Assembly (NCBI RefSeq): GCF_900095855.1
Contig: NZ_FMIY01000002.1
Span: 549,322 to 613,321 of the forward strand
Source: Megasphaera coli
GTDB lineage: Bacteria; Bacillota; Negativicutes; Veillonellales; Megasphaeraceae
Direction: 5' to 3'
Length of the DNA: 64,000 nt
A program made the translations under genes and the position numbers. Positions 1 to 64,000 of this stretch are shown piece by piece. The notes beneath the pieces are model-generated. The model made no database searches. It saw nothing but the letters and a program-made list of their open reading frames with translations, and was not told the origin of the DNA. Numbering within the stretch: position 1 is the stretch's first letter; each line of letters begins with the position of its first letter.

Positions 1-570
1 GAAAAGTTCAATAGAAGAGGTCGTTCGATCGTAAATACCCTCATAATTGCCGTTAATGCCGAGGGGCCAGTTCATGGGATAGGCACGGATGCCGAGAATA
101 TTTTCGATTTCATCCATCAGATCGAAGGGATTGCGGCCGAAACGGTCGATTTTATTGACAAACGTAAAGATGGGGATTTGCCGTTCCCGGCAAACGCGAA
201 AGAGCTTTTTCGTCTGTTCTTCCACGCCTTTAGCGACGTCGATGAGCATGACCGCACTGTCGGCGGCCATTAAGGTGCGATATGTATCTTCGCTGAAATC
301 CTGGTGGCCGGGTGTATCGAGGATATTGATATGATGCCCTTCGTAGTCGAATTGCAGTACCGAACTCGTTACGGAAATACCGCGCTGTTTTTCAATTTCC
401 ATCCAGTCCGATACGGCATGTTTCGCCGTTTTGCGGGCCTTTACCGAGCCTGCCAGATGAATGGCGCCACCGTAGAGAAGAAGTTTTTCCGTCAGCGTCG
501 TCTTGCCGGCGTCGGGATGGGAAATGATGGCAAAGGTTCTTCGTTTATTTACTTCGTCTATTAAGGACAT
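1..570 (-). CDS. prfC: Peptide chain release factor 3, N-terminal part (gene runs off the left edge)
   Basis: RF3 is the translational GTPase that removes RF1/RF2 from the ribosome after peptide release. The first 190 codons are visible. They hold the G1 loop (SHPDAGKTT, about residues 17-25), the switch region ([12 protein letters not shown]), the G3 motif DTPGHQDF (about 85-92) and the NKID motif followed by RFGRNPFDL, a combination typical of RF3 rather than EF-G. The ATG at 570 is preceded on the - strand by GAGGTGCTCT, a good ribosome binding site. The C-terminal two thirds lie outside the window. It is one of only two - strand genes left of 23 kb. Confidence 0.95.
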
Positions 571-693
571 AGAGCACCTCGTTCAATCGATTTTACAATA
601 TGCAAATTTTATTATATAAGGTTTTTACCATGGCCGCAAGAAAGCATATGCCATCATTATTTTTGACGGATTTATCAAAAACGGCTTCACTTA

Positions 694-702
694 TGCTATA
701 AT
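694..702 (+). promoter_or_regulatory. Extended -10 promoter for the glycosyltransferase gene
   Basis: TGC-TATAAT (694-702) is an extended -10 element 30 bases before the ATG at 733. No convincing -35 hexamer sits 16-18 bases upstream (a TTGACG at 663-668 is too far away), which is common for extended -10 promoters. Confidence 0.55.
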
Positions 703-732
703 AGCTGTATTATTTTCTCGTGAGGTGCGATT

Positions 733-2001
733 ATGAAGATCCTTCATTGTCTTGCTCAGCTCCCTATGAAAACGGGCAGCGGCATATATTATGATACGGT
801 TATTAATCACCTTGCCGAACGGGGACATGAAAATGCGGCCCTCTACGGTGTTCAGGAACCTTTTAGTGTTGAGCTTTCCTGTGTCGCTTCTTTTCCCGTT
901 CGGTTTAATACGGAAACATTACCTTTTCCCATTGCCGGCATGAGTGATGAAATGCCCTATCCGTCGACAGTGTACAGTGAAATGACAAAAAAACAGATCG
1001 GGCAATATATATCCGTTTTTCGCAGTCGCCTGGAAGAGGCGAGCCGCGCCTTTAAACCGGATGTCGTCGTTACGCACCATATCTTTCTTATGACCGGTGT
1101 CGTGCGCGAAGTCTTCCCGGACACCCCGGTTGTCGGGATCAGTCACGGCACGGACTTGCGGCAGGTAAAAAAGCATCCGCGCTTTAAGGAATATTTGACA
1201 AGCGTCCGCAGCCTTGATGCCTATTGGGCTCTCGGTGAAAATGACAAAAAATTGATGTCGCAAATTTTTGAATTGCCGACGGAACGTATTACGGTTATGG
1301 GCGGCGGTTTTAAAGATACCATTTTTTACAGGGAAGCGGTAGGACAGGAAAAGAAAACGCGGCACCGTAATTTGACGCCTCTTGTCGTATATGCAGGAAA
1401 GATTTCCCGTTCCAAGGGCATTTTTGAATTTATTCAGGCTTTCGCCCGGGCACAGAACGAGTTTTCCCACCGTCACGGCACGGCACCGACCAAGCTTTTA
1501 TATATCGGCAACGGGACGGACGGACAGATTGCCGAATTGAAGGCGCTTTCAGGAAACTGTCCGGAAGTAACGTTCATCCCGGCCGTACAGCAGCACGAAT
1601 TGGCGGCCATTTTGCGGCAAGCCGATTTTTATACTCTCCCGTCGTATTACGAAGGCATCGCCTTAACGGCCGTTGAGGCCATGGCTTGCGGATTGCCGGT
1701 GATTACGACGGAAATCATCGGTCTCATGGAGCTCTTGGGACCGGTTGTCAATAAATCGGGCTTTATTGAATACGTCAAACTGCCGCGCCTTTACGAAGTG
1801 GACAAGCCCGTTGCCGAAGATATTCCCGCCTATATTGAACGCCTGAAAGAAGCACTCTTACGCCAATTCGAGCGTTGGGCCGCCGGCGAAGCAATGGATG
1901 CGCCCGTCTGCGCTGCCGTCGACAGTCATTCGTGGCGGCATATTGTAAAGAGAATGGAAAAAGAATTGGAAATACTTGCAAGTAAATGCAAGGCTGATTG
2001 A
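733..2001 (+). CDS. Glycosyltransferase, GT-B fold, family 4-like
   Basis: A 422-residue cytoplasmic sugar transferase. The N-terminal half has the GT-B acceptor-domain start (MKILHCLAQLP) and an ISHGTD segment near 137. The C-terminal half carries the nucleotide-sugar domain: VVYAGKISRSKG (about 218-229), LLYIGNG (about 255), then YYEGIALTAVEAMACGLPV (about 312-330), which contains the E-x7-E signature of GT4 retaining enzymes. Acceptor and donor cannot be read from sequence. The ATG has AGGTG just upstream. The next gene, an MFS transporter, starts only about 35 bases after the stop and may be co-transcribed. Alternative: a nucleotide-sugar-using phosphorylase/synthase of the same fold. Confidence 0.85.
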   Translation: MKILHCLAQLPMKTGSGIYYDTVINHLAERGHENAALYGVQEPFSVELSCVASFPVRFNTETLPFPIAGMSDEMPYPSTVYSEMTKKQIGQYISVFRSRLEEASRAFKPDVVVTHHIFLMTGVVREVFPDTPVVGISHGTDLRQVKKHPRFKEYLTSVRSLDAYWALGENDKKLMSQIFELPTERITVMGGGFKDTIFYREAVGQEKKTRHRNLTPLVVYAGKISRSKGIFEFIQAFARAQNEFSHRHGTAPTKLLYIGNGTDGQIAELKALSGNCPEVTFIPAVQQHELAAILRQADFYTLPSYYEGIALTAVEAMACGLPVITTEIIGLMELLGPVVNKSGFIEYVKLPRLYEVDKPVAEDIPAYIERLKEALLRQFERWAAGEAMDAPVCAAVDSHSWRHIVKRMEKELEILASKCKAD

Positions 2002-2036
2002 TAGACCGCAGATATATCAATAAGGAGGTGAGATAC

Positions 2037-3233
2037 GTGTCCGACGGAACATCTCTTTGGACGCGAAGCTTTATTTTAATGACCGTTGCCAACGGCCTGC
2101 TTTTTGCCAATTTTCATGCCCTCGTGCCTACAATGGCCATGTATGCCGCATCCTTAGGTGCGACGGGCGGTGAAATCGGAATTATTACGGGCATCTTTGC
2201 CATATCCGCCATTTTTGTGCGTCTATTTACAGAAAATTTGGTGCAAAAGTGGGGCAGGAAACGCTGCTTTTTTGCAGGTCTCGGCCTGTCTCTGGCAGCG
2301 ACGGTATCTTATATGGAATTCACCGGTTTTTCTACACTCCTCACGGCGCGTATCGTTCACGGCTTCGGCTTCGGTCTGGGCACGACTTTTGCCGCCGCCC
2401 TGGCTGTTGATATTATACCGCCTGCGCACAGAGGCGAAGGGCTGGGCTACTTCGGTCTGGGCAACACCATTTCCATGGGCGCTTCGCCGGCCGTCGGCGT
2501 CGCCGTCCTGACATCGCTCGGTGCGGGTGCTCTTTTCGGCATATCCGCCGTAGCCATAGCATCATCTCTTTTCCTCTTTTGGATTTGTCTGCGTCATAAG
2601 ACGGCACCGCCCGTACCGAAACGGACGGAGCATATATCCCTGCGGGAGCGGCTGATCGTCAGGGGAACGGCGTGGAACGCTTTGTTTTCGGCCCTCTTCG
2701 GTTTCGGCTTCGGCAGCGTGAATGCTTATTTACCCATGACGGCACTGGAATTGGGCATTGAAGGAAGCGGTCTCTTCTTTGTCGTCGGAACCGTATTTAC
2801 CTTCTTGTCCCGCCTCTTCGGCGGCCGTATTTACGACAGGCACGGTGCCTTCTTCGTCATCCTGCCGGGGGCCGCTTTGATGGCTCTCTCCATCTTTATT
2901 GTCCTTTTGTCGCACTCCCTCGCCATGCTTCTTTTTGCCTCCGTCTTTTACGGCTTCGGTGCGGGCCTGCTTATGCCGTCTCTCATGGCGGCTCTCTTCA
3001 GTTCCGTCACACCGGAACGGCGCAACAGCGCAAGCGCGACCTTTTACAATATGATGGACCTGGGAACGTCCCTAGGCATCGTTTTCTTGGGCACCCTGGC
3101 GGGTATGATCGGTTATATCCGTATCTTGGATGTTGTTTTGGCGGAACTCCTCATCTTCAGCGGTCTTATTCTCTTATTACACCGCCGCAAGGGCAATACC
3201 GATAATATTATAGAAGAAAAAGACTTGATATGA
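2037..3233 (+). CDS. Major facilitator superfamily transporter
   Basis: A 398-residue membrane protein with about twelve hydrophobic helices in two halves. The loop after helix 2 reads FTENLVQKWGRKRCF, a variant of the MFS motif A, and a second GGRIYDRHG motif lies in the C-terminal half (about 262-271). The GTG at 2037 was chosen because AAGGAGGTG (2022-2030) lies 6 bases upstream; an in-frame ATG at 1998 overlaps the preceding stop and has no binding site. The substrate is unknown; the sequence resembles drug/metabolite efflux members. Tight spacing to the upstream glycosyltransferase suggests one transcript. Confidence 0.85.
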   Translation: MSDGTSLWTRSFILMTVANGLLFANFHALVPTMAMYAASLGATGGEIGIITGIFAISAIFVRLFTENLVQKWGRKRCFFAGLGLSLAATVSYMEFTGFSTLLTARIVHGFGFGLGTTFAAALAVDIIPPAHRGEGLGYFGLGNTISMGASPAVGVAVLTSLGAGALFGISAVAIASSLFLFWICLRHKTAPPVPKRTEHISLRERLIVRGTAWNALFSALFGFGFGSVNAYLPMTALELGIEGSGLFFVVGTVFTFLSRLFGGRIYDRHGAFFVILPGAALMALSIFIVLLSHSLAMLLFASVFYGFGAGLLMPSLMAALFSSVTPERRNSASATFYNMMDLGTSLGIVFLGTLAGMIGYIRILDVVLAELLIFSGLILLLHRRKGNTDNIIEEKDLI

Positions 3234-3275
3234 TTTAAATACATGCTTTCTTTTTATTCCGTGCAATTAATATAA

Positions 3276-3304
3276 TTTACAGCTTTTTAAATATAACTTA
3301 TAAT
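3276..3304 (+). promoter_or_regulatory. Sigma-A type promoter for alr
   Basis: TTTACA (3276-3281), a 17-base spacer and TATAAT (3299-3304) lie in an AT-rich gap about 74 bases before the alr start codon. Spacing is ideal and the -10 is consensus. Confidence 0.7.
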
Positions 3305-3377
3305 TTAATGTAAAAGAAAGTAATTTATTCCCTATTGTGAATTATAAGGTATCAATGCAAAAAGGAGGGTGCTGTAA

Positions 3378-4583
3378 ATGACTCGGCCTACGATTGAAGA
3401 ATGTACGGAAAATTATACGAAGAGACCTGTCTGGGCGGAAATTGACTTGGACAGGGCGGCAGGCAATATGCGGGAAATTCGCCGTATTACCGGCTCGAAC
3501 CGCCTCATCACGGCCGTCGTCAAGGCGGATGCTTACGGCCACGGCGCCGTCATGCTGGCCAAGACGTTTCTTGCGAACGGTGCGAACCGCTTGGCCGTAT
3601 CGAGCCTCGACGAAGGTGTTGAACTGCGGCAGGCGAAGATTGATGCTCCCATTCTCATCTTAGGCCACACGGCAGGAGAACGGGCGAAAGAACTCATTGA
3701 AAACGATATTGATGCCGCCGTCTTTACTTATGCCGACAGCAAAGCTTTTTCCGATATGGCCGTCACACTGGGAAGGAAAGTAAGACTTCACATTGCCGTA
3801 GATACGGGCATGTGCCGTATAGGTTATGTGCCGTGCCCCGATGCGGTTGCGGATGTGAAGCGTATATCCGAATTGCCGAACGTCGTCATGGAAGGTATAT
3901 TTACTCATTTCAGTGAAGCCGATATAAAAGATAAAACCTGGGCGCATGAACAATACGGCCGCTTTTCCGATTTTATCGAAAAATTGGCGGCCGCAGGCGT
4001 GACCTTCAACGTATGCCATTGCTGCAACAGTGCGGGCACGTTGGAACTGCCTGATTTCCATTTGGATATGATCAGACCGGGTATCATTCAGTACGGATAT
4101 GATGCCTCTTCAGAAGTCCTTGTCGACTCGAACAAAATTAAACCGGTCATGAGTCTTCACTGTTGCATTACTCATGTAAAAACTATAGGCAAGGGAGATG
4201 CCGTCGGCTACGGCCGTCATTTTAAGGCGGACGGGCCGGTGAAAGTCGCAACATTGCCTATCGGCTATGCCGACGGGTATGCCCGCGGCCTGTCACAAAA
4301 GACGGATGTTCTGATTCACGGCAAACGGGCACGGCAGATCGGCAATATCTGTATGGATCAGTGCATGGTTGACGTGACACATATACCGGACGTCAAGGTC
4401 GGCGATGAAGTTGTTCTCTTCGGCGAACAGGGTGATGCGTCCATTCCCGTTACGGAGCTGACGGACAAGCTGCAAACGATCGTCCACGAACTCACTTGTA
4501 ATATCAACCGGCGCGTGCCGCGCCTCTACGTTTCGGGCGGCAAAATTATAAAGCGCCAGGAGTATTTGATGTACAAGGAGTGA
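3378..4583 (+). CDS. alr: Alanine racemase
   Basis: PLP enzyme that interconverts L- and D-alanine and supplies D-Ala for peptidoglycan. At 401 residues it is slightly longer than the usual 360-390 because of a short N-terminal extension before RPVWAEIDLDRA. The PLP lysine is K49 in VVKADAYGHG. The second catalytic region is AVGYGRHF (about residue 275), followed by PIGYADGYARG and the C-terminal NINRRVPRLY. A strong AAGGAGGGTG precedes the ATG at 3378. The gene has its own promoter and is followed by an intrinsic terminator, so it looks monocistronic. Confidence 0.96.
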   Translation: MTRPTIEECTENYTKRPVWAEIDLDRAAGNMREIRRITGSNRLITAVVKADAYGHGAVMLAKTFLANGANRLAVSSLDEGVELRQAKIDAPILILGHTAGERAKELIENDIDAAVFTYADSKAFSDMAVTLGRKVRLHIAVDTGMCRIGYVPCPDAVADVKRISELPNVVMEGIFTHFSEADIKDKTWAHEQYGRFSDFIEKLAAAGVTFNVCHCCNSAGTLELPDFHLDMIRPGIIQYGYDASSEVLVDSNKIKPVMSLHCCITHVKTIGKGDAVGYGRHFKADGPVKVATLPIGYADGYARGLSQKTDVLIHGKRARQIGNICMDQCMVDVTHIPDVKVGDEVVLFGEQGDASIPVTELTDKLQTIVHELTCNINRRVPRLYVSGGKIIKRQEYLMYKE

Positions 4584-4596
4584 GAACGGTTATGAG

Positions 4597-4631
4597 GGCA
4601 GTCTCCACGCGTGTCGGAGGCTGTCTTTTTT
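4597..4631 (+). terminator. Intrinsic terminator after alr
   Basis: GGCAGTCTCC (4597-4606) pairs with GGAGGCTGTC (4616-4625), with G-U pairs, around a 9-base loop, and is followed by six T. Confidence 0.85.
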
Positions 4632-4662
4632 ATAACAAAACTATATAGAGGGAGAGAAGTAT

Positions 4663-5922
4663 ATGGAAGGATTTCAAGCATTTTTAACTGCAACACCTGT
4701 ATTTGCGCTCTTTATTTTATGTGTGCTTTACGCAATCGGCGAGTTCGTCGGAACCTATACGAAAGCATGGATCCCGTCGGTTTTCGTCATTGCTGTTTTG
4801 TTTCTCGTCGGCTACTGGACGGTTCTGCCGAAGGACATCGTCAAAATCGGCGGCTTGGGTGCTCCTTTAGGCGGTATTGTTGCCATCATGGTCATCATCG
4901 TTCACATGGGTACGGCCATCAGTTTGAAAGAACTGGGTAAACAGTGGCGCATTATTCTCATCTGCCTGGCAGGCCTTGCCGGCATGATCGCCCTTTGCTT
5001 GGCACTGGGGTTTGTCAACGTCATCGATTTCAACTATATCATTGCGGGCTTACCGCCTTTGACAGGAGGTATCGTCGCGGCGACCATGATGCAGGCGGCA
5101 GCGCAAGCCGCAGGCTTGGAAAAAGTTGCCGTATTGGCTATTTGCATGTATGTTTGCCAGGGCTTTGCCGGCTATCCCTTAACCGCCATTATGCTAAAAA
5201 AAGAAGGCAACAGGCTCCTTGGCGCATACAGAAGCGGCGCCGTTACGGATCCGGGTACAGAGGGAAAGATCGATGAAGAAAACGGGAATCTCGTCGCTGA
5301 AGAGGAAACTCCCAAGAAGAAATTCTTTCCGTCCGTGCCGGACAAATACTATTCCGTTACCTATTCGCTTGCGACGATTTGCCTTATTGCGACACTTTGT
5401 ATCGTCGTCAGCAACTGGACGAAGACTTTCTTGGGTCCCTATGCGATTAATGCTGCCGTCTTGGGCCTTATTTTCGGTATTATCGCGACGGAGCTCGGCT
5501 TCCTGCGCAAGAATATTCTCGTTCAGAACGGCTGCTTTAACTTCATCATGTTCGTCGTCATGATCTTCATCTTTAACGGTCTGAGCGGTGCAACACCGGC
5601 TTTATTGGCGGAAATCCTCGGTCCTATGGTTCTGATTATCGTCGTCGGTGTCGCCGGCATGATCATTTTGTCGTACCTGGCGTCGAAGGTACTGAAAATC
5701 AGCCCGTACATCGGTATTGCAGCAAGCCTGACAGCTTTGTACGGCTTCCCGCCGAATTATGTGCTTACGGATGAATGCGCCTCGGCCTTGGCGAAGACGA
5801 GAGAAGAAAAGCAGTTTCTCATGGATGAAATGCTGCCGCAAATGATCATCGGCGGTTTCGTAACCGTTACGATTACATCCGTCATCATTGCGTCCCTCTT
5901 TATTCCGCTCCTCGTTCCGTAA
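4663..5922 (+). CDS. Uncharacterised polytopic membrane carrier (possibly a carboxylate or amino-acid transporter)
   Basis: A 419-residue protein with about ten to twelve hydrophobic segments in two similar halves, split by a hydrophilic charged stretch at about 190-225 (includes EEETPKKKFFP). Glycine-rich GGLGAPLGGIVAIM (about 66-79) and PPLTGGIVAATMMQAAAQAAG (about 128-148) may form discontinuous helices, as in ion-coupled carriers with an inverted repeat. The next gene is an M20 amidohydrolase 31 bases downstream, so this is plausibly uptake of an N-acylated or dipeptide-like substrate that the hydrolase cleaves. I do not recognise a named family with certainty; a sodium/glutamate-symporter-like fold is one guess. 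GGGAGAG precedes the ATG. Confidence 0.6.
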   Translation: MEGFQAFLTATPVFALFILCVLYAIGEFVGTYTKAWIPSVFVIAVLFLVGYWTVLPKDIVKIGGLGAPLGGIVAIMVIIVHMGTAISLKELGKQWRIILICLAGLAGMIALCLALGFVNVIDFNYIIAGLPPLTGGIVAATMMQAAAQAAGLEKVAVLAICMYVCQGFAGYPLTAIMLKKEGNRLLGAYRSGAVTDPGTEGKIDEENGNLVAEEETPKKKFFPSVPDKYYSVTYSLATICLIATLCIVVSNWTKTFLGPYAINAAVLGLIFGIIATELGFLRKNILVQNGCFNFIMFVVMIFIFNGLSGATPALLAEILGPMVLIIVVGVAGMIILSYLASKVLKISPYIGIAASLTALYGFPPNYVLTDECASALAKTREEKQFLMDEMLPQMIIGGFVTVTITSVIIASLFIPLLVP

Positions 5923-5953
5923 GGATAAACAGGCCTAGATAGGGGGACAGTAA

Positions 5954-7132
5954 ATGAATTTCAAAGAGAAAATGCATGAAATTACGTCATATGTCATCGA
6001 CATACGCCGCGAGTTTCACCAATATCCCGAGCTCAGCATGGAAGAACGGGAAACGACGAAACGCATTGCGGCAAAGCTTGAAGAACTGGGTATTCCGTAT
6101 GAAATCAACGAAAAGAATCGGACCGGTCTCGTAGGTGTTATTAAGGGCGGCAACCCCGGTAAGGCCGTAGCCCTGCGCGCCGACATTGACGCTCTGCCCG
6201 TTACGGAAGACACGGGCCTGCCGTTTACGTCGAAAAACGCAGGCGTCATGCACGCCTGCGGCCATGACAATCACATTGCCATGCTTTTAGGCGCGGCAAA
6301 GCTCCTTCGGTCCGTTCAGGAAGAGATTTGCGGTACTGTGTATCTCGTTTTCCAGCCGGCCGAAGAAATCGGTACGGGAGCGCCGTATATGATGGAGTTC
6401 GGCGACTGGTTCTCCAAGTGCGGCGCCATCTTCGGCGCACACATTTGGGGCACCTTGCCTGCCGGCAAGGTAGGAACGCGTACGGGTGAGACCATGGCGG
6501 CGACGGAAAAATTCGTTATCCGTATTTCGGGAAAACAGTCGCACGGCTCACAGCCGCAGCTCGGCATAGATGCCGTATATATTGCGGCGGCGACGGTCAT
6601 GAATCTGCAGGCCGTTATGTCAAGACAGATGAGTCCCTTTGATTCGGTTGTTTTCACGGTCGGTGTCATAAAGGCCGGCGATCGGTGGAATATTGTCGGC
6701 GGCGAAGCTGTTATTGAAGGAACCGTACGCCATTTTAACAACGAGTTGAGCCGCAAGATAAAAGCATCGATGGAACGGATTGCGCAGCACACGGCCGAAG
6801 CGTACGGTGCAACGGCCTCGTTGACCTATGAGCAGCTCGTGCCGCCGACGATAAATGATGCTGCCTGCACGGAATGCGTGGAAAAGGCCGTTAAAGAGGT
6901 GCTCGGCGAAGAGGCGTTTTTTGGATGCGAAAAAAATATGGGCAGTGAAGATTTTGCCTATTACGAACAGGAAAAGTGCGGCTGTTATTTCTTCATAGGC
7001 ACGTATAACGAAGAAAAGGGGACAGTCTACTCCAATCACAGCAATCACTTTACATCCGATGAGGATGTGCTGACCGGCGGTGCCGCCGTATATGCGCAGG
7101 CGGCGGTGTCATGGCTTGAAGGGAATAAGTAG
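5954..7132 (+). CDS. M20D family amidohydrolase (N-acyl amino acid hydrolase type)
   Basis: A 392-residue cytoplasmic metallohydrolase of the IAA-amino-acid hydrolase/hippurate hydrolase group. Metal and catalytic motifs are visible: LRADIDALP (about 74-82), MHACGHDNHI (about 97-106), QPAEEIGTGA (about 133-142), a dimerisation domain beginning KQSHGSQPQ (about 194), and the C-terminal NMGSEDFAYY (about 328). AGGGGG lies before the ATG. Position behind a membrane carrier suggests a shared catabolic or salvage role. The exact acyl substrate cannot be predicted; aminoacylase and indole-acetyl-amino acid hydrolase share these motifs. Confidence 0.88.
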   Translation: MNFKEKMHEITSYVIDIRREFHQYPELSMEERETTKRIAAKLEELGIPYEINEKNRTGLVGVIKGGNPGKAVALRADIDALPVTEDTGLPFTSKNAGVMHACGHDNHIAMLLGAAKLLRSVQEEICGTVYLVFQPAEEIGTGAPYMMEFGDWFSKCGAIFGAHIWGTLPAGKVGTRTGETMAATEKFVIRISGKQSHGSQPQLGIDAVYIAAATVMNLQAVMSRQMSPFDSVVFTVGVIKAGDRWNIVGGEAVIEGTVRHFNNELSRKIKASMERIAQHTAEAYGATASLTYEQLVPPTINDAACTECVEKAVKEVLGEEAFFGCEKNMGSEDFAYYEQEKCGCYFFIGTYNEEKGTVYSNHSNHFTSDEDVLTGGAAVYAQAAVSWLEGNK

Positions 7133-7137
7133 AAATA

Positions 7138-7167
7138 TTGGAATATAGGCGCATTATCTGGTATACT
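7138..7167 (+). promoter_or_regulatory. Promoter of the thiC leader
   Basis: TTGGAA (7138-7143), an 18-base spacer and an extended -10 TGG-TATACT (-10 hexamer at 7162-7167) lie just before the TPP aptamer, which would place the transcription start at about 7174. Confidence 0.65.
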
Positions 7168-7184
7168 GGAACAAATAGAATACA

Positions 7185-7274
7185 GAGAAGCTAGGGGAGC
7201 CGTTTATTCGGCTGAGAAAAGATACTTTGACCCTTTCACCTGATGTAGATAATCCTACCGTAGGGAAGCTTGAC
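7185..7274 (+). ncRNA. TPP riboswitch (THI element)
   Basis: Conserved THI-box pieces are present in order: GGGGAGCC, CGGCTGAGAA, GACCCTTTCACCTGAT, then GATAATCCTACCGTAGGGAA. The P1 helix is formed by AAGCT (7188-7192) and AGCTT (7267-7271). The RNA binds thiamine pyrophosphate and should lower expression of the downstream thiC through the terminator at 7294-7324. Confidence 0.95.
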
Positions 7275-7293
7275 CTTGTTTTGTATGAGAAAA

Positions 7294-7324
7294 CGGCTTA
7301 CCTATAGAGGTGAGCCGCTTTTTT
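7294..7324 (+). terminator. TPP-riboswitch terminator (expression platform)
   Basis: CGGCTTACC (7294-7302) pairs with GGTGAGCCG (7309-7317) and is followed by a T-rich run, ending before the thiC ribosome binding site. This indicates transcriptional attenuation when TPP is bound. Confidence 0.88.
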
Positions 7325-7344
7325 GTACAAATAAGGAGGTTGTG

Positions 7345-8646
7345 ATGATGTATACGACACAAATGGATGCAGCCCGTAAAGGGATTGTAACGAAGGAAAT
7401 GGAGGTAGTCGCGGCGAAAGAGCGGTTGCCCCTATCGGAACTCATGGAACTTATGGCAACAGGGAAGGTGATTATTCCGGCCAACAAGGCACATACGGCT
7501 TTATCACCCGAGGCGGTCGGGGCGAAATGCCGCACGAAGGTCAACGTAAATCTCGGTATTTCCAAGGACTGTTCCGATTACGAGGAAGAGCTGCAAAAGG
7601 TACAAAACGCCATTTCCATGAAGGCCGAATCCATTATGGATCTCAGCAATTTCGGCAAGACACGCGAGTTCCGGCAGCGCCTCGTCGCCATGTCGACAGC
7701 CATGATTGGTACGGTTCCCATGTATGATGCCGTGGGTATGGTAGAAAAGGATCTGAAAGATATTTCCACAGACGAGTTTTTTGCAGTTGTCGAACAGCAT
7801 GCGGCGGACGGTGTTGATTTTATGACCATTCATTGCGGTATGAACCGTAAAACGGCGGAACGCATTAAGGCCAATCCGCGTTTGACGAACATCGTGTCTC
7901 GCGGCGGTTCTTTGTTGTTTGCGTGGATGGAGATGAATAATCGGGAAAATCCCTTTTATGAGTATTACGACAGGCTCCTCGATATTTGCGAGGCCCATGA
8001 CGTGACGCTCAGTCTCGGCGACGCGTGCCGCCCCGGGTGCACGCACGACGCGACGGACGCCGCCCAGATAGAAGAACTCATTACGCTCGGCGAGCTTACA
8101 AAGCGCGCCTGGGAACGGAACGTACAAGTCATGATAGAAGGGCCGGGCCACATGGTACTCACGGAAATTGCAGCCAATATGAAGCTGGAAAAAAGGCTTT
8201 GTTACGACGCGCCTTTTTATGTACTCGGGCCGCTCGTGACGGATATTGCGCCCGGCTACGATCATATTACAAGCGCTATCGGCGGAGCTGTCGCCGGTTC
8301 GTGCGGTGCCGATTTCCTTTGTTACGTCACGCCGGCGGAACACTTGCGCCTGCCCGATGTAAATGATGTGAAGGAAGGCATTGTAGCGGCCCGTATTGCG
8401 GCACATGCGGCAGATTTGGCCAAAGGAATTCCCGGTGCCCAGGATTGGGATGACGCCATGAGCAAGGCACGCGTGGAAGTGGATTTTGAAACGATGATAT
8501 CCCTGGCCATCGATCCCGTAAAGGCGCGGGCATATTATGAATCGAGCACGCCCGAATGTGAAGGAACCTGCACGATGTGCGGCAAAATGTGCCCGGCCCG
8601 GACAATGAAGAAAATCCTGGCCGGCGAAGACGTGTCTATTCGTTAA
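7345..8646 (+). CDS. thiC: Phosphomethylpyrimidine synthase
   Basis: Radical-SAM enzyme that converts aminoimidazole ribotide to hydroxymethylpyrimidine phosphate, the pyrimidine half of thiamine. The C-terminal iron-sulfur motif is CTMCGKMC (about 410-417 of 433), with CEGTC just before it. Other landmarks are [11 protein letters not shown] and MIEGPGHM. The protein is the short bacterial form without the N-terminal extension seen in Proteobacteria. AAGGAGG (7333-7339) precedes two adjacent ATG codons at 7345 and 7348; either may be used. An upstream in-frame TTG at 7270 is rejected because it lies inside the aptamer. Regulation is by the TPP riboswitch. Confidence 0.97.
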
Positions 8647-8681
8647 AGACGACAGTCTTTCTCAAGTCTTGTATGTTTACG

Positions 8682-8718
8682 CCGCCTCCTGTATGATATA
8701 CACATAGACAGGAGGCGG
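8682..8718 (+). promoter_or_regulatory. Perfect 11-bp hairpin that hides the ribosome binding site of the next gene
   Basis: CCGCCTCCTGT (8682-8692) is exactly complementary to ACAGGAGGCGG (8708-8718). The right arm contains AGGAGG, the ribosome binding site for the ATG at 8726. A possible extended -10 (TGA-TATACA, 8694-8702) sits in the loop, so a transcript starting there would lack the left arm and have a free site, whereas read-through from thiC would be folded shut. The tail has only four T, so it is a weak terminator. Confidence 0.6.
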
Positions 8719-8725
8719 TGTTTTG

Positions 8726-9691
8726 ATGTTTTGTAAATATTGCGGCAATGAGAACGGTCCTGCCGACAGGTATTGCAAGTACTGCGGCAAACCGATTTAC
8801 GGGGAAGTGCTGGCACCGTCGGGGCTTCCGGTGAACTCTTTCTTTGAAAAGAAATTTCCCTCGGAAAAAGAAAAATACAAGGCATTTATCATCTTTCAAT
8901 ATTTGTGTTATTGGTTGGTTTTTTTCGCCGGTATAATAACTATTGCCGGTGTGATATTGATGGAGATGGATGCGAACGGGTTAAAAGATTTTAACGATAA
9001 TGCGGTAGTCTTCCCCTTATTCGGCCTGATTGTTTTCTATACGGTCTTAAACTTCGCCGGAAATGTTCTCGGTCTGTTCAGCCTATTTTTGCATATATAC
9101 CTGCTCATTAAGGCCAAGGTCATAGTCCTGACAATTAAATTGTATATACATTGTTTTTGTAGCTGTACGCTTTATTTCATTGCCTTTTCGATCTTTGCGG
9201 TGATTTATAACGGTTCCCCTATAGAGATGGGAATCATAGGCACAGCCTTATTTATTTTGATGTGTGCCGCAACGATCTATGCTAATCGCAAAGAACTGGC
9301 CCGCCTGCAAGAGAAAATGCGGTACATTTACTATGTAGCGGTGCAATTGGCCTTTATTTTTCTTTCTACCATATTTGTCCTTATAATTGTCGGAATTATT
9401 TCTGTAACGATACGCAGCAGTACAATAACGACAAAAGACCCGAATTTGGATCTTCTCTTTTTCGGAGGAATGGGTGCAGTAGCGCTGTTTATTTTCTTTT
9501 TCCCCATTCTGCTGCACCTCATCTATAGAGACGCAAGAAAAAAAGGCGACACCTTCCTGACGGCATACCGCTACCTCTATATGACCGAACTCATGCTGCT
9601 GACACTCATGACCGGTGTCACGACGCTATTTCCTATAAAGACATGCAAATCGGAAACACTGGTAGAAGATTACAATAAACCGATAGAGTAA
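8726..9691 (+). CDS. Zinc-ribbon multi-pass membrane protein of unknown function
   Basis: A 321-residue protein. The N-terminus is a classic double zinc ribbon, CKYCGNEN...CKYCGKP (residues 3-22), of the zinc_ribbon_2/DZR kind. It is followed by about seven or eight hydrophobic helices (first at about 52-77, last near 285-305) and a short polar C-terminal tail. No enzymatic motif is seen. Such proteins are common in Firmicutes and uncharacterised. The ATG at 8726 is preferred over a TTG at 8723 because AGGAGG is 10 bases upstream. Translation is probably gated by the hairpin at 8682-8718. Lower GC than its neighbours fits membrane-protein codon use and need not mean transfer. Confidence 0.75.
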   Translation: MFCKYCGNENGPADRYCKYCGKPIYGEVLAPSGLPVNSFFEKKFPSEKEKYKAFIIFQYLCYWLVFFAGIITIAGVILMEMDANGLKDFNDNAVVFPLFGLIVFYTVLNFAGNVLGLFSLFLHIYLLIKAKVIVLTIKLYIHCFCSCTLYFIAFSIFAVIYNGSPIEMGIIGTALFILMCAATIYANRKELARLQEKMRYIYYVAVQLAFIFLSTIFVLIIVGIISVTIRSSTITTKDPNLDLLFFGGMGAVALFIFFFPILLHLIYRDARKKGDTFLTAYRYLYMTELMLLTLMTGVTTLFPIKTCKSETLVEDYNKPIE

Positions 9692-9718
9692 TAAAATTAT
9701 AAAAACAGCCAACTAATA

Positions 9719-9756
9719 AAGGACAGGATCCCCTATGAATGAGGAGCCCTGTCCTT
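9719..9756. terminator. Bidirectional terminator between convergent genes
   Basis: AAGGACAGGATCC pairs with GGAGCCCTGTCCTT across a short loop, between the zinc-ribbon gene (+) and ppx (-). The - strand side is followed by a TTTATTAG tail; the + side has a weaker T-run. Confidence 0.65.
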
Positions 9757-9788
9757 GTGTATTACGTAATAATACGTTTGCAGTGACT

Positions 9789-11318
9789 TTACTTCCACAC
9801 CAAGACCAGCGGCAGGCCGAATTCTTTTTTGAAGGCCTTGGTGTATTGCTGCATGGTGTAGTCCGCCGGTTCATAAGGAGCACCGGCTTTAGGCGTGAGA
9901 ACAATGACTACGGCATCGTCGTTTATGGTTACGTTTATTTTTTCGACAATATTTTCATACGTATGATCCGAGGCTTCGGCCAGGGCGAGGAGAACGGACA
10001 TTTTCCGAACAATTTCCCAGTCCTCCTCCGTCGGGATATTGGCGTACCGGTAAGCACGCTGAATTTTGCGGCTGATGCCGTGGTGAAAGCCTGCAATAAA
10101 AGCGGCGATCATCTGTTCGCGCTGCGTCATACCGTAAATGGGAGCGTGACCGATCATGAAGGCCGAGTGGCGCGCGTGATTGTAGAAGTTGACACGCTTG
10201 CCGATATCGTGCAGGAGAGCGGCCGTAACGAGGAGACGGCGAATGCGGTCATCATAACCATGCAGGGGCTTTAAACCGTCAAAAAGCATGGCTGTAACCT
10301 TTGCAACCTGCTCCATATGCGGACGGTTGAGATTTTCCAGATTACCGAGTAAATTGTTGACGCTGAAGTCGAGGATGTCGGGGAAGCGCGGGCTTTTCAG
10401 GCCGTAACGTTTGGCGTAATATTCATACAACAACCCTTCGCGCAGGCCGCAGCCGCTGACGATAAGCGTATCGCTGCCGGAAAGGTCGAAAATCGTTTTG
10501 ACTACGGCGCTGCCGGCGACGATGACGTCAGCCCGTTCGCTCGAGAGGCCGGGAATCTTCTTACGGCTGCTGCTGTTTCGTTTCGTCACTTCTTGAAAGA
10601 CGGACATAAAATTTTCTTTAGAAAGAATGTAGTTGTGAATAGTCGGCAGCTCATAATCGCGGGCGCGCTGATCCATTTTTGCCAAATTGCGGGCCGTACC
10701 GCCAATGCCGACAAGGGGGAGATTAATATCACGCAGCCACTTGACGGAAGCCAACGTTTTGCGTAAGTATTTCAGACAGGACGAGAGAGTTTCCTCCGTT
10801 ACGGATCCTTGCGTATTGAACCGTTCCGTTACGGTGACGGCACCGAGGGGAACGGAGACGGAGTGAACGATTTCGCGCTTGCGAACGAGAGTCAGTTCGA
10901 CGCTAGCACCGCCGAGGTCGAAAATAAGGCAGTCTTGAATATCAATCGTGTTAATCGTGCCCAAATAGCCCAAATAGGCTTCGCGTTCACCGGGAATAAC
11001 GGTCATGTCGATGCCCGTTTCTTCGCGAATTTCCTTTAAAAATTCGGCTCCGTTGGATGCGTCGCGAACGGCAGCCGTAGCAACGGCAAAGCAGTTTGTA
11101 ATATGGCGGATTTCCATGATGTGCTTGTACACACGAAGGCATTTCATCGCTTTATCCCGGCCTTCCCTCGTCAGGGTTCCCGTATCGGTGAGACCCTGGC
11201 CCAAGCGAATAGTCGCCTTATCCTGGTAGACATAAGAATACGACTTATTGTCCTTTATTTGTGCAATGACAAAACGAATGGAGTTGGAGCCCATGTCGAT
11301 GATGGCTAATTGTTCCAT
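9789..11318 (-). CDS. ppx: Ppx/GppA phosphatase with C-terminal HD domain (exopolyphosphatase / pppGpp hydrolase)
   Basis: A 509-residue cytoplasmic enzyme that removes phosphate from polyphosphate ends and/or pppGpp. The N-terminal ASKHA fold is shown by IDMGSNSIRFVIAQI (about 6-20), ATAAVRDASN (about 82-91), DLGGASVEL (about 139-147) and GIGGTARNLA (about 206-215). The C-terminal region contains an HD module (LLHDIGKRVNFYNH, about 389-402), as in long Ppx proteins. It is divergent from ppk, a pairing that gives opposed synthesis and breakdown of polyphosphate. GAGG precedes the ATG. Ppx and GppA activity cannot be separated from sequence. Confidence 0.9.
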   Translation of the reverse strand: MEQLAIIDMGSNSIRFVIAQIKDNKSYSYVYQDKATIRLGQGLTDTGTLTREGRDKAMKCLRVYKHIMEIRHITNCFAVATAAVRDASNGAEFLKEIREETGIDMTVIPGEREAYLGYLGTINTIDIQDCLIFDLGGASVELTLVRKREIVHSVSVPLGAVTVTERFNTQGSVTEETLSSCLKYLRKTLASVKWLRDINLPLVGIGGTARNLAKMDQRARDYELPTIHNYILSKENFMSVFQEVTKRNSSSRKKIPGLSSERADVIVAGSAVVKTIFDLSGSDTLIVSGCGLREGLLYEYYAKRYGLKSPRFPDILDFSVNNLLGNLENLNRPHMEQVAKVTAMLFDGLKPLHGYDDRIRRLLVTAALLHDIGKRVNFYNHARHSAFMIGHAPIYGMTQREQMIAAFIAGFHHGISRKIQRAYRYANIPTEEDWEIVRKMSVLLALAEASDHTYENIVEKINVTINDDAVVIVLTPKAGAPYEPADYTMQQYTKAFKKEFGLPLVLVWK

Positions 11319-11350
11319 AGAAACCTCATTTCCCTAATCCTGTATAGATG

Positions 11351-11455
11351 ATTATATTTTACCGATAAACAGGAAAAAGATAAAGTCGAAAAATTTGTTA
11401 ACCTATTATCATAAATCAGTATATTCGTGAAAAATATGCGTCGTCGTATTATAAT
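11351..11455. promoter_or_regulatory. Divergent ppx/ppk promoter region
   Basis: The 192-base gap holds a TATAAT for ppx on the - strand (11351-11356) and a TATAAT for ppk on the + strand (11450-11455). Neither has a strong -35. A stretch at 11407-11423 resembles a PhoB-type box (see findings). Confidence 0.5.
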
Positions 11456-11510
11456 AAGATCAAGTAAAGGAAGCTGAATCAGCAGTTGCATAAAGCGGAA
11501 GAAAGGGGTT

Positions 11511-13592
11511 GTGAAAACAGTGGAACTGACAAAGGGCACGAACTATTTAAACAGAGAATGCACGTGGATTAATTTTAATGAACGAGTCCTCCATGAAGCT
11601 GTTGTTGCGGCCAATCCGCTTTTGGAAAAATTAAACTTTATCGCCATCAGCGCTTCCAATTTGGACGAGTTCTTTATGATTCGTATCGCCGGTATCAAAC
11701 ACCTCATCGAAAGCGGCGTTGCTCATGTCGACATTGCCGGTATGACACCGCTTGAACAGTTTGCCGCCATTGCCACCATGGTACATGCTCAAACGGCACG
11801 ACAGTACGCATATTTGGAAAAAGTCAGCGCAGAACTTGAGCGGGAAGGCGTATATTTTGCAAAGATCGGTGATTTGACGCCGCAAGAGAGGCAGTGCCTG
11901 CAAGGATATATAGAGGATATTCTGCCTGTACTCAAGCCTATTTACGCGGATGATGAAAAATCTTTCCCTTTTTTACCGGCTCTCGGCCTCAACCTCGTCT
12001 TTTTAGTGCGGCGCCGCAACAGAGGAGATGTACGAGCCGCAGTCGTTTCCATCCCGCCGGAAACCGTAAAGCGCCTTATTCCTGTCGGTTCCGAGAACGG
12101 GCGTGTAAAATTTGTTTTCGTTGAAGACGCAATACGCACTTATGCGGCCGGACTTTTCGAAAAACGTGAAGTCTTGGAATGTGCCGTCTTCCGGATTACG
12201 CGTGATGCGGATCTCGATATCAACGACGAAGCGGAAGACTTGCTGCGGGAAGTGGAAAAATCTCTGAAAAAGCGCCGCAAAGGAGCCGCAGTGCGCTTGG
12301 AAATAGAAAAAAAAGCAAGCCGTACACTTTGCCGTTTTTTGAAAAAGGCGCTCCGGCTTCATGACGACGACATATATATGCTGCCCGGGCCCATTGACTT
12401 GACCGCCTTTTTCGCCGTCACGAGCCTTGCAGGCTATGAACATCTCCATTACCCGCCCTTCGTTCCCCAGCCTGTACGGGAACTTCTGCCTTATAAGGGA
12501 CAATCGCTTTGGCAAATTATCGGCAGTCGCGACATTATGCTGCACCATCCGTACGAATCCTTCGATGCCGTCGATGATTTCATCTGTGCCGCCGCCGCCG
12601 ATGAACAGGTCATCTCCATCAAACAGACCTTGTACCGCGTGAGCCGCAGCTCCGTTATTATCGACGCCTTGACGGCGGCGGCCAAGGCGGGAAAACAGGT
12701 GATCGTACTGATGGAAGTGAAAGCGCGGTTTGATGAAGAAAACAATATCACCATGGCACGCCGGCTTGAACAAGCCGGTTGCCGTGTCATTTACGGTGTG
12801 ACCGGCTTAAAGACACATTCCAAAATCACGCTGGTCGCCCGCCGCGAAGGCGACGGCATACGTCATTACATGCATCTGGCCACGGGTAACTACAACGGCA
12901 AGACAGCCCGTATTTACACGGACGTAGGCATTTTTACGAGTGATTCCCTTATGGGCACCGACGGCGAGGCTTTTTTTGATCTTCTCCTCGGCAAAACGCA
13001 CACATTTGCCGGAAAGAAGCTGGGTGCAGCCCCCTTTGACCTGCGTCAGCGCATTTACGCGGCCATTGACGAAGAAATCGTTTGGGCAAAGACGGGAAAG
13101 AAGGGACATATCATGGCCAAAATGAACTCTCTTCTCGACAAAGCTGTCATTACAAAGCTCTACAAGGCGTCGCAGGCAGGAGTCAAAGTAGACCTTATCG
13201 TTCGCGGTATTTGCGTACTGCGGCCGGGGGTGCCGGGTCTCAGCGAAAATATTACCGTACACAGTATTGTCGGACGCTTTTTGGAGCACAGCCGCCTCTT
13301 TTATTTCTATCATAACGGAGCGGAAGACATATTTCTATCTTCCGCCGACTGGATGCCGCGCAATTTGAACGACCGAATTGAACTTCTCGTACCCGTTGAA
13401 TACGGTCCTCACAAGGAACGTATAAAACATATTCTCAACCTTAATTTCGCCGATAATGTCAAGACCCATGTCATGGACGGCAACGGCATGTATCACTACG
13501 TTGCGGCAAATACGAAGGACAAGCCCGTCGACGCGCAGCTGATCTTTCGGGAAACCGCATTGAATGCTGCTAAAAACGTCTGCAACCGGTAA
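11511..13592 (+). CDS. ppk: Polyphosphate kinase 1
   Basis: Membrane-associated enzyme that makes polyphosphate from ATP. At 693 residues it has the normal length. The N domain begins with NRECTWINFNERVL, the head domain follows, and the catalytic C1/C2 domains include DEENNITMARRLEQAG and HYMHLATGNYNGKTARIYTD, whose histidine is expected to be autophosphorylated; a second conserved region is FYFYHNGAEDIFLSSADWMPRN. Two GTG starts compete: 11511 with GGAAG nine bases upstream, and 11520 with GAAAGGGG eleven bases upstream. It faces ppx across a shared regulatory region, and a promoter for the next gene lies directly after its stop. Confidence 0.96.
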   Translation: MKTVELTKGTNYLNRECTWINFNERVLHEAVVAANPLLEKLNFIAISASNLDEFFMIRIAGIKHLIESGVAHVDIAGMTPLEQFAAIATMVHAQTARQYAYLEKVSAELEREGVYFAKIGDLTPQERQCLQGYIEDILPVLKPIYADDEKSFPFLPALGLNLVFLVRRRNRGDVRAAVVSIPPETVKRLIPVGSENGRVKFVFVEDAIRTYAAGLFEKREVLECAVFRITRDADLDINDEAEDLLREVEKSLKKRRKGAAVRLEIEKKASRTLCRFLKKALRLHDDDIYMLPGPIDLTAFFAVTSLAGYEHLHYPPFVPQPVRELLPYKGQSLWQIIGSRDIMLHHPYESFDAVDDFICAAAADEQVISIKQTLYRVSRSSVIIDALTAAAKAGKQVIVLMEVKARFDEENNITMARRLEQAGCRVIYGVTGLKTHSKITLVARREGDGIRHYMHLATGNYNGKTARIYTDVGIFTSDSLMGTDGEAFFDLLLGKTHTFAGKKLGAAPFDLRQRIYAAIDEEIVWAKTGKKGHIMAKMNSLLDKAVITKLYKASQAGVKVDLIVRGICVLRPGVPGLSENITVHSIVGRFLEHSRLFYFYHNGAEDIFLSSADWMPRNLNDRIELLVPVEYGPHKERIKHILNLNFADNVKTHVMDGNGMYHYVAANTKDKPVDAQLIFRETALNAAKNVCNR

Positions 13593-13595
13593 AAA

Positions 13596-13624
13596 TTGAC
13601 ACTCCATACCGCCTTTGTTACAAT
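13596..13624 (+). promoter_or_regulatory. Strong promoter for the 3D/G5-domain gene
   Basis: TTGACA (13596-13601), 17 bases and TACAAT (13619-13624) start four bases after the ppk stop. The predicted transcript begins at about 13631, so the longer ORF start at 13596 cannot be translated from it. Confidence 0.8.
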
Positions 13625-13646
13625 TAGGCATAGTTGGAGGTGTTGT

Positions 13647-14621
13647 ATGAGAAAATGGAAAGAATCCGTAACGCGGACGTACTCCCTCTTAGTTGCTCTT
13701 TTGTTGATTGTATTTTTGACGGGCTTTATAGATAAGGGCAAGACCGTCACGGTCGTAGAAGACGGCAACAGTCGTGAAATGTATACACGCTCCGTAAATA
13801 AAGACGCCTTAACGAGAGAACTGGGGATTACCGGTGCCTCTAAAGACGAAGTCTATTTATCGACGCCCGACCTGACGGACGGTACTGTCGCCACCGTGCG
13901 CAGAGCCGTGCCGGTAACACTCGAATATAAAGGGAACAGTCAAACGGTTATGTCCGGCAAGCGAACCGTAGCCGAAGTGGCGGCCCAATACGGCTATGAC
14001 ACGGACAACTACAGGCCTTACGGAAACCCGAACGCACCTGTAGCAAAAGACATGACCGTTCGCATCGGTAATCTTTCGCGCAAGACCGTATCGGAAGACG
14101 ATGTCGTTCAATATGTCATTGAAAGCATTCCGGACGAGACTCTCGGACAGGGGGAAGAGTCGATTCTTCAGGAAGGTGTAAACGGCAGAAAGCGTGTAAC
14201 CAATACTATCGTCAGTCTCGACGGTCAAGTGGTCGACAAAGAACACGTGTCGACGGAACTGATTTCGGAAATGAAGCCGCTTGTACGCAAGGTAGGTACG
14301 AAGGAAACCGTAGAAATCAATACGGGCGCCATTTCCAAGTATAAAGAAGTACTCACTATGGTAGCTACGGCCTATTTGCCGACTGACGGCAACGGCATGG
14401 GTATCACGAAGATGGGCACGCGGGCCCGGTACGGTGAAATCGCCGTGGATCCCAAGGTCATCCCCTTGGGAACAAAGGTCTTTATTCCCGGCTACGGCGT
14501 TGCCGTCGCGGAAGACACGGGCGGGGATATTCTCGGCAATCGCGTCGACTTATGCATGGAAAGCTATGATGCATGCATGAATTTCGGCAGACGAACTGTA
14601 CTCGTCTACATTTTGGAATAG
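13647..14621 (+). CDS. G5 and 3D domain cell-wall protein (YabE/Rpf2-like)
   Basis: A 324-residue envelope protein. A signal-anchor helix lies at about 11-27. DUF348-type repeats follow (about 32-140), a G5 domain lies at about 165-245, and a C-terminal 3D domain (about 250-324) shows the conserved aspartates in EDTGGDILGNRVDLCMESYD. The 3D fold is related to lytic transglycosylases (MltA type), so the protein probably trims peptidoglycan outside the membrane, like YabE/YocH of B. subtilis. GGAGG with a 6-base gap to ATG 13647 fixes the start. It has its own promoter and terminator. Confidence 0.88.
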   Translation: MRKWKESVTRTYSLLVALLLIVFLTGFIDKGKTVTVVEDGNSREMYTRSVNKDALTRELGITGASKDEVYLSTPDLTDGTVATVRRAVPVTLEYKGNSQTVMSGKRTVAEVAAQYGYDTDNYRPYGNPNAPVAKDMTVRIGNLSRKTVSEDDVVQYVIESIPDETLGQGEESILQEGVNGRKRVTNTIVSLDGQVVDKEHVSTELISEMKPLVRKVGTKETVEINTGAISKYKEVLTMVATAYLPTDGNGMGITKMGTRARYGEIAVDPKVIPLGTKVFIPGYGVAVAEDTGGDILGNRVDLCMESYDACMNFGRRTVLVYILE

Positions 14622-14637
14622 AATAAGGAGCAGTCGG

Positions 14638-14672
14638 AGTAAGTCCTGTCTCGTGCGGGGCTTACTTTGTTG
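14638..14672 (+). terminator. Intrinsic terminator after the 3D/G5 gene
   Basis: AGTAAGTCC (14638-14646) pairs with GGGCTTACT (14658-14666), followed by a T-rich but interrupted tail. Confidence 0.7.
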
Positions 14673-14724
14673 TGTCTAAGTTTGGATGTATAGGCAAGGT
14701 TGTCGGAATGGCAACTGTAAACGC

Positions 14725-14753
14725 TTGCTACGTACCGGGTTTTGTGATAAACT
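14725..14753 (+). promoter_or_regulatory. Promoter of the rpsB-tsf transcript
   Basis: TTGCTA (14725-14730), 17 bases and an extended -10 TGA-TAAACT (-10 hexamer 14748-14753). It predicts a leader of roughly 100 bases before rpsB. Confidence 0.55.
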
Positions 14754-14775
14754 TAATAAGGTTTAAATACACACG

Positions 14776-14840
14776 TACCGTCGAGCTTGTTACTGTGCCG
14801 TTTTGCTGCGGTAATAGCAGGTGATGACCGGACGGAGGAA
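14776..14840 (+). promoter_or_regulatory. Structured rpsB leader, candidate S2 autoregulatory element
   Basis: Nested pairing is visible: CCGTC (14778-14782) with GACGG (14831-14835), and TGTTAC (14788-14793) with GTAATA (14811-14816). Bacterial rpsB operons are commonly autoregulated by S2 through a leader RNA. The match to a described S2 leader motif is not established here. Confidence 0.4.
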
Positions 14841-14859
14841 AAACAGGAGGAATTACATT

Positions 14860-15678
14860 ATGGCAGTAGTATCAATGAAACAGTTATTGGAAGCAGGCGT
14901 ACATTTCGGTCACCAGACCCGCCGTTGGAATCCTAAGATGGCACGATTCATCTTTACGGAACGTAACGGCATTTACATTATCGACCTGCAAAAAACCGTA
15001 AAGAAGATGGACGAAGCATATAACTTCGCTCGCGATTTGGCTGCCGAAGGCGGCAAGATTCTCTTCGTCGGCACGAAAAAGCAGGCTCAGGAATCCATTA
15101 AAGGCGAAGCTGAACGTTGCGGCATGTACTTTGTAAATGAACGTTGGCTCGGCGGTATGCTGACGAATTTCCAGACCATTGAAAAGCGTGTAAAACGCTT
15201 GAAAGCCTTGGAAAAGCAGGCCGAAGACGGTACGTTTGACGTACTTCCGAAAAAAGAAGTTACCCTTCTCAAGCATGAAATGACAAAGCTTCAGAAATAT
15301 TTGGGCGGCATTAAGGAAATGAAAAAGGTTCCCGATGCGCTCTTCATTATTGACCCTAAAAAGGAAGAAATTGCCGTTGCGGAAGCACGGAAATTACATA
15401 TCCCCATTATTGCGACGGTTGATACGAACTGCGATCCCGACGTAATCGATTGCCCCATTCCGGCAAATGATGACGCCATCCGTGCAGTTAAATTGTTAAC
15501 GAGCAAGATTGCCGACGCCGTTTTGGAAGGTTGCCAGGGTGAATCGATGGATGCTGAAGATCATACGGAGCTGGGCGACTATAACAATGATGAACAAATC
15601 GGCGACGCTGCGAGAGAACATTTTGAAAATTGGCAGGAAGACGCACGCGAAGCTGTAAAAGGCGGCTATTCGGGCTAA
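14860..15678 (+). CDS. rpsB: 30S ribosomal protein S2
   Basis: A 272-residue ribosomal protein of the small-subunit head/body junction. Typical S2 signatures are [22 protein letters not shown] (about 6-27), then the FVGTKKQAQ and [12 protein letters not shown] segments, and [19 protein letters not shown]. The C-terminal acidic extension (residues about 230-272) is longer than in E. coli. ACAGGAGG nine bases upstream supports ATG 14860 rather than an earlier GTG at 14821 that lies in the leader. tsf follows 34 bases downstream in the standard rpsB-tsf order. Confidence 0.98.
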
Positions 15679-15712
15679 GATATAAAAATAATCGCGATTT
15701 GGAGGATCTTAT

Positions 15713-16360
15713 ATGGAAATTACGGCTGCATTAGTAAAAGAACTGCGTGAAATCACCGGCGCCGGCATGATGGACGCAAAAAAAGCTCTCGTTGCTACGG
15801 AGGGCGATAAAGAAAAAGCAATTGACTTTTTACGTGAAAAAGGATTGGCTGCCGCTGCTAAAAAAGCCGATCGTATTGCTGCTGAAGGTCTTGTCTATTC
15901 ATATATTCACGGCAACGGCCGCATCGGCGTACTGGTGGAAGTTAACTGCGAAACGGATTTCGTCGCTCAAACGGACGGCTTTAAAGACCTTTGTAAAGAT
16001 ATTGCTATGCAGATAGCCGCTGCCCGTCCCCTTTACTTAAAGCGGGAAGAAGTTCCGGCTGAAGTATTGGAACACGAGAAAGAAATACTTCGTCAGCAGG
16101 CTCTCAATGAAGGAAAGCCTGAAAAGATCATTGAAAAGATGATTGGCGGCCGTATTGAAAAATACTACAAAGAAAATTGCCTTCTCGATCAGGAATTCAT
16201 TAAAGATTCGGACAAGACCGTTGCTCAGGTTATTACGGAAGCTGTCGCGAAAATCGGTGAAAAAATCGACGTTCGCCGCTACGTTCGTTACGAATTGGGC
16301 GAGGGCTTGGAAAAGCGGAACGATGACTTTGTTGCCGAAGTAATGGCACAAGCTAAATAA
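15713..16360 (+). CDS. tsf: Elongation factor Ts (short form)
   Basis: Nucleotide exchange factor that regenerates EF-Tu-GTP. The UBA-like N-terminal domain is clear ([21 protein letters not shown], with the conserved [12 protein letters not shown]), followed by ANCETDFV-like [12 protein letters not shown] (about 80-91), the EF-Tu contact. At 215 residues it is much shorter than the roughly 280-295 residues of E. coli or B. subtilis, consistent with the compact form that has one core subdomain. GGAGGATCTT lies before the ATG. A perfect terminator follows. Confidence 0.97.
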
Positions 16361-16376
16361 GATAAGCTTCATTCAT

Positions 16377-16407
16377 AAGAGAACACCCTCCCGTGTTCTC
16401 TTATTTT
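16377..16407 (+). terminator. Intrinsic terminator after tsf
   Basis: AAGAGAACAC (16377-16386) and GTGTTCTCTT (16393-16402) form a perfect 10-bp stem with a CCTCCC loop, followed by ATTTT. Confidence 0.88.
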
Positions 16408-16439
16408 CTACGTAAATTTGCGGCGCGGAGGCTGGGAAC

Positions 16440-17162
16440 ATGGACAGACATTTTGAACGGATTGTATTGAAATTGAGCGGTGAAGCGTTGGCCGGCAATC
16501 AGGGCTACGGAATTGATCCGATAACGGTTGACGGCATTGCCGGTGATATTGCGGCAGTAACGAAGCAGGGGATTCAGGTAGCCATTGTCGTCGGCGGCGG
16601 CAATATTTGGCGCGGTCTCTCGGGCAGTGCCAAAGGGATGGATCGCGTTTCTGCAGATTATATGGGTATGCTTGCAACGGTTATGAACTCCCTGGCCTTG
16701 CAGGACGCCTTGGAAAAACGGGGCATTGCTACACGCGTGCAGACGGCAATCAATATGCAGCAAGTAGCGGAACCGTATATTCGCCGCCGTGCCATTCGCC
16801 ATATGGAAAAAGGCCGTGTTGTCATCTTCGGTGCCGGTACGGGCAATCCTTATTTCTCGACGGATACGACAGCGGCATTACGGGCTGCCGAAATCGAAGC
16901 GGACGCAATCCTTATGGCCAAGAAGTTTGTTGACGGCGTATACGACAGCGATCCGAAGATCAACGCGGACGCAAAAAAATTCGACCGTCTCACATATCTG
17001 GATGTCATTCAGAAGGAACTGGGCGTCATGGACGCAACGGCAACGACCTTGTGCATGACCAACGACATTCCCATCCTCGTTTTCAGCATTGATATTCCCG
17101 GCAATATTATTGCTGCAGCGTCAGGTAAAGAAGTGGGCACTATAGTCGACAAGGGCGAATAA
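16440..17162 (+). CDS. pyrH: UMP kinase
   Basis: Hexameric amino-acid-kinase-fold enzyme converting UMP to UDP. At 240 residues it has the usual length. Motifs: [11 protein letters not shown] (about 9-19), GGGNIWRG (about 58-65), the [17 protein letters not shown] stretch (about 137-153) and [18 protein letters not shown] is nine bases before the ATG. Order pyrH-frr-uppS-cdsA-rseP-ispG is the conserved bacterial block. No clear promoter is seen in the short gap after the tsf terminator, so partial read-through from rpsB-tsf is likely. Confidence 0.98.
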
Positions 17163-17207
17163 AAAAGGTATCATATAATAAGATATCTCTCATAAGGAAG
17201 TGATCAT

Positions 17208-17768
17208 ATGGAAATTCAGGATTTATTGACGGAATGCGAAACGAAAGCGGACAAAACGATTGAAACCTTCAAACGAAATTTGGCATCCATCCGCACGGGT
17301 CGGGCGAGTACATCTTTATTGGATCGTGTAACCGTTGAATACTACGGCACACCGACACCGATTAATCAGGTGGCGAACGTATCCGCTCCGGAACCGCGCC
17401 TAATTACGATTTCCCCGTGGGATCGCAGCATGCTCGGCGAAATCGAACGTGCTGTTTTGAAATCCGATCTGGGCCTAAATCCCAATAACGACGGTACCAT
17501 TATTCGTTTGGAAATTCCTCAGCTTACGGAAGAACGGCGCAGGGAATTGAGCAAAAAAGTAAGTAAAGAAGCGGAAGAAGCCAAGGTGGCCGTGCGCAAT
17601 ATTCGCCGCGACAACAACGATACGGTGAAAAAGATGGAAAAAAAGAAGGAAATTACGGAAGACGACAGCAAAGAAGCTCAGTCGAAAATTCAAAAGATTA
17701 CAGACACTAAGATTAAGATGATCGACGAAATAAAAGAGAAAAAAGAAAAAGAAGTCATGGAAGTCTAA
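17208..17768 (+). CDS. frr: Ribosome recycling factor
   Basis: A 186-residue tRNA-shaped factor that with EF-G splits post-termination ribosomes. Hallmarks are SIRTGRASTSLLD (about 28-40), VEYYGTPTPINQVANVS, and the lysine/glutamate-rich long helices at the C-terminal half. AAGGAAGTG precedes the ATG. The stop codon overlaps by one base with the ATG of the next small gene. Confidence 0.98.
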   Translation: MEIQDLLTECETKADKTIETFKRNLASIRTGRASTSLLDRVTVEYYGTPTPINQVANVSAPEPRLITISPWDRSMLGEIERAVLKSDLGLNPNNDGTIIRLEIPQLTEERRRELSKKVSKEAEEAKVAVRNIRRDNNDTVKKMEKKKEITEDDSKEAQSKIQKITDTKIKMIDEIKEKKEKEVMEV

Positions 17769-18019
17769 TGAATATACAAGATCTGATTGGCATGCCTTTG
17801 TGGTATGCCAAATCTTTGTTAGAGAAAGAAAATATTCCCTACACCCTGGCCTATACGGAATCGAAGAGCCGCTTTTTTAAATGCGATCCCGACGCACTCT
17901 ATGTGCTGCGCGTACGCAATGAAGATAACGGCCTCTCTTTGCTTGTCAATAAAAGCATGGTTATGAATGAGTCCGTACGTGCCGCTATGGATGGGGAGGA
18001 GAGTACGGATGCTGAATAA
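17768..18019 (+). CDS. Small conserved-looking protein with a PASTA-like half
   Basis: An 83-residue protein with no signal peptide or membrane helix. Residues 1-28 (IQDLIGMPLWYAKSLLEKE and onward) resemble the first strand-helix unit of a PASTA domain, as in PDVTGKQVEIARSILTKKN of this window's own PrkC. The rest has no recognised motif; the last 15 residues are acidic. Start and stop overlap frr (1 base) and uppS (11 bases), so translational coupling is likely and the reading frame is under selection. No named function is known to me. Confidence 0.7.
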   Translation: MNIQDLIGMPLWYAKSLLEKENIPYTLAYTESKSRFFKCDPDALYVLRVRNEDNGLSLLVNKSMVMNESVRAAMDGEESTDAE

Positions 18020-18782
18020 ATTATTTGCCACACAAAAGCGCGATACCGACGCCAAGAGTGCGAAACTTTCACTTGACCCCGATAACATTCCGCACCATGT
18101 TGCCATTATTATGGACGGTAACGGCCGCTGGGCAAAGCGCCGCGACTTACCGCGCAGTGCAGGCCATAAAGCGGGGGCGGATACGTTGAAGAAAATTGTC
18201 GCCGCCGCCGGGGAAATAGGTGTAAAGGTCTTGACGGTCTACGCTTTTTCAACGGAAAACTGGAAACGTCCGGACGAAGAGGTATCGTATATTATGAATC
18301 TCATGTATACGTATTTGGAAAAAAACTTCCTTGATCTGAAAAAAAATAACGTGTGCTTGCACTTTATCGGTGACCGCTCGCGATTATCCGATAAATTGCA
18401 GCGTGTCTTCAAGAAAGCCGAAGAAGATATGGCCGGCAATACGGGCCTTGTTTTAAACGTCGCCGTAAACTACGGCGGCCGCATGGAAATTACGCAGGCC
18501 GTGCAGAATATTGCCCGTGAAGCGGCAGCAGGGAAAATAGCCGTCGAAGACATTACGGAAGACCTCGTGGGCTCGTATTTATACACGGCGCCGGAAAATG
18601 ATGTGGATCTGCTCATTCGCCCCGGCGCGGATACGCGCATCAGCAATTATTTGTTATGGCAGGCGGCATATGCGGAATTTTGGTTTACGCCTCTTTGCTG
18701 GCCCGATTTCACGAAGGAAACGCTGATCGAAGCAATCACTTCCTTTCAGGCCAGAGAACGCCGATTCGGCGGTTTGAAATAA
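18009..18782 (+). CDS. uppS: Isoprenyl transferase (undecaprenyl diphosphate synthase)
   Basis: Cis-prenyltransferase that makes the C55 lipid carrier for peptidoglycan and glycan export. 257 residues from ATG 18009, chosen because GGGGAGGAG (17993-18001) lies 7 bases upstream. Motifs: HVAIIMDGNGRWAKRR (substrate Asp and phosphate loop, about 32-47), GHKAGADTLKKIV, YAFSTENWKRP, and near the C-terminus LLIRPGADTRISNYLLWQ and AYAEFWFTPLCWPDF. It is followed by cdsA 11 bases downstream. Confidence 0.97.
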   Translation: MLNKLFATQKRDTDAKSAKLSLDPDNIPHHVAIIMDGNGRWAKRRDLPRSAGHKAGADTLKKIVAAAGEIGVKVLTVYAFSTENWKRPDEEVSYIMNLMYTYLEKNFLDLKKNNVCLHFIGDRSRLSDKLQRVFKKAEEDMAGNTGLVLNVAVNYGGRMEITQAVQNIAREAAAGKIAVEDITEDLVGSYLYTAPENDVDLLIRPGADTRISNYLLWQAAYAEFWFTPLCWPDFTKETLIEAITSFQARERRFGGLK

Positions 18783-18793
18783 AGGAGTTAAAG

Positions 18794-19621
18794 ATGGTGG
18801 CAACACGGATTATAACGGGAATTATCGGCGGCGGCCTGGCGATTTTCATCATTTATGAAGGAGGCTGGATATTCTTTACCATGATCGCCTTGTTACTGCT
18901 TGGCGGCTGGTTTGAATATGGCCGCCTCATAGGCAGAAAAGGTGAGAAAATGCCTTTTTTGCCGTTGGCGGCATGGCTTGTCGTCAGTTTGACCGCCCTT
19001 GCCTTTGACAGCTATAAGCTGCTTACGGTCTTGGCGGTTCTTTTGCCGCTCGGCCTCTTCCTGCGTACTGTCTTTCAGTACGGTAAAGTGTCGCCGGGAA
19101 ACTCGGCCTACGCCCTGTATGGCACGGTCTACATCTGTGCCGGTTTCTGGTCGCTTTTGGTCTTACGCAGCGGCATGATCGGTTCGTACTTCCGAGATGA
19201 TTTTGCTTCCGTTATATTGGATCCGGGACGGTTCTTCGTCTTTCTCCTTGTTTTTTCCACTTGGGCCAGCGATACGTTCGCCTTTTTTGCAGGCCGAGCC
19301 TTCGGCAAGACTAAGCTTTGTCCTGCCGTCAGCCCCGGAAAAACTGTAGAAGGTGCCCTGGGAGGCTTTATAGGAACCATCGTCGTGGCCCTCATCTTTT
19401 CGGCAGCCTTTCAATTTTCCCTGCTTCACGGCTTCGCCATCGGTTTTCTTACGGCCTTGGCTGCACCCTTGGGTGATTTAACGGAGTCCGCTTTAAAACG
19501 GGTGTGCGGCGTAAAGGATTCGGGGGCACTCATTCCCGGTCACGGCGGTATTTTGGACCGCTTCGACAGCCTTCTCGTTGCGGCTCCCGTCGTCTATGCA
19601 TATTTAACGGTTGTCGCGTAA
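18794..19621 (+). CDS. cdsA: Phosphatidate cytidylyltransferase
   Basis: Integral membrane enzyme making CDP-diacylglycerol for phospholipid synthesis. 275 residues with about eight membrane helices. The family signature is near the C-terminus: SALKRVCGVKDSG-ALIPGHGGILDRFDS (about 227-254). AAAGGAG supports ATG 18794; a GTG three bases later is also possible. In many genomes dxr comes next, but here rseP follows at once. Confidence 0.96.
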   Translation: MVATRIITGIIGGGLAIFIIYEGGWIFFTMIALLLLGGWFEYGRLIGRKGEKMPFLPLAAWLVVSLTALAFDSYKLLTVLAVLLPLGLFLRTVFQYGKVSPGNSAYALYGTVYICAGFWSLLVLRSGMIGSYFRDDFASVILDPGRFFVFLLVFSTWASDTFAFFAGRAFGKTKLCPAVSPGKTVEGALGGFIGTIVVALIFSAAFQFSLLHGFAIGFLTALAAPLGDLTESALKRVCGVKDSGALIPGHGGILDRFDSLLVAAPVVYAYLTVVA

Positions 19622-19637
19622 GTCCCGTTCGGAAAGG

Positions 19638-20669
19638 ATGTATATTTTGGGTATTACCGTTTTAGCTACTATCTTTGTCTTCAGTCTCGTCGTCTTCGTA
19701 CACGAGTTGGGACATTTTGTAACGGCAAAATTGACAGGCATGCAGGTCGACGAATTTGCCATCGGTTTCGGTCCGAAGCTTTGCAGCTGCCGCTACGGCA
19801 AGACCGTCTACTCGCTGCGCCTCATTCCTTTGGGCGGGTTCAATAAAATCGCCGGCATGACGGAAGAGGAAGAACTGACGGAGCGGTCTTTTTTGAATAA
19901 ACCCGTCCTTTCCCGCCTTATCGTCATCAGTGCCGGTGCCATTATGAACTTCGTTCTGGCTTTTATCTTATTATGGGGTATTATCTTTGCGAACGGCATC
20001 AGCCACGTGTCTTCGGAACCCGTCGTCGGCTCGGTTATCGCCGATTCGGCGGCTGCCGAGTCGGGACTGCGTCAGGGCGACCGTCTTACATCCATCGGCG
20101 GTACGACAATTACGGCGTGGAACGACATTTCCGCAGCCGTAGAAAAACACAGTCAGGAAGTGGTGACCGTTACGTTCATTCGTGACGGCGCGCCGCAGTC
20201 GCTCTCCGTGATTCCCAAGACGGACAGTCGGACCGGCCGTGTTCTGCTCGGTGTAACGCCCGTCATTACGACGGAAGAGCAGAGCTTTTTCTCCGCCGCA
20301 GGCTATGCGGTTCAACGTACGGCAGAATTGGGAAGCATGATGCTCGGCGGTCTTTACCACATGCTGACGGGAACGGAAAAAGCGGAACTGGCCGGACCTA
20401 TCGGGGTAGCCCAACTGGCAGGGCAGGCGGCATCCGTAGGCTTTACCAACTTACTCACGTTTACGGCTTTTCTCAGCCTCAACCTGGGTATTTTGAACTT
20501 ATTGCCCATCCCTATGCTGGACGGCGGCTATATCATTCTCATCCTTTTGGAAGGAATTATGCGCCGCCGGCTGCCGCAAAAAGCACTATATTATATTCAG
20601 ATGACAGGTGTCATCATATTGGGCGGCATGTTTATTTTCGCCCTGATGCAGGACATTAGCCGCTTTTAA
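19638..20669 (+). CDS. rseP: RIP site-2 metalloprotease
   Basis: Intramembrane zinc protease that cuts transmembrane regulators and remnant signal peptides. The zinc motif is HELGH in VVFVHELGHFVTAKL (about residue 20), a PDZ domain spans about 115-195, and the second metal motif is NLLPIPMLDGG near the C-terminus. Two starts fit: ATG 19638 directly after GGAAAGG, which is too close, or TTG 19647 with AAAGG nine bases upstream; the choice changes only three residues. It lies 16 bases after cdsA, ahead of ispG. Confidence 0.95.
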   Translation: MYILGITVLATIFVFSLVVFVHELGHFVTAKLTGMQVDEFAIGFGPKLCSCRYGKTVYSLRLIPLGGFNKIAGMTEEEELTERSFLNKPVLSRLIVISAGAIMNFVLAFILLWGIIFANGISHVSSEPVVGSVIADSAAAESGLRQGDRLTSIGGTTITAWNDISAAVEKHSQEVVTVTFIRDGAPQSLSVIPKTDSRTGRVLLGVTPVITTEEQSFFSAAGYAVQRTAELGSMMLGGLYHMLTGTEKAELAGPIGVAQLAGQAASVGFTNLLTFTAFLSLNLGILNLLPIPMLDGGYIILILLEGIMRRRLPQKALYYIQMTGVIILGGMFIFALMQDISRF

Positions 20670-20682
20670 GAAGGTAAATTCT

Positions 20683-21747
20683 ATGAGAAGAATATCTCGT
20701 GCCGTAACCGTACGCAATCTGACTGTCGGCGGTGATGCGCCCGTGTCGGTGCAGACCATGTCGACCGTAAACCCGTCGGCAACTGCTGAAGCCATTGCGG
20801 ATGTTAAGCGCCTGGTCGGATACGGAGCGGAAATTATCCGTTTTGCCGTGCCCGATATGGCTGCCGCCAAGGGATTGGAACGGGTGGTACGCGCTTCGTC
20901 CGTACCTCTTGTAGCGGACATACATTTCGACTATAAACTGGCACTTCAAGCCGTAGCCGGCGGCATTGACGCCTTGCGCATCAATCCGGGCAATATAGGC
21001 TCGGATGAAAAGGTGGCGTCAGTCGTTGATGCTGTAAAGAAAAAGAATATCCCCATCCGTATCGGTATCAATTCGGGCTCCCTGCCGGCAGACATACTGG
21101 ACACCCATAACGGCCATCCTACGGCGGAGGGAATGGTGGAAGGCGCGCTGCGGCATATTCGCATTTGTGAGCGGTTAGACTATAAAAATCTCGTTATTTC
21201 CTTAAAAGCGTCTCACGTACCGCTCATGATTGAAGCCTATTCGCTCCTTGCAACGAAGGTCGATTATCCTTTTCACTTGGGCGTAACGGAGGCGGGGCTT
21301 CTGCGGGAAGGGACTATAAAATCGGCCATCGGCATCGGCACACTCCTGCATCAGGGAATAGGCGATACAATTCGCGTCTCCCTGACGGACGATCCGGCGG
21401 AAGAAATAAAGACGGGACGCCTAATTCTCTCATCTCTGGGCCTGCGGCATTTCGGACCGACTTTAATTTCCTGTCCGACCTGCGGCCGTACGCAGGTGGA
21501 ACTCATTAAACTCGCCAAAGAAGTGGAAGCCGCCCTGGAAGGTATTGAAGAACCGCTGAAAATTGCCGTCATGGGCTGTGCCGTGAACGGCCCGGGTGAA
21601 GCGAGAGAAGCAGACTTCGGCATTGCCGGAGGCAACGGCAAGGGTCTTATCTTTTCACACGGAAACATCTTGCGTACGGTGCCGGAAGCAAAACTTGTAA
21701 CAGGGCTTTTGGAAGAAATACACACATATTTGGAAAATAAACACTAA
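20683..21747 (+). CDS. ispG: 4-hydroxy-3-methylbut-2-enyl diphosphate synthase
   Basis: Iron-sulfur enzyme of the methylerythritol phosphate isoprenoid route. 354 residues, normal for the compact bacterial form. TIM-barrel start (VRNLTVGGDAPVSVQTM), then the cluster-binding SCPTCGRTQVEL (about 265) and MGCAVNGPGEA (about 298-308), both hallmark IspG motifs. AAGAAGG precedes the ATG. The upstream enzyme gene dxr is not in this cluster although uppS and ispG are. Confidence 0.97.
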   Translation: MRRISRAVTVRNLTVGGDAPVSVQTMSTVNPSATAEAIADVKRLVGYGAEIIRFAVPDMAAAKGLERVVRASSVPLVADIHFDYKLALQAVAGGIDALRINPGNIGSDEKVASVVDAVKKKNIPIRIGINSGSLPADILDTHNGHPTAEGMVEGALRHIRICERLDYKNLVISLKASHVPLMIEAYSLLATKVDYPFHLGVTEAGLLREGTIKSAIGIGTLLHQGIGDTIRVSLTDDPAEEIKTGRLILSSLGLRHFGPTLISCPTCGRTQVELIKLAKEVEAALEGIEEPLKIAVMGCAVNGPGEAREADFGIAGGNGKGLIFSHGNILRTVPEAKLVTGLLEEIHTYLENKH

Positions 21748-21776
21748 GGCATGTACAGGCGTACGTGCCTTTTTTA
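21747..21776 (+). terminator. Intrinsic terminator after ispG
   Basis: AGGCATGTAC (21747-21756) pairs with GTACGTGCCT (21761-21770) with one G-U pair, followed by a run of T. It overlaps the ispG stop codon. Confidence 0.85.
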
Positions 21777-21858
21777 TGTACTTTTAATAATTTTTTCCGC
21801 CTATTCTCATTACGTCTTGCCATACTGAGGCTATGGGGGAAAGACGGGAGGAATAAAT

Positions 21859-23127
21859 ATGGTCGAAGAAACAAAAAATTATGACTGGCAAGGCGTAATC
21901 GCAAAATATAACGGTGCCGAAAGAATTCCGGAAGAACCGGGAAAGAAGGCGGCTTATGCCTTAGGCAGAGCCTATTTCCAAGGACTGCGTGCAGATGAAG
22001 ACAAAGTGAAATGGTGGCATTTAGCGAAAGATCTGTTTTTACGACTTGCAGCCGAAGAGAAATCGCCCTATGTCTGCGGCAAGCTGGCAACACTCTACGG
22101 GCTTGCCTATAATGAGCGGCCTTTCATTGAAGGTCTTGATAAAAAAGACGCGCTCGCCGAGGCCCTGGCCTATTACGAAGATGTATATGCCATGGGCGCC
22201 GAAGAGTACGATTTGTATCAATATGCGTCCCTATTATATAAGAGCTCATCAGCTTACGGGGCTCTGACGGACGTAAAAGAGCGCAGACGGCTGCGCGAAA
22301 AAGCCTATTTTCTCTATAAAGAGATAGTAGAGGGACACGAGGCAGGAGAGTTTGCAAAGAAAAGCGATCGGGCCTATATTCGATCGGCTTACGGTCTGTG
22401 CCGCTGCGGCCTTGACTTATACGGCAGTCAATCGACGTTTCAAAAAGAATGTACACTTTTATGCGGCAAGACTGTCGTTTCACCGCTTATGAAAGAACAA
22501 AAGCGGGACATATTCAAAACCTTGTGTCATGCCGTAGAGGCCGTGCGGCGCTACGAAGATTTGCCTTGCCGCATGGAGTCGCCTTGCGCATTACGGGAAC
22601 AGACATACAGTTACGAGGCGCCGTGGGATATTTATTATATTTTGGGCCGAATTTTTGAATTTGCCGTGCTCTATGACTTGTTGCCCGACCGGCAGGAAGG
22701 CATAACCTCCTGCATTAAGTATTATACGTATGTATGCGAAATCGACAGAGACAGAAGAACCGCCCGTCTGCCGGTCAGCGGGTTTACACATATGTATAAG
22801 GCTTTATTGGAGTTTTATTTGTTTATAGGTGACGAAGAAAATGTGAAAAAATGTTTAGTGCAATACAAAGACTATATTGAGCCCCACAGGAGAGCCTTGA
22901 CAAAGCTGCGGTTACATCTGCGTCACGGAAAGTATGAAGAAGTCCTCATGGAATTGGATGATGTGAACAGTTCCTTAACGGGTCTATCACCGCAAAAGAA
23001 AAAAGTGCTGCGCCAACTGACACAAGCTCTGTATACACAAAATGCCGCTCCCCTGGCAACACAATATAAGCCTTATGATATGAAACTTTACGCCTTGGCG
23101 GCACAAAAAAAACTGCAACCTTCATAA
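21859..23127 (+). CDS. Unrecognised helical-repeat protein
   Basis: A 422-residue soluble protein with no signal peptide. It looks almost entirely alpha-helical, with repeated spacing of small and aromatic residues (YALGRAYFQGL, LATLYGLAYNE, YQYASLLYKSS, IRSAYGLCRCGLDLYG), suggesting tetratricopeptide- or Sel1-like helical pairs. Cysteines are frequent for its size but show no metal pattern. GGGAGG precedes the ATG. It sits between the ispG terminator and the convergent azgA gene, with no helpful partner. I cannot assign a function; protein-protein scaffolding is the cautious guess. Confidence 0.6.
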   Translation: MVEETKNYDWQGVIAKYNGAERIPEEPGKKAAYALGRAYFQGLRADEDKVKWWHLAKDLFLRLAAEEKSPYVCGKLATLYGLAYNERPFIEGLDKKDALAEALAYYEDVYAMGAEEYDLYQYASLLYKSSSAYGALTDVKERRRLREKAYFLYKEIVEGHEAGEFAKKSDRAYIRSAYGLCRCGLDLYGSQSTFQKECTLLCGKTVVSPLMKEQKRDIFKTLCHAVEAVRRYEDLPCRMESPCALREQTYSYEAPWDIYYILGRIFEFAVLYDLLPDRQEGITSCIKYYTYVCEIDRDRRTARLPVSGFTHMYKALLEFYLFIGDEENVKKCLVQYKDYIEPHRRALTKLRLHLRHGKYEEVLMELDDVNSSLTGLSPQKKKVLRQLTQALYTQNAAPLATQYKPYDMKLYALAAQKKLQPS

Positions 23128-23138
23128 AAAGGCTGCAG
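23105..23138 (-). terminator. Terminator of purC-azgA
   Basis: On the - strand CTGCAGCCTT pairs with AAGGTTGCAG (one mismatch), followed by eight T. The hairpin overlaps the last codons of the convergent + strand gene. Confidence 0.75.
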
Positions 23139-23155
23139 CTCCGTAAGGCAACGTA

Positions 23156-24550
23156 TTAAATAAAAATATATTTACAAATGAAAAGAACGGCCAATACATA
23201 CATGAGAATACTGATTTTTTCCCGTTTTCCCGTCAGGAAATTGACGAGCACATAGGAAATGACGCCGAAGGAAATGCCTTCCGATACACTGTAGCAGAAA
23301 GGCATGGCAATAATCGTCAAGTAGGCAGGAATCGACTCGGTCAAATCGTTAAATTCAATACCCGTAATGGCACCGAGCATAAGAAAGCCCACAATAATAA
23401 GAGCCGGAGCCGTCGCGAAAGCGGGAATGGCCAGGAATACGGGTGATAAGAAGAGAGCCAGCAGAAAGAAGAATGCAACAAACATGGCCGTCAGACCGGT
23501 TTTGCCGCCTTCACTCACGCCGGTCGCGCTTTCGACGAAGGTCGTGACCGTACTCGTGCCCAACACGGCACCGGCAGTCGTCGCAACGGCGTCCGCCATT
23601 AAGGCGCCTTTTATGCGGGGAAGCTTGCCGTCCGCGTCAAGCATATTCGCCTTGGACGATACACCTATCAAGGTCCCGAGGGTATCGAAAATATCGACAA
23701 AGAGAAAAGCGAACATGACGACGAAGAAATCAAGAGTAAGCATGTTCGTAAAATCTATTTTGCCGAATATAGGCGCCATGGATGCGGGCATAAAAGCGGC
23801 CGCACCGGCGGAGAAGTCGGGGATTACGCTGAACATGTGCTGTGCCGGATCAGGCACATAGAGTCCCGTAAGTTCGCAAATGACGCCGAGAATCCACGTA
23901 AAAAGAATCCCCCAAAGGATATTGCCGCGCACCTTGCGTTCCATGAGCACCGCTGTAAACAGGACGCCTATGAGTGACAGGACGACTGTAATGCCGACAG
24001 TATGAAACGTTCCGGAAGCAATGGAAGCTTTAAAGGAAAAGAGGGAAATTTTCGTTGCCGGGTTGCCGACGACGACTTGCGCGTTAAATAAACCGATAAG
24101 TGCGATAAATAGGCCGATACCGGCAGAAACGGCTTTTTTCAGGGTCATCGGTATGGCATTGAAAATAGCTTCACGAATATTGGTCAATGACAGGACAATA
24201 AAAATAATACCTTCCACAAATACGGCGGACAGTGCCATTTCCCAGGAATACCCCATTTGCAGTACAACCGTATAGGCAAAAAATGCATTCAAGCCCATGC
24301 CCGGTGCCAACGCGAAGGGATAGTTCGCGAAGACAGCCATAAAAACGGTTCCCAGGCAGGAAGCCAGGACCGTTGCCGTTAAGACGGCACCCTTATCCAT
24401 TCCCGTAGCACTTAAAATCGTGGGATTGACAGCCAAAATATAGGCCATTGTCATGAAAGTGGTAATACCGGCAAGAAATTCGGTCTTTACAGTAGTGCCG
24501 TTTTCACGCAAATGAAACATTCGCTCAATGAAACTGTTTTCTTCACTCAT
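23156..24550 (-). CDS. NCS2-family purine permease, AzgA/PbuG type
   Basis: A 464-residue polytopic permease for adenine, guanine or hypoxanthine uptake by proton symport. The AzgA-type start is clear: GTTVKTEFLAGITTFMTMAY (about 19-38), then PGMGLNAFFAYTVV and VDIFDTLGTLIGVSSKANML, and GTSTVTTFVESATGVSEGG. The ATG at 24550 has AAGGAG upstream; a longer frame from 24586 lacks one. It follows purC by about 40 bases, so one transcript couples purine synthesis with purine salvage. No purine riboswitch is visible upstream of either gene. Confidence 0.9.
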   Translation of the reverse strand: MSEENSFIERMFHLRENGTTVKTEFLAGITTFMTMAYILAVNPTILSATGMDKGAVLTATVLASCLGTVFMAVFANYPFALAPGMGLNAFFAYTVVLQMGYSWEMALSAVFVEGIIFIVLSLTNIREAIFNAIPMTLKKAVSAGIGLFIALIGLFNAQVVVGNPATKISLFSFKASIASGTFHTVGITVVLSLIGVLFTAVLMERKVRGNILWGILFTWILGVICELTGLYVPDPAQHMFSVIPDFSAGAAAFMPASMAPIFGKIDFTNMLTLDFFVVMFAFLFVDIFDTLGTLIGVSSKANMLDADGKLPRIKGALMADAVATTAGAVLGTSTVTTFVESATGVSEGGKTGLTAMFVAFFFLLALFLSPVFLAIPAFATAPALIIVGFLMLGAITGIEFNDLTESIPAYLTIIAMPFCYSVSEGISFGVISYVLVNFLTGKREKISILMYVLAVLFICKYIFI

Positions 24551-24591
24551 AGTACACGCTCCTTTAGTAAAATACAGCCGTTGCAAAAATA

Positions 24592-25464
24592 TTATTCAGC
24601 CTTTTCGCCCGTAAGCAGTGTATAAGCCTCTTCATACTTGGCAACGGTCTTTTGAATAACATCCTCAGGCAGCAGGTAATCGCTGTCGGGATTGGCTTTT
24701 AACCAGTCGCGAACAAACTGTTTATCATAGGAAGGCTGAGACTGTCCGGGCTTATATCCTTCAAGGGGCCAAAAACGGGAGCTGTCGGGTGTAAGCATTT
24801 CGTCACCTAAAATAATATTACCGCCTTCATCAAGACCGAATTCAAACTTTGTATCGGCAATGATAATACCGCGGGAAAGGGCATAATCGGCACATTTCTT
24901 GTAAAGAGCCAACGTATAATCGCGAATTTTTTCAGCATATTCCCGGCCTTTACGGGGAAACAGCTTTTCCAGACAGGAGACGCTTTCTTCAAAGGATACA
25001 TTTTCATCATGTTTTCCCGGTTCGGCTTTGGTACTGGGCGTAAAAATCGGTTCAGGCAATTTTTCCGATTCCTGCAAACCTGCAGGCAGGGAAATACCGC
25101 AGACCGTACCGTTTTTTTTATAGCTTTCCCAGCCGCTGCCCGTAATATAACCGCGAACGATGCATTCCAAAGGAAGCATAGTGAGCTTGCGGCATTTCAT
25201 ACTGTTGCCGATAAAGCCTTCCTGCCGAAAAAACTCGGGCATGTCTTCGGCTTCGACAGAAAGCATGTGGTTGGGCAGGATGTCTTTTGTGAAATCGAAC
25301 CAGAATTTCGACATTTTCGTCAAAATAGCGCCCTTGTTCGTAATGCGGTTCTTCAAGATATGATCGAAGGCGGAAATACGGTCTGTTGCAACCATAATAA
25401 TGCTGTCACCTGCATCATAGACTTCGCGTACCTTTCCGGACTTATACGGTTTGTATTCCTTCAT
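24592..25464 (-). CDS. purC: SAICAR synthetase
   Basis: Phosphoribosylaminoimidazole-succinocarboxamide synthase of purine synthesis. 290 residues, nearer the longer (fungal-like, SAICAR type II) length than the 236 residues of E. coli. Motifs: KSGKVREVYDAGDS (about 8-21), ATDRISAFDHIL (about 26-37), LECIVRGYITGSGW (about 98-111), and ADTKFEFGLDEGGNIILGDE (about 203-222). GGGAGG precedes the ATG. It is separated from other pur genes and is paired with a purine permease. Confidence 0.96.
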   Translation of the reverse strand: MKEYKPYKSGKVREVYDAGDSIIMVATDRISAFDHILKNRITNKGAILTKMSKFWFDFTKDILPNHMLSVEAEDMPEFFRQEGFIGNSMKCRKLTMLPLECIVRGYITGSGWESYKKNGTVCGISLPAGLQESEKLPEPIFTPSTKAEPGKHDENVSFEESVSCLEKLFPRKGREYAEKIRDYTLALYKKCADYALSRGIIIADTKFEFGLDEGGNIILGDEMLTPDSSRFWPLEGYKPGQSQPSYDKQFVRDWLKANPDSDYLLPEDVIQKTVAKYEEAYTLLTGEKAE

Positions 25465-25508
25465 GAATCGGCCTCCCTATAAAATAAATGGATTTTTAAT
25501 ACCTTACC

Positions 25509-25514
25509 ATAATA
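25509..25514 (-). promoter_or_regulatory. Extended -10 promoter of purC-azgA
   Basis: On the - strand TGG-TATTAT lies about 45 bases before the purC start. No strong -35 is present at normal spacing, in keeping with an extended -10 promoter. Confidence 0.55.
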
Positions 25515-25537
25515 CCATGATTACGTGCGGCCGTCGA

Positions 25538-25579
25538 CAAAAAACGGGATAATACCCGATATTGTGAGTATATCCCGTT
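25538..25579 (-). terminator. Terminator after lexA
   Basis: On the - strand AACGGGATA pairs with TATCCCGTT over a long loop, followed by six T. An alternative inner pairing (CGGGTA/TATCCC) also exists. Confidence 0.75.
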
Positions 25580-25597
25580 ATATTTTCATATATTATG

Positions 25598-26215
25598 TTA
25601 ATAGGTTCTGAAAACGCCGATGACGACACCTAAAATCCGGCAATCGCGAATAATGATAGGTTCGTAATCGTCATTTTCCGGCTGCAGGCGAATATGATCC
25701 TTTTCGCGGTAAAAGCGTTTTACCGTTGCTTCATCTTCTATGAGGGCGACGACGATTTGGCCGTTTCGCGCAATATCCTGAGGGCGCACAATAAGAAGGT
25801 CATGTTCCAGTATACCTGCGTCTTTCATACTGTCACCGCGGACGGTGAGCATAAAGCAGTCATCATCGCCGACAAATTCCGCCGCAAAGGGGAAGACATC
25901 TTCGACATATTCATCCGCCAAAATTGGGGCACCTGCGCGAACCTCGCCGATGAGGGGAAGGGGAACAAGTTTTTTTGAACGCCACGTGCCTTCGTCGAGA
26001 AGCTCGATTTTTCTGTTTTTGGCCGGGTCGCGGCGAATAAAACCGCGTTCTTCCAGATCACGCAAATACTTGTGTACCGTAGATGTCGAGCTGAGACCGA
26101 CTTCCGTACATATTTCGCGAACTGACGGCGGACAACCGCACGTGTGTATACATTCACGCAGATATTCCAATACTTGCCGTTGCCGTGTATTGAGCGTCTT
26201 TTCCGAGTTCATCAT
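25598..26215 (-). CDS. lexA: LexA repressor, SOS regulator
   Basis: A 205-residue repressor of DNA-damage genes that cleaves itself when RecA is activated. The winged-helix DNA-binding half is at 8-72 (LNTRQRQVLEYLRE, SVREICTEVGLSSTSTVHKYL). The cleavage site Ala94-Gly95 lies in VRAGAP. The catalytic pair is Ser129 (VRGDSMKDAGI) and Lys166 (EDEATVKRFY). Two ATG codons at 26215 and 26212; either is possible. It faces the LysM division inhibitor across three LexA boxes and one box overlaps its own -35, so it is autoregulated. Confidence 0.97.
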   Translation of the reverse strand: MMNSEKTLNTRQRQVLEYLRECIHTCGCPPSVREICTEVGLSSTSTVHKYLRDLEERGFIRRDPAKNRKIELLDEGTWRSKKLVPLPLIGEVRAGAPILADEYVEDVFPFAAEFVGDDDCFMLTVRGDSMKDAGILEHDLLIVRPQDIARNGQIVVALIEDEATVKRFYREKDHIRLQPENDDYEPIIIRDCRILGVVIGVFRTY

Positions 26216-26249
26216 TATTATAGTTCACTCCAAGTCTTATGATGATTTT

Positions 26250-26278
26250 ATTATAAACAATAGCCTATTAAAAAGCAA
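26250..26278 (-). promoter_or_regulatory. lexA promoter
   Basis: On the - strand TTGCTT (26273-26278), 17 bases, TATAAT (26250-26255). The -35 overlaps LexA box 1. Confidence 0.8.
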
Positions 26279-26289
26279 ACATTTGTTTC
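26276..26289. promoter_or_regulatory. LexA box 1
   Basis: CAAAC-ATTT-GTTTC fits the Firmicute LexA pattern CGAAC-N4-GTTCG as an imperfect dyad. It overlaps the lexA -35. Confidence 0.75.
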
Positions 26290-26297
26290 CTTATTCC

Positions 26298-26326
26298 TTG
26301 ACAAAACAAATGTTCGGCGATATAAT
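26298..26326 (+). promoter_or_regulatory. Consensus promoter of the yneA-like gene
   Basis: TTGACA (26298-26303), 17 bases, TATAAT (26321-26326): a perfect consensus promoter whose spacer is filled by LexA box 2, giving a strong promoter that is off unless SOS is induced. Confidence 0.92.
26303..26316. promoter_or_regulatory. LexA box 2
   Basis: AAAAC-AAAT-GTTCG, with a perfect right half-site, lies inside the promoter spacer of the divergent division-inhibitor gene. Confidence 0.78.
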
Positions 26327-26353
26327 AAAAACGTCAGGAGAACGAACGTTCGC

Positions 26354-26367
26354 GGAACATTTGTTTT
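26354..26367. promoter_or_regulatory. LexA box 3
   Basis: GGAAC-ATTT-GTTTT lies about 20 bases downstream of the predicted start of the yneA-like transcript, as an extra roadblock. A spacer-less CGAACGTTCG palindrome lies just upstream (26343-26352). Confidence 0.7.
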
Positions 26368-26392
26368 CATCGGAGCAGAGGAGTGTAGGAGA

Positions 26393-26719
26393 ATGAAAAG
26401 AAAAATTCGAAAAAAAAATCATACATACGGCACCATTCGCTTTATTTTTATGGCGGTAATACTGGTTGCGTCCTTGACGCAGCTCGGTTGGATCGGTAAT
26501 TCTCACAAAGAATATGTAACAGTTCAAGTCCGTCAGGGTGACACGCTTTGGCAAATCGCCTCCGAGGCGACTGCCGACGGCGACGACGTACGTAATACGG
26601 TCGTCGATATAGTGAACGCCAACAATCTGGGCCATAACGAAGATATTTATCCCGGCCAAATATTGAATGTGCCCGTCTCGGAAAGTACTGCAGCACACAT
26701 GCATATCAGCAACTCCTAA
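26393..26719 (+). CDS. LysM-domain SOS cell-division inhibitor (YneA-like)
   Basis: A 108-residue protein with a basic N-terminus (KRKIRKKNHTYG), one membrane helix (about 17-33) and an extracytoplasmic LysM domain (VTVQVRQGDTLWQIA to YPGQILNVPV, about 43-96). B. subtilis YneA has the same layout and lies divergent from lexA, delaying division during the SOS response. Three LexA boxes surround the perfect promoter here. AGAGGAG lies nine bases before the ATG. Its 3' end overlaps the convergent recombinase gene by four bases. YneA identity rests on layout and context, not on sequence comparison. Confidence 0.85.
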   Translation: MKRKIRKKNHTYGTIRFIFMAVILVASLTQLGWIGNSHKEYVTVQVRQGDTLWQIASEATADGDDVRNTVVDIVNANNLGHNEDIYPGQILNVPVSESTAAHMHISNS

Positions 26720-27711
26720 TGAGATTTATCTCCGGTAATCTTAAAAATCGGATTATCAATGAGCCTGTCCGCTTCGTCAATATAACGGCGCACGATAGAC
26801 TGGGATTTATGCCGCGTTTGACGCATAATTTGTCGTTCTTCCACGTGATGCTGCGCGGCCGATGTGGCAAAGCCGTGACGCAGACTGTGGGCGCCGTATT
26901 CCTTCGGGTCCATGCCGACGGCACTGACGTATTTCTTTACGATTAAGGCAATGGATTTATCCGATATATGTGTTTTGCGGAGAGTCCGATTTTTCGTAAA
27001 ACCGCGAAATACGGGACCGGTCGTGATCTGAGCCGACTTCAGCCATTCCTTTAAGGCATGCACGGCACAAACTGATTTATCTTCTACTGCGGGAATGGCA
27101 ATCATCTGGCCTTGGCCGACCTTATCGGTCTTCGTATTTCTCAGCGTAATGAGAAGACCTAAGCGGGAAAAACGCAAATCCTCCACATCGAGGCCCGCAA
27201 TTTCGGAGCGCCTCATGGCACCGTAAAAACCGATTAACAAAATCGCCTTATCACGTGCCTGTTCAAGCTCATGACCATCCAAATGAAGGAGCATCTCCTT
27301 CAGATCATCAAAGAGAATCGGCATTTTTCCCTGTTGAAACGTACCTTTCATGCGTTTTATACCGCGCAGGGCATTTTTGACAAGTGGCATGCGGCACGGG
27401 TTATCGGCAAGGCCGGCCGCATCGAAATTTTCCGTAAGCGCGCTGATTCGCCGGGCTACCGTATTGGCCTTGGCGTTGTCGGCCAAGTCGTTTATGTAAT
27501 TGACGATTGTCTCCGGCGCGGCAGGGAAATATGATACCTCGTGCTGCGTACACCAGTCACAAAAATCCTTCCAATCCGACGCATAGGCGGCGACCGTATT
27601 ATCCGCATGAGCCACATAAATACTTTGGCGCGCCTTGTCCGTAAGGTTCTTGTTGTTTTCGACGGCCGCCGTTCGGCCGATATAAAAATCCTTTAAACTA
27701 TCGTAATTCAT
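26716..27711 (-). CDS. Tyrosine recombinase (Xer/integrase family), intact
   Basis: A 331-residue site-specific recombinase. An N-terminal SAM-like core-binding domain (about 30-115) is followed by the catalytic domain with the complete set R167 (GAMRRSEIAGL), K194 (RNTKTDK), H275 and R278 (HSLRHGFAT), H301 (TRHKS) and the nucleophile Y310 (RRYID). Length is between XerC/D (about 300) and XerS (about 356). AGGAG precedes the ATG with a 6-base gap. A possible extended -10 (TGA-TAAAAT, about 27758-27766) serves it. No phage or conjugation genes adjoin, but a 13+7+13 palindrome lies 330 bases upstream. It could be a chromosome-dimer resolvase or an orphan integrase. Confidence 0.9.
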   Translation of the reverse strand: MNYDSLKDFYIGRTAAVENNKNLTDKARQSIYVAHADNTVAAYASDWKDFCDWCTQHEVSYFPAAPETIVNYINDLADNAKANTVARRISALTENFDAAGLADNPCRMPLVKNALRGIKRMKGTFQQGKMPILFDDLKEMLLHLDGHELEQARDKAILLIGFYGAMRRSEIAGLDVEDLRFSRLGLLITLRNTKTDKVGQGQMIAIPAVEDKSVCAVHALKEWLKSAQITTGPVFRGFTKNRTLRKTHISDKSIALIVKKYVSAVGMDPKEYGAHSLRHGFATSAAQHHVEERQIMRQTRHKSQSIVRRYIDEADRLIDNPIFKITGDKSH

Positions 27712-27768
27712 AGAAAACTCCTATATAGCAAGCAACTGTAACATTCTAAAAACACGGATTTTATCACA

Positions 27769-27797
27769 TTGACCGGTCTCTCGCCGTATATTAAAGT
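27769..27797 (+). promoter_or_regulatory. Candidate promoter of the 49-residue ORF
   Basis: TTGACC (27769-27774), 17 bases, TAAAGT (27792-27797), about 28 bases before AGGAGG. The -10 is weak. Confidence 0.4.
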
Positions 27798-27842
27798 AGA
27801 TTTAAGAAATAAAAAAGTGTCTCTAGGAGGTATTATGAAGTC

Positions 27843-27992
27843 ATGAATATTCGAAAAATTACGAACGGCTTGCGCATAATTAACCTGATCCTCAGTGTGG
27901 TTGCATTATTCGTGACGGTCAAAGCACTGAAAGAAACCAAGTACGATTACGATGATGAGTATGAAGAAGATGAAGAGAATGAAGCATCGTAA
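27843..27992 (+). CDS. Small single-pass membrane protein with acidic tail
   Basis: A 49-residue ORF. A basic start (MNIRKITNGLR) is followed by one hydrophobic helix (about 12-26) and a strongly acidic tail with alternating Tyr/Asp/Glu. AGGAGG (27825-27830) lies 12 bases before this ATG and 4 bases before another ATG (27835) that opens a three-codon ORF, Met-Lys-Ser-stop, whose TGA overlaps this start codon, so translation may be coupled by termination-reinitiation. The orientation is opposite to the recombinase and the two share an upstream gap. No homologue is known to me. Too short to be sure it is expressed. Confidence 0.5.
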   Translation: MNIRKITNGLRIINLILSVVALFVTVKALKETKYDYDDEYEEDEENEAS

Positions 27993-27996
27993 TTCG

Positions 27997-28021
27997 GCTT
28001 GGAATCGAGCCAAGGATTTTT
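27997..28021 (+). terminator. Weak terminator after the 49-residue ORF
   Basis: CTTGG and CCAAG form a short stem followed by GATTTTT. Only five base pairs. Confidence 0.35.
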
Positions 28022-28037
28022 CCTAAACTTTCATCAT

Positions 28038-28070
28038 TAACTTCCGATAACGTTAAATTATCGGAAGTTA
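28038..28070. repeat. Perfect 13-bp inverted repeat with 7-base centre; candidate recombinase site
   Basis: TAACTTCCGATAA (28038-28050) and TTATCGGAAGTTA (28058-28070) flank CGTTAAA. There is no T-run on either side, so it is not an intrinsic terminator. Arm length, central spacer and the ACTTCC-ATAA bases recall dif/lox-type sites of tyrosine recombinases, and such an enzyme is encoded next to it. An operator is the main alternative, since a - strand promoter lies just beside it. Confidence 0.5.
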
Positions 28071-28082
28071 TAGGCCGTACAC

Positions 28083-28112
28083 ATCATAGCACACCTTCAG
28101 AGTGTTTGTAAA
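28083..28112 (-). promoter_or_regulatory. Candidate promoter reading towards the recombinase
   Basis: On the - strand TTTACA (28107-28112), 18 bases, extended -10 TGC-TATGAT (hexamer 28083-28088). Transcription would start at about 28076 and pass through the palindrome. Confidence 0.45.
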
Positions 28113-28216
28113 GCGCTAATCTTCACCAATTATGAACGAATTAAAGTATCTCTCATAACTGCACGAAACATGCTGAAACCCTACAAAAGTTTTATATTTT
28201 TTTGGAAAATCGCGCG

Positions 28217-28351
28217 TCATGAATTATATATTATTTTTCCTATATCCACCTTTATGGTCCCATATATAGCTTGTCTTCTATATTTGGGCGCAAATACGAT
28301 ATGGTATTTGCATCTCCATTTACTGTGTGATAAGCTTTGTACGTCATTCAT
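28217..28351 (-). pseudogene. tnpA: IS200 transposase TnpA, N-terminal fragment
   Basis: The ATG at 28351 opens a frame reading MNDVQSLSHSKWRCKYHIVF, then APKYRRQAIYG and IKVDIGKI, the well-conserved start of IS200/IS605-family Y1 transposases (full length about 150 residues). Homology stops after about 40 residues and the frame ends in a TGA at 28217-28219. AGGAGG (on the - strand, opposite 28362-28367) lies 10 bases upstream. It cannot encode an active enzyme because the HUH and tyrosine motifs are absent. Confidence 0.92.
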
Positions 28352-28358
28352 TGACAGT

Positions 28359-28420
28359 GAACCTCCTATCCGTTATGTGATGTGGTTGCCAGACCATCAT
28401 CATTCTAACACAGGAGGTTC
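28359..28420 (-). promoter_or_regulatory. IS200 ribosome-binding-site hairpin
   Basis: GAACCTCCT (28359-28367) and AGGAGGTTC (28412-28420) are a perfect 9-bp inverted repeat, with inner pairing GTTA/TAAC and GATG-TGGT/ACCATCATC. It blocks the tnpA ribosome binding site, as described for IS200. Confidence 0.8.
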
Positions 28421-28490
28421 CTTCTTTTTCTATAAGTATTTTTTGCTCCCCCAGTAAACTGGGGGTTTAGTCATGCCTGTTCGGCGCCAA

Positions 28491-28531
28491 TAAAAAAACT
28501 GGCTGATAGTCGTATCAGTCAGTTTTTTTAT
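28491..28531. terminator. Strong bidirectional terminator
   Basis: ACTGGCTGATA (28498-28508) and TATCAGTCAGT (28513-28523) form an 11-bp stem with one G-U pair, with an A-run before and a T-run after. It can end the - strand small genes at 28.5-29.1 kb as well as + strand transcription. Confidence 0.9.
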
Positions 28532-28562
28532 TATAGGGCTTGAATCTCCTGATTAGACATAA

Positions 28563-28830
28563 CTACAAATCGATATCGTGGATTGGGCGATCGTTGTCAG
28601 TCGAATCATCAAAGCTCTCTACATGACGGCCATCTGCAAGCTTAATTGTATACTGGCACGATTCGTCATCATGTCTTTGCCAGACGTTCGCTTTGAACCC
28701 CGCCTGGCAGCTCAACTGTCCAATTCCAGTAGTTTCGCCCCCAATCGCCGAGGTGCCAATCTGTAGATTGATGCATGAGCCGGTTAAACCACGAAAAACC
28801 GGCATAATAGTTTATTTTCAGTGCTTTCAT
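28563..28830 (-). pseudogene. Possible small gene, perhaps frameshifted
   Basis: Two overlapping frames are open. One begins at ATG 28830 (MKALKINYYAGFSWF, tryptophan-rich) and stops at 28669. The other, from about 28805, continues to 28563 and ends with the protein-like DGRHVESFDDSTDNDRPIHD. A single frameshift near 28670-28680 would join the first part to the second. Alternatively only one frame is real. It lies 21 bases behind the HTH gene and before the terminator at 28491. I do not recognise the product. Confidence 0.3.
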
Positions 28831-28851
28831 TTTTGTTTTCTCTTTTTTTAT

Positions 28852-29061
28852 TTATTTTGACTTCGGGCCGAATACACGATCCATCCCTGCGGCAGTTACC
28901 AGCCAGATCCGCCCTGCTCGCCGCGCCTCATCAGCCGTAAACCGCGGCGCGAAATTTTTACCGCCCGTACAAGCACGCTGCACATTGCGCGGTAACGTGT
29001 CCCAGATGACCGCCGCTTCGGCAGCGGTCATGACCTCATGTAATGCGTTGTTGTGTACCAC
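28852..29061 (-). CDS. Small helix-turn-helix protein (excisionase-like)
   Basis: A 69-residue protein from GTG 29061, supported by AAAGGAGC eight bases upstream. The core reads VMTAAEAAVIWDTLPRNVQRA, then FTADEARRAGRIWLVTAAGMDRVFG: the 'AAE-W-...-R-W-LVT-A-M-R-YG' layout of small helix-turn-helix proteins found in Firmicute phage-like and plasmid regions, in which a helix-turn-helix reads DNA and a C-terminal wing follows. Next to a tyrosine recombinase and an IS remnant it may be a recombination directionality factor or a relic regulator. The family assignment is from pattern memory. Confidence 0.55.
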   Translation of the reverse strand: MVHNNALHEVMTAAEAAVIWDTLPRNVQRACTGGKNFAPRFTADEARRAGRIWLVTAAGMDRVFGPKSK

Positions 29062-29305
29062 GTCTACAGCTCCTTTACATAAATCCGATCTCTTGCAGAG
29101 TTCTCCCTGATCGAAAAACTTTTTCAAGAGAGTACAGTCCCATTTTTCTTTTAAAAGTTGCGTCCTGAAACAAATGTATTCCCCGCCGGGCAGTAATCTA
29201 TTTGCGGTCTGAATTTTCCTTCAATCAATGCCGATACGTCAACGACATACCCGTATTGCCGGCGGTAAGGCAAATATCGAATATTTAAACTCTTGTAACT
29301 CCGAA
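29062..29305. other. Non-coding gap
   Basis: No ORF with a ribosome binding site, terminator hairpin or promoter pair was seen between the small HTH gene and mtaD. It presumably carries the promoter of the HTH gene. Confidence 0.4.
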
Positions 29306-30589
29306 TCAAATCTGTGCGAAGAGTTTATTTTTTGTCCGTTCCGCTTCGGATTTTATTTTTTCAATGTCCAAGGTGACAAATTCCTTGTTGTGCAGCAGGA
29401 GCTTTCCGTCTACAAAAACTGTATCCACGTCAAAGCTGTTTGCCGAGTAAGCCATTAAGGAAAGCGCGTCGTTTTTCGGATACCAATGAAGTCCCGAGCG
29501 GTCAATGCAGGTAATATCGGCTTTATAGCCTATTTCCAGCTTGCCTGCATCCGTATACCCCAAAGCCCTGGCACCGCATTCCGTCAGCATGTTGACGGCC
29601 GTTTCCGCCGGGATGGCCGTCGGTTCCAACGTATTTGCCTTGTGTACAAGTGCAGCTAAGCGCATTTCTTCAAAAATATCGAGATTATTATTGCTCGACG
29701 CTCCGTCTGTTCCCAAGGAAACGACAATGCCCTTTTCCAGCATCTTTTGTATAGGTGCAAAGCCGCTGGCCAGCTTCAGGTTGCTGCCCGGATTGTGGGC
29801 GACGCGCACCTTTTTCTTTGCCATTATCTCCATATCCGCCTCATCAATCCAGACACAGTGTGCCGCCAGGCAGCCGCCGTCAAAGACGCCGATGTCGTCG
29901 GCCCAGGCAATGGGTGACTTGCCGCATTGAGAGCGAATATTTTCCACTTCACCCTCGGTCTCGCTGAGATGCATATGTATTTCCGCCCCTACAGAGCGGG
30001 CCGTTTCCACGACTTTGCGCAGATACGGCTCCGGGCACGTATAAGGCGCATGGGGGCCGAACATGACTGTAATGCGGCCGTCACAGCTGCCATGCCAGTT
30101 GTTATAAAATTCCCTGTTTTCCTGAAGCGCTTCCTCCGCATTGGGCGTTATCCCCGTAAGGCCGCGGCACAGGCAGGCGCGGATACCGGCATCGCAGACC
30201 GCCTCGGCAACATGATCCATGAGGAAATACATATCCGCAAAGCTCGTCGTGCCGCAGCGCAGCATTTCGGCAATACCGAGCATGGTCTGAGCGTAGACAA
30301 TATCACCGTCCAGCTTTGCCTCGGCAGGCCAAATCTTTTTCTCAAGCCAGTCCATGAGCTGCATGTCATCGGCATAGCTGCGAAAAACCGTCATCGCAAT
30401 ATGGTTGTGCGTATTGACAAAACCCGGCGTCGCGAGCATGCCCTTGCCGTCAATGCAGGTATCATATACGGATGTATCCGTTACTTCTACGGGAAAGCCC
30501 GTAATCCGGTCGTTCGTAATTTCAATATTTCGGGCTTCTTCTACAATATGATTGCGATAGACGGCAACATTTTTAAGTAAGGTTTTCAT
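29306..30589 (-). CDS. mtaD: 5-methylthioadenosine/S-adenosylhomocysteine deaminase
   Basis: A 427-residue amidohydrolase-fold enzyme that deaminates MTA or SAH to the inosine derivatives. Metal ligands: NTHNHIAM (about 58-65), EIHMHLSETEGEV (about 199-211), H in AAHCVWIDEAD (about 233-243), and D in SLGTDGASSNNNLD (about 291-304). The TRZ/ATZ family also contains atrazine and guanine deaminases, but the neighbour ahcY and the two mtn genes favour the SAM by-product role. Last gene of the nine-gene row. Confidence 0.9.
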   Translation of the reverse strand: MKTLLKNVAVYRNHIVEEARNIEITNDRITGFPVEVTDTSVYDTCIDGKGMLATPGFVNTHNHIAMTVFRSYADDMQLMDWLEKKIWPAEAKLDGDIVYAQTMLGIAEMLRCGTTSFADMYFLMDHVAEAVCDAGIRACLCRGLTGITPNAEEALQENREFYNNWHGSCDGRITVMFGPHAPYTCPEPYLRKVVETARSVGAEIHMHLSETEGEVENIRSQCGKSPIAWADDIGVFDGGCLAAHCVWIDEADMEIMAKKKVRVAHNPGSNLKLASGFAPIQKMLEKGIVVSLGTDGASSNNNLDIFEEMRLAALVHKANTLEPTAIPAETAVNMLTECGARALGYTDAGKLEIGYKADITCIDRSGLHWYPKNDALSLMAYSANSFDVDTVFVDGKLLLHNKEFVTLDIEKIKSEAERTKNKLFAQI

Positions 30590-30605
30590 AAAACGTTTTA
30601 CTCCT

Positions 30606-31847
30606 CTAGTCCAAGTTCAAATACTTGCGCTGCTCTTCCGTCAACGTATCGATGGCATATCCCATAGAGTGAAGCTTAATTGCAGCTACATTCGTATCTA
30701 CTTCATGAGGCAAAACGTATACGCGATTTTCCAAGTTTTTCGCATTGTTTAAGATATACTTGGCGGCCAACGCCTGTACAGCAAAGGATAAATCCATGAT
30801 TTCAGCGGGATGACCGTCACCGGCGGCGAGATTCACGAGTCGGCCTTCGGCAAGAAGGTTAATCATGCGACCGTCAGGAAGCTCGTATCCTTCTATATTG
30901 TGACGCACTTCGCTGTGGCGTACTGCCAGCGCTTCCAGTTCGGGCTTATTGATTTCCACGTCGAAATGACCGGCATTGGCAAGGAGAACACCGTCTTTCA
31001 TTTTCTCCATGTGCCGGCCGCGAATAACATCTTTATTGCCTGTCAACGTGACGAAAATATCACCCGTTTCAGCCGCTTTTTCCATGGGCATGACTTCAAA
31101 ACCGTCGAATACGGCTTCAATCGCCTTAATCGGATCGACCTCCGTAACGATAACATGGGCACCCAATCCTTTGGCACGCATGGCACAACCGCGACCGCAC
31201 CAGCCGTAGCCGACGATAACAACGCGCTTGCCGACAACGGTCAAATTGGTCGTACGCATGATGCCGTCCCATGTGGACTGCCCCGTTCCGTAACGGTTGT
31301 CGAAAAGGTATTTACAATAGGCATCGTTTGCAGCGATCATGGGAAATTTCAGTTTCTTTTCTTTTTCCAGTCCGCGCAGCCTGTTCACGCCCGTCGTCGT
31401 CTCTTCCGTACCGCCGAGGAGCCGCTCCGTCGCGTCGCTGCGGGTCGTATGCAGGAGATGTACCAAATCGCCGCCGTCGTCAATGATAATATGCGGTTTG
31501 TGGTCGAGGGCTTTATTCAGATATGCGAAATATTCTTCTTCCGTGCAGCCGTGCTTTGCGTATACGATAAGACCGTCTTCCGCCAAGGCGGCTGCCACGT
31601 CATCCTGTGTCGATAAGGGATTGCTGCCCGTGACAATAACTTCCGCGCCGGCCTTATGCAAAACCGTCGCCAAATAAGCCGTTTTCGCTTCCAAATGGAC
31701 GCTGACAACAACGGTCTTTCCCGTAAAGGTCTGCTGTTTTTTTAAAGTGTCGCCGATGTTGTTCAACGTCGGCATATACCGATCAACCCAAGCTATTTTT
31801 TTATGCCCGCTCGGCGCAAGGCTTATGTCGCAGATAATAGAATTCAT
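30606..31847 (-). CDS. ahcY: Adenosylhomocysteinase
   Basis: NAD-dependent enzyme that splits S-adenosylhomocysteine to homocysteine and adenosine. 413 residues, the short form without the 40-residue insert of many homologues. Motifs: [32 protein letters not shown], the NAD loop [12 protein letters not shown] (about 209-220), and the C-terminal [20 protein letters not shown]. It lies between mtnA and mtaD, so both breakdown routes of SAH (hydrolysis and deamination) are in one row. Confidence 0.97.
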
Positions 31848-31862
31848 AGCCAGTATCCTCTC

Positions 31863-32927
31863 TTATACGGTAAAAAATTTTGCCACGCTCTCCGGTGCAG
31901 GCGCTTCGATGACGCCCCGCTCCGTAATGATGGCCCTTATGTTTTCATGCGGCGTCACGTCAAAAGCCGGATTAAAGACGGCAATGTCCTTTAACGCAAC
32001 GGGTACGCCCTGTATTTGTCGTACTTCATCATGATTTCTCTCTTCAATGGGAATTTCTTCACCCCTTTGCATGGATACATCAAAGGTCGATGTCGGCGCG
32101 GCGACATAAAAGGGCACGCCCAATTCCTTGGCCGCTATGGATAGGCCGTACGTACCGATTTTATTGGCCGTATCACCGTTTGCCGCAATACGATCGGCAC
32201 CGACGATGACGGCGTCGACTTTTTTCGTCTTCATAACCCAGGCAGCCATATTGTCCGTTATGAGCGTAACGGGAATACCGTCGGCATAAAGCTCCGTCGC
32301 CGTCAGGCGGGCTCCCTGCAAAAGAGGGCGCGTCTCATCGGCATAGACCCGTTCAAGGCAGTTCTGTTCATGCAAAGCACGAACGACGCCCAAGGCCGTA
32401 CCGATTTCGGCGGTCGCCAAGGCACCGGCATTGCAATGTGTAAGGAGTGTAAGCCTTTTTCGGCCCGCCTCTTCAAGCAGGGCTTCTGCACCGAACTTGG
32501 ATATACGCCCGTTAATTGCTATATCATCTTTATGAATACGAACGGCTTCCCGCTCCAATGCGGTCGTAATCTGAGCCGGCGTCCGCCCCGCGGCACTTTC
32601 CGCCTCGACTGCTTTCATCATGCGCCGCAAGGCCCAATGCAGGTTGACTGCCGTAGGACGCACGGCAGCAAGGGAAGCGGCAATTTCTTCCAATTCCGCA
32701 ATAAACGCAGTCGTCTTTTCACTGCCGCCGGCTTGGATCTCCGCCGCCGCTAAAACGACGGCATAAGCCGCAGCAATGCCTATAGCCGGTGCACCCCGCA
32801 CGGCGAGAACGGAAATGGCCTCGCGTACTTCGCGCCATGACGTACAGCGGCGATATACTTCTTCCGACGGCAATTTTGTTTGATCCAATACTATAAGTGT
32901 TTTATTTTCCCAACGCAATGTTTTCAT
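31863..32927 (-). CDS. mtnA: S-methyl-5-thioribose-1-phosphate isomerase
   Basis: A 354-residue eIF2B-fold isomerase turning methylthioribose-1-phosphate into methylthioribulose-1-phosphate. Landmarks: VRGAPAIGIAAAYAV (about 43-57), LLTHCNAGALATAEIGTALG (about 161-180, catalytic Cys), DNMAAWVMK, and VGADRIAANGDTANKIGTYG (about 241-260, catalytic Asp). Its start codon abuts the stop of mtnP, so the two sequential enzymes are translationally coupled. The later enzymes of the full methionine salvage pathway are not in the window. Confidence 0.96.
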   Translation of the reverse strand: MKTLRWENKTLIVLDQTKLPSEEVYRRCTSWREVREAISVLAVRGAPAIGIAAAYAVVLAAAEIQAGGSEKTTAFIAELEEIAASLAAVRPTAVNLHWALRRMMKAVEAESAAGRTPAQITTALEREAVRIHKDDIAINGRISKFGAEALLEEAGRKRLTLLTHCNAGALATAEIGTALGVVRALHEQNCLERVYADETRPLLQGARLTATELYADGIPVTLITDNMAAWVMKTKKVDAVIVGADRIAANGDTANKIGTYGLSIAAKELGVPFYVAAPTSTFDVSMQRGEEIPIEERNHDEVRQIQGVPVALKDIAVFNPAFDVTPHENIRAIITERGVIEAPAPESVAKFFTV

Positions 32928-33719
32928 TTATGCCTTAAATCCGCCGTATTCCGCTAAGCCGTGGCGGCATTCGCAATCGTCGTCGCCGTATAATTCAATG
33001 GCATGCATCAAGAGGCTCTGAATACGCCGGGAATTTTCTTCCATACGCTCGTTTACTTCCGCATGTGTTTGCGGCTGATCGGCTATACCGGCAGCATAAT
33101 TGGTAATCATGGAAACCGTGGCATAGCAAATTTCCGCCTCTTTTGCCAGGCATACTTCGGGAACTGTCGTCATACCGACAACGTCACCGCCCAGTTGACG
33201 GAACATCCGGATTTCCGCAGGCGTTTCAAAGCGAGGTCCCGACGTGCATACATAGGTACCGCCGTTGTGTACGGGATAGCCGAGGTCTTCGCCGGCTTTG
33301 ACCAGGGCAGCGCGCACCTTCGGGCAATACGGCGTCGTCATGTCCACGTGGACGACGCCGTTGGCACCGCCGTCAAAGAAAGATTCATGGCGCGAGTTCG
33401 TAAAATCAATAAACTGGTCGGGCAGGACGAAATCGCCCGGCTTGCGTTCCCTCGTCATAGTCCCGACTGCAGTCGTCGCAAAAACAGCTGTTACGCCGAG
33501 ACGTTTCAGGCCCAGAATATTTGCTCTGTAATTGATCAGGTGCGGCGGAATGGAATGCATCTTTCCATGGCGCGGCAGAAAGATGATTTCTTTACCGCCA
33601 TACGTGCCGCGTAAATAATGAATCATGCCGTAAAACGTGGGCAAGCGGTCTTGCCGCACATTTTGGAGCAGCTTCGTATCGCATACTCCCGTACCTCCGA
33701 TAATAGCAATCAAACTCAT
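32928..33719 (-). CDS. mtnP: S-methyl-5'-thioadenosine phosphorylase
   Basis: Purine nucleoside phosphorylase family enzyme splitting methylthioadenosine into adenine and methylthioribose-1-phosphate. 263 residues. Motifs: IIGGTGVCD (about 6-14), PRHGKMHSIPPHLINYRANI (phosphate and trimer contacts), TSGPRFETPAEIRMFR, GGDVVGMTTVPEVCLAKE and the base-binding NYAAGI. ATG 33719 is preferred because AAGGAG is 8 bases upstream; a GTG at 33728 is too close to it. The product feeds mtnA directly. Discrimination from plain purine nucleoside phosphorylase rests on motifs and context. Confidence 0.94.
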   Translation of the reverse strand: MSLIAIIGGTGVCDTKLLQNVRQDRLPTFYGMIHYLRGTYGGKEIIFLPRHGKMHSIPPHLINYRANILGLKRLGVTAVFATTAVGTMTRERKPGDFVLPDQFIDFTNSRHESFFDGGANGVVHVDMTTPYCPKVRAALVKAGEDLGYPVHNGGTYVCTSGPRFETPAEIRMFRQLGGDVVGMTTVPEVCLAKEAEICYATVSMITNYAAGIADQPQTHAEVNERMEENSRRIQSLLMHAIELYGDDDCECRHGLAEYGGFKA

Positions 33720-33745
33720 ACGAATCACTCCTTACCCTGTAATTA

Positions 33746-34639
33746 TTACTTATTTTCCGCCTTATTTTTACGGGCATAAAGCGCTGCCAATTCATCGTGG
33801 CTGATAACGTATTTTGCGCCGCAATACCGACAGGTCATTTCTACCTGCGGATCTTGCAGGAGCTCTTTTTTGTCTTCGTTCCGTAAAGAAAGAAGGACGT
33901 TCTCAATGCGCTCCAACGAACAGGTACAGCGCCAATAGAGGGGTTGCCTGAATAATTCTTTATAGTGCAGACCGTCCATAATCGTTTCGACCATCCCCTC
34001 TCCATTCGGATGGCTGCGTACATATGATGTAAATATGCCGATTTTGCGGATATTCTCCTCCACTTTCGCCAAGTCATCATTATTTGCGCCCGGCAAGGCC
34101 TGTACGAGAAATCCGCCGGAAACGGCAATCGAATAATCCCGCTCGACCAGTACGCCCAGATTTATGGTGGAACGTATCTGTTCGGATGTATAGAGGTAAT
34201 ATGCCAAATCTTCCGCGATTTCTCCCGACACTAACGGCGATTGGCTCGTATAGGTCGTCTTTTCCGGCGTAAATCGCGTTACCGCCACTTCACCGTCCGT
34301 GCCGACCGCTTTTCCGACATCAAGCTTCCCGTTCGCCTTAAGCGGCAAGTCAAGCTGCGGATTATCTACATAACCGCGCACCCTATTGGAATTGAAGGCG
34401 TCCGCATGAATGACACCGAGCGGTCCTTTGCCGTCAATGCGCAAGGTCACGCCCTCCCGATTTTTATAATCTCCCGCCAGAAGGAGCGCTCCCGTCATGG
34501 TTCGGCCCAAGGCGGCACAGGCTACCGGCGAGAGGCCGTGCTGCCGGCGCGCCGTTTCCGTAATATTCTTGGTCAGCGCCATGGCAACGCGTACGTTCTC
34601 CTCGCTCGTATAGTGGACAATATAATCTTTGCACTTCAT
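33746..34639 (-). CDS. hslO: Redox-regulated chaperone Hsp33
   Basis: A 297-residue holdase that is switched on by oxidation. The C-terminal zinc centre is seen as CTC (RCTCSLERI, about 237-245) and CRYC (about 269-272). The N-terminal domain has GRTMTGALLLAG and GPLGVIHADAFNSNRVRGYV. AAAGGAAAA lies before the ATG. It lies between a cell-wall glycosidase and mtnP; no special functional link is evident. Confidence 0.96.
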   Translation of the reverse strand: MKCKDYIVHYTSEENVRVAMALTKNITETARRQHGLSPVACAALGRTMTGALLLAGDYKNREGVTLRIDGKGPLGVIHADAFNSNRVRGYVDNPQLDLPLKANGKLDVGKAVGTDGEVAVTRFTPEKTTYTSQSPLVSGEIAEDLAYYLYTSEQIRSTINLGVLVERDYSIAVSGGFLVQALPGANNDDLAKVEENIRKIGIFTSYVRSHPNGEGMVETIMDGLHYKELFRQPLYWRCTCSLERIENVLLSLRNEDKKELLQDPQVEMTCRYCGAKYVISHDELAALYARKNKAENK

Positions 34640-34677
34640 TACTAAGTTTTCCTTTGCATGTATTCCGATAAAATTGA

Positions 34678-35844
34678 CTAGCGCAGATTCAGGAGTTTCG
34701 TTTTTACAATCCGTTTGACCGATGCGTCCAGTCTTTCCCTGCCGATTCTTCCTTGGCGAAGTGCCTGCAGAATGCCGTTATATACTTTTTGCTCATGATC
34801 GTACTCATGACAGACCATAATGATATCCGCACCGGCGAGAATGGAACGGACGCCGAGTTCTTCAAACGAATACAGCTCCGTGACGGCGCCCATTTCCATG
34901 TCATCCGTAATGATAAGCCCCTTATACTGCAGTTCCTTACGCAACAGGTTCGTCATTACGGCGTATGAAAGACTGGCCGGGCGGTCACCGTCCAGGCCGG
35001 CATAGGTCAAGTGCGAGACAAGTACCATATAACGGTTCATATCATGAGAAGCAAACATTCTTGAAAACGGCTGAACGTCCCGCCGCAAAAGTTCCATCCG
35101 CGGCGCGGAAATAACGGATCCGGCCCGATGTGAATCGACAACGGCCTGACCGATGCCGGGAAAATGCTTCAGCACATATACGATATGTGCCCTTTCATAG
35201 CCGTAACCTGCATTGCTGACAAAATCGAATACCCGGTCGGGCGAGTCGCCGAAAGAACGCGAATCACTGCCGCTCACATCGGCAACGGGGGCAAAATTAA
35301 GGTTTATACCTATGTCCTTTAACTGCATCCCCATAGAAAAAGCATAATCTTTGGCCTCTTCTGCGTTGCCGGACAGCCCCGTTTCCCGCTGTGACGGCGG
35401 AACCGACAAGTCCGAACGCATGCGGGCTATATCACCGCCTTCCTCGTCGACGCCGATAAACAACGGCACCTTTTGCCCGGCTTCTTTTTGCAAATCGGAC
35501 GTTAAAGTTCGGACTTGGTCGCGGTTGTGCATGTTTCGGTCAAAAAGGATGATATTGCCTATATTATACTCATGCAGCATACAGACCGTATCAGCGGACA
35601 CGTCCGTACCTTGAATGCCGATCATGAGAAGTTGTCCCACTTTTTCAGCATCCGTCATGGATGCAACAATGCGTTCCGCTTCCTCGTCTACGGAAAAGAC
35701 GCCTGTTTCTTCGCTTCCCGAATGTATGGGAAAGTCCTTTCCCCGTACGGTGTCGGTACTGCAACCGCTGCCAATCAGAAGCGCAGTCAGGCTCATAAGC
35801 AGGAGCAGGAGTCCGAAAAGTCTCGCTCCATTGCGGTCGGTCAT
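34678..35844 (-). CDS. Lipoprotein glycoside hydrolase family 3 (NagZ-like beta-N-acetylhexosaminidase)
   Basis: A 388-residue secreted lipoprotein: signal helix at about 9-25 and a lipobox ending at GSGC (Cys about 28). The GH3 barrel carries GVDEEGGDIARM, the KHFPG segment followed by VDSH (the Asp-His acid/base pair of NagZ enzymes is kept), and the nucleophile Asp in LIITDDMEMGAV. The usual KHFPGHG is KHFPGIG here. It probably cleaves N-acetylglucosamine from muropeptides outside the cytoplasmic membrane, like B. subtilis NagZ/YbbD. Its ATG abuts the ribH stop. Confidence 0.88.
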   Translation of the reverse strand: MTDRNGARLFGLLLLLMSLTALLIGSGCSTDTVRGKDFPIHSGSEETGVFSVDEEAERIVASMTDAEKVGQLLMIGIQGTDVSADTVCMLHEYNIGNIILFDRNMHNRDQVRTLTSDLQKEAGQKVPLFIGVDEEGGDIARMRSDLSVPPSQRETGLSGNAEEAKDYAFSMGMQLKDIGINLNFAPVADVSGSDSRSFGDSPDRVFDFVSNAGYGYERAHIVYVLKHFPGIGQAVVDSHRAGSVISAPRMELLRRDVQPFSRMFASHDMNRYMVLVSHLTYAGLDGDRPASLSYAVMTNLLRKELQYKGLIITDDMEMGAVTELYSFEELGVRSILAGADIIMVCHEYDHEQKVYNGILQALRQGRIGRERLDASVKRIVKTKLLNLR

Positions 35845-36309
35845 TTATATGCTTTTCAACAAGTTCGCCATTTCAATGGCCGAACTGGCTACATCGAAAC
35901 CCTTGTTGCCCGCTTTCGTGCCGGCCCGTTCAACGGCCTGTTCAATGTTTTCCGTCGTAACGACACCGAAGAGTACGGGAACACCGGTGTGCAGCGATAT
36001 TTGCGCAATTCCCTTTGCAACTTCGTTGCAGACCAGATCATAATGGCTCGTAGCACCGCGAATAACGGCCCCCAGGCAAATAACGGCGTCGTATTTCCCG
36101 GAAGCGGCCAGCTTTTGTGCGGCCAAGGGGATTTCAAAAGCACCCGGGACCCATGCGGTCGTAATATCATCGTCATCAACGCCGTGGCGATGCAAGGCGT
36201 CATAAGCGCCGCCTAAAAGACGGCTGCCGATAAACTCGTTGAATCTGGCTACGACAATACCTATTTTAAGACCTGAACCGAGCAATTGTCCTTCTTTAAT
36301 ATGTGCCAT
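35845..36309 (-). CDS. ribH: 6,7-dimethyl-8-ribityllumazine synthase
   Basis: A 154-residue capsid-forming enzyme that condenses the pyrimidine and butanone-phosphate precursors of riboflavin. Motifs: [17 protein letters not shown] (about 19-35), [15 protein letters not shown] (about 53-67), [14 protein letters not shown] (about 80-93, catalytic His) and [11 protein letters not shown]. It lies directly after ribE; the usual ribBA gene is missing between them. Confidence 0.98.
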
Positions 36310-36333
36310 AATATATCACTCCTCTTTAATATA

Positions 36334-36975
36334 TCAAAATCCGTTTTCCAACAAGGTACTTAGGGTCAGCGTGTTTTTTTTACCGCCATAGGGTTCCGTA
36401 AAGCGCCGCACATACTTGCCGATAATATCCGTTTCCAAGTTGACGCAGGCGCCGACCGGCCTGTTCGGCAAGGTCGTGTTTCCCATCGTATGGGGAATGA
36501 CGGATACGGAAAACTCCGTCCCGCCCACTTCGGCTACAGTCAGACTGATGCCGTCAATGGCAATAGAGCCTTTTTCTACAATATACGGAATCAGTTCCGG
36601 CGGCGTTTTTATATAAATAAATTGCGCAATGCCGTCTCGGACGATACGCGATACCGTTCCTGTTCCGTCTATGTGGCCGCTCACAATGTGACCGCCCATA
36701 CGGCCGCCCATTTGCACGGCCCGTTCCAAATTGACTGCGGAGCCGCTGCGAATATCTTTTAAGGAAGAACGGCGCATAGTTTCATGCATGACGTCTGCAG
36801 AAAAGAAAGATTCGGACATATCCGTAACCGTAAGGCAGACGCCGTTAACGGCAATACTGTCGCCGATGTTCGTTCCGCCCAATACTTTATCGGCAAGAAC
36901 GGTCAGTCTGATGGAATCCGGGCGTCTGTTCATAGTGCCGACGGTACCCAATTCCTCAATGATTCCAGTGAACAT
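36334..36975 (-). CDS. ribE: Riboflavin synthase, alpha subunit
   Basis: A 213-residue enzyme with two lumazine-binding barrels, dismutating two lumazines into riboflavin. It starts MFTGIIEELG, with SIAVNGVCLTV in the first barrel and GHIVSGHIDGTGTV and SIAIDGISLTV in the second. The start at 36975 is fixed by the conserved MFTGIIEE and by GGGAGGG upstream, inside the overlapping end of ribD (20-base overlap). A longer upstream frame belongs to ribD in another frame. Confidence 0.98.
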   Translation of the reverse strand: MFTGIIEELGTVGTMNRRPDSIRLTVLADKVLGGTNIGDSIAVNGVCLTVTDMSESFFSADVMHETMRRSSLKDIRSGSAVNLERAVQMGGRMGGHIVSGHIDGTGTVSRIVRDGIAQFIYIKTPPELIPYIVEKGSIAIDGISLTVAEVGGTEFSVSVIPHTMGNTTLPNRPVGACVNLETDIIGKYVRRFTEPYGGKKNTLTLSTLLENGF

Positions 36976-38092
36976 AGGCGCCCTCCCGGTTCTTATTATA
37001 CGCTTCAATAAAGATATTGTTATCGTGAATTTCCGCCGTATCGTATATGAGTTCCATGCTTTCCGAGAGCTCGTCGGCACCGAGTCCGCCGACGGACGGT
37101 TTCGCATCGGCACCGCCAATAACCTTATCGCCGATAAAAGCGTATATCTTATCAACCAGGTTATCGTCAAAAAAAGCTCCTTGAACCGTACTGCCGCCTT
37201 CTATGAGTATGCTGTGAATGCCCATGTCGTACAACATGGTGAGCATCACCTGCAAATCCACTCTGTCCGTCTTGTCGAGCGGGGTGAGAAGCACCGTCAC
37301 GCCGGCCTCTTCCAATGCTTGCCGTTTAGGGGCCGGGCAGTGCGCCGTTGTAACGACGATTGTCTTAGCCTGCTTATCCGTCACGAGAAGGGAGTTTAAT
37401 TCCGTACGGCCCGCCGAATCGAGGATGACACGTGCCGGCTGACGCGGCGCCGTATGCCCTTCCCGTGTCGTACGGCTCGTCAAAAGCGGATTGTCCGCTT
37501 CGACCGTCTTGATGCCGACGAGAATGGCATCGTAAAGAGAGCGTAAATAATACCCCCGCTTACGTGCCCACGCATTGGTGATCCACTTGGATTTTCCCGT
37601 CCTTGTAGCCGTCGAACCGTCCAGACTCTGCGCCAGTTTAACGGCAATAAAAGGCTTTTGCGTAAGCATATTCTTAATAAACACTTCGTTTACCTTGATT
37701 GCCTCTTTCGATAAAAGCCCGACGATGACGGGAATTCCGGCATTGCGCAAAATAGCTGCTCCCTTACCGGCTACGAGCGGGTTCGGATCCAACATGGCAC
37801 AGACTACCTTGGCTACGCCCGCTTTCACCAGCGCCCGCGCACACGGCGGAGTTCTGCCGTAGTGAGCGCACGGTTCCAACGTGACATATACCGTAGCGCC
37901 CTTTGCCCGGGCTCCCGCTTCCTTTAAGGCCCATACCTCCGCATGAGGCGTGCCTGCCCGGTGATGGTAGCCCTTGCCGACGATTTCCCCGTCTTTTACG
38001 ATAACACAGCCGACCGACGGGTTCGGCGACGTATACCCCATGCCTATTCGCGCCAAGGCAAGCGCTTCTTCCATGAACGCAGCTTCTTCCAC
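36956..38092 (-). CDS. ribD: Bifunctional riboflavin deaminase/reductase
   Basis: A 378-residue two-domain enzyme: an N-terminal cytidine-deaminase fold with HAEVWALKEAG (zinc His and Glu) and PCAHYGRTPPCARAL (two zinc cysteines), and a C-terminal reductase with SKWITNAWARKRG, VILDSAGRT and ILIEGGSTVQGAFF. The GTG at 38092 is chosen because AAAGAGG lies 8 bases upstream; a GTG at 38101 is adjacent to that site and an ATG at 38074 has only a weak one. First gene behind the FMN riboswitch. Confidence 0.96.
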   Translation of the reverse strand: MEEAAFMEEALALARIGMGYTSPNPSVGCVIVKDGEIVGKGYHHRAGTPHAEVWALKEAGARAKGATVYVTLEPCAHYGRTPPCARALVKAGVAKVVCAMLDPNPLVAGKGAAILRNAGIPVIVGLLSKEAIKVNEVFIKNMLTQKPFIAVKLAQSLDGSTATRTGKSKWITNAWARKRGYYLRSLYDAILVGIKTVEADNPLLTSRTTREGHTAPRQPARVILDSAGRTELNSLLVTDKQAKTIVVTTAHCPAPKRQALEEAGVTVLLTPLDKTDRVDLQVMLTMLYDMGIHSILIEGGSTVQGAFFDDNLVDKIYAFIGDKVIGGADAKPSVGGLGADELSESMELIYDTAEIHDNNIFIEAYNKNREGAYVHWNH

Positions 38093-38115
38093 TACTTTCA
38101 CCTCTTTTTAACGAT

Positions 38116-38147
38116 ATAAAAAGGCTATTGGCAAAAACCAATAGCCT
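38116..38147 (-). terminator. FMN-riboswitch terminator
   Basis: On the - strand GGCTATTGG and CCAATAGCC pair perfectly, followed by five T. It is the expression platform for transcription attenuation before ribD. Confidence 0.92.
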
Positions 38148-38170
38148 CATATGAGCATAACAAATAAACT

Positions 38171-38292
38171 GTCTTTTTCATCCAGACTGTCACTGTCGGT
38201 ACCGGAATCGCACCGGTTCTGCCGTAAAGCTCGCGGACTGTCACCGCCGGTCAGGAGTTGAAAGCCGTGCTTTCTCACCTTGCCTCAAAGAC
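38171..38292 (-). ncRNA. FMN riboswitch (RFN element)
   Basis: On the - strand the order AAGGTGAGAAAGCACGG, CTGACCGGCGGTGACAGTCC, GCGAGC, ACCGGTGCGATTCCGGTACC, GACAGTGACAGTCTGGATG matches the RFN consensus. P1 is formed by GTCTTT and AAAGAC (38287-38292 and 38171-38176). FMN should favour the downstream terminator and shut off ribD onward. Confidence 0.96.
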
Positions 38293-38321
38293 TATGGACA
38301 GTATGCATTTTTCTATTGCAA

Positions 38322-38350
38322 ATTATATCATACATGTACGGTCAAAACAA
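38322..38350 (-). promoter_or_regulatory. Promoter of the rib row
   Basis: On the - strand TTGTTT (38345-38350), 17 bases, extended -10 TGA-TATAAT (38322-38327), about 30 bases before the FMN aptamer. Confidence 0.72.
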
Positions 38351-38365
38351 GAAAAGACGGCCTTT

Positions 38366-38391
38366 ATTAAAATTACGGCTGCCGCCGTAAT
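38366..38391 (-). terminator. Terminator at the end of rpe
   Basis: On the - strand ATTACGGC and GCCGTAAT form a perfect 8-bp stem overlapping the rpe stop, followed by a short T-rich tail. It ends the yicC-rpe row before the rib promoter. Confidence 0.65.
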
Positions 38392-39026
38392 GACGCAATG
38401 GCAGCCGCTCTGTCTGCTTTTCCGAAAACGGCGCTGCCCGCTACAACCCACGTAGCGCCCGCTTCAACAACACTGTGCACGATTTCCGCATTAATACCGC
38501 CGTCCACCTCGATGACGGCCCGTGTATTGCCGGCAGTCTTTAAGAGTTCTGCGGCAACTTTTATCTTATCGACCGAATAGGGAATGAATTTTTGTCCGCC
38601 GAAGCCCGGATTAACGCTCATAATGAGTACCATATCGACGAGAGAAGCGACACATGCCAAGGTCTCGACAGGTGTGGACGGATTAAGGGCCACACCGCAC
38701 TTCATTCGATTTTCTTTAATCTGATGCAGGACGCGGTCCAAATGAGGACATACTTCCTGATGAACCGTTACGTACTGCACGCCTGCTGCGGCAAGGCTTT
38801 CAATATAGTTTTCCGGATGTTCCACCATAAGGTGAGTGTCAAAAAGGAGGTTCGTCCAATTGCGCAACGCCGCAATGACAGGTACGCCGAAGGTAAGGTT
38901 CGGGACAAAATGGCCGTCCATCAAATCGAGATGAACGAAGTCGGCCCCTCCCTTTTCAATGTCTTTCAATTCGTCGGCAAGACGGGAAAAGTCCGCTGAT
39001 AACAGTGACGGTCCGATTTGAATCAT
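38373..39026 (-). CDS. rpe: Ribulose-phosphate 3-epimerase
   Basis: A 217-residue TIM-barrel enzyme of the pentose phosphate pathway. Motifs: PSLLSADFSRLADEL (about 5-19), HLDLMDGHFVPNLTFG (about 33-48, metal and catalytic Asp), MSVNPGFGGQKFI (about 137-149) and EVDGGINAE (about 174-182). Starts three bases after the rsgA stop; the order prpC-prkC-rsgA-rpe is the usual Firmicute one. Confidence 0.97.
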   Translation of the reverse strand: MIQIGPSLLSADFSRLADELKDIEKGGADFVHLDLMDGHFVPNLTFGVPVIAALRNWTNLLFDTHLMVEHPENYIESLAAAGVQYVTVHQEVCPHLDRVLHQIKENRMKCGVALNPSTPVETLACVASLVDMVLIMSVNPGFGGQKFIPYSVDKIKVAAELLKTAGNTRAVIEVDGGINAEIVHSVVEAGATWVVAGSAVFGKADRAAAIASLRRQP

Positions 39027-39030
39027 AGTT

Positions 39031-39885
39031 TTATTTCCTTTCCTGAATAGAATCCGTTACTTTGCAATATGTTTCATATCGCTCCGGTAAAATTTTTCCC
39101 GCCGTTAACGCCTCTTTTACGGAACAGTCCGGTTCAAAACGATGAACACATGACGAAAAGCGGCAGCGGCCGGCATGGGTCGCCAAATCCGGCATCAAAG
39201 GCAGGATTTCATGTGCTTTTAAATGCGAGAAATCGAGGGCGCTGAATCCGGGCGTATCGACGACATAGGTTTTTTCGTCAAGCTTCATAATTTCAGAGTG
39301 ACGCGTCGTGTGGCGGCCTCTGCCGATTTTATCACTCACGGCGCCGACAGTCAGTTTTTTGCCGACAATGCGTGTCAGCAGACTTGATTTCCCGACGCCG
39401 GACGGACCGCCGAAAGCGGTCACCTTACCGCTTAACCGTTCGCGCACGGCAGCCAGACCTTTGCCGGTCATAGCGGAAACAAGAAAGACTTCATAGCCGC
39501 AGCACCTGTAAAAGGCGGCGTATTCTGCCGCTGTTTCCCGATCCAAATCACACTTGTTAAAGCAAAGAGACGGATGAATACCGCCATACTCGCAGGTCAT
39601 GAGCATTTGATCAATGAGAAAGCGATTGGGATTCGGCGCAGCCGCGGCCATGACGATGAACATACCGTCTATGTTGGCTACAGCCGGCCGAATGAGTTTG
39701 TTCATACGGGGCAGGACTTTTTCCACGACGCCTTTCCCCGGATCGGTTGCCGTAAATTCCAACAAATCGCCGACGAGGACTTTCTCTTTCAATTTGCCGC
39801 GGCGGCGGCATTCAATACAGTCACCGCTGCCCGTATCGACATAGTAATAACCGTTGTAGTTTTTTATGACGCGGCCTTTGGGCAT
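39031..39885 (-). CDS. rsgA: Ribosome small-subunit maturation GTPase RsgA
   Basis: A 284-residue circularly permuted GTPase that tests the 30S decoding site. N-terminal OB fold (residues about 1-65), G4 NKCDL (about 109-113), G1 FGGPSGVGKSSLL (about 158-170), G3 DTPGFSAL, and a C-terminal zinc knuckle CRFSSCVHRFEPDC. Its ribosome binding site lies in the end of prkC (3-base gap). Confidence 0.97.
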   Translation of the reverse strand: MPKGRVIKNYNGYYYVDTGSGDCIECRRRGKLKEKVLVGDLLEFTATDPGKGVVEKVLPRMNKLIRPAVANIDGMFIVMAAAAPNPNRFLIDQMLMTCEYGGIHPSLCFNKCDLDRETAAEYAAFYRCCGYEVFLVSAMTGKGLAAVRERLSGKVTAFGGPSGVGKSSLLTRIVGKKLTVGAVSDKIGRGRHTTRHSEIMKLDEKTYVVDTPGFSALDFSHLKAHEILPLMPDLATHAGRCRFSSCVHRFEPDCSVKEALTAGKILPERYETYCKVTDSIQERK

Positions 39886-39888
39886 AGG

Positions 39889-41778
39889 TTATAATTCCTC
39901 TTCCTGTACGAGCGCATTGTTAATATATACTTTTACCTTCGTCTTGCCCGTTCCGGTGACACTCTTGGAAACATTGTCACCGCCGGACTGCATTTTGTCA
40001 TAGACGGTCCTTGAACCGTTATCGTCTTCGACGACAATCTGGACGTGCTGGCCCGAAGCACCGCTGGGAACACTGATATTGACTGTTCCCGAATGAGTCG
40101 TTCCGCTTTTCGGCGTATCTGCCGACGCATATTCAATCGTCAGATCAACCGTATTGCCGCTGCCCGGCGTCTGGGCCGTTACCTTTGCCTGATTATTGGA
40201 CTTATTGGCGTCAATGCCGCTGATAGTCCCTATCGTATAACCGGCATTTTGCAAGGTTGTAATAGCCGTATCCAAGGTCATGCCGATCGTACTGGGCGCG
40301 TCTTTTGCCTTTTTACCGTCATTCTTGCAGACGACGACATCTATTTTGGCGCCTTTGGCGGCTTTTTCCGGTGAAGACGGCGTTTGACCGATAATCTTGC
40401 CCTCCGCATATTCATCGCTGGGTGCATACGTTACACTGCCGACGGATAAGTGAATTTCTCTGAGCATCTTATCCGCTTCCGATACGGAAAGGCCGCGCAA
40501 ATCGGGAATCAACACTTCCGTCCCCTCATTCCCCTTGCTGACAGTGAGATAAATGGTACGGTTCGCTTTAACGACGGAGCCGCCGCTCGGCGTCTGCGCA
40601 ATAACTTCACCGATAGGCACGTCGGCACTTTCCACTTCTTTGACGGATACGGAAAGATTCTTTTTAGTCAATATGGATCTGGCGATTTCCACCTGCTTTC
40701 CCGTTACGTCGGGAACGGTAATATTTTCGGTGCTCCAGAAATTGCCGAATGAAAAAAATGCCCAAAGAAAGGCGGCAATGAATATACCTGCCATACTGAA
40801 GACGATGGTCTTTTTCGAGTGATTGCTGATGGAATCAATTATGCGAACGAAAATATTTTTCTTCTTTTCTTCTTCGTGCTTGCGCCGCGGCACGGCTTGA
40901 AGCTGCTGCGTATTGAAGTTGTTTTTTATAATGGGCATAGCCCCTTTATTACTGTTGACAAAGCCTTGGGACAGGCGCAATTCGGACATCATCTCCACGA
41001 TTGTCTGAAAGCGGTCGTCCGGATTTTTGGCCAGCGCCTTCAGGATGCAGCGCTCTACCAAATGGGGAATACGGCGGTTATACTTTGTCGGCAAAACCAC
41101 GTCATCCTGCACATGTTGTAAGGCGATGCCGATGGGGGTCTCTCCTTCAAAAGGCACGACACCGGTCATCATTTCATACATGACGACGCCTAAAGAGTAA
41201 ATATCCGTTCGCTCATCTACGGGAGCCCCGGCTGCCTGCTCGGGAGAAAAATAATGAACCGAGCCGACGACGGAATCGTCATTCAAATTGGCCGTATTGG
41301 AATTTACGGCTCTGGCAATACCGAAATCCGCAACTTTCACGCGTCCCGTTTCCGTGACCAGGATGTTATGAGGCTTAATATCGCAGTGAACAATGCCGTT
41401 AGCATGGGCATGCTGCAAGGCGTCGCCGATGTCGAAAGTAATTTGAATGGCCGTATTAATGGGCAAATGGCCGTGTTTATCAATATAGTCCTTCAATGTT
41501 TCGCCGCGCACGAATTCCATGACCAAATAATGCACATTCCGGTCATAACCGACGTCGTACATATTAACAATATTCGGATGCGACAGCTTTGCCGCCGCCT
41601 GCGCTTCCTGATGAAAACGCATAACAAAATCCCGATCCTCACTGTACTTGCTGTGCAGTATCTTTACGGCAACAATACGATCAAGCAGAATGTCCTGAGC
41701 TTTATATACACTTGCCATCCCGCCGGAGCCGACTTTTTCCAGTATTTTATATCTGTTATCCAATATATGACCGATCAT
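39889..41778 (-). CDS. prkC: PASTA-domain Ser/Thr protein kinase
   Basis: A 629-residue membrane kinase sensing muropeptides and lipid II. Kinase domain at 9-270: GSGGMASVYKA, VAVKIL (Lys about 40), HCDIKPHNILV (catalytic Asp; the usual HRD is HCD), DFGIAR. A single membrane helix follows at about 331-350. Outside are three PASTA repeats starting at VPDVTGKQVEIARS, IPDLRGLSVSEADKM and a more divergent PSTIGMTLDTAITT, then a Ser/Thr/Gly-rich tail. GGAGATTCTG precedes the ATG. Partner of prpC. The cysteine in HCD replaces arginine, so activation-loop control may be phosphorylation-independent. Confidence 0.95.
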   Translation of the reverse strand: MIGHILDNRYKILEKVGSGGMASVYKAQDILLDRIVAVKILHSKYSEDRDFVMRFHQEAQAAAKLSHPNIVNMYDVGYDRNVHYLVMEFVRGETLKDYIDKHGHLPINTAIQITFDIGDALQHAHANGIVHCDIKPHNILVTETGRVKVADFGIARAVNSNTANLNDDSVVGSVHYFSPEQAAGAPVDERTDIYSLGVVMYEMMTGVVPFEGETPIGIALQHVQDDVVLPTKYNRRIPHLVERCILKALAKNPDDRFQTIVEMMSELRLSQGFVNSNKGAMPIIKNNFNTQQLQAVPRRKHEEEKKKNIFVRIIDSISNHSKKTIVFSMAGIFIAAFLWAFFSFGNFWSTENITVPDVTGKQVEIARSILTKKNLSVSVKEVESADVPIGEVIAQTPSGGSVVKANRTIYLTVSKGNEGTEVLIPDLRGLSVSEADKMLREIHLSVGSVTYAPSDEYAEGKIIGQTPSSPEKAAKGAKIDVVVCKNDGKKAKDAPSTIGMTLDTAITTLQNAGYTIGTISGIDANKSNNQAKVTAQTPGSGNTVDLTIEYASADTPKSGTTHSGTVNISVPSGASGQHVQIVVEDDNGSRTVYDKMQSGGDNVSKSVTGTGKTKVKVYINNALVQEEEL

Positions 41779-41829
41779 ATCAGAATCTCCATCACTTTCA
41801 TACTAATCTCAAGTATCCGCCGAATTCGG

Positions 41830-42540
41830 TTAAACCGTTTTTAAAATAACCGTTCCGTTGTCCGGCGCACCTTCTTCATAAATAAGAGCAAACAAATCCT
41901 TTACAATTTGCCGCTCCGACCGGGCCGTATCCGCCAGGAAGCCGGCTATCCTCTTTTCATCGAGGCAGCCGGTCAAGCCGTCCGAACAAAGGAGAATGCG
42001 ATCGCCCGGTGCAACCGGGAAATCTCCTCCGTCAACAGGCAGCTCTCGCTCCACACCGACGGCTCGTGTCAATACATGCCTTTGCGGATGCGTTTCCGCC
42101 TCGGCCGCCGTAATGCGGTGTTTGGCCAGTAAATCATGAATAACCGTATGATCCGTTGATATTTGCCGTAATGCACCGCCTTTGGGCAATATATAGATGC
42201 GGCTGTCACCGACATGGGCCCAATAAGCCGTACGATCCGCGACGGCAACGACGGAAAGTGTCGTTCCCATGCCCTGCAGAGACGGATCTATGGCGATTTT
42301 ACTGAGGATACAGTCATTTGCGTAAAGAGCGGCCCTTTTCAATTGTTCTGCAGAACCGTGAGTATAATTGGCAAAATAGAACGCCACTGAATTTACGGCT
42401 GTACGGCTGGCTATTTCGCCGCCTATATAACCGCCCATCCCGTCAGCGACGGCCATAATATCACCGTTTTCACTGATATAAAAGGAATCTTCATTAATGC
42501 TTCGGACCAAACCGATTCGCGATTCCCCGTAAATACCCAA
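41830..42540 (-). CDS. prpC: PP2C-type protein phosphatase
   Basis: A 236-residue Mn-dependent phosphatase that reverses PrkC. Motifs: RSINEDSFYIS, VADGMGGYIGGEIAS (metal Asp), HVGDSRIYIL, LLCSDGLTG, and the C-terminal GAPDNGTVIL. The only start in frame with a ribosome binding site is TTG 42540 (GGAGG about 10 bases upstream); an ATG eight bases earlier runs straight into a stop. Confidence 0.95.
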   Translation of the reverse strand: MGIYGESRIGLVRSINEDSFYISENGDIMAVADGMGGYIGGEIASRTAVNSVAFYFANYTHGSAEQLKRAALYANDCILSKIAIDPSLQGMGTTLSVVAVADRTAYWAHVGDSRIYILPKGGALRQISTDHTVIHDLLAKHRITAAEAETHPQRHVLTRAVGVERELPVDGGDFPVAPGDRILLCSDGLTGCLDEKRIAGFLADTARSERQIVKDLFALIYEEGAPDNGTVILKTV

Positions 42541-42588
42541 AGTTTCACATCCTCCCTGTATCCGTAGTGATACGTGACCGGATCTGTA

Positions 42589-43620
42589 TTACTGCTTCTG
42601 CATGCGTTTTATGCGAAGCTGGCCGCATGCAGCCTGTATATTGCCGCCCATTTCCCGACGTAATGTAATATTGATGCCGTGTTCTTTCAAATATCCTGTA
42701 AAACGACGTATTTCCTTTTGCGAAGGACGGCATAAGCCTACATCATAATTATCGTTAACAGGTATGGCGTTGACCAGTATATTTCTCCCGCCTAAAAGGT
42801 GCCGTAATTCGTCGGCACAGGCAAGCGTACAATTCAAATCTTTAATTAAAATATATTCAAAGGTCACTTTTCTGCCTGTCCGGTCAAAATACCGATCACA
42901 GGCGGTCAAGATATTTTTCAATGTGTATGTATCGGCGACAGGCATAATGGAGCGCCGCAGATTGTCGTTCGGCGCATGCAGGGAAACGGCAAGATTGAGT
43001 GGCAGTCCTTCCGTTGCCAAGCGCTCCATAGCCGGCACAATACCGGAGGTGGACAGTGTCATATTGCGATAGCCGAGATAAAAAGTATCTTTTTCATGGA
43101 TGAGTCGTAAAAAAGAGAGGACATTATCGTAATTCAACAAGGGCTCCCCCGTCCCCATAAGAACAACGGAATGAAGGCCGGCCGTAACATATTTACGAAA
43201 AGCCAAAAGCTGCAATACCATTTCGCCGACTGTCAAATTGCGAATAAAACCGTTTTTCGCGGAGGCGCAGAAAGCACAATTTACGGCACAGCCGACTTGT
43301 GACGAAAGACAGACGGAGTTGCCGTAAGCGTGTTTCATAAGTACCGTTTCCACGGTCTGCCCGTCATAAAATTCCAGCAGCAGCTTCACCGTGTTGTCGT
43401 CCGGCGCTTTTTGTATATCTGCAAGCACGGGAAAGCAAATGGGCAGCTCCCCGGCAAGGGTTTCTCTGTCTCCCTGCGGCAGAAGGGTCATTTCATGCCA
43501 GGAAAAAACGTTCTGTTTGTATATGTAGTGCAAAATTTGGTCGGCTCTGAATTTTTTTATCCCTCGTTCGACAAGGAATGCCTGCAGGTCCGCCCTGTTC
43601 ATAGCAAAAATATCGTTCAT
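42589..43620 (-). CDS. rlmN: 23S rRNA/tRNA adenine C2-methyltransferase
   Basis: A 343-residue radical-SAM enzyme modifying A2503 of 23S rRNA. The iron-sulfur motif is CAVNCAFC in VGCAVNCAFCASAKNGF (about 110); GTGEPLLNYDNV and SLHAPNDNLRRSIMPV follow; the covalent cysteine is in a C-terminal AACGQL. ATG 43620 follows AAAAAGGAATAGG; a longer frame runs into rsmB. Near the N-terminus the 'YKQNVFSWHEMTLLP' segment is typical. Confidence 0.96.
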   Translation of the reverse strand: MNDIFAMNRADLQAFLVERGIKKFRADQILHYIYKQNVFSWHEMTLLPQGDRETLAGELPICFPVLADIQKAPDDNTVKLLLEFYDGQTVETVLMKHAYGNSVCLSSQVGCAVNCAFCASAKNGFIRNLTVGEMVLQLLAFRKYVTAGLHSVVLMGTGEPLLNYDNVLSFLRLIHEKDTFYLGYRNMTLSTSGIVPAMERLATEGLPLNLAVSLHAPNDNLRRSIMPVADTYTLKNILTACDRYFDRTGRKVTFEYILIKDLNCTLACADELRHLLGGRNILVNAIPVNDNYDVGLCRPSQKEIRRFTGYLKEHGINITLRREMGGNIQAACGQLRIKRMQKQ

Positions 43621-43621
43621 C

Positions 43622-44950
43622 CTATTCCTTTTTCTTAAGCTTGGCAATGAAAAAGCCGTCCAATCCGTCCCTCTGCGGCAAAATTCGCAAGTACGGTTCA
43701 TCATGAGAAAAACCGAGTTCCGTACCGACGGGAATTACTTCAAATTCTTTATGGCGTTGCAGGAAATCGCCGACGACGGCACCGTTTTCTTCTTCATTTA
43801 TAGTACACGTACTGTATACCAGCGTACCGCCGAGCTTTACACATTGCGCGGCACTTTCCAGAATACGCCTCTGTAAGGCCGGCAAGGGCTTTATATCTTC
43901 CGGCCGTTTCCGCCAGCGCAAATCCGGCTTATGACGTAAAATGCCGAGTCCCGAACAGGGCGCATCAACAAGCACGCAGTCCGCCTTATCAGTGTAAAGG
44001 GACCCTATTTTTTCCGCATCCTGCAGAACGACTTTTATATTCTTCAACCCCAGGCGAACCGCATTTTCTTCAATCAATTTCAATTTATGAGCGTATATGT
44101 CAAAGGCATATACGCGGCAGGTTTCCCCGCCGAGTGCGGCCAAATGAGTAGCTTTACCGCCCGGCGCGGCGCAGAGATCAAAAATAATGTTCCCCGGCTG
44201 CGGCCCCACAATATGGGCTGCCAATTGGGACGGCTCGTCCTGAATGAGTTCTAAGCCTTCAGCAACAATGCGCAGCTTATGAATCCCCGGATTGGTATCC
44301 AGGTAAATACCTTCCGGCGCGTGCTCCGCCGCGCGGCAGATAAAACCGTGCGCACGCAACCGTTCCATCAGGCCGGCCCGCGATATACGATTCGTATTGG
44401 CGCGAATGCACAGGGGCGGAACCGTATCAAAGTAGCGGCATAAAGCTGCCGTTTCCTCTTCGCCGAAATCTTTCAGCCACTTTCTGATCAACCAGGCCTG
44501 TTGATGGTATGTAAGCGATAAGTGCATTACCAAGTCGTCTTCCGGCCCGGGAACGACCAACTCATCCCGGCGTCGCAGACTGCCGCGCAATAAGGCATTG
44601 ACAAAGCGTGACATCCCCGTATTGCCGAACCGTTTCGCAGCCGTAACCGCTTCATTGCAGGCTGCCGACGGCGGCACCCGATCCATAAAAAAAAGCTGAT
44701 ATAAACCGATTCGCAAAACAGCCAGACACACGGGATCGAGTTTTTCCGCCCTACGCGTGCCGAGGCGGTTGACGATCCAGTCTAAATAATTCAAAGAGCG
44801 CAGAGTACCGTATACGAGTTCCGTATAAAAGCGGCGCTCGCGATCGTCGAATTTTTGTTTTTTTATTGTCTGCGATACGGCAATATTGCTGTATGCGCCG
44901 TCCTTACAAACGGCCAAGAGCGTATGAAATGCGGCAGTGCGCGCGTCCAT
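43622..44950 (-). CDS. rsmB: 16S rRNA m5C967 methyltransferase
   Basis: A 442-residue enzyme. An N-terminal NusB-like RNA-binding domain (about 1-130) is followed by a Rossmann methyltransferase: DLCAAPGGKATHLA (SAM loop, about 259-272), DAPCSGLGILRHKPD and YSTCTINEEEN with its two catalytic cysteines. It lies between fmt and rlmN, the usual order. Confidence 0.97.
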   Translation of the reverse strand: MDARTAAFHTLLAVCKDGAYSNIAVSQTIKKQKFDDRERRFYTELVYGTLRSLNYLDWIVNRLGTRRAEKLDPVCLAVLRIGLYQLFFMDRVPPSAACNEAVTAAKRFGNTGMSRFVNALLRGSLRRRDELVVPGPEDDLVMHLSLTYHQQAWLIRKWLKDFGEEETAALCRYFDTVPPLCIRANTNRISRAGLMERLRAHGFICRAAEHAPEGIYLDTNPGIHKLRIVAEGLELIQDEPSQLAAHIVGPQPGNIIFDLCAAPGGKATHLAALGGETCRVYAFDIYAHKLKLIEENAVRLGLKNIKVVLQDAEKIGSLYTDKADCVLVDAPCSGLGILRHKPDLRWRKRPEDIKPLPALQRRILESAAQCVKLGGTLVYSTCTINEEENGAVVGDFLQRHKEFEVIPVGTELGFSHDEPYLRILPQRDGLDGFFIAKLKKKE

Positions 44951-44971
44951 ATATATTCTCCAGTCATATGC

Positions 44972-45904
44972 TTATGAATTTGTCAGCATCATATCCGTGT
45001 CGATATGACGGCTCCGCAAAAATTGTGCCGTCGTCATGCGTTTACGGCTTTCAGGCTGTACTTCTTTAACAGCGAGAGCATCTTTACCGGTCTGGACGAT
45101 GAAGGTATTCTTCGTTACACCAATAACCGTTCCCGGTGCCGCATCATTTCCCCCCGCTATGTCGGCGGCCCAAATTTTTAAGCGCTTACCGTCCATAAAT
45201 GTATACGCACCGGGCTGCGGATCCAGGGCACGCAGCCTGCGCTCGATGACGACGGCTTCATCAGTCCAGTCGATCAGAGCCAGCGATTTGTCAATTTTTG
45301 CCGTATACGTCGCGAGTTCAGGGTTTTGAGGAGATGCCTTCTTTTCATATGCAGCCAAATCCCGCAACACCGTGCAGAGTGTCTCCTTTCCTAAAACGGC
45401 CAACTTTTCAAAGAGCGTTGCCGCCGTTTCTGCCGGAGCAACGGGTATCATTGCCTGTGTCAATATATCGCCCGTGTCCATACCTTCATCAAGACGCATG
45501 ACGGAAACACCCGTTACGGTGTCTCCCGCGAGGAGCGCATATTGTATGGGCGCGGCACCGCGATATTTAGGCAATAACGACGCATGCACATTAAGACAGC
45601 CGTGCGGTGCCGCCGTCAAAAGGGCAGGCGGCAATATTTTTCCGTACGCAATGACGACGATTACCTCCGGCCGAAGGCGGCGAAAGCCGTCGATTACGGC
45701 CTCATCCCGCAGCGTCAACGGCTGGAAAACGGGCAGGCCCAACTCGACGGCCTTCGTCTTGACGGGCGAAAAAGAAAAGGATTTGCCTCGGCCGCGCTGT
45801 TTATCCGGTTGTGTTACGACACCTGCGATTTCATGCCCCGCTTCCGCTAAGGAGGCTAAAGAAGGGACGGAAAAATCGGGTGTACCCATAAATAAAATTC
45901 TCAT
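44972..45904 (-). CDS. fmt: Methionyl-tRNA formyltransferase
   Basis: A 310-residue enzyme that formylates initiator Met-tRNA. MRILFMGTPDFSVPSL at the start, the formyl-transfer loop HASLLPKYRGAAPIQYALL (about 108-126, Asn-His-Asp centre with NVHASLLP), and GVSVMRLDEGMDTGDIL. The ATG overlaps the def stop region by one base; def and fmt act in sequence on new proteins. Confidence 0.97.
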   Translation of the reverse strand: MRILFMGTPDFSVPSLASLAEAGHEIAGVVTQPDKQRGRGKSFSFSPVKTKAVELGLPVFQPLTLRDEAVIDGFRRLRPEVIVVIAYGKILPPALLTAAPHGCLNVHASLLPKYRGAAPIQYALLAGDTVTGVSVMRLDEGMDTGDILTQAMIPVAPAETAATLFEKLAVLGKETLCTVLRDLAAYEKKASPQNPELATYTAKIDKSLALIDWTDEAVVIERRLRALDPQPGAYTFMDGKRLKIWAADIAGGNDAAPGTVIGVTKNTFIVQTGKDALAVKEVQPESRKRMTTAQFLRSRHIDTDMMLTNS

Positions 45905-46368
45905 TATGCTTCGTCCACTTTGCGTAAATTCACGGCTTTTTCCGTAAATAAATGACCTGCCAGGTGATCCATTTCATGCTGAAAAATACGCGCTAAAAAT
46001 CCTTCCGGCTCATAGATTACCGCTTTGCCGTAGCGATTTTTCGCGCGCACTTTAATCTTCGTATAGCGCCGCACATCTCCGTATATGCCCGGGACGCTTA
46101 AGCATCCTTCCGGTCCGTATTCCATTTCTTCCGAAGTCTCAAGAAGTTCCGGATTAATCAGCTCAATTAAGCCGCTGCCGTCATCAAGGACGATTAATTG
46201 AAGGGATTCGTTTATTTGCGGCGCCGCCAAGCCTACGCCTTCGGCGGCATACATGGTCGTCGCCATATCGTCAAGAAGCCGTTTAATACGTTTCGTTATG
46301 GTTTTTACAGGCTCTGCAGCCGTAGCCAGTACGGGCGCACCGGCTTTAACAATGCGTAAAGACGCCAT
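45904..46368 (-). CDS. def: Peptide deformylase
   Basis: A 154-residue metalloprotease removing N-formyl groups. All three motifs: GVGLAAPQI (about 46-54), EGCLSVPG (about 87-94, metal Cys) and QHEMDHLAG (about 129-137). GGGAGAAAG precedes the ATG. It is the first gene after a likely internal promoter. Confidence 0.98.
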   Translation of the reverse strand: MASLRIVKAGAPVLATAAEPVKTITKRIKRLLDDMATTMYAAEGVGLAAPQINESLQLIVLDDGSGLIELINPELLETSEEMEYGPEGCLSVPGIYGDVRRYTKIKVRAKNRYGKAVIYEPEGFLARIFQHEMDHLAGHLFTEKAVNLRKVDEA

Positions 46369-46407
46369 TTATACTTTCTCCCATATATTTTTTCTCAATG
46401 TATCCCT

Positions 46408-46413
46408 ATTATA
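46408..46413 (-). promoter_or_regulatory. -10 element before def
   Basis: On the - strand TATAAT, about 40 bases before the def ATG; no good -35 is visible. It would drive def-fmt-rsmB-rlmN-prpC-prkC-rsgA-rpe. Confidence 0.4.
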
Positions 46414-46445
46414 TCCCATTTCCTACAGTAATACCATAGCACATG

Positions 46446-46472
46446 TAGACCCGGCTCAAAAGGCCGGGTCTA
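46446..46472 (-). other. Hairpin overlapping the end of priA
   Basis: TAGACCCGGC and GCCGGGTCTA form a perfect 10-bp stem whose loop contains the priA stop codon. The tail lacks a T-run, so it may protect or pause the transcript rather than end it. Confidence 0.5.
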
Positions 46473-48828
46473 CGTCAATGAGAATACCTCTTTGCCAAAA
46501 GGCGGCTTCTCTCCGTATATACAGTTTTACGGCGCTAAGATCCGTATGGCGCAGTAAAAGGGCGATTCTGTAACGGTTGCGAATTTTTTTGATCATGTCC
46601 ACATAAGGACCGACTATTTCTAAAGCTTCGTCACCGCAGCTGTCTTTATGTCGGCACAGTAAATCATACAAATGATTCCCCTTCTGCCAAAGCGTCTGTT
46701 CAACTTCGTCCGTAATCATGATTTTCATGAGTTTTTTAAAGGGCGGATACGCAAGCTCACGGCGAAATTTGATTTCTTCTTCATAAAAAGCCGCGTAGTC
46801 CTGGGCTTTGCTGTAAGCTATAACATAGTGGTCCGGCGCGTAGGTCTGCATGACGACACGGCCCGGAACGTCGCCGCGCCCGGCCCGTCCGGCAGCCTGC
46901 GTGAGAAGCTGAAAGGTTCGTTCTCCGGCCATGTACGACGGCAGATTCAGGAGACTGTCCGCCGCCAATATACCTACGGCTGCCACACCGGGAAAGTCGT
47001 GACCCTTGGCGACCATCTGCGTCCCCAGGAGGATGTCGAATTCATGCCGGCGAAAAGCTTCGATAATCACGTCGGCGCTGTTTTTACGCTTCGTCGTATC
47101 CTGGTCGAGACGGACGATGCGGGCCGCCGGAAAGAGCTCTTTCAGCTTAGCTTCCACCTTTTCCGTGCCGGCACCGAAAAATTTGATATATTTGCTGCCG
47201 CAATTCGGACAAAGCGCAGGAACCTCTTTTACGGCATCACAATAATGGCAGCGCAGACCGTCAGCCGCTTTATGATATACCATGGGCACATCGCACGTAT
47301 CGCATTTGACGACATAACCGCACTTGCGGCACATGACGAAAGTCGAAAAGCCCCGCCTGTTCAAGAGAACAATAGCCTGCTTTCCGGCGCGCAGCGTTTC
47401 CGCCAGAAGATCCGCCAATTTATCGGAAAGAACCCCGTAATTTCCCAGTGCCAACTCTTCCCGCATATCGGCAATAGCGATTTGCGGCAGCGGCCTGTTG
47501 CGGACGCGGCGGCTCAGCTCAATAAGTCCGTACGTACCGTCGAGAGCCCGTTTATAATCGGAAACGGACGGCGTTGCGCTGCCGAGTACGACGGGACAAC
47601 CGTAATAAGCCGCACGGCGGCGCGCCACGTTGACGGCATGATAGCGCGGTGCTTCTTCCTGTTTATAAGAGCCGTCATGTTCTTCATCGACGATGACCAG
47701 TCCCAAATCTGCAAAAGCCGTAAACACGGCCGACCTTGCTCCGATACAAATATGACTTTCTCCCTTTGCCATGCGGCGACAGTTATTACGCCGTTCTCCT
47801 TTGGAGAGGCGGCTGTGCATGACGACGATGTCATCTCCGAAACGGGCCGTAAAGCGGCGCACAATCTGTCCGGTCAGGCCGATTTCCGGTACGAGGATGA
47901 GCACCTGCTTACCTGCGGCAATGACGTCTTTTGCAAGGCGTAAGTACACTTCCGTCTTACCGCTGCCCGTGACGCCGCGGAGGAGCCATGTCTTTTTCTG
48001 ATCTCCCTCTTGTATGCGCCTGACGGCTCTTTCCTGTTCCGGCATGAGCTGCCACGCCGTATCTTTCCCTTTGGCGACATCTACATAGGTCGTCTCCTTC
48101 TCCCGCTCGGCCCATTTGGCAAATCCGGCGTTAACCAGCTTTTTTGCCGTATCGCGACTGAAACCTTCCGCCATGAGCTCACGCAAAGGAACTTCTCCTT
48201 TTTCCGCAAGCAGAACCAGCAGGGCTGCCTGTTTTCGTTTTCTCATCAATACGCCGTCCCTGTCGCCATGCTCAAATACCAGCCATTTTTCCGTTTTGGC
48301 GGCTACGGCGTTACGCAGGTTTTCATACCGCACGAGGACGCCCTGCGCGAGAAGCCCTTCGACAAGAACCGGCGTAAAACGCTTGTACACATTCTTTTCC
48401 AAAGCATCATCGTGACTGCGCACGTATGAAAGTATCTCTTCTTCCTCAGCCGTTCCCGCATAGTCGGGCTTACCGAGTCCAAGTGTATATTCCCGTGCCA
48501 ACCCCTGTTTATCAATAAGAAAAAGACGCAGGGCGTCGGCAAAATTGCAAAGGTAGTATTTACTTATCCAAAGAGCCGTATCGAGAATTTCATCCTGCGC
48601 GCCTGTCTGCGGCGAGAGGACAGTCAGGACAGGCTTCAGCGTATATGCCGTCTCTTCTCCCGCCTCGGGGCCTACGGCAATAACGATACCTTCTTCATAC
48701 CGCTTGCCGAAAGGCACGAGGACACGGCTTCCCGCCTTAACCTGCGCTTCAATTTCGGGCGGCACGATATAGGTAAAGGCCTTTTGCAGTCGTTTGGCCG
48801 TAATATTGATAATAATCTGAGCAATCAT
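46456..48828 (-). CDS. priA: Primosomal replication restart helicase PriA
   Basis: A 790-residue superfamily 2 helicase that reloads the replisome at broken forks. N-terminal 3'-DNA-binding domain, Walker A GVTGSGKTEVYL (about 283), DEEH box (VDEEHDGSYKQ), and eight zinc cysteines (CRKCGYVVKCDTC...CHYC...CPNC, about 508-552). ATG 48828 has GGGAG five bases upstream; a longer frame starting at 48855 lies in the metK terminator. Confidence 0.97.
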   Translation of the reverse strand: MIAQIIINITAKRLQKAFTYIVPPEIEAQVKAGSRVLVPFGKRYEEGIVIAVGPEAGEETAYTLKPVLTVLSPQTGAQDEILDTALWISKYYLCNFADALRLFLIDKQGLAREYTLGLGKPDYAGTAEEEEILSYVRSHDDALEKNVYKRFTPVLVEGLLAQGVLVRYENLRNAVAAKTEKWLVFEHGDRDGVLMRKRKQAALLVLLAEKGEVPLRELMAEGFSRDTAKKLVNAGFAKWAEREKETTYVDVAKGKDTAWQLMPEQERAVRRIQEGDQKKTWLLRGVTGSGKTEVYLRLAKDVIAAGKQVLILVPEIGLTGQIVRRFTARFGDDIVVMHSRLSKGERRNNCRRMAKGESHICIGARSAVFTAFADLGLVIVDEEHDGSYKQEEAPRYHAVNVARRRAAYYGCPVVLGSATPSVSDYKRALDGTYGLIELSRRVRNRPLPQIAIADMREELALGNYGVLSDKLADLLAETLRAGKQAIVLLNRRGFSTFVMCRKCGYVVKCDTCDVPMVYHKAADGLRCHYCDAVKEVPALCPNCGSKYIKFFGAGTEKVEAKLKELFPAARIVRLDQDTTKRKNSADVIIEAFRRHEFDILLGTQMVAKGHDFPGVAAVGILAADSLLNLPSYMAGERTFQLLTQAAGRAGRGDVPGRVVMQTYAPDHYVIAYSKAQDYAAFYEEEIKFRRELAYPPFKKLMKIMITDEVEQTLWQKGNHLYDLLCRHKDSCGDEALEIVGPYVDMIKKIRNRYRIALLLRHTDLSAVKLYIRREAAFWQRGILIDVDPAF

Positions 48829-48840
48829 GGCAACTCCCGA

Positions 48841-48871
48841 AAAGAGGGGAGACACAATGGCCTCCCCTCTT
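48841..48871 (-). terminator. Terminator after metK
   Basis: On the - strand AGAGGGGAG and CTCCCCTCT form a perfect 9-bp stem followed by TTTT, just before the priA ribosome binding site. Confidence 0.82.
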
Positions 48872-48884
48872 ATGTGGACAATAC

Positions 48885-50078
48885 TTATACTCTCGCTTCT
48901 TTGCGAAGGATTTCAGCTTTATCCGTCTTTTCCCACGGCAAGTCGAGATCGTTGCGGCCGAAATGACCGTAAGCGGCAACTTGTTTGTAAAGCGGTTTCT
49001 GTAAGTCGAGCATACTGATAATACCGGCCGGACGCAAGTCAAAGTGTTTGCGAATGAGGTCAACCATAGTCCGGTGATCGCATTTGCCCGTGCCGAAGGT
49101 TTCGACGTGAATCGAAACGGGATGGGCTACGCCGATGGCGTAAGCCAGCTGCAGTTCACATTTGTCCGCAAGGCCTGCGGCAACGATGTTCTTTGCCACA
49201 TAACGCGCTGCATATGCTGCCGAACGGTCCACCTTCGTAGGATCCTTACCGGAAAAAGCGCCGCCGCCGTGACGAGCCATGCCGCCGTATGTATCGACGA
49301 TGATCTTACGGCCCGTAAGGCCTGCGTCCCCTTGAGGCCCGCCGATAACGAAACGTCCGGTCGGGTTGATAAAAAGTTTTGTCTTTTCATCGAAGAGCTG
49401 ATCCGATAATTCCGCCTTAATAACGTATTCGAGGATGTCCTTTTCAATCTGTTCGCGCGTTACTTCCGGACCGTGCTGCGTGGAAATAACAATGGTATCG
49501 ATATGAACGGGCTTGCCGTTTTCATCGTATTCTACGGTAACCTGCGTCTTGCCGTCCGGGCGGAGATAGGTCAAAACACCGTCTTTACGAATTTTTGCCA
49601 GGCGGCGTGCCAAACGATGTGCCAAGGAAATAGGCAGGGGCATGTATTCTTCCGTTTCGTTCGTCGCATAACCGAACATAAGTCCCTGATCACCGGCGCC
49701 GATAGCATCAAAAGCGTCCGTATTGCCTGACTTGGCTTCCTGTGCCTTGTCGACACCCATGGCGATATCCGAAGACTGTTCGTCCAAGGACACGAGAATG
49801 CCGCACGTATCGCAGTCGAAGCCGTATTTTGCCCGCGTATAACCGATGTTGCGAACCGTTTCACGAATGATGTGCGGAATGTCGACATAGCACTTTGTGG
49901 AGATTTCGCCTACTACATGAACGAGCCCCGTCGTAACGAGCGTTTCGCAAGCTACGCGAGCGTCTTTGTCGTTTGCCAGAATGGCATCCAAAATGCTGTC
50001 CGAAATTTGGTCGGCCATTTTATCGGGATGACCTTCCGTTACGGATTCGGACGTAAAAAATTCATGATTTTCTGCCAT
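48885..50078 (-). CDS. metK: S-adenosylmethionine synthetase
   Basis: A 397-residue tetrameric enzyme making SAM from methionine and ATP. Motifs: [18 protein letters not shown] (about 14-31), [12 protein letters not shown] (about 124-135), [22 protein letters not shown] (about 260-281). Controlled by a SAM-I riboswitch and closed by its own terminator, it forms an independent unit between coaBC and priA. Confidence 0.98.
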
Positions 50079-50104
50079 ATTATAAGCTCCTTCCGATTAT
50101 TCCC

Positions 50105-50132
50105 AAAAAAAGCCCCTCTACAAAAGAGGGGC
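50105..50132 (-). terminator. SAM-I riboswitch terminator
   Basis: On the - strand GCCCCTCT and AGAGGGGC pair perfectly, followed by seven T: the transcription-stop arm of the riboswitch. Confidence 0.93.
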
Positions 50133-50140
50133 AAAATTAC

Positions 50141-50237
50141 CCATCTTCCAGTCATTCCGACTGTTGGACTTAGCACCTTTACTGTGAGCAGGTTGCTGCG
50201 GCGTCATCGGGCCAATCCCTCTGCCGACTCTTGATGG
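50141..50237 (-). ncRNA. SAM-I riboswitch (S-box)
   Basis: On the - strand the S-box order is clear: ATCAAGAG, GAGGGATTGGCCCGATGA, GCCGCAGCAACC, GGTGCTAAGTCC and GGAAGATGG. P1 is CCATC/GATGG (50233-50237 with 50141-50145). SAM binding should favour the terminator and repress metK. Confidence 0.96.
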
Positions 50238-50264
50238 AACGGTATGTTGTTTTGACTGATACTT

Positions 50265-50293
50265 ATTATAAGGCACATAGGCCCGTATTGCAA
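50265..50293 (-). promoter_or_regulatory. metK leader promoter
   Basis: On the - strand TTGCAA (50288-50293), 17 bases, TATAAT (50265-50270), about 28 bases before the SAM aptamer. Confidence 0.85.
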
Positions 50294-50353
50294 GCAGTAA
50301 ATTTTACGATCCTGTTTTCGCCCATAGTGAGCCGCTTACCTCACGACGGCAAA

Positions 50354-51568
50354 TTATTTTTGACTCGTTTTTTCTTTATAAATCCGGGCGACACGAGCAA
50401 TTATTTCCTTTGCCAATTCATCCTTGGTCATTATCTCCAGCGGCTCCGTCGTGCCGTCAGGATACAGGAAGGTCGCAATATTGGTCGAACCTTTAAAACC
50501 GGCCCCCTGTGCCGTCACATCATTGGCGATGAGCATATCCAGATTTTTTTTCTTCAATTTTGCCTGCCCGTAGGCCGTCACATTCTCCGTTTCCGCCGCA
50601 AAACCGACGAGAACCTGCCCGGCCTTACGCCGGCCCAGTTCATAAAGAATATCCGGGTTCTTGACCATATGCAAGGTCAAGTCGCCGCCCGTCTTTTTAA
50701 TTTTCTGCGTCGCCTTGTGTTCGGGCCTGTAATCGGCAACGGCCGCCGCCTTTATGACGATATGGCAATCATCATAAAGACTATCGACGGCTTCTTTCAT
50801 TTCACCAGTCGTCGTCACATCAACACGCGTTACGGCACAAGGCGTAGGCAAATCGGTTGGCGCCGCTACGAGCGTAACGTTCGCACCTGCCGCGGCGGCG
50901 GATTTTGCGATGGCAAAACCCATGCGCCCGCTCGAATGATTGCCGATGTAGCGCACGGGATCAAGCGCTTCCCGCGTGCCGCCGGCCGTAACAATAACCT
51001 TCAGGTTTTTTAAGAGCTCGGTCCGGCCCGTTACGTGCTCAATATATTCGACAATGCGCTCCGGTTCGGGCAGCCTGCCCGTTCCGCACGTACCGCAGGC
51101 CAACATTCCCGCATCGGGATCCATAATCAGGTAGCCGTGAGCCCGCAATTTGGCGAGGTTTTCCTGTACAATCGGATTGTCGAACATATTCGTATTCATA
51201 GCCGGTGCAAGCAAAACGGGCGCCGTCGTCGCCATAACGGCCGTCGTTGCCAAATCATCGGCAATACCGCCGGCTATTTTTCCGATAATATTGGCCGTAG
51301 CCGGAGCGACGACAAAGATGTCGGCCCATTGTGCCAGGGCGATGTGTTCCACGCGAAACTCGGACACGTCATCGAACATGGACAGCGCCACGGGATTTCC
51401 CGATATTTCCCGCAATGTCAAGGGCGTAATGAACTCCGCCGCATGAGCCGTCATGATACACTTCACTTCCGCTCCGGCCTTGCGCAGGCGGCCGGCTATA
51501 ACGGCCGCTTTATAAGCGGCTATGCCGCCGCTTACGACGAGGACGACCTTTTTATGTGTGAGCGACAT
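50354..51568 (-). CDS. coaBC: Phosphopantothenoylcysteine decarboxylase / synthetase
   Basis: A 404-residue bifunctional coenzyme A biosynthesis enzyme. The CoaC flavoprotein half has GGIAAYKAA, APATANIIGKIAGGIADDL and PAMNTNMFDNP, with ACGTCGTGRLPEPE near its end; the CoaB half begins VIVTAGGTREALDPVRYIGN and has GRMGFAIAKSAAAAGANV and AAVADYRP. ATG 51568 has AAAGGGTG upstream; a longer frame reaches into rpoZ. Confidence 0.97.
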   Translation of the reverse strand: MSLTHKKVVLVVSGGIAAYKAAVIAGRLRKAGAEVKCIMTAHAAEFITPLTLREISGNPVALSMFDDVSEFRVEHIALAQWADIFVVAPATANIIGKIAGGIADDLATTAVMATTAPVLLAPAMNTNMFDNPIVQENLAKLRAHGYLIMDPDAGMLACGTCGTGRLPEPERIVEYIEHVTGRTELLKNLKVIVTAGGTREALDPVRYIGNHSSGRMGFAIAKSAAAAGANVTLVAAPTDLPTPCAVTRVDVTTTGEMKEAVDSLYDDCHIVIKAAAVADYRPEHKATQKIKKTGGDLTLHMVKNPDILYELGRRKAGQVLVGFAAETENVTAYGQAKLKKKNLDMLIANDVTAQGAGFKGSTNIATFLYPDGTTEPLEIMTKDELAKEIIARVARIYKEKTSQK

Positions 51569-51584
51569 AGAAGACACCCTTTCC

Positions 51585-51794
51585 CTATTTAATGCCTGCC
51601 TGCGGCGTTTCGTACGTAATCTTTCCTTCATCAATTTCATCCATGGCGATGGAAACGACTTTATTCGTGTTCGTGCTGACAAAAGGTGCATCACCGTCCG
51701 TAAGTTCGCGCGCACGCTTTGCCGCCAACGTTACGAGAGTATACTTGCTGTCCACCTTCTGCATTAATGATTCCAATGTCGGTTTAATTAACAT
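51585..51794 (-). CDS. rpoZ: RNA polymerase omega subunit
   Basis: A 69-residue subunit that aids RNA polymerase assembly. Features: PTLESLMQKVDSKYTLVTLAAKRARELTDG with the conserved AKRAREL helix, and AMDEIDEGKITYE. It lies between gmk and coaBC as in most Firmicutes. Confidence 0.96.
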   Translation of the reverse strand: MLIKPTLESLMQKVDSKYTLVTLAAKRARELTDGDAPFVSTNTNKVVSIAMDEIDEGKITYETPQAGIK

Positions 51795-51813
51795 AATCCT
51801 TCATCTCTCCCGT

Positions 51814-52437
51814 TTATTTGATTTCGTACATCTTCTTAATAGACGCAATCAGGTTTTCATTACGCCAGGACTTGCATTCTTCCGCAGAAATGACGGCAAC
51901 GGCTTTATTTATAGCCGCGTCCAAATCATCATTGACAATGACATAATCATACCTGGAAATCCATTCGAGCTCGGCACTCGCCTTGGCAAGGCGCCCGGCA
52001 ATAACCTCTTCCGTATCGGTGTGCCGCTTATGGAGGCGCTTGGACAGGACGTCCAAGCTGGGAGGCACAATGAAGATAAACACGCCTTCGGCATATTTTT
52101 CCCTAACCTGCATGGCCCCTTGAATATCAATTTCCAACATGACGTGATTGCCCGCTTCCAGGCGGTCGAAAACGTATTTTTTCGGTGTACCGTAGTAGTG
52201 GCCGTATACGTCGGCATATTCCAAAAAAGCGTCTTCTCTGATGAGTTCTTTAAACTGTGCATTGTCGGCAAAAAAATAGTTGATGCCGTCCCGCTCTCCT
52301 TCCCGAGGCGGTCGCGTCGTCATGGAGACGGAATAACGGATTTGAGGAAACTTGTGCCGCAGGGCGCCGCAAATGGTGCCCTTGCCGGCACCTGACGGGC
52401 CGGACACGACAAGCAGGAGACCTTTATCCTTCATCAT
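51814..52437 (-). CDS. gmk: Guanylate kinase
   Basis: A 207-residue enzyme phosphorylating GMP. P-loop GPSGAGKGT (about 10-18), then [19 protein letters not shown] and the GMP-binding [12 protein letters not shown]. Two ATG codons, 52437 and 52434, follow GGAAGGGGAAG. The start overlaps the end of remA by 14 bases. Confidence 0.97.
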
Positions 52438-52714
52438 GGTCTTCCCCTTCCGCCGCGTCGGCAACCTCTCCGCCTGTTCCCGACATGCGGTGCGACACCG
52501 TTTCCGGGTGCAGGGCGGATAAGACGATTTGCCCGTGATCCATGACGAGGACGGAGCGCGTCTTGCGCCCGAAGGTTGCATCGACGAGGACGTTGCGTTC
52601 CCGCGCGTCCTGAATCATACGCTTTACCGGCGCCGATTCGGGACTGATGAGGGCGACCACCTTGTGGGCCATTACTATATTACCGAAGCCGATATTTAAA
52701 AGATTAGCATTCAT
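52424..52714 (-). CDS. remA: RemA-family DNA-binding regulator (DUF370)
   Basis: A 96-residue protein. In B. subtilis RemA binds DNA and activates biofilm-matrix and osmoprotection genes. Core: [63 protein letters not shown] as broken over residues 3-66. An extra acidic C-terminal tail (about 75-96) overlaps gmk in another frame. Position yicC-remA-gmk-rpoZ is conserved in Firmicutes. Confidence 0.92.
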
Positions 52715-52724
52715 CGTATCACCG

Positions 52725-53609
52725 TTATTCAATATTTTGGATTTGCTCACGTATCTTTTCAAGCTCGTTTTTGATGAGCAGAACCGTTTCCGTAACTTCC
52801 AAATCCTGCGTTTTCGAGCCGATTGTATTCGTCTCCCTGTTCATTTCCTGAACCAGAAAATCCAGTGAGCGTCCTATATCGCCGTTGCCGTTCAGCAGCT
52901 TTTTTAATTGTAGCACATGGCTGCGAAAGCGGACAACTTCTTCCGTAAAATCGGACTTGTCCGCAAAGACGGCAACTTCCTGAAGAATGCGGGCTTCGTC
53001 GATTTGCAGCTTCATCGGCTCAAGAAGCTTGATTACGCGCCGTCTCAGCCGTTCTTCATAAGCTGTCAAGATACGCTCCCTGCGGGACGCAATACATTCG
53101 ATATGCTCTTCCATCGTATCGGCCCGCTTAAAAAGATCCGTGTGAATTGTCTCGCCTTCGCGGTCGCGCATAATCGTAACGGCATCGAGAGCCATGGTCA
53201 CGCTCTTTTCAAAGACGGGCCAACATTCTTCTTCGTCAATAAGGGGCGGTTCCTGCGTAAACCAGTCGGTCGTCAAGGTCATGATTTCACTCAGCGTCGC
53301 CTCCTTTTCGCCGAAAAAACGGGCCTTTGCCGTATCCAGTGCAGTTTTACACGCTTCGAGGGCTTCGTAATCGATGCAAAACGATTGAGGCTGCAAGCCT
53401 TGTTCCGCCGCGGTCACGTATATATCGACTTTGCCGCGATGAATCACTTTTTTTACGGCCTGCCGCAGCTTATCTTCCAGCACCATGTAGGCGTGAGGCA
53501 TACGGACGTTCAATTCAAGAAAACGCTGATTTACGGACTTTATTTCCACACAAACGGACAGTTTACCGTCACTGTAAGTACCGCTGCCGAATCCGGTCAT
53601 ACTGCGCAC
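52725..53609 (-). CDS. yicC: YicC-family endoribonuclease
   Basis: A 294-residue protein of the YicC/YloC family, shown in E. coli to be an RNase. [10 protein letters not shown] at the start and, near the end, [26 protein letters not shown] as broken motifs, both family signatures. GTG 53609 is favoured: AAAGGAGG is 7 bases upstream, whereas an ATG two bases earlier is out of frame and soon stops. First gene of the - strand row. Confidence 0.95.
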
Positions 53610-53648
53610 ATAAAAACCTCCTTTAACCTGCTTGACTGTTATTGTTTA

Positions 53649-53677
53649 ATCCTAATACGTACGGCCTGCCCTGTCAA
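53649..53677 (-). promoter_or_regulatory. Promoter of the yicC row
   Basis: On the - strand TTGACA (53672-53677), 17 bases, TAGGAT (53649-53654). Confidence 0.7.
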
Positions 53678-53796
53678 CAAAAGGATTGCACCCGGATGCA
53701 TCCGGCTCCGTTCCCGCCGGTGTATGCGTATTGAACGGCTTTTTCCGAAAATGAATCGGACAATCCGCCGAAATATGAATATTGTACACCGACAGG

Positions 53797-53825
53797 ATGA
53801 CTATTACTCGTAAATCGCCTATAAT
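53797..53825 (+). promoter_or_regulatory. Promoter of rqcH
   Basis: ATGACT (53797-53802), 17 bases, TATAAT (53820-53825), 30 bases before the ATG. Confidence 0.6.
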
Positions 53826-53854
53826 AACAGATGTAATATAAAGGAGTATTTTCT

Positions 53855-55576
53855 ATGAATCTTGACGGCATTACACTACACGTCCTGACGGCGGAACTGG
53901 CCGATTCTTTACGGGGCGGCCAAATATCCAAAATTTATCAGCTTCACGACAGAGGCCTGTATTTCCGGATCTTCAACGAAGAGGGGCCGTGCCACCTTAT
54001 CATCACCTTGGACGGCTCGCCGCGCCTCTATTTGGCGGACAATCAGCCTGCCACACCGAACGTGCCGACAGCTTTGGCTATGTTCCTGCGCAAATATTAT
54101 GAAAACGGACGCATTGCCTCCGTTTCACAACTCCATTTGGATCGTATCGTCGAAATCGGCGTAGACATCCTCGATATATCGGGAAAATTGGCAACCCGTA
54201 AGATACACGTCGAACTCATGGGCAAATACAGCAATGTCATCTTTACGGAGCATAACGTCATTTTGGAGGCCCTTATCAAAACGGGCAAGGGAAAGACCGC
54301 GCTGCGTACAATTGCGCCGAAGGAACCTTATGAATTTCCGCCGAACTTCATGCGCATGGATCCCTTCGACTTCTCCGTCCGAGAGCTTCTCGCCATGACG
54401 GCGAACGACACGGATGAAGAATTGGGCAAGTGGATGCTGCAGTACTTCAACGGTATGAGTACGCTCGTATTAAATGAGCTTGCCCTGCGGACGGGAACCG
54501 ATCTGCACGCGCGCCTTGATGCGCTCACGGCGAAAGAAAAGGAAAACTGGTTTCATGCCGTCGTCACCTTGGGCAAGAAGCTGCAGCATGTTCGCGGGGC
54601 TTACGTCTATAGAAAAGACAATAAAGAAAGCATTTTTCCTCTCAAGCTTACAAGCCTCGCCGCCGGCCACACCGTCCGGTATTACAGCCGCATCCGGGAC
54701 TATTTGAAAGAATTTCAGGATAATCAGGGCAGCTTGAACGGTGAGCAGGAAGCCCTGAGACGCAAGATCTCGAAGCTGACGGAACGGCAAGTCCGTAAAA
54801 TGAAACGCATAAACGGCGAGCTTAAAGAAACGGACAAGATGGACACGTATAAGCTATACGGCGATTTGCTCATGATTCACGCCTATAAACAGGCGAATCA
54901 CCAAAAATCCGTTACGGTGACCAACCTCCTCTCGGAAGCACAGGAAGATATAAAAATCACCTTGGATCCGGCTTTGTCCATTACGGATAACGCCAACAAG
55001 TACTACAAAAAATACACAAAACTGCGCAACAGAAAGCAAAAGTCCGCCGAACTGCAGGAAGAAAATCAAAAAGAGCTGGACTATCTCGAATCACTCGAAT
55101 ATGCCCTGCAAACATCGGTCACCAAGGACGAGCTCGCCGATATTAAGGCGGAAATGCACGCGATGGGCCTTTTGCAGCTAAGCGGCAAAGAAAAGTTGAA
55201 AAAAGAATCTGCCCAACAGATTCTGACCCTTCACGCAGACGGCATGGATATATGGATCGGCCGCAATAACAGGCAAAACGACTTTCTTACCTTAAAAAAG
55301 GCCCATCCTTACGATCTGTGGTTTCATGCAAAAAATCAGCCCGGCTCCCATGTCATCCTGGTCTGCCATAACGGCACGCCGACGGACGAGCAAATCGCGG
55401 CGGCGGCCGAATCGGCGGCCTACTTCAGCAGGAGCCGCCACAGTTCCAAGGTGGAAGTTGACTGTACGCTCGTACGAAATGTAAAAAAACCGGCCCGCGC
55501 CGTACCGGGGTATGTCATCTTTGATAATCAGACAACCTATATAGTAGAACCGAAAGACCGTCGACAGGACACATAA
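53855..55576 (+). CDS. rqcH: RqcH / NFACT ribosome quality-control factor
   Basis: A 573-residue NEMF/Tae2 homologue that adds C-terminal alanine tails to peptides stuck on split 50S subunits; older annotations call it fibronectin-binding protein. NFACT-N domain (about 1-210, starting MNLDGITLHVLTAEL), a long coiled coil (about 290-430 with many Lys/Glu), and the NFACT-R domain (about 450-560) with IGRNNRQNDFLTLKKAHPYDLWFHAKNQPGSH as broken motifs. AAAGGAG precedes the ATG. The only large + strand gene right of 27 kb, divergent from yicC. Confidence 0.95.
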   Translation: MNLDGITLHVLTAELADSLRGGQISKIYQLHDRGLYFRIFNEEGPCHLIITLDGSPRLYLADNQPATPNVPTALAMFLRKYYENGRIASVSQLHLDRIVEIGVDILDISGKLATRKIHVELMGKYSNVIFTEHNVILEALIKTGKGKTALRTIAPKEPYEFPPNFMRMDPFDFSVRELLAMTANDTDEELGKWMLQYFNGMSTLVLNELALRTGTDLHARLDALTAKEKENWFHAVVTLGKKLQHVRGAYVYRKDNKESIFPLKLTSLAAGHTVRYYSRIRDYLKEFQDNQGSLNGEQEALRRKISKLTERQVRKMKRINGELKETDKMDTYKLYGDLLMIHAYKQANHQKSVTVTNLLSEAQEDIKITLDPALSITDNANKYYKKYTKLRNRKQKSAELQEENQKELDYLESLEYALQTSVTKDELADIKAEMHAMGLLQLSGKEKLKKESAQQILTLHADGMDIWIGRNNRQNDFLTLKKAHPYDLWFHAKNQPGSHVILVCHNGTPTDEQIAAAAESAAYFSRSRHSSKVEVDCTLVRNVKKPARAVPGYVIFDNQTTYIVEPKDRRQDT

Positions 55577-55610
55577 AAAATCTCGCCCTCTGCAGAGAGC
55601 GAGATTTTTT
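55575..55610. terminator. Bidirectional terminator rqcH / RND pump
   Basis: AAAAAATCTCGC and GCGAGATTTTTT form a perfect stem, with an inner CTCTGCAGAG palindrome. Confidence 0.93.
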
Positions 55611-55617
55611 ATGTGTT

Positions 55618-58600
55618 TTAGCTTTGAAGGCGTGTAATTTTTCCTTCATTGCGAATCTTCTTATGACCGCCAATGCTTTCGATAATAATGAAAAGCATGG
55701 GGATGATGAAAACTCCGAATATCGTCGCAACGGACGTGCCGAAAACAGCGGTTATGCCCATGGTAACGCGAGAAGCCGCACCGGCACCGCTTGCAATCGC
55801 CAAGGGGATACACCCCATAACAAAGGCGAGGGATGTCATGACAATCGGGCGAAGTCTGATCTTGGCCGCTTCAATCGCCGCCGAGACGACATCCATGCCG
55901 CGCTCATCGACACGCACTTTGGCGTATTCAATAATCAGAATGGCGTTCTTTGCGGCCAGGCCGATTACGGCAAGGATACCGATTTGGAAATAAATATTAT
56001 TGGTCTGATTCAGCAGATATATGAAGAGAGACGCTCCGAAAAGCCCGGTAGGCACGCTGAAGAGCACTGCAAAAGGCACCTTCCAGCTTTCGTAAAGAGC
56101 CGCCAGTACGAGGAATACGAAGAGCAGAGCCAGGCCGAATACATACATGGTCTTACTGCCCGCTTCCACTTCTTCACGGCTCATGCCGGACCATTCATAC
56201 GTATACCCTTCCGTCAGGACGGAATCCGCCGTTTCCTGCAGCGCCGTCAAGGCGGCACCGGAGCTTGATCCCGTTGCCGGGCTGCCCATAACCTTGATGG
56301 CCGGATAGTCGTTGAAACGCGTAACCATCGGTGCCGTGCCGGTCATGACGGGATGCACGAAGTTGTCCACCGAAATGAGCTCATTATTGCTGTTGCGCAC
56401 ATAAATGTGACGATTGTCCTGAATCTTTGTTCTGAATTCGGGTGCCGCCTGGATGACGACCTTAAAGTTTCTGCCGAAGGTCGTAAAGTCATTGACCTGA
56501 TAAGACCCGTAATAGGTCTGCAAGACGGAATACAGGTCCGTCATTGCCACATGTTCGCGCGCCACCTTGTCTCTGTCGATTTCCAATTGATAACTGGGGG
56601 TATCGTTGGAGAAGGAAGTATAAATCGAGCCGATTTCCGGCCGTTTCCGCGCTTCGCCGATAAATTTCTGTGTAATTTCCGCCAGTTCAGCCGTCGTATG
56701 GCTGCCGCGGTTTTCGATTTCAATGGTGAAACCGGAACTCGTTCCCATACCGTCAATAGGGGGCGGATTAATAGCGACAGCCGTCGCCTGCGGAATAGCG
56801 TTGCCGAAGCCCATGGTCTTGCCGATAAGCATATCGACGGACAGGTCTTTCGTCTTCCGTTCCGACCAGTCATCCATAGTGACGAAGATGACGCCGGTAT
56901 TGGATTTTTGTCCGTTCGCCAAAATACCGAAACCGATAATTTCCATAGCGTCCTTTACACCCGGCTGTTGCTGCAGCCAGTCGCCTATTTTACGAACCGT
57001 CTTTTCCGTTTCGTTTTGCGACGTCCCTTCCGGCAGGGTTACGTCAACCATGGCAAAGCCGTTATCCTCGGACGGAACGAAGCCCGTAGGAATCCTCGAA
57101 AAGATAAGTCCCGTCAAGGCACTGATAACGACCAGGAAGACGACACACGCCTTGAGATGGAGCTGCAAATGGGCCAAACGCTTGCCGTACCAGTTGATGA
57201 ATTTATCAAAGGCCGTGTTAAACTTTTCGAAAAATGCATATATACCTTTTGCATGATCCGTCGGCTTGTGAACCTTAAGCATAGACGCGCACAAAGCCGG
57301 CGTCAGCGTCAGGGCGACAAAGGCCGAAATAGCGACGGAAATAGCGACGGTCAGGGCAAACTGCCTGTAGAGAATACCGCTCATGCCGCTCAAAAAGGAG
57401 ACGGGTACGAAAACGGATGCCAAAACGCAGGCAACGCCGATAACCGGGTTCTGTACGTTCTCCATGGCGATGATCGTCGCCTCTTTGGGCTTTTTGTTAT
57501 TATATTTAATTTCGTACTCGACCGCTTCGATAACGACGATAGCATCGTCGACAAGAAGGCCGATAGCCAATACCATGGCAAAAAGGGTCAGCGTATTGAT
57601 GGAAAAGTCCATAAGCTGGAAGCACGCAAAAGTCCCCAAGAGAGAGACGGGCACAGCAATAAGCGGAATCAAAGTGGATCTGCCGCTCTGAAGGAAGAGA
57701 TAGACTATGAGCGCTACCAAAAGGAGTGCTTCAATAAAGGTTTGTATAACTTCCTTAATAGATTCGCGCACAAACTGGGTACTGTCGTAAATAACCTTAT
57801 AGTCCATGTCGCTCGGGAAACTCTGTTTTGCATTTTTCAACGCGGTTCTTACGCCGCTGACGGTTTGCATCGCATTGGCGCCGGCAGAAAGGCTGACCAT
57901 GAAAGACGCGCTCTGCTGCCCTTTATAGAGACCGAAGACATCGTAACTCTTCGACCCCAGTTCAATTTTGGAAATATCCTTAATACGGACCATACTGCCG
58001 TCCGTATTGGTACGGACAATGATATTGCCGAACTCATCGGCAGTTTTTAAACGGCCGTCCGCACGCAGTGTATACTGATACGCCTGATCCGTAAGGGCCG
58101 GTTGTGCACCGATAGTACCGACGGCGGCCTGCGAGTTCTGCGTCTGAATGGCTTTGATCACATCGGTCGGAGCAACTTGAAGAACGCTCATTTTAAGCGG
58201 ATCGAGCCAAATACGCATAGCATAATCGGCACCGAATTCCTGTACTGCACCGACACCGCTGACGGACTTTAAGGAATCCATAAAATATTGGGTCGCATAA
58301 TTTTTCATGAACGTACCGTCATACGTTCCGTTCGGAGAAACAAGCGAAAATACCATGGCCATGGAGCTGGACGATTTCTGCACGGTTACACCCGTACTGG
58401 TAACTTCCGTCGGCAAGGTGGCCGAAACCTGACTGACGCGGTTTTGCGTATTTACCGTATCCATGTCTTCATCACTGCCGCTCTTATATTGAACGGTCAG
58501 GGAGTACATGCCGCTGTCACTGCTCGTACTTTCCATATAGTCGAAATTATCGACACCCATCATCTGCCGTTCGATAACACTGGCAACGGTTGTGCCGACA

Positions 58601-58770
58601 ACTTCCGCATTGGCGCCCGTATAATTGGCGGAAACGCGGACCTGCGGCGGCGTGACCTTCGGATACTTGGCAACAGGCAAGGTCACGATCGACAAAATGC
58701 CGGCAATGGAAATAACCAGTGATATGACGATGGCAAAGATAGGCCTGTTAATAAAAAACTTGGATATCAC
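55618..58770 (-). CDS. RND multidrug efflux transporter, AcrB/MexB type
   Basis: A 1050-residue inner-membrane proton antiporter of the HAE1 family, with twelve helices and two large periplasmic loops. Start MISKFFINRPIFAIVISLVISIAG; helix-4 aspartate pair in AIGLLVDDAIVVIEAVE (about 400-416); FxGS-like segments and the C-terminal AKNAILIIEYAK. It implies an outer membrane, although no TolC-like channel lies in the window. It follows its adaptor gene by 11 bases. The substrate cannot be predicted. Confidence 0.95.
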   Translation of the reverse strand: MISKFFINRPIFAIVISLVISIAGILSIVTLPVAKYPKVTPPQVRVSANYTGANAEVVGTTVASVIERQMMGVDNFDYMESTSSDSGMYSLTVQYKSGSDEDMDTVNTQNRVSQVSATLPTEVTSTGVTVQKSSSSMAMVFSLVSPNGTYDGTFMKNYATQYFMDSLKSVSGVGAVQEFGADYAMRIWLDPLKMSVLQVAPTDVIKAIQTQNSQAAVGTIGAQPALTDQAYQYTLRADGRLKTADEFGNIIVRTNTDGSMVRIKDISKIELGSKSYDVFGLYKGQQSASFMVSLSAGANAMQTVSGVRTALKNAKQSFPSDMDYKVIYDSTQFVRESIKEVIQTFIEALLLVALIVYLFLQSGRSTLIPLIAVPVSLLGTFACFQLMDFSINTLTLFAMVLAIGLLVDDAIVVIEAVEYEIKYNNKKPKEATIIAMENVQNPVIGVACVLASVFVPVSFLSGMSGILYRQFALTVAISVAISAFVALTLTPALCASMLKVHKPTDHAKGIYAFFEKFNTAFDKFINWYGKRLAHLQLHLKACVVFLVVISALTGLIFSRIPTGFVPSEDNGFAMVDVTLPEGTSQNETEKTVRKIGDWLQQQPGVKDAMEIIGFGILANGQKSNTGVIFVTMDDWSERKTKDLSVDMLIGKTMGFGNAIPQATAVAINPPPIDGMGTSSGFTIEIENRGSHTTAELAEITQKFIGEARKRPEIGSIYTSFSNDTPSYQLEIDRDKVAREHVAMTDLYSVLQTYYGSYQVNDFTTFGRNFKVVIQAAPEFRTKIQDNRHIYVRNSNNELISVDNFVHPVMTGTAPMVTRFNDYPAIKVMGSPATGSSSGAALTALQETADSVLTEGYTYEWSGMSREEVEAGSKTMYVFGLALLFVFLVLAALYESWKVPFAVLFSVPTGLFGASLFIYLLNQTNNIYFQIGILAVIGLAAKNAILIIEYAKVRVDERGMDVVSAAIEAAKIRLRPIVMTSLAFVMGCIPLAIASGAGAASRVTMGITAVFGTSVATIFGVFIIPMLFIIIESIGGHKKIRNEGKITRLQS

Positions 58771-58781
58771 TTTTTGTCCCC

Positions 58782-59939
58782 CTATTTTGCCTGACCGTCG
58801 GCGTCAGAAGGATTTAAAATGTCGTTTTTCGTAAGCAGGTGCTGCGTAAGCTTTGCACCGTTCGCCTTCTGATAACCGTCGACAATAATAATATCACCAT
58901 CTTGCAGGCCATCTGTAATTAACCAGAATTTACCGATTTGTTGACCTACTTTTACTTCTTTCTGTTTTGCATTTCCGTCTTCATCAATAACGGAGACGAA
59001 GTATTTACCGAGCGTCTGCTGTACGGCCCGCTGCGGTACGGTAACGGCTTTCCGCTTAACCTGTGCGTCCGATAAGACCGTTGCATACATTCCCGGCAGA
59101 AGCAGATTCTCAGGATTATCGAATACGGCTTTAACGATAATGGAACCGGAGCTGCCGTCCATGCCGTGATTTACTTGAGCCACATGGCCTTCATACGCGT
59201 ATTCCGTACCGTCGCTGAGGCGCAGCTTCAAATGATCCCCCCAAGCCGTAGGGCTGCCGTTTCCTGCCTTGACCATTTCCAAGTATTCCGCTTCGCTGAT
59301 GGAGAATTCGACGAATACGGGATTCGTCGAAGAAATCGTAACCAGCGCCGTACTGCCGGCCGTCGCAAAAGTGCCGACAGGCACGTCATCCACATTTAAG
59401 GTTCCGCTGAAAGGGGCGTAAACAATCGTATCGTCCATATTATCCTGTGCCGCCGCAACCTGCGCCGAATTGGCTTCCAGAGCGGCACTTTGCTGTGCCG
59501 TTGCCGCCTCCTGATCGGTTACGGTCTGCATGGAAATAGCGTCCTGATCGGCCAAGGTACGATAACGGCGCAAATTGAGTTCCTGATTGGCAAGATTAGC
59601 CGCCGCCTGCGCTTCATTGGCTTTGGCGGCATTCAAAGCCGCCTGATAGGAACGGCTGTCCAACCGGAACAGGGCCTGCCCGGCTGCAACGGGTTGACCG
59701 CCTTGCACATATTTTTCAAGTACGCGTCCCGAAATTTTCGGCATGACCGGCACCTTGTCGGTAGCCGAAACGACGCCGCTGTATTCCGCGGGAACTATTG
59801 TATCTTCCGCCGTAACGCGATACGTATTAACTGATACGGGTTGCTTTTCACCGCCCTGCTGTCCGCCGCAGCCGGTGATGAACACTGCCGCGGCCACGAT
59901 AGCCGCGCCGACTGTCAAAAATTTATGTTTACCCCACAT
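58782..59939 (-). CDS. RND periplasmic adaptor lipoprotein, AcrA type
   Basis: A 385-residue membrane fusion protein linking the pump to an outer-membrane channel. Signal peptide with lipobox FITGC (Cys about 24), barrel-sandwich domain with coiled-coil hairpin (AKANEAQAAANLANQELNLRRY, broken), and beta-barrel segment YAPFSGTLNVDDVPVG. ATG 59939 is favoured, with GAGGAGG about 11 bases upstream; a TTG at 59948 is too near that site. Confidence 0.93.
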   Translation of the reverse strand: MWGKHKFLTVGAAIVAAAVFITGCGGQQGGEKQPVSVNTYRVTAEDTIVPAEYSGVVSATDKVPVMPKISGRVLEKYVQGGQPVAAGQALFRLDSRSYQAALNAAKANEAQAAANLANQELNLRRYRTLADQDAISMQTVTDQEAATAQQSAALEANSAQVAAAQDNMDDTIVYAPFSGTLNVDDVPVGTFATAGSTALVTISSTNPVFVEFSISEAEYLEMVKAGNGSPTAWGDHLKLRLSDGTEYAYEGHVAQVNHGMDGSSGSIIVKAVFDNPENLLLPGMYATVLSDAQVKRKAVTVPQRAVQQTLGKYFVSVIDEDGNAKQKEVKVGQQIGKFWLITDGLQDGDIIIVDGYQKANGAKLTQHLLTKNDILNPSDADGQAK

Positions 59940-59957
59940 AATCTTCAAATCCTCCTC

Positions 59958-60530
59958 TTAGGTCTTCTTAATACCGTATAAGATAATACGCATACATTCT
60001 TCCATATATTCCGGATAGGCAACATCATATTCTTCACCTATCTCATTCAAGTGCTTGAGCAGGCTTTCACCGGCACCCATGAGCATGTGCAGCAGGGCGC
60101 GGTCGAAAAAGTCCTTATACCCCTGTGATTTTTTCACATCCTGCAAAAATCGCAGCAGCAGATCCCAATCCCGTTTGCTGCGCGCTTCCAGCTCCGCTCC
60201 TATTTCGGGCATTTTGTGCAGGATGGATTCATAACGGCGCAAGGTCAGAATGGCCAGCGCCTCGGAACGAACCTTGAAATAGGCAAGCAATTTTTCTTCA
60301 ACCGACAGATTTTTATCGGCAATAAGCGCCTCATGCTGCTCGTACAGGTCGTCCATAACGGAAAAAATAGCAGCCTTTACGATTTCCTGCTTCGATGAGA
60401 AATGCTCATATAAAGTCCGCTTGCTGATATGCAAAGTTCGGGCCAGATCATCCATATGAAAATCGGGACCTCGCGATTTCAATTCTTTCAGGGCAACGTG
60501 CAGCACGTCGGCGCGAATGTTTTTTTCCAT
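59958..60530 (-). CDS. TetR-family regulator of the efflux operon
   Basis: A 190-residue repressor. N-terminal helix-turn-helix at about 24-47 (DDLARTLHISKRTLYEHFSSK). The ligand-binding C-terminal part (about 60-190) is variable. It is the first gene of the operon tetR-adaptor-pump; a 7-bp inverted repeat in the promoter is the likely operator, so it probably represses itself and the pump until a ligand binds. Confidence 0.9.
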   Translation of the reverse strand: MEKNIRADVLHVALKELKSRGPDFHMDDLARTLHISKRTLYEHFSSKQEIVKAAIFSVMDDLYEQHEALIADKNLSVEEKLLAYFKVRSEALAILTLRRYESILHKMPEIGAELEARSKRDWDLLLRFLQDVKKSQGYKDFFDRALLHMLMGAGESLLKHLNEIGEEYDVAYPEYMEECMRIILYGIKKT

Positions 60531-60586
60531 ACTCTCCTCAGTTGTCGGGGTATATATAAAACTTGTTTTGAAAACTCAGTACCACG

Positions 60587-60612
60587 TAACAGTTTAATAT
60601 ATAGGACTGTTA
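60587..60612. promoter_or_regulatory. Candidate TetR operator over the efflux promoter
   Basis: TAACAGT (60587-60593) and ACTGTTA (60606-60612) are exact inverted repeats 12 bases apart. On the - strand they flank the region downstream of a TTGACT that could be the -35. Confidence 0.6.
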
Positions 60613-60640
60613 TAAGTCAAGCACGAACCTTGAGTTTTCT

Positions 60641-61144
60641 CTACAATTCGAGTGTTTTTTTTAATTTTTCCGCCGGCAGGACCTTGTAAATAAATGCACC
60701 CAAGACTGCGCCGACAATGGTGTTCGGCAAGAAGGCAAAGACGAAGAAAAAGAGCGTCGCCGTTTTTGAGCCGAGTATGAATGCCGCAAGAGGATAGGAA
60801 ACAACACCGCCTATAAATCCCGTACCGACGATTTCCCCGGCGACGGCAGCCCATACCTTGCCGCTCCGCTCATAAAGAAGGCCTGACAGGACGGCACCGA
60901 ACATACTGCCCGGATAGGCCAGTATGGTGCCCATGCCCATGGCAATGCGCAAAGAGGAAATACAAAAAGCGCCGGCAGTCCCGTAACGCCAGCCTAAGAA
61001 CAGAGCTGCGAGAACATTAAGGGCATGCTGGAACGGAAAGGTCTTCGCCGCTCCCAAAGGAATGGAAAAGGGAGCCAATAAAATACCGACGGCAATAAAT
61101 AAAGCCGTTAAAGCAAGTTTTTTCAGTGCTTTGGAATCATTCAT
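60641..61144 (-). CDS. thiW: ThiW, substrate-binding membrane subunit of an ECF thiazole transporter
   Basis: A 167-residue membrane protein with about five or six helices. The start KKLALTALFIAVGILLAPFS and PFQHALNVLAALFLGWRYG are typical of ThiW, the S component that with the shared energy-coupling module imports hydroxyethylthiazole. It overlaps the thiM stop by eight bases, and the kinase thiM acts on the imported compound. Confidence 0.92.
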   Translation of the reverse strand: MNDSKALKKLALTALFIAVGILLAPFSIPLGAAKTFPFQHALNVLAALFLGWRYGTAGAFCISSLRIAMGMGTILAYPGSMFGAVLSGLLYERSGKVWAAVAGEIVGTGFIGGVVSYPLAAFILGSKTATLFFFVFAFLPNTIVGAVLGAFIYKVLPAEKLKKTLEL

Positions 61145-61961
61145 CTTCTGCCACGACCTTTCCGCTTGAAACCAAGGTTTCCCTGTTTAATGTATATATT
61201 TCGTCCATCAAGAGAGCGTGCAGTGTTCCCGGCCCCGCGCCGGGCCGTCCGGCCACGGCCCTCTCACCGGCAATTCCCATGGAAAGGACGCCTGCCAGCG
61301 CTGCCGTAAAGGGATCGGTTACTGCAGCGTACGTGCCGATCAGGGCTGTCGTCATGCACCCTGTTCCCGTTACATGGGGTAAAAGAGGATTACCGTTTTT
61401 GCAGTAAAGTGTTCGCTTGCCGTCGGAGACGATATCGACGGCACCCGTTACGGCAATGACCGCTCCCGAGGTTGTGCCGAGTTTCCGTATGTCCGCACTG
61501 TCGGCCGCTTCTTTATCATCACTGTCGACGCCCGGATTTACGCCGCTCTTACCGCCTGCGGCAAGAGCTTGTATTTCGCTCGCGTTACCGCGAATGACCG
61601 CAACGGGATAGTTCTTTATGATGCCGTCTGCCGCCCCCGTCCGCCAAGCCGTACCGCCCGCGCCGACCGGGTCGAGGACGATAGGAGTGCCGTATCGTGC
61701 GGCCGCAGCGGCGGCAACATGCATGGCTTCAAGGGCGTGTTCCTGCAAAGTGCCCAAGTTAAGGACGAGAGCATCTGCAGCCGCCGCCATTTCGGCCACT
61801 TCCCGGATGCTGCTGGTCATTGTCGGCCTGCCGCCGACGGCCAGAGTAATATTGGCACAATCATTGACGGTTACCACATTAGTCAATTCATGAATAAGCG
61901 GTCTGCGGCTCCGTACTTCTTCCAGGGCCGTACCTGCAGCCTCTAAGATGAAACCTGCCAT
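61137..61961 (-). CDS. thiM: Hydroxyethylthiazole kinase
   Basis: A 274-residue salvage kinase for the thiazole half of thiamine. Motifs: HELTNVVTVNDCANITLAVGG (about 24-44, broken), VLDPVGAGGT, and the C-terminal HVTGTGCMTTALIG (about 198-211, catalytic Cys). ATG 61961 has CAGGTGAG eight bases upstream; the GTG at 61970 lies in that site. One base separates it from the yhcH stop. No TPP riboswitch is seen before it, unlike thiC. Confidence 0.96.
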   Translation of the reverse strand: MAGFILEAAGTALEEVRSRRPLIHELTNVVTVNDCANITLAVGGRPTMTSSIREVAEMAAAADALVLNLGTLQEHALEAMHVAAAAAARYGTPIVLDPVGAGGTAWRTGAADGIIKNYPVAVIRGNASEIQALAAGGKSGVNPGVDSDDKEAADSADIRKLGTTSGAVIAVTGAVDIVSDGKRTLYCKNGNPLLPHVTGTGCMTTALIGTYAAVTDPFTAALAGVLSMGIAGERAVAGRPGAGPGTLHALLMDEIYTLNRETLVSSGKVVAEDE

Positions 61962-61962
61962 C

Positions 61963-62439
61963 CTACTCACCTGCAGGCAGTTTTACTTTTAAAACAGCCT
62001 TGCGCACCGCTCCGCTTCCGCCTGTAGGCGCACAAAGACAGCGGTGTCCGTCGGAAGGGAAAAAAACGACGAAAGTACGCTTTCGGCGCATGACGATTTT
62101 CCGATCTTTTTCAACAGGCGGATTATAGAAGTAAGCATCCTTCGCGCCGTTATCTTCCGTCATCTCACCCAAGTCGCACAATGGCTGCCAGCCGATGATT
62201 TCTTCTCCTTCCAGAAGAATCTGCACGTCCGCATATAAGCGGTGGCATTCTGTTTGCCGCCGCATTGCCGGCAGCGTTACGGCTTCATCAATATTCAGGT
62301 AATTGCCGTTGCCTAGGTCGTACCGGTCCGGCGGCAGCGCATCCAGCCGGGCCGAAGCCAGTTTTTGCAGCCACGGCTTAATATAATCGGGTAAATTATG
62401 TTTTTCCCGTTCCCACTGCTTTAAATCACCGATGTACAT
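61963..62439 (-). CDS. YhcH/YjgK/YiaL family protein (DUF386)
   Basis: A 158-residue cupin-like protein. Start MYIGDLKQWE, then the metal-binding type TECHRLYADVQILLEGEE, and FFPSDGHRCLCAP near the end. Members are linked to sialic-acid or sugar metabolism (NanQ-like anomerase). AAGGAGG is upstream of the ATG; the longer frame from 62625 lies in ftsY. It lies between ftsY and thiM, an unusual site for this family. Confidence 0.9.
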   Translation of the reverse strand: MYIGDLKQWEREKHNLPDYIKPWLQKLASARLDALPPDRYDLGNGNYLNIDEAVTLPAMRRQTECHRLYADVQILLEGEEIIGWQPLCDLGEMTEDNGAKDAYFYNPPVEKDRKIVMRRKRTFVVFFPSDGHRCLCAPTGGSGAVRKAVLKVKLPAGE

Positions 62440-62449
62440 ATTGGCCTCC

Positions 62450-63415
62450 TTACGTATCTTCTTTCCTTTCTCCGCTGCCGTCCTCTCCGTTCGCCGCCGT
62501 ACCGGCTTTGTCGAAAAGGGCATCCGCAAACTGAGCCGCGTCAAAGGGACGCAAATCATCTGCACCTTCACCGACGCCGACCCAACGGACAGGCACGCCG
62601 AGAACGCGCTTGACGGAAAGGACAATGCCTCCTTTGGCCGTGCCGTCGAGTTTGGTCAAAACAACGCCCGTAAGAGGTACGACTTCACCGAACAGTTTAG
62701 CTTGATTGACGGCATTCTGGCCGGTCGTCGCATCGAGAACGAGGAGAGTTTCATGCGGCGCCCCTTCAATATTTTTTCCGGCAATACGCGCCATTTTACG
62801 CAGTTCTTCCATGAGATTGCTCTTCGTGTGCAGCCTCCCTGCCGTATCGACGAGGAGGACGTCCATATGCCGGGCCTTGGCCGAAGTAGTCGCGTCAAAG
62901 ACGACCGCCGCCGCGTCCGCCCCTTCTCTGTGCTTGACGATGGGCACGCCTGCGCGTTCGGCCCAAACAGTCAGCTGGTCCGATGCTGCCGCGCGGAACG
63001 TATCGCCGGCCGCAATCATAACGGATTTACCGTGATCCGTATAATACTTGGCCAGTTTACCGATGGTCGTCGTCTTGCCGACACCGTTTACACCGACAAT
63101 GAAGATAACTTCCGTACCTTCCCGTTCGGGCGCTTCTACATCGTTTTCTTTCAATATTTGAATGATAACTTTTTCCAAATAAGGAATGACATCTCTGCCG
63201 TCCTTGATTTCTCGCGATTTTACGCCCGTCCTGATTTGTGAAAGCAAATATTCCGTCATTTCCATGCCCATGTCGCCGGTCAACATAACCGCTTCCAGAT
63301 CTTCGTACATTTCTTCGTCAATGCGGGCATAACTGCGGACGACGTCTTCGATATTCTTAAACAAAGAGCCCTTCGTTTTTTCAAGACTCTTTTTTAATTT
63401 AGAAAAAAATCCCAT
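62450..63415 (-). CDS. ftsY: Signal recognition particle receptor FtsY
   Basis: A 321-residue SRP GTPase that delivers ribosomes to the membrane. NG domain from about residue 20; [15 protein letters not shown] (P-loop, about 109-123), [37 protein letters not shown]. The short N-terminal region before it holds the amphipathic membrane-targeting helix. Immediately downstream of smc (2 bases), the usual smc-ftsY pair. Confidence 0.97.
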
Positions 63416-63417
63416 CC

Positions 63418-64000
63418 TTACGCCTCCTCAATGAGTGAATCGACCTGCACCGTCAGCAGGCGGGATACACCTTTTTCTTCCATCGTCACTCCTTGCAGTG
63501 TGTTGGCCGCTTCCATGGACTTGCGGCGGTGCGTAATGACGATGAACTGCGTGTCGCCGCTGTAGTTCTTCAGATACTTTGCCATCCGGTCCACGTTTGC
63601 CTCGTCAAGGGCCGCATCCACTTCGTCGACGAGACAGAACGGGGCCGGGTGATAGGCGAGAAAAGCCAGAAGCAGGGCTATAACGGTAAGAGCCCGTTCG
63701 CCACCGGAAAAAAGCGTCAGTGGCTGCTGCTTTTTCCCGGGCGGGCGGATGAGAAAATCCACGCCGCTGTCGAGAACGCGCTCCGTATCGGTAAGCAGAA
63801 GCTTGGCCGTGCCGCCGCCGAAGAGGCGGCCGAAGACTTGCTGAAAATGAACGCCTATATCCCGAAAAGCACTGTTGAACTGCCTTTCCATAGCCCTGTC
63901 TATTTCTTTAATGACGCCTTCCAACTTGCTGCGCGATGCCAAGAGGTCGTCGCTTTGTTTTCTGTAAAGGGCCGTCTTTTCTTCTATTTCCGCGTATTCC
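63418..64000 (-). CDS. smc: Chromosome segregation protein SMC, C-terminal part
   Basis: The final 194 codons are visible; the gene continues beyond the right edge. Signature loop LTLFSGGERALTVIALLLAF, Walker B with FCLVDEVDAALDEANV and the THRRKSMEAANTLQGVTMEEKGVSRLL end (broken) are those of bacterial SMC. The frame stays open through the last base of the window, so the missing part is just outside. Confidence 0.96.
   Translation of the reverse strand, partial: EYAEIEEKTALYRKQSDDLLASRSKLEGVIKEIDRAMERQFNSAFRDIGVHFQQVFGRLFGGGTAKLLLTDTERVLDSGVDFLIRPPGKKQQPLTLFSGGERALTVIALLLAFLAYHPAPFCLVDEVDAALDEANVDRMAKYLKNYSGDTQFIVITHRRKSMEAANTLQGVTMEEKGVSRLLTVQVDSLIEEA

What the first reader, a model, noticed from the sequence alone, without database searches (positions are those of the whole stretch)
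26716..28070. Candidate single-recombinase Xer/dif-like module
An intact tyrosine recombinase with all six catalytic residues lies 330 bases from a perfect 13+7+13 palindrome without terminator features. The left arm contains ACTTCC followed by ATAA as in the Firmicute dif left half (from memory), and the layout recalls loxP (13+8+13). In streptococci a single XerS acts on difSL located beside xerS. Fully symmetric arms fit a single enzyme rather than XerC plus XerD. This could be a new variety of chromosome- or plasmid-dimer resolution system.
Basis: partly seen in the sequence, partly recalled or inferred. Interest (0 to 1): 0.8.

Follow-up and report, generated by a model that had tools for sequence, protein, structure and literature searches.

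The report
Cre-like chromosome dimer resolution system
Bacteria of the Veillonella and Megasphaera group have lost the usual two-enzyme machinery that separates fused sister chromosomes, and appear to use instead a single Cre/transposon-resolvase-type enzyme, of a family otherwise found on plasmids, acting on one palindrome that sits exactly where chromosome replication ends.

Summary
The perfect 13+7+13 palindrome (28038-28070) occurs once in the genome. It lies 3.8 kb from the GC-skew switch and opposite dnaA. The recombinase (26716-27711) is the only tyrosine recombinase in the genome apart from an integrative-element integrase. No genome of the order (0 of 60) has XerD above its cut-off. 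The same gene is in 57 of 60, and the site in 45 of 60, once per genome (three times in one).

The palindrome's outer arms change symmetrically between lineages. A search made after fixing only its core found the single matching palindrome at the skew switch in a genome whose recombinase lies 167 kb away. Two family members without the recombinase lack the site.

The enzyme is not a Xer protein. By profile and fold it is nearest Cre, and by sequence nearest plasmid recombinases and a TnpS-like Tn3-family resolvase, some flanked by the same site. Negativicutes show graded states: XerC+XerD only, both plus this enzyme, one Xer plus this enzyme, this enzyme only.

Best reading: a plasmid- or transposon-type single-recombinase module was captured as the chromosome's dimer resolution system and replaced XerCD/dif. 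Function is inferred; no experiment exists.

The parts
26716..27711 (-). gene of the single tyrosine recombinase (331 aa), Cre/TnpS-like
   Evidence: Pfam PF00589 + PF02899; invariant R167 K194 H275 R278 H301 Y310 in 49 homologues; PDB profile and fold searches best to Cre; one copy in 57/60 genomes of the order
28038..28070 (.). 33-bp dif-like recombination site (13+7+13 perfect palindrome)
   Evidence: 3.8 kb from the cumulative GC-skew maximum; symmetric co-variation
28038..28050 (+). left arm TAACTTCCGATAA; inner GATAA is the invariant core
   Evidence: alignment A2
28051..28057 (+). asymmetric 7-bp spacer CGTTAAA, which would set site orientation
   Evidence: spacers conserved within lineages: CGTTAAA, CGATATA, CATTAAA, CTATAAA
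28058..28070 (-). right arm, reverse complement of the left arm
25598..26215 (-). lexA, conserved neighbour of the recombinase gene
   Evidence: Pfam; beside the recombinase in most Veillonellales loci and in Anaerospora and Pelosinus loci
26393..26719 (+). LysM-domain protein (YneA/SosA-like from memory), divergent from lexA, convergent with the recombinase gene
   Evidence: Pfam PF01476; conserved neighbour

Best explanation
This is the chromosome's dimer resolution system. When recombination between sister chromosomes makes a circular dimer, the dimer carries two copies of the 33-bp site. Two recombinase monomers bind the two identical half-sites (outer six bases plus core GATAA) of each copy, and a tetramer pairs the two copies. 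Tyr310 cuts at the edges of the 7-bp spacer and exchanges strands in two steps through a Holliday junction, giving two monomers. The asymmetric spacer sets the direction of exchange. The site lies at the terminus so that the FtsK pump, whose gamma domain is present, can bring the two copies together at the septum. The enzyme is not XerC, XerD, XerS or XerH. It belongs to a Cre/TnpS-like family otherwise found on plasmids and in a Tn3-family transposon. The likely history is acquisition of a plasmid- or transposon-type module at the terminus, coexistence with XerCD, loss of one Xer, then loss of both. Shown here: site, symmetry, copy number, position, Xer absence, monophyly, plasmid relatives with the same site, FtsK gamma. 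Inferred: binding, strand exchange, dependence on FtsK, and dimer resolution itself.
For: Only two tyrosine recombinases in the genome, the other an element integrase. XerD equivalog over cut-off in 0/60 genomes of the order but in 119/300 of the class. Recombinase in 57/60 and site in 45/60 of the order, one copy each except three sites in G052; control pattern 0. Site or gene 0.42-0.50 of the chromosome from dnaA in the near-complete Veillonellales genomes. GC skew switches 3.8 kb from the site in G000, 0.14 kb in G035 (Veillonella parvula SKV38), 2.2 kb in G018, 3.9 kb in G133, 21 kb in G005. In each of these 260-400 kb regions only one GATAA-N7-TTATC palindrome has matching arms. In G133 the gene is 167 kb away. 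Two recombinase-less relatives, G195 and G187, lack the site. No canonical dif near the terminus of G000, G133 or G018 within 5 mismatches. Arms co-vary: 98.8% paired versus 83.4% shuffled, 29 double changes versus 6.7. The 41 Negativicutes enzymes form one clade (99/97, 98% of bootstraps) that follows taxonomy. Plasmid relatives with the same kind of site 30-110 bp upstream: Niallia, Alicyclobacillus dauci, Protochlamydia, Rhizobium tropici. FtsK gamma in G000 and 19 of 21 others. Published: Cre-loxP can replace XerCD-dif in E. coli at the terminus and then needs KOPS-guided FtsK (PMC2680272; PMC2731167).
Against: No experiment. In 25 sampled genomes of other families the enzyme coexists with one or two Xer proteins, so it need not have been sole resolver from the start. 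Many Selenomonadaceae have neither this enzyme nor XerD, so the system is not universal. One 99%-complete Veillonellales genome (G055) lacks both gene and site, possibly an assembly gap. In 12 other genomes that have the gene, the fixed pattern found no site; two of these (G005, G018) were resolved by looser searches, and a third (G022) has a candidate upstream of the gene. The recombinase is often beside lexA, so a link to the SOS response or another role is possible.
Confidence: 0.88

Rival explanations
1. The enzyme is a fast-evolving orthologue of XerD or XerC, so this is ordinary Xer/dif in a divergent lineage.
For: Tyrosine recombinase of normal size with a dif-like site at the terminus; weak XerD/XerC/XerA similarity of about 60 bits.
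Against: It coexists with true XerD in 25 genomes; all 41 sequences lie apart from Xer, with plasmid enzymes; profile and fold are nearest Cre; plasmid relatives at 36-45% identity carry the same kind of site.
Confidence: 0.04
2. The module is a mobile-element relic (integrated plasmid or phage attachment system) fixed at the terminus without a dimer-resolution role.
For: Relatives are on plasmids and in a transposon; prophages sit at the site.
Against: One copy per genome, vertical inheritance across an order and beyond, arms conserved by co-variation, site kept at the skew switch even when unlinked from the gene, and absence of XerD throughout the order where it is present.
Confidence: 0.05
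3. The palindrome is an operator for a dimeric transcription factor, for example one controlling the recombinase gene.
For: In several genera it lies 30-150 bp upstream of the recombinase gene.
Against: It stays at the terminus when the gene is 85-167 kb away; the asymmetric spacer is conserved within lineages; prophages integrate there.
Confidence: 0.03

Closest known systems
XerS/difSL, XerH/difH and XerL single-recombinase dimer resolution
   Same: One tyrosine recombinase, one palindromic site at the terminus, often beside the gene; mobile elements use the site (PMC5357621, PMC2731167, PMC9765430).
   Different: The enzyme is not XerS (56 versus cut-off 267 bits) and only distantly like XerH (7e-5); difSL has an 11-bp centre, here 7 bp with fully symmetric arms. 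XerL was not compared.
Cre/loxP of phage P1 and SCre/SloxP of a Shewanella plasmid
   Same: Single enzyme, 13+8+13 versus 13+7+13 symmetric site, best profile and fold match. The Shewanella plasmid carries a palindrome with the same CGATAA...TTATCG core, which I take for SloxP from memory, near its Cre-like gene.
   Different: About 23% identity to Cre and to the Shewanella Cre-like protein; spacer 7 not 8; on the chromosome terminus, not on a phage-plasmid.
TnpS (+TnpT) of Tn4651-type Tn3-family transposons and plasmid recombinases
   Same: 34% identity over 297 aa to a TnpS-like protein with a CGATAA-N6-TTATCG palindrome in its intergenic region; plasmid relatives up to 45%.
   Different: No TnpT helper gene or second pair of inverted repeats seen beside the window gene; chromosomal, vertically inherited.
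XerCD/dif
   Same: Single terminus site, dimer resolution role proposed, FtsK gamma present.
   Different: One enzyme, symmetric arms, 7-bp not 6-bp centre, XerC and XerD absent.

Membership tests
XerCD/dif | XerC and XerD equivalogs | tested here: not met
   61.7 and 63.5 bits versus cut-offs 335 and 330; 0/60 genomes of the order over the XerD cut-off
XerCD/dif | asymmetric 11+6+11 dif | tested here: not met
   no canonical dif within 5 mismatches in the terminus of G000, G133, G018; site is symmetric with a 7-bp spacer
dif-type chromosome dimer resolution (function) | single site at the skew switch opposite the origin | tested here: met
dif-type chromosome dimer resolution (function) | loss of gene or site causes RecA-dependent segregation defects | not testable with these tools
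   needs mutants
XerS/difSL | XerS equivalog; 11-bp centre | tested here: not met
   56.4 versus cut-off 267 bits; 7-bp centre
XerH/difH | XerH homology | tested here: inconclusive
   weak profile match 7e-5; VIA Z 19.0 against 23.5 for Cre
XerL/dif of Legionellales | XerL homology | not tested
   no permitted XerL sequence was at hand
Cre/lox | full-length Cre homology and fold | tested here: inconclusive
   best PDB profile (6e-17, residues 36-316) and fold match, but P1 Cre sits on a branch of 5.6 in the tree
Cre/lox | 13+8+13 symmetric site | tested here: not met
   spacer is 7 in all 22 distinct sites
TnpS+TnpT/rst | TnpS homology | tested here: met
   34% identity, 9e-42, to a TnpS-like protein on a plasmid with Tn3-family transposases; the name TnpS is my assignment from its context
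TnpS+TnpT/rst | divergent TnpT helper and accessory inverted repeats | tested here: not met
   neighbours are lexA, LysM, a 49-aa ORF; one inverted repeat at the site

The most novel reading that the evidence does not exclude
Across much of one bacterial class the ancestral XerCD/dif system was replaced stepwise by a plasmid- or transposon-type Cre/TnpS-like recombinase and its lox-like site, which is nature's version of the E. coli experiment in which Cre-loxP replaced dif. Intermediate states are still visible, and a second, different single-recombinase replacement may have occurred within Selenomonadaceae.
Probability: 0.75. Interest if true: 0.86.

Novelty: new variant of a known kind. Interest (0 to 1): 0.8.

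Why it matters
Chromosome dimer resolution is treated as a conserved Xer function. Carnoy and Roten (PMC2731167) noted that Cre/loxP can replace dif in the laboratory but that there was no evidence for loxP/Cre-like systems in Xer-deficient proteobacteria. Here is a natural candidate, in Negativicutes, with intermediates, so how an essential-like recombination system is swapped becomes directly testable, including whether a non-Xer enzyme needs or is activated by FtsK. It also gives a terminus marker, a prophage attachment site and a new lox-type recombinase family for common gut and mouth bacteria.

Tried and rejected
Terminator: no T-run after the palindrome. Divergent Xer: rejected on coexistence, tree and profile. 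Phage origin of the enzyme: hits in the phage collection are weak, 23-31% identity. A fixed arm pattern missed sites with other outer arms; searching the GATAA-N7-TTATC core with matching arms found them. Canonical dif search in terminus regions: none in G000, G133, G018; one 5-mismatch palindrome 87 kb from the switch in G035. Apparent stops inside some recombinase matches (G049, G070) look like alignments running past the natural stop, since intact ORFs were recovered at the corresponding loci. Paper searches for Veillonella, Megasphaera or Negativicutes with dif, Xer or dimer resolution, and for Cre-like recombinase with chromosome dimer and dif, returned nothing, but only open-licence papers are held. 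Comparison with XerL was left out because the accessible copy is on a virulence plasmid of a listed germ.

Full report
WHAT IS THERE. The window gene 26716-27711(-) encodes a 331-aa tyrosine recombinase with R167, K194, H275, R278, H301 and Y310 invariant in 49 relatives. A perfect palindrome, TAACTTCCGATAA-CGTTAAA-TTATCGGAAGTTA, lies at 28038-28070, 326 bp upstream of the start codon. The genome (1.71 Mb, two contigs, 89.9% complete) has one copy at up to 3 mismatches, and the reversed control has none. Only one other tyrosine recombinase is present, at C1:98193, among mobile-element genes. The nearest named relative is Anaeroglobus geminatus at 82%.

POSITION. In 400 kb around the site the GC skew is about +0.08 to the left and -0.07 to the right, and the cumulative maximum is 3.8 kb from the site. 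dnaA lies 778 kb away on a 1.61-Mb contig, 0.48 of its length. In the other near-complete Veillonellales genomes site or gene lies 0.42-0.50 of the chromosome from dnaA.

CONSERVATION AND XER LOSS. In 60 genomes of the order the recombinase is found in 57, one copy each. The site occurs in 45 with a fixed pattern, once in each but one genome, and the control pattern occurs in none. XerD equivalogs over cut-off: 0 of 60. In 300 genomes of the class, XerD is over cut-off in 119 and the recombinase is present (E <= 1e-40) in 130. The two lists share 25 genomes, all outside the order. In 17 of those 25 only one Xer gene appears. For eight of these 17 the XerC model confirmed that no second Xer gene reaches Xer-like scores, whereas the Sporomusa genome G180 has both XerC and XerD. 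This gives a series: XerC+XerD; XerC+XerD+recombinase; one Xer+recombinase; recombinase alone. That it is a time order is inference.

ARMS CO-VARY. Sites next to the gene in other genera keep GATAA-N7-TTATC but change the outer bases on both sides: Dialister AGGTTCC, Sporomusa AACTAGT, a Veillonellaceae genome TAGTAAC, others. In 22 distinct sites 98.8% of mirrored positions are complementary against 83.4% in shuffles, with 29 double changes against 6.7. Rows were chosen as palindromes, so the percentage paired leans towards the result; related rows also count more than once. The simplest reading is that one enzyme binds both half-sites.

TEST AFTER FIXING THE MOTIF. I took terminus regions of further genomes and asked for GATAA-N7-TTATC with matching arms. 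G005, where the fixed pattern had found nothing, has TAGTTCCGATAA CGTTAAA TTATCGGAACTA, 21 kb from its skew switch. G133 (Selenomonadaceae) has TACTTCCGATAA TTTATAC TTATCGGAAGTA, 3.9 kb from the switch, although its recombinase gene is 167 kb off. G018: 2.2 kb. G035, Veillonella parvula SKV38: 142 bp. In each region no other such palindrome with matching arms occurred. Two Selenomonadaceae without the enzyme, G195 and G187, have none.

ORIGIN. By NCBIfam the enzyme is far below every Xer cut-off. A profile of 49 relatives hits Cre structures best (6e-17 over residues 36-316), then XerD (3e-12), XerA and XerH. An AlphaFold2 model (pLDDT 85, pTM 0.61) matches Cre best in Foldseek (E 6e-13, TM about 0.63) and VIA-align (Z 23.5; XerH 19.0, XerA 18.7, XerD 13.3). 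By sequence the nearest non-Negativicutes relatives found are on plasmids, Alicyclobacillus 45% and Paenibacillus polymyxa 42%, and a TnpS-like protein on a Shewanella plasmid with Tn3-family transposases, 34%. TnpS+TnpT resolvases act at an inverted repeat between their genes (PMC7157771). Several plasmids carry the same kind of site beside the gene. The Shewanella plasmid is the source of the experimentally characterised SCre/SloxP (PMC4957104; that this record is that plasmid is from memory); near its Cre-like gene lies a palindrome with the same CGATAA...TTATCG core, which I identify as SloxP from memory. In the tree, 41 Negativicutes sequences form one clade (99/97, 98% of bootstraps) matching taxonomy, while Xer and Cre are outside on long branches. 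Direction of transfer (plasmid to chromosome) is inference from the spread of plasmid lineages; the root is not secure.

HOW IT LIKELY WORKS. Four monomers on two sites, two-step strand exchange through a Holliday junction, and monomers out (established for the family, not shown here). FtsK gamma is present in G000 and 19 of 21 other genomes. In E. coli, Cre-loxP replacing dif works at the terminus and depends on KOPS-guided FtsK (PMC2680272). I therefore expect FtsK to act by bringing sites together rather than by touching the enzyme, but this is untested.

MOBILE ELEMENTS. A Veillonella prophage contig begins at the host site with an integrase gene beside it (L072; 100% identity over 87 bp to V. 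tobetsuensis L096). Two related phage contigs carry an intact site just upstream of the small-terminase-like gene (L004, L005). Dialister succinatiphilus keeps only half a site plus spacer beside the gene. This matches the use of dif by integrative elements in other bacteria.

LIMITS. Absence of literature means only the held open-access set. No activity data exist.

Noticed in passing
G187:C1:1905544 and loci L171, L172, L174: Selenomonadaceae without XerD and without this enzyme share another tyrosine recombinase of about 340 aa, and G187 has a different perfect palindrome ACTATCCATAA-TTACCA-TTATGGATAGT 2.9 kb from its skew switch: a possible third, separate single-recombinase system.
   Followed up: partly
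L072 1-1100; L145 near 2900; L004 6132; L005 5208; L043 2707; L047 304: Signs that prophages and elements use the site: integrase gene beside the host site, half-sites with spacer, and intact sites on phage contigs just upstream of the small terminase-like gene.
   Followed up: partly
L067 2776-3966 and L069: A filamentous-phage-like contig (Zot-like gene) next to a gyrA-like gene carries a 32% identical recombinase and the same ACTTCCGATAA-N7-TTATCGGAAGT site directly upstream of it.
   Followed up: partly
window 25598-26719: lexA and a divergent LysM gene are conserved neighbours of the recombinase; LexA-box-like repeats lie between them. P1 cre also has an annotated LexA site in front of it. 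A link of dimer resolution to the SOS response is possible.
   Followed up: partly
G055: A 99%-complete Veillonellales genome in 80 contigs with neither recombinase nor site: assembly gap or real loss.
   Followed up: no
G111, G128: Two single-contig Negativicutes genomes without XerD, without this enzyme and without a detectable FtsK gamma domain.
   Followed up: no
window 28852-29127: Small HTH_59 gene with excisionase-family similarity (PHROG 2655) near the site: possible remnant of an integrated element.
   Followed up: no
L077 1687-1717 (Selenomonas ruminantium plasmid pSRC5): Degenerate copy with one intact half-site between a gene next to parA and an HTH gene; might let the plasmid use a host enzyme.
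   Followed up: no
window 7183-7283, 38167-38296, 50138-50240: TPP, FMN and SAM riboswitches.
   Followed up: no
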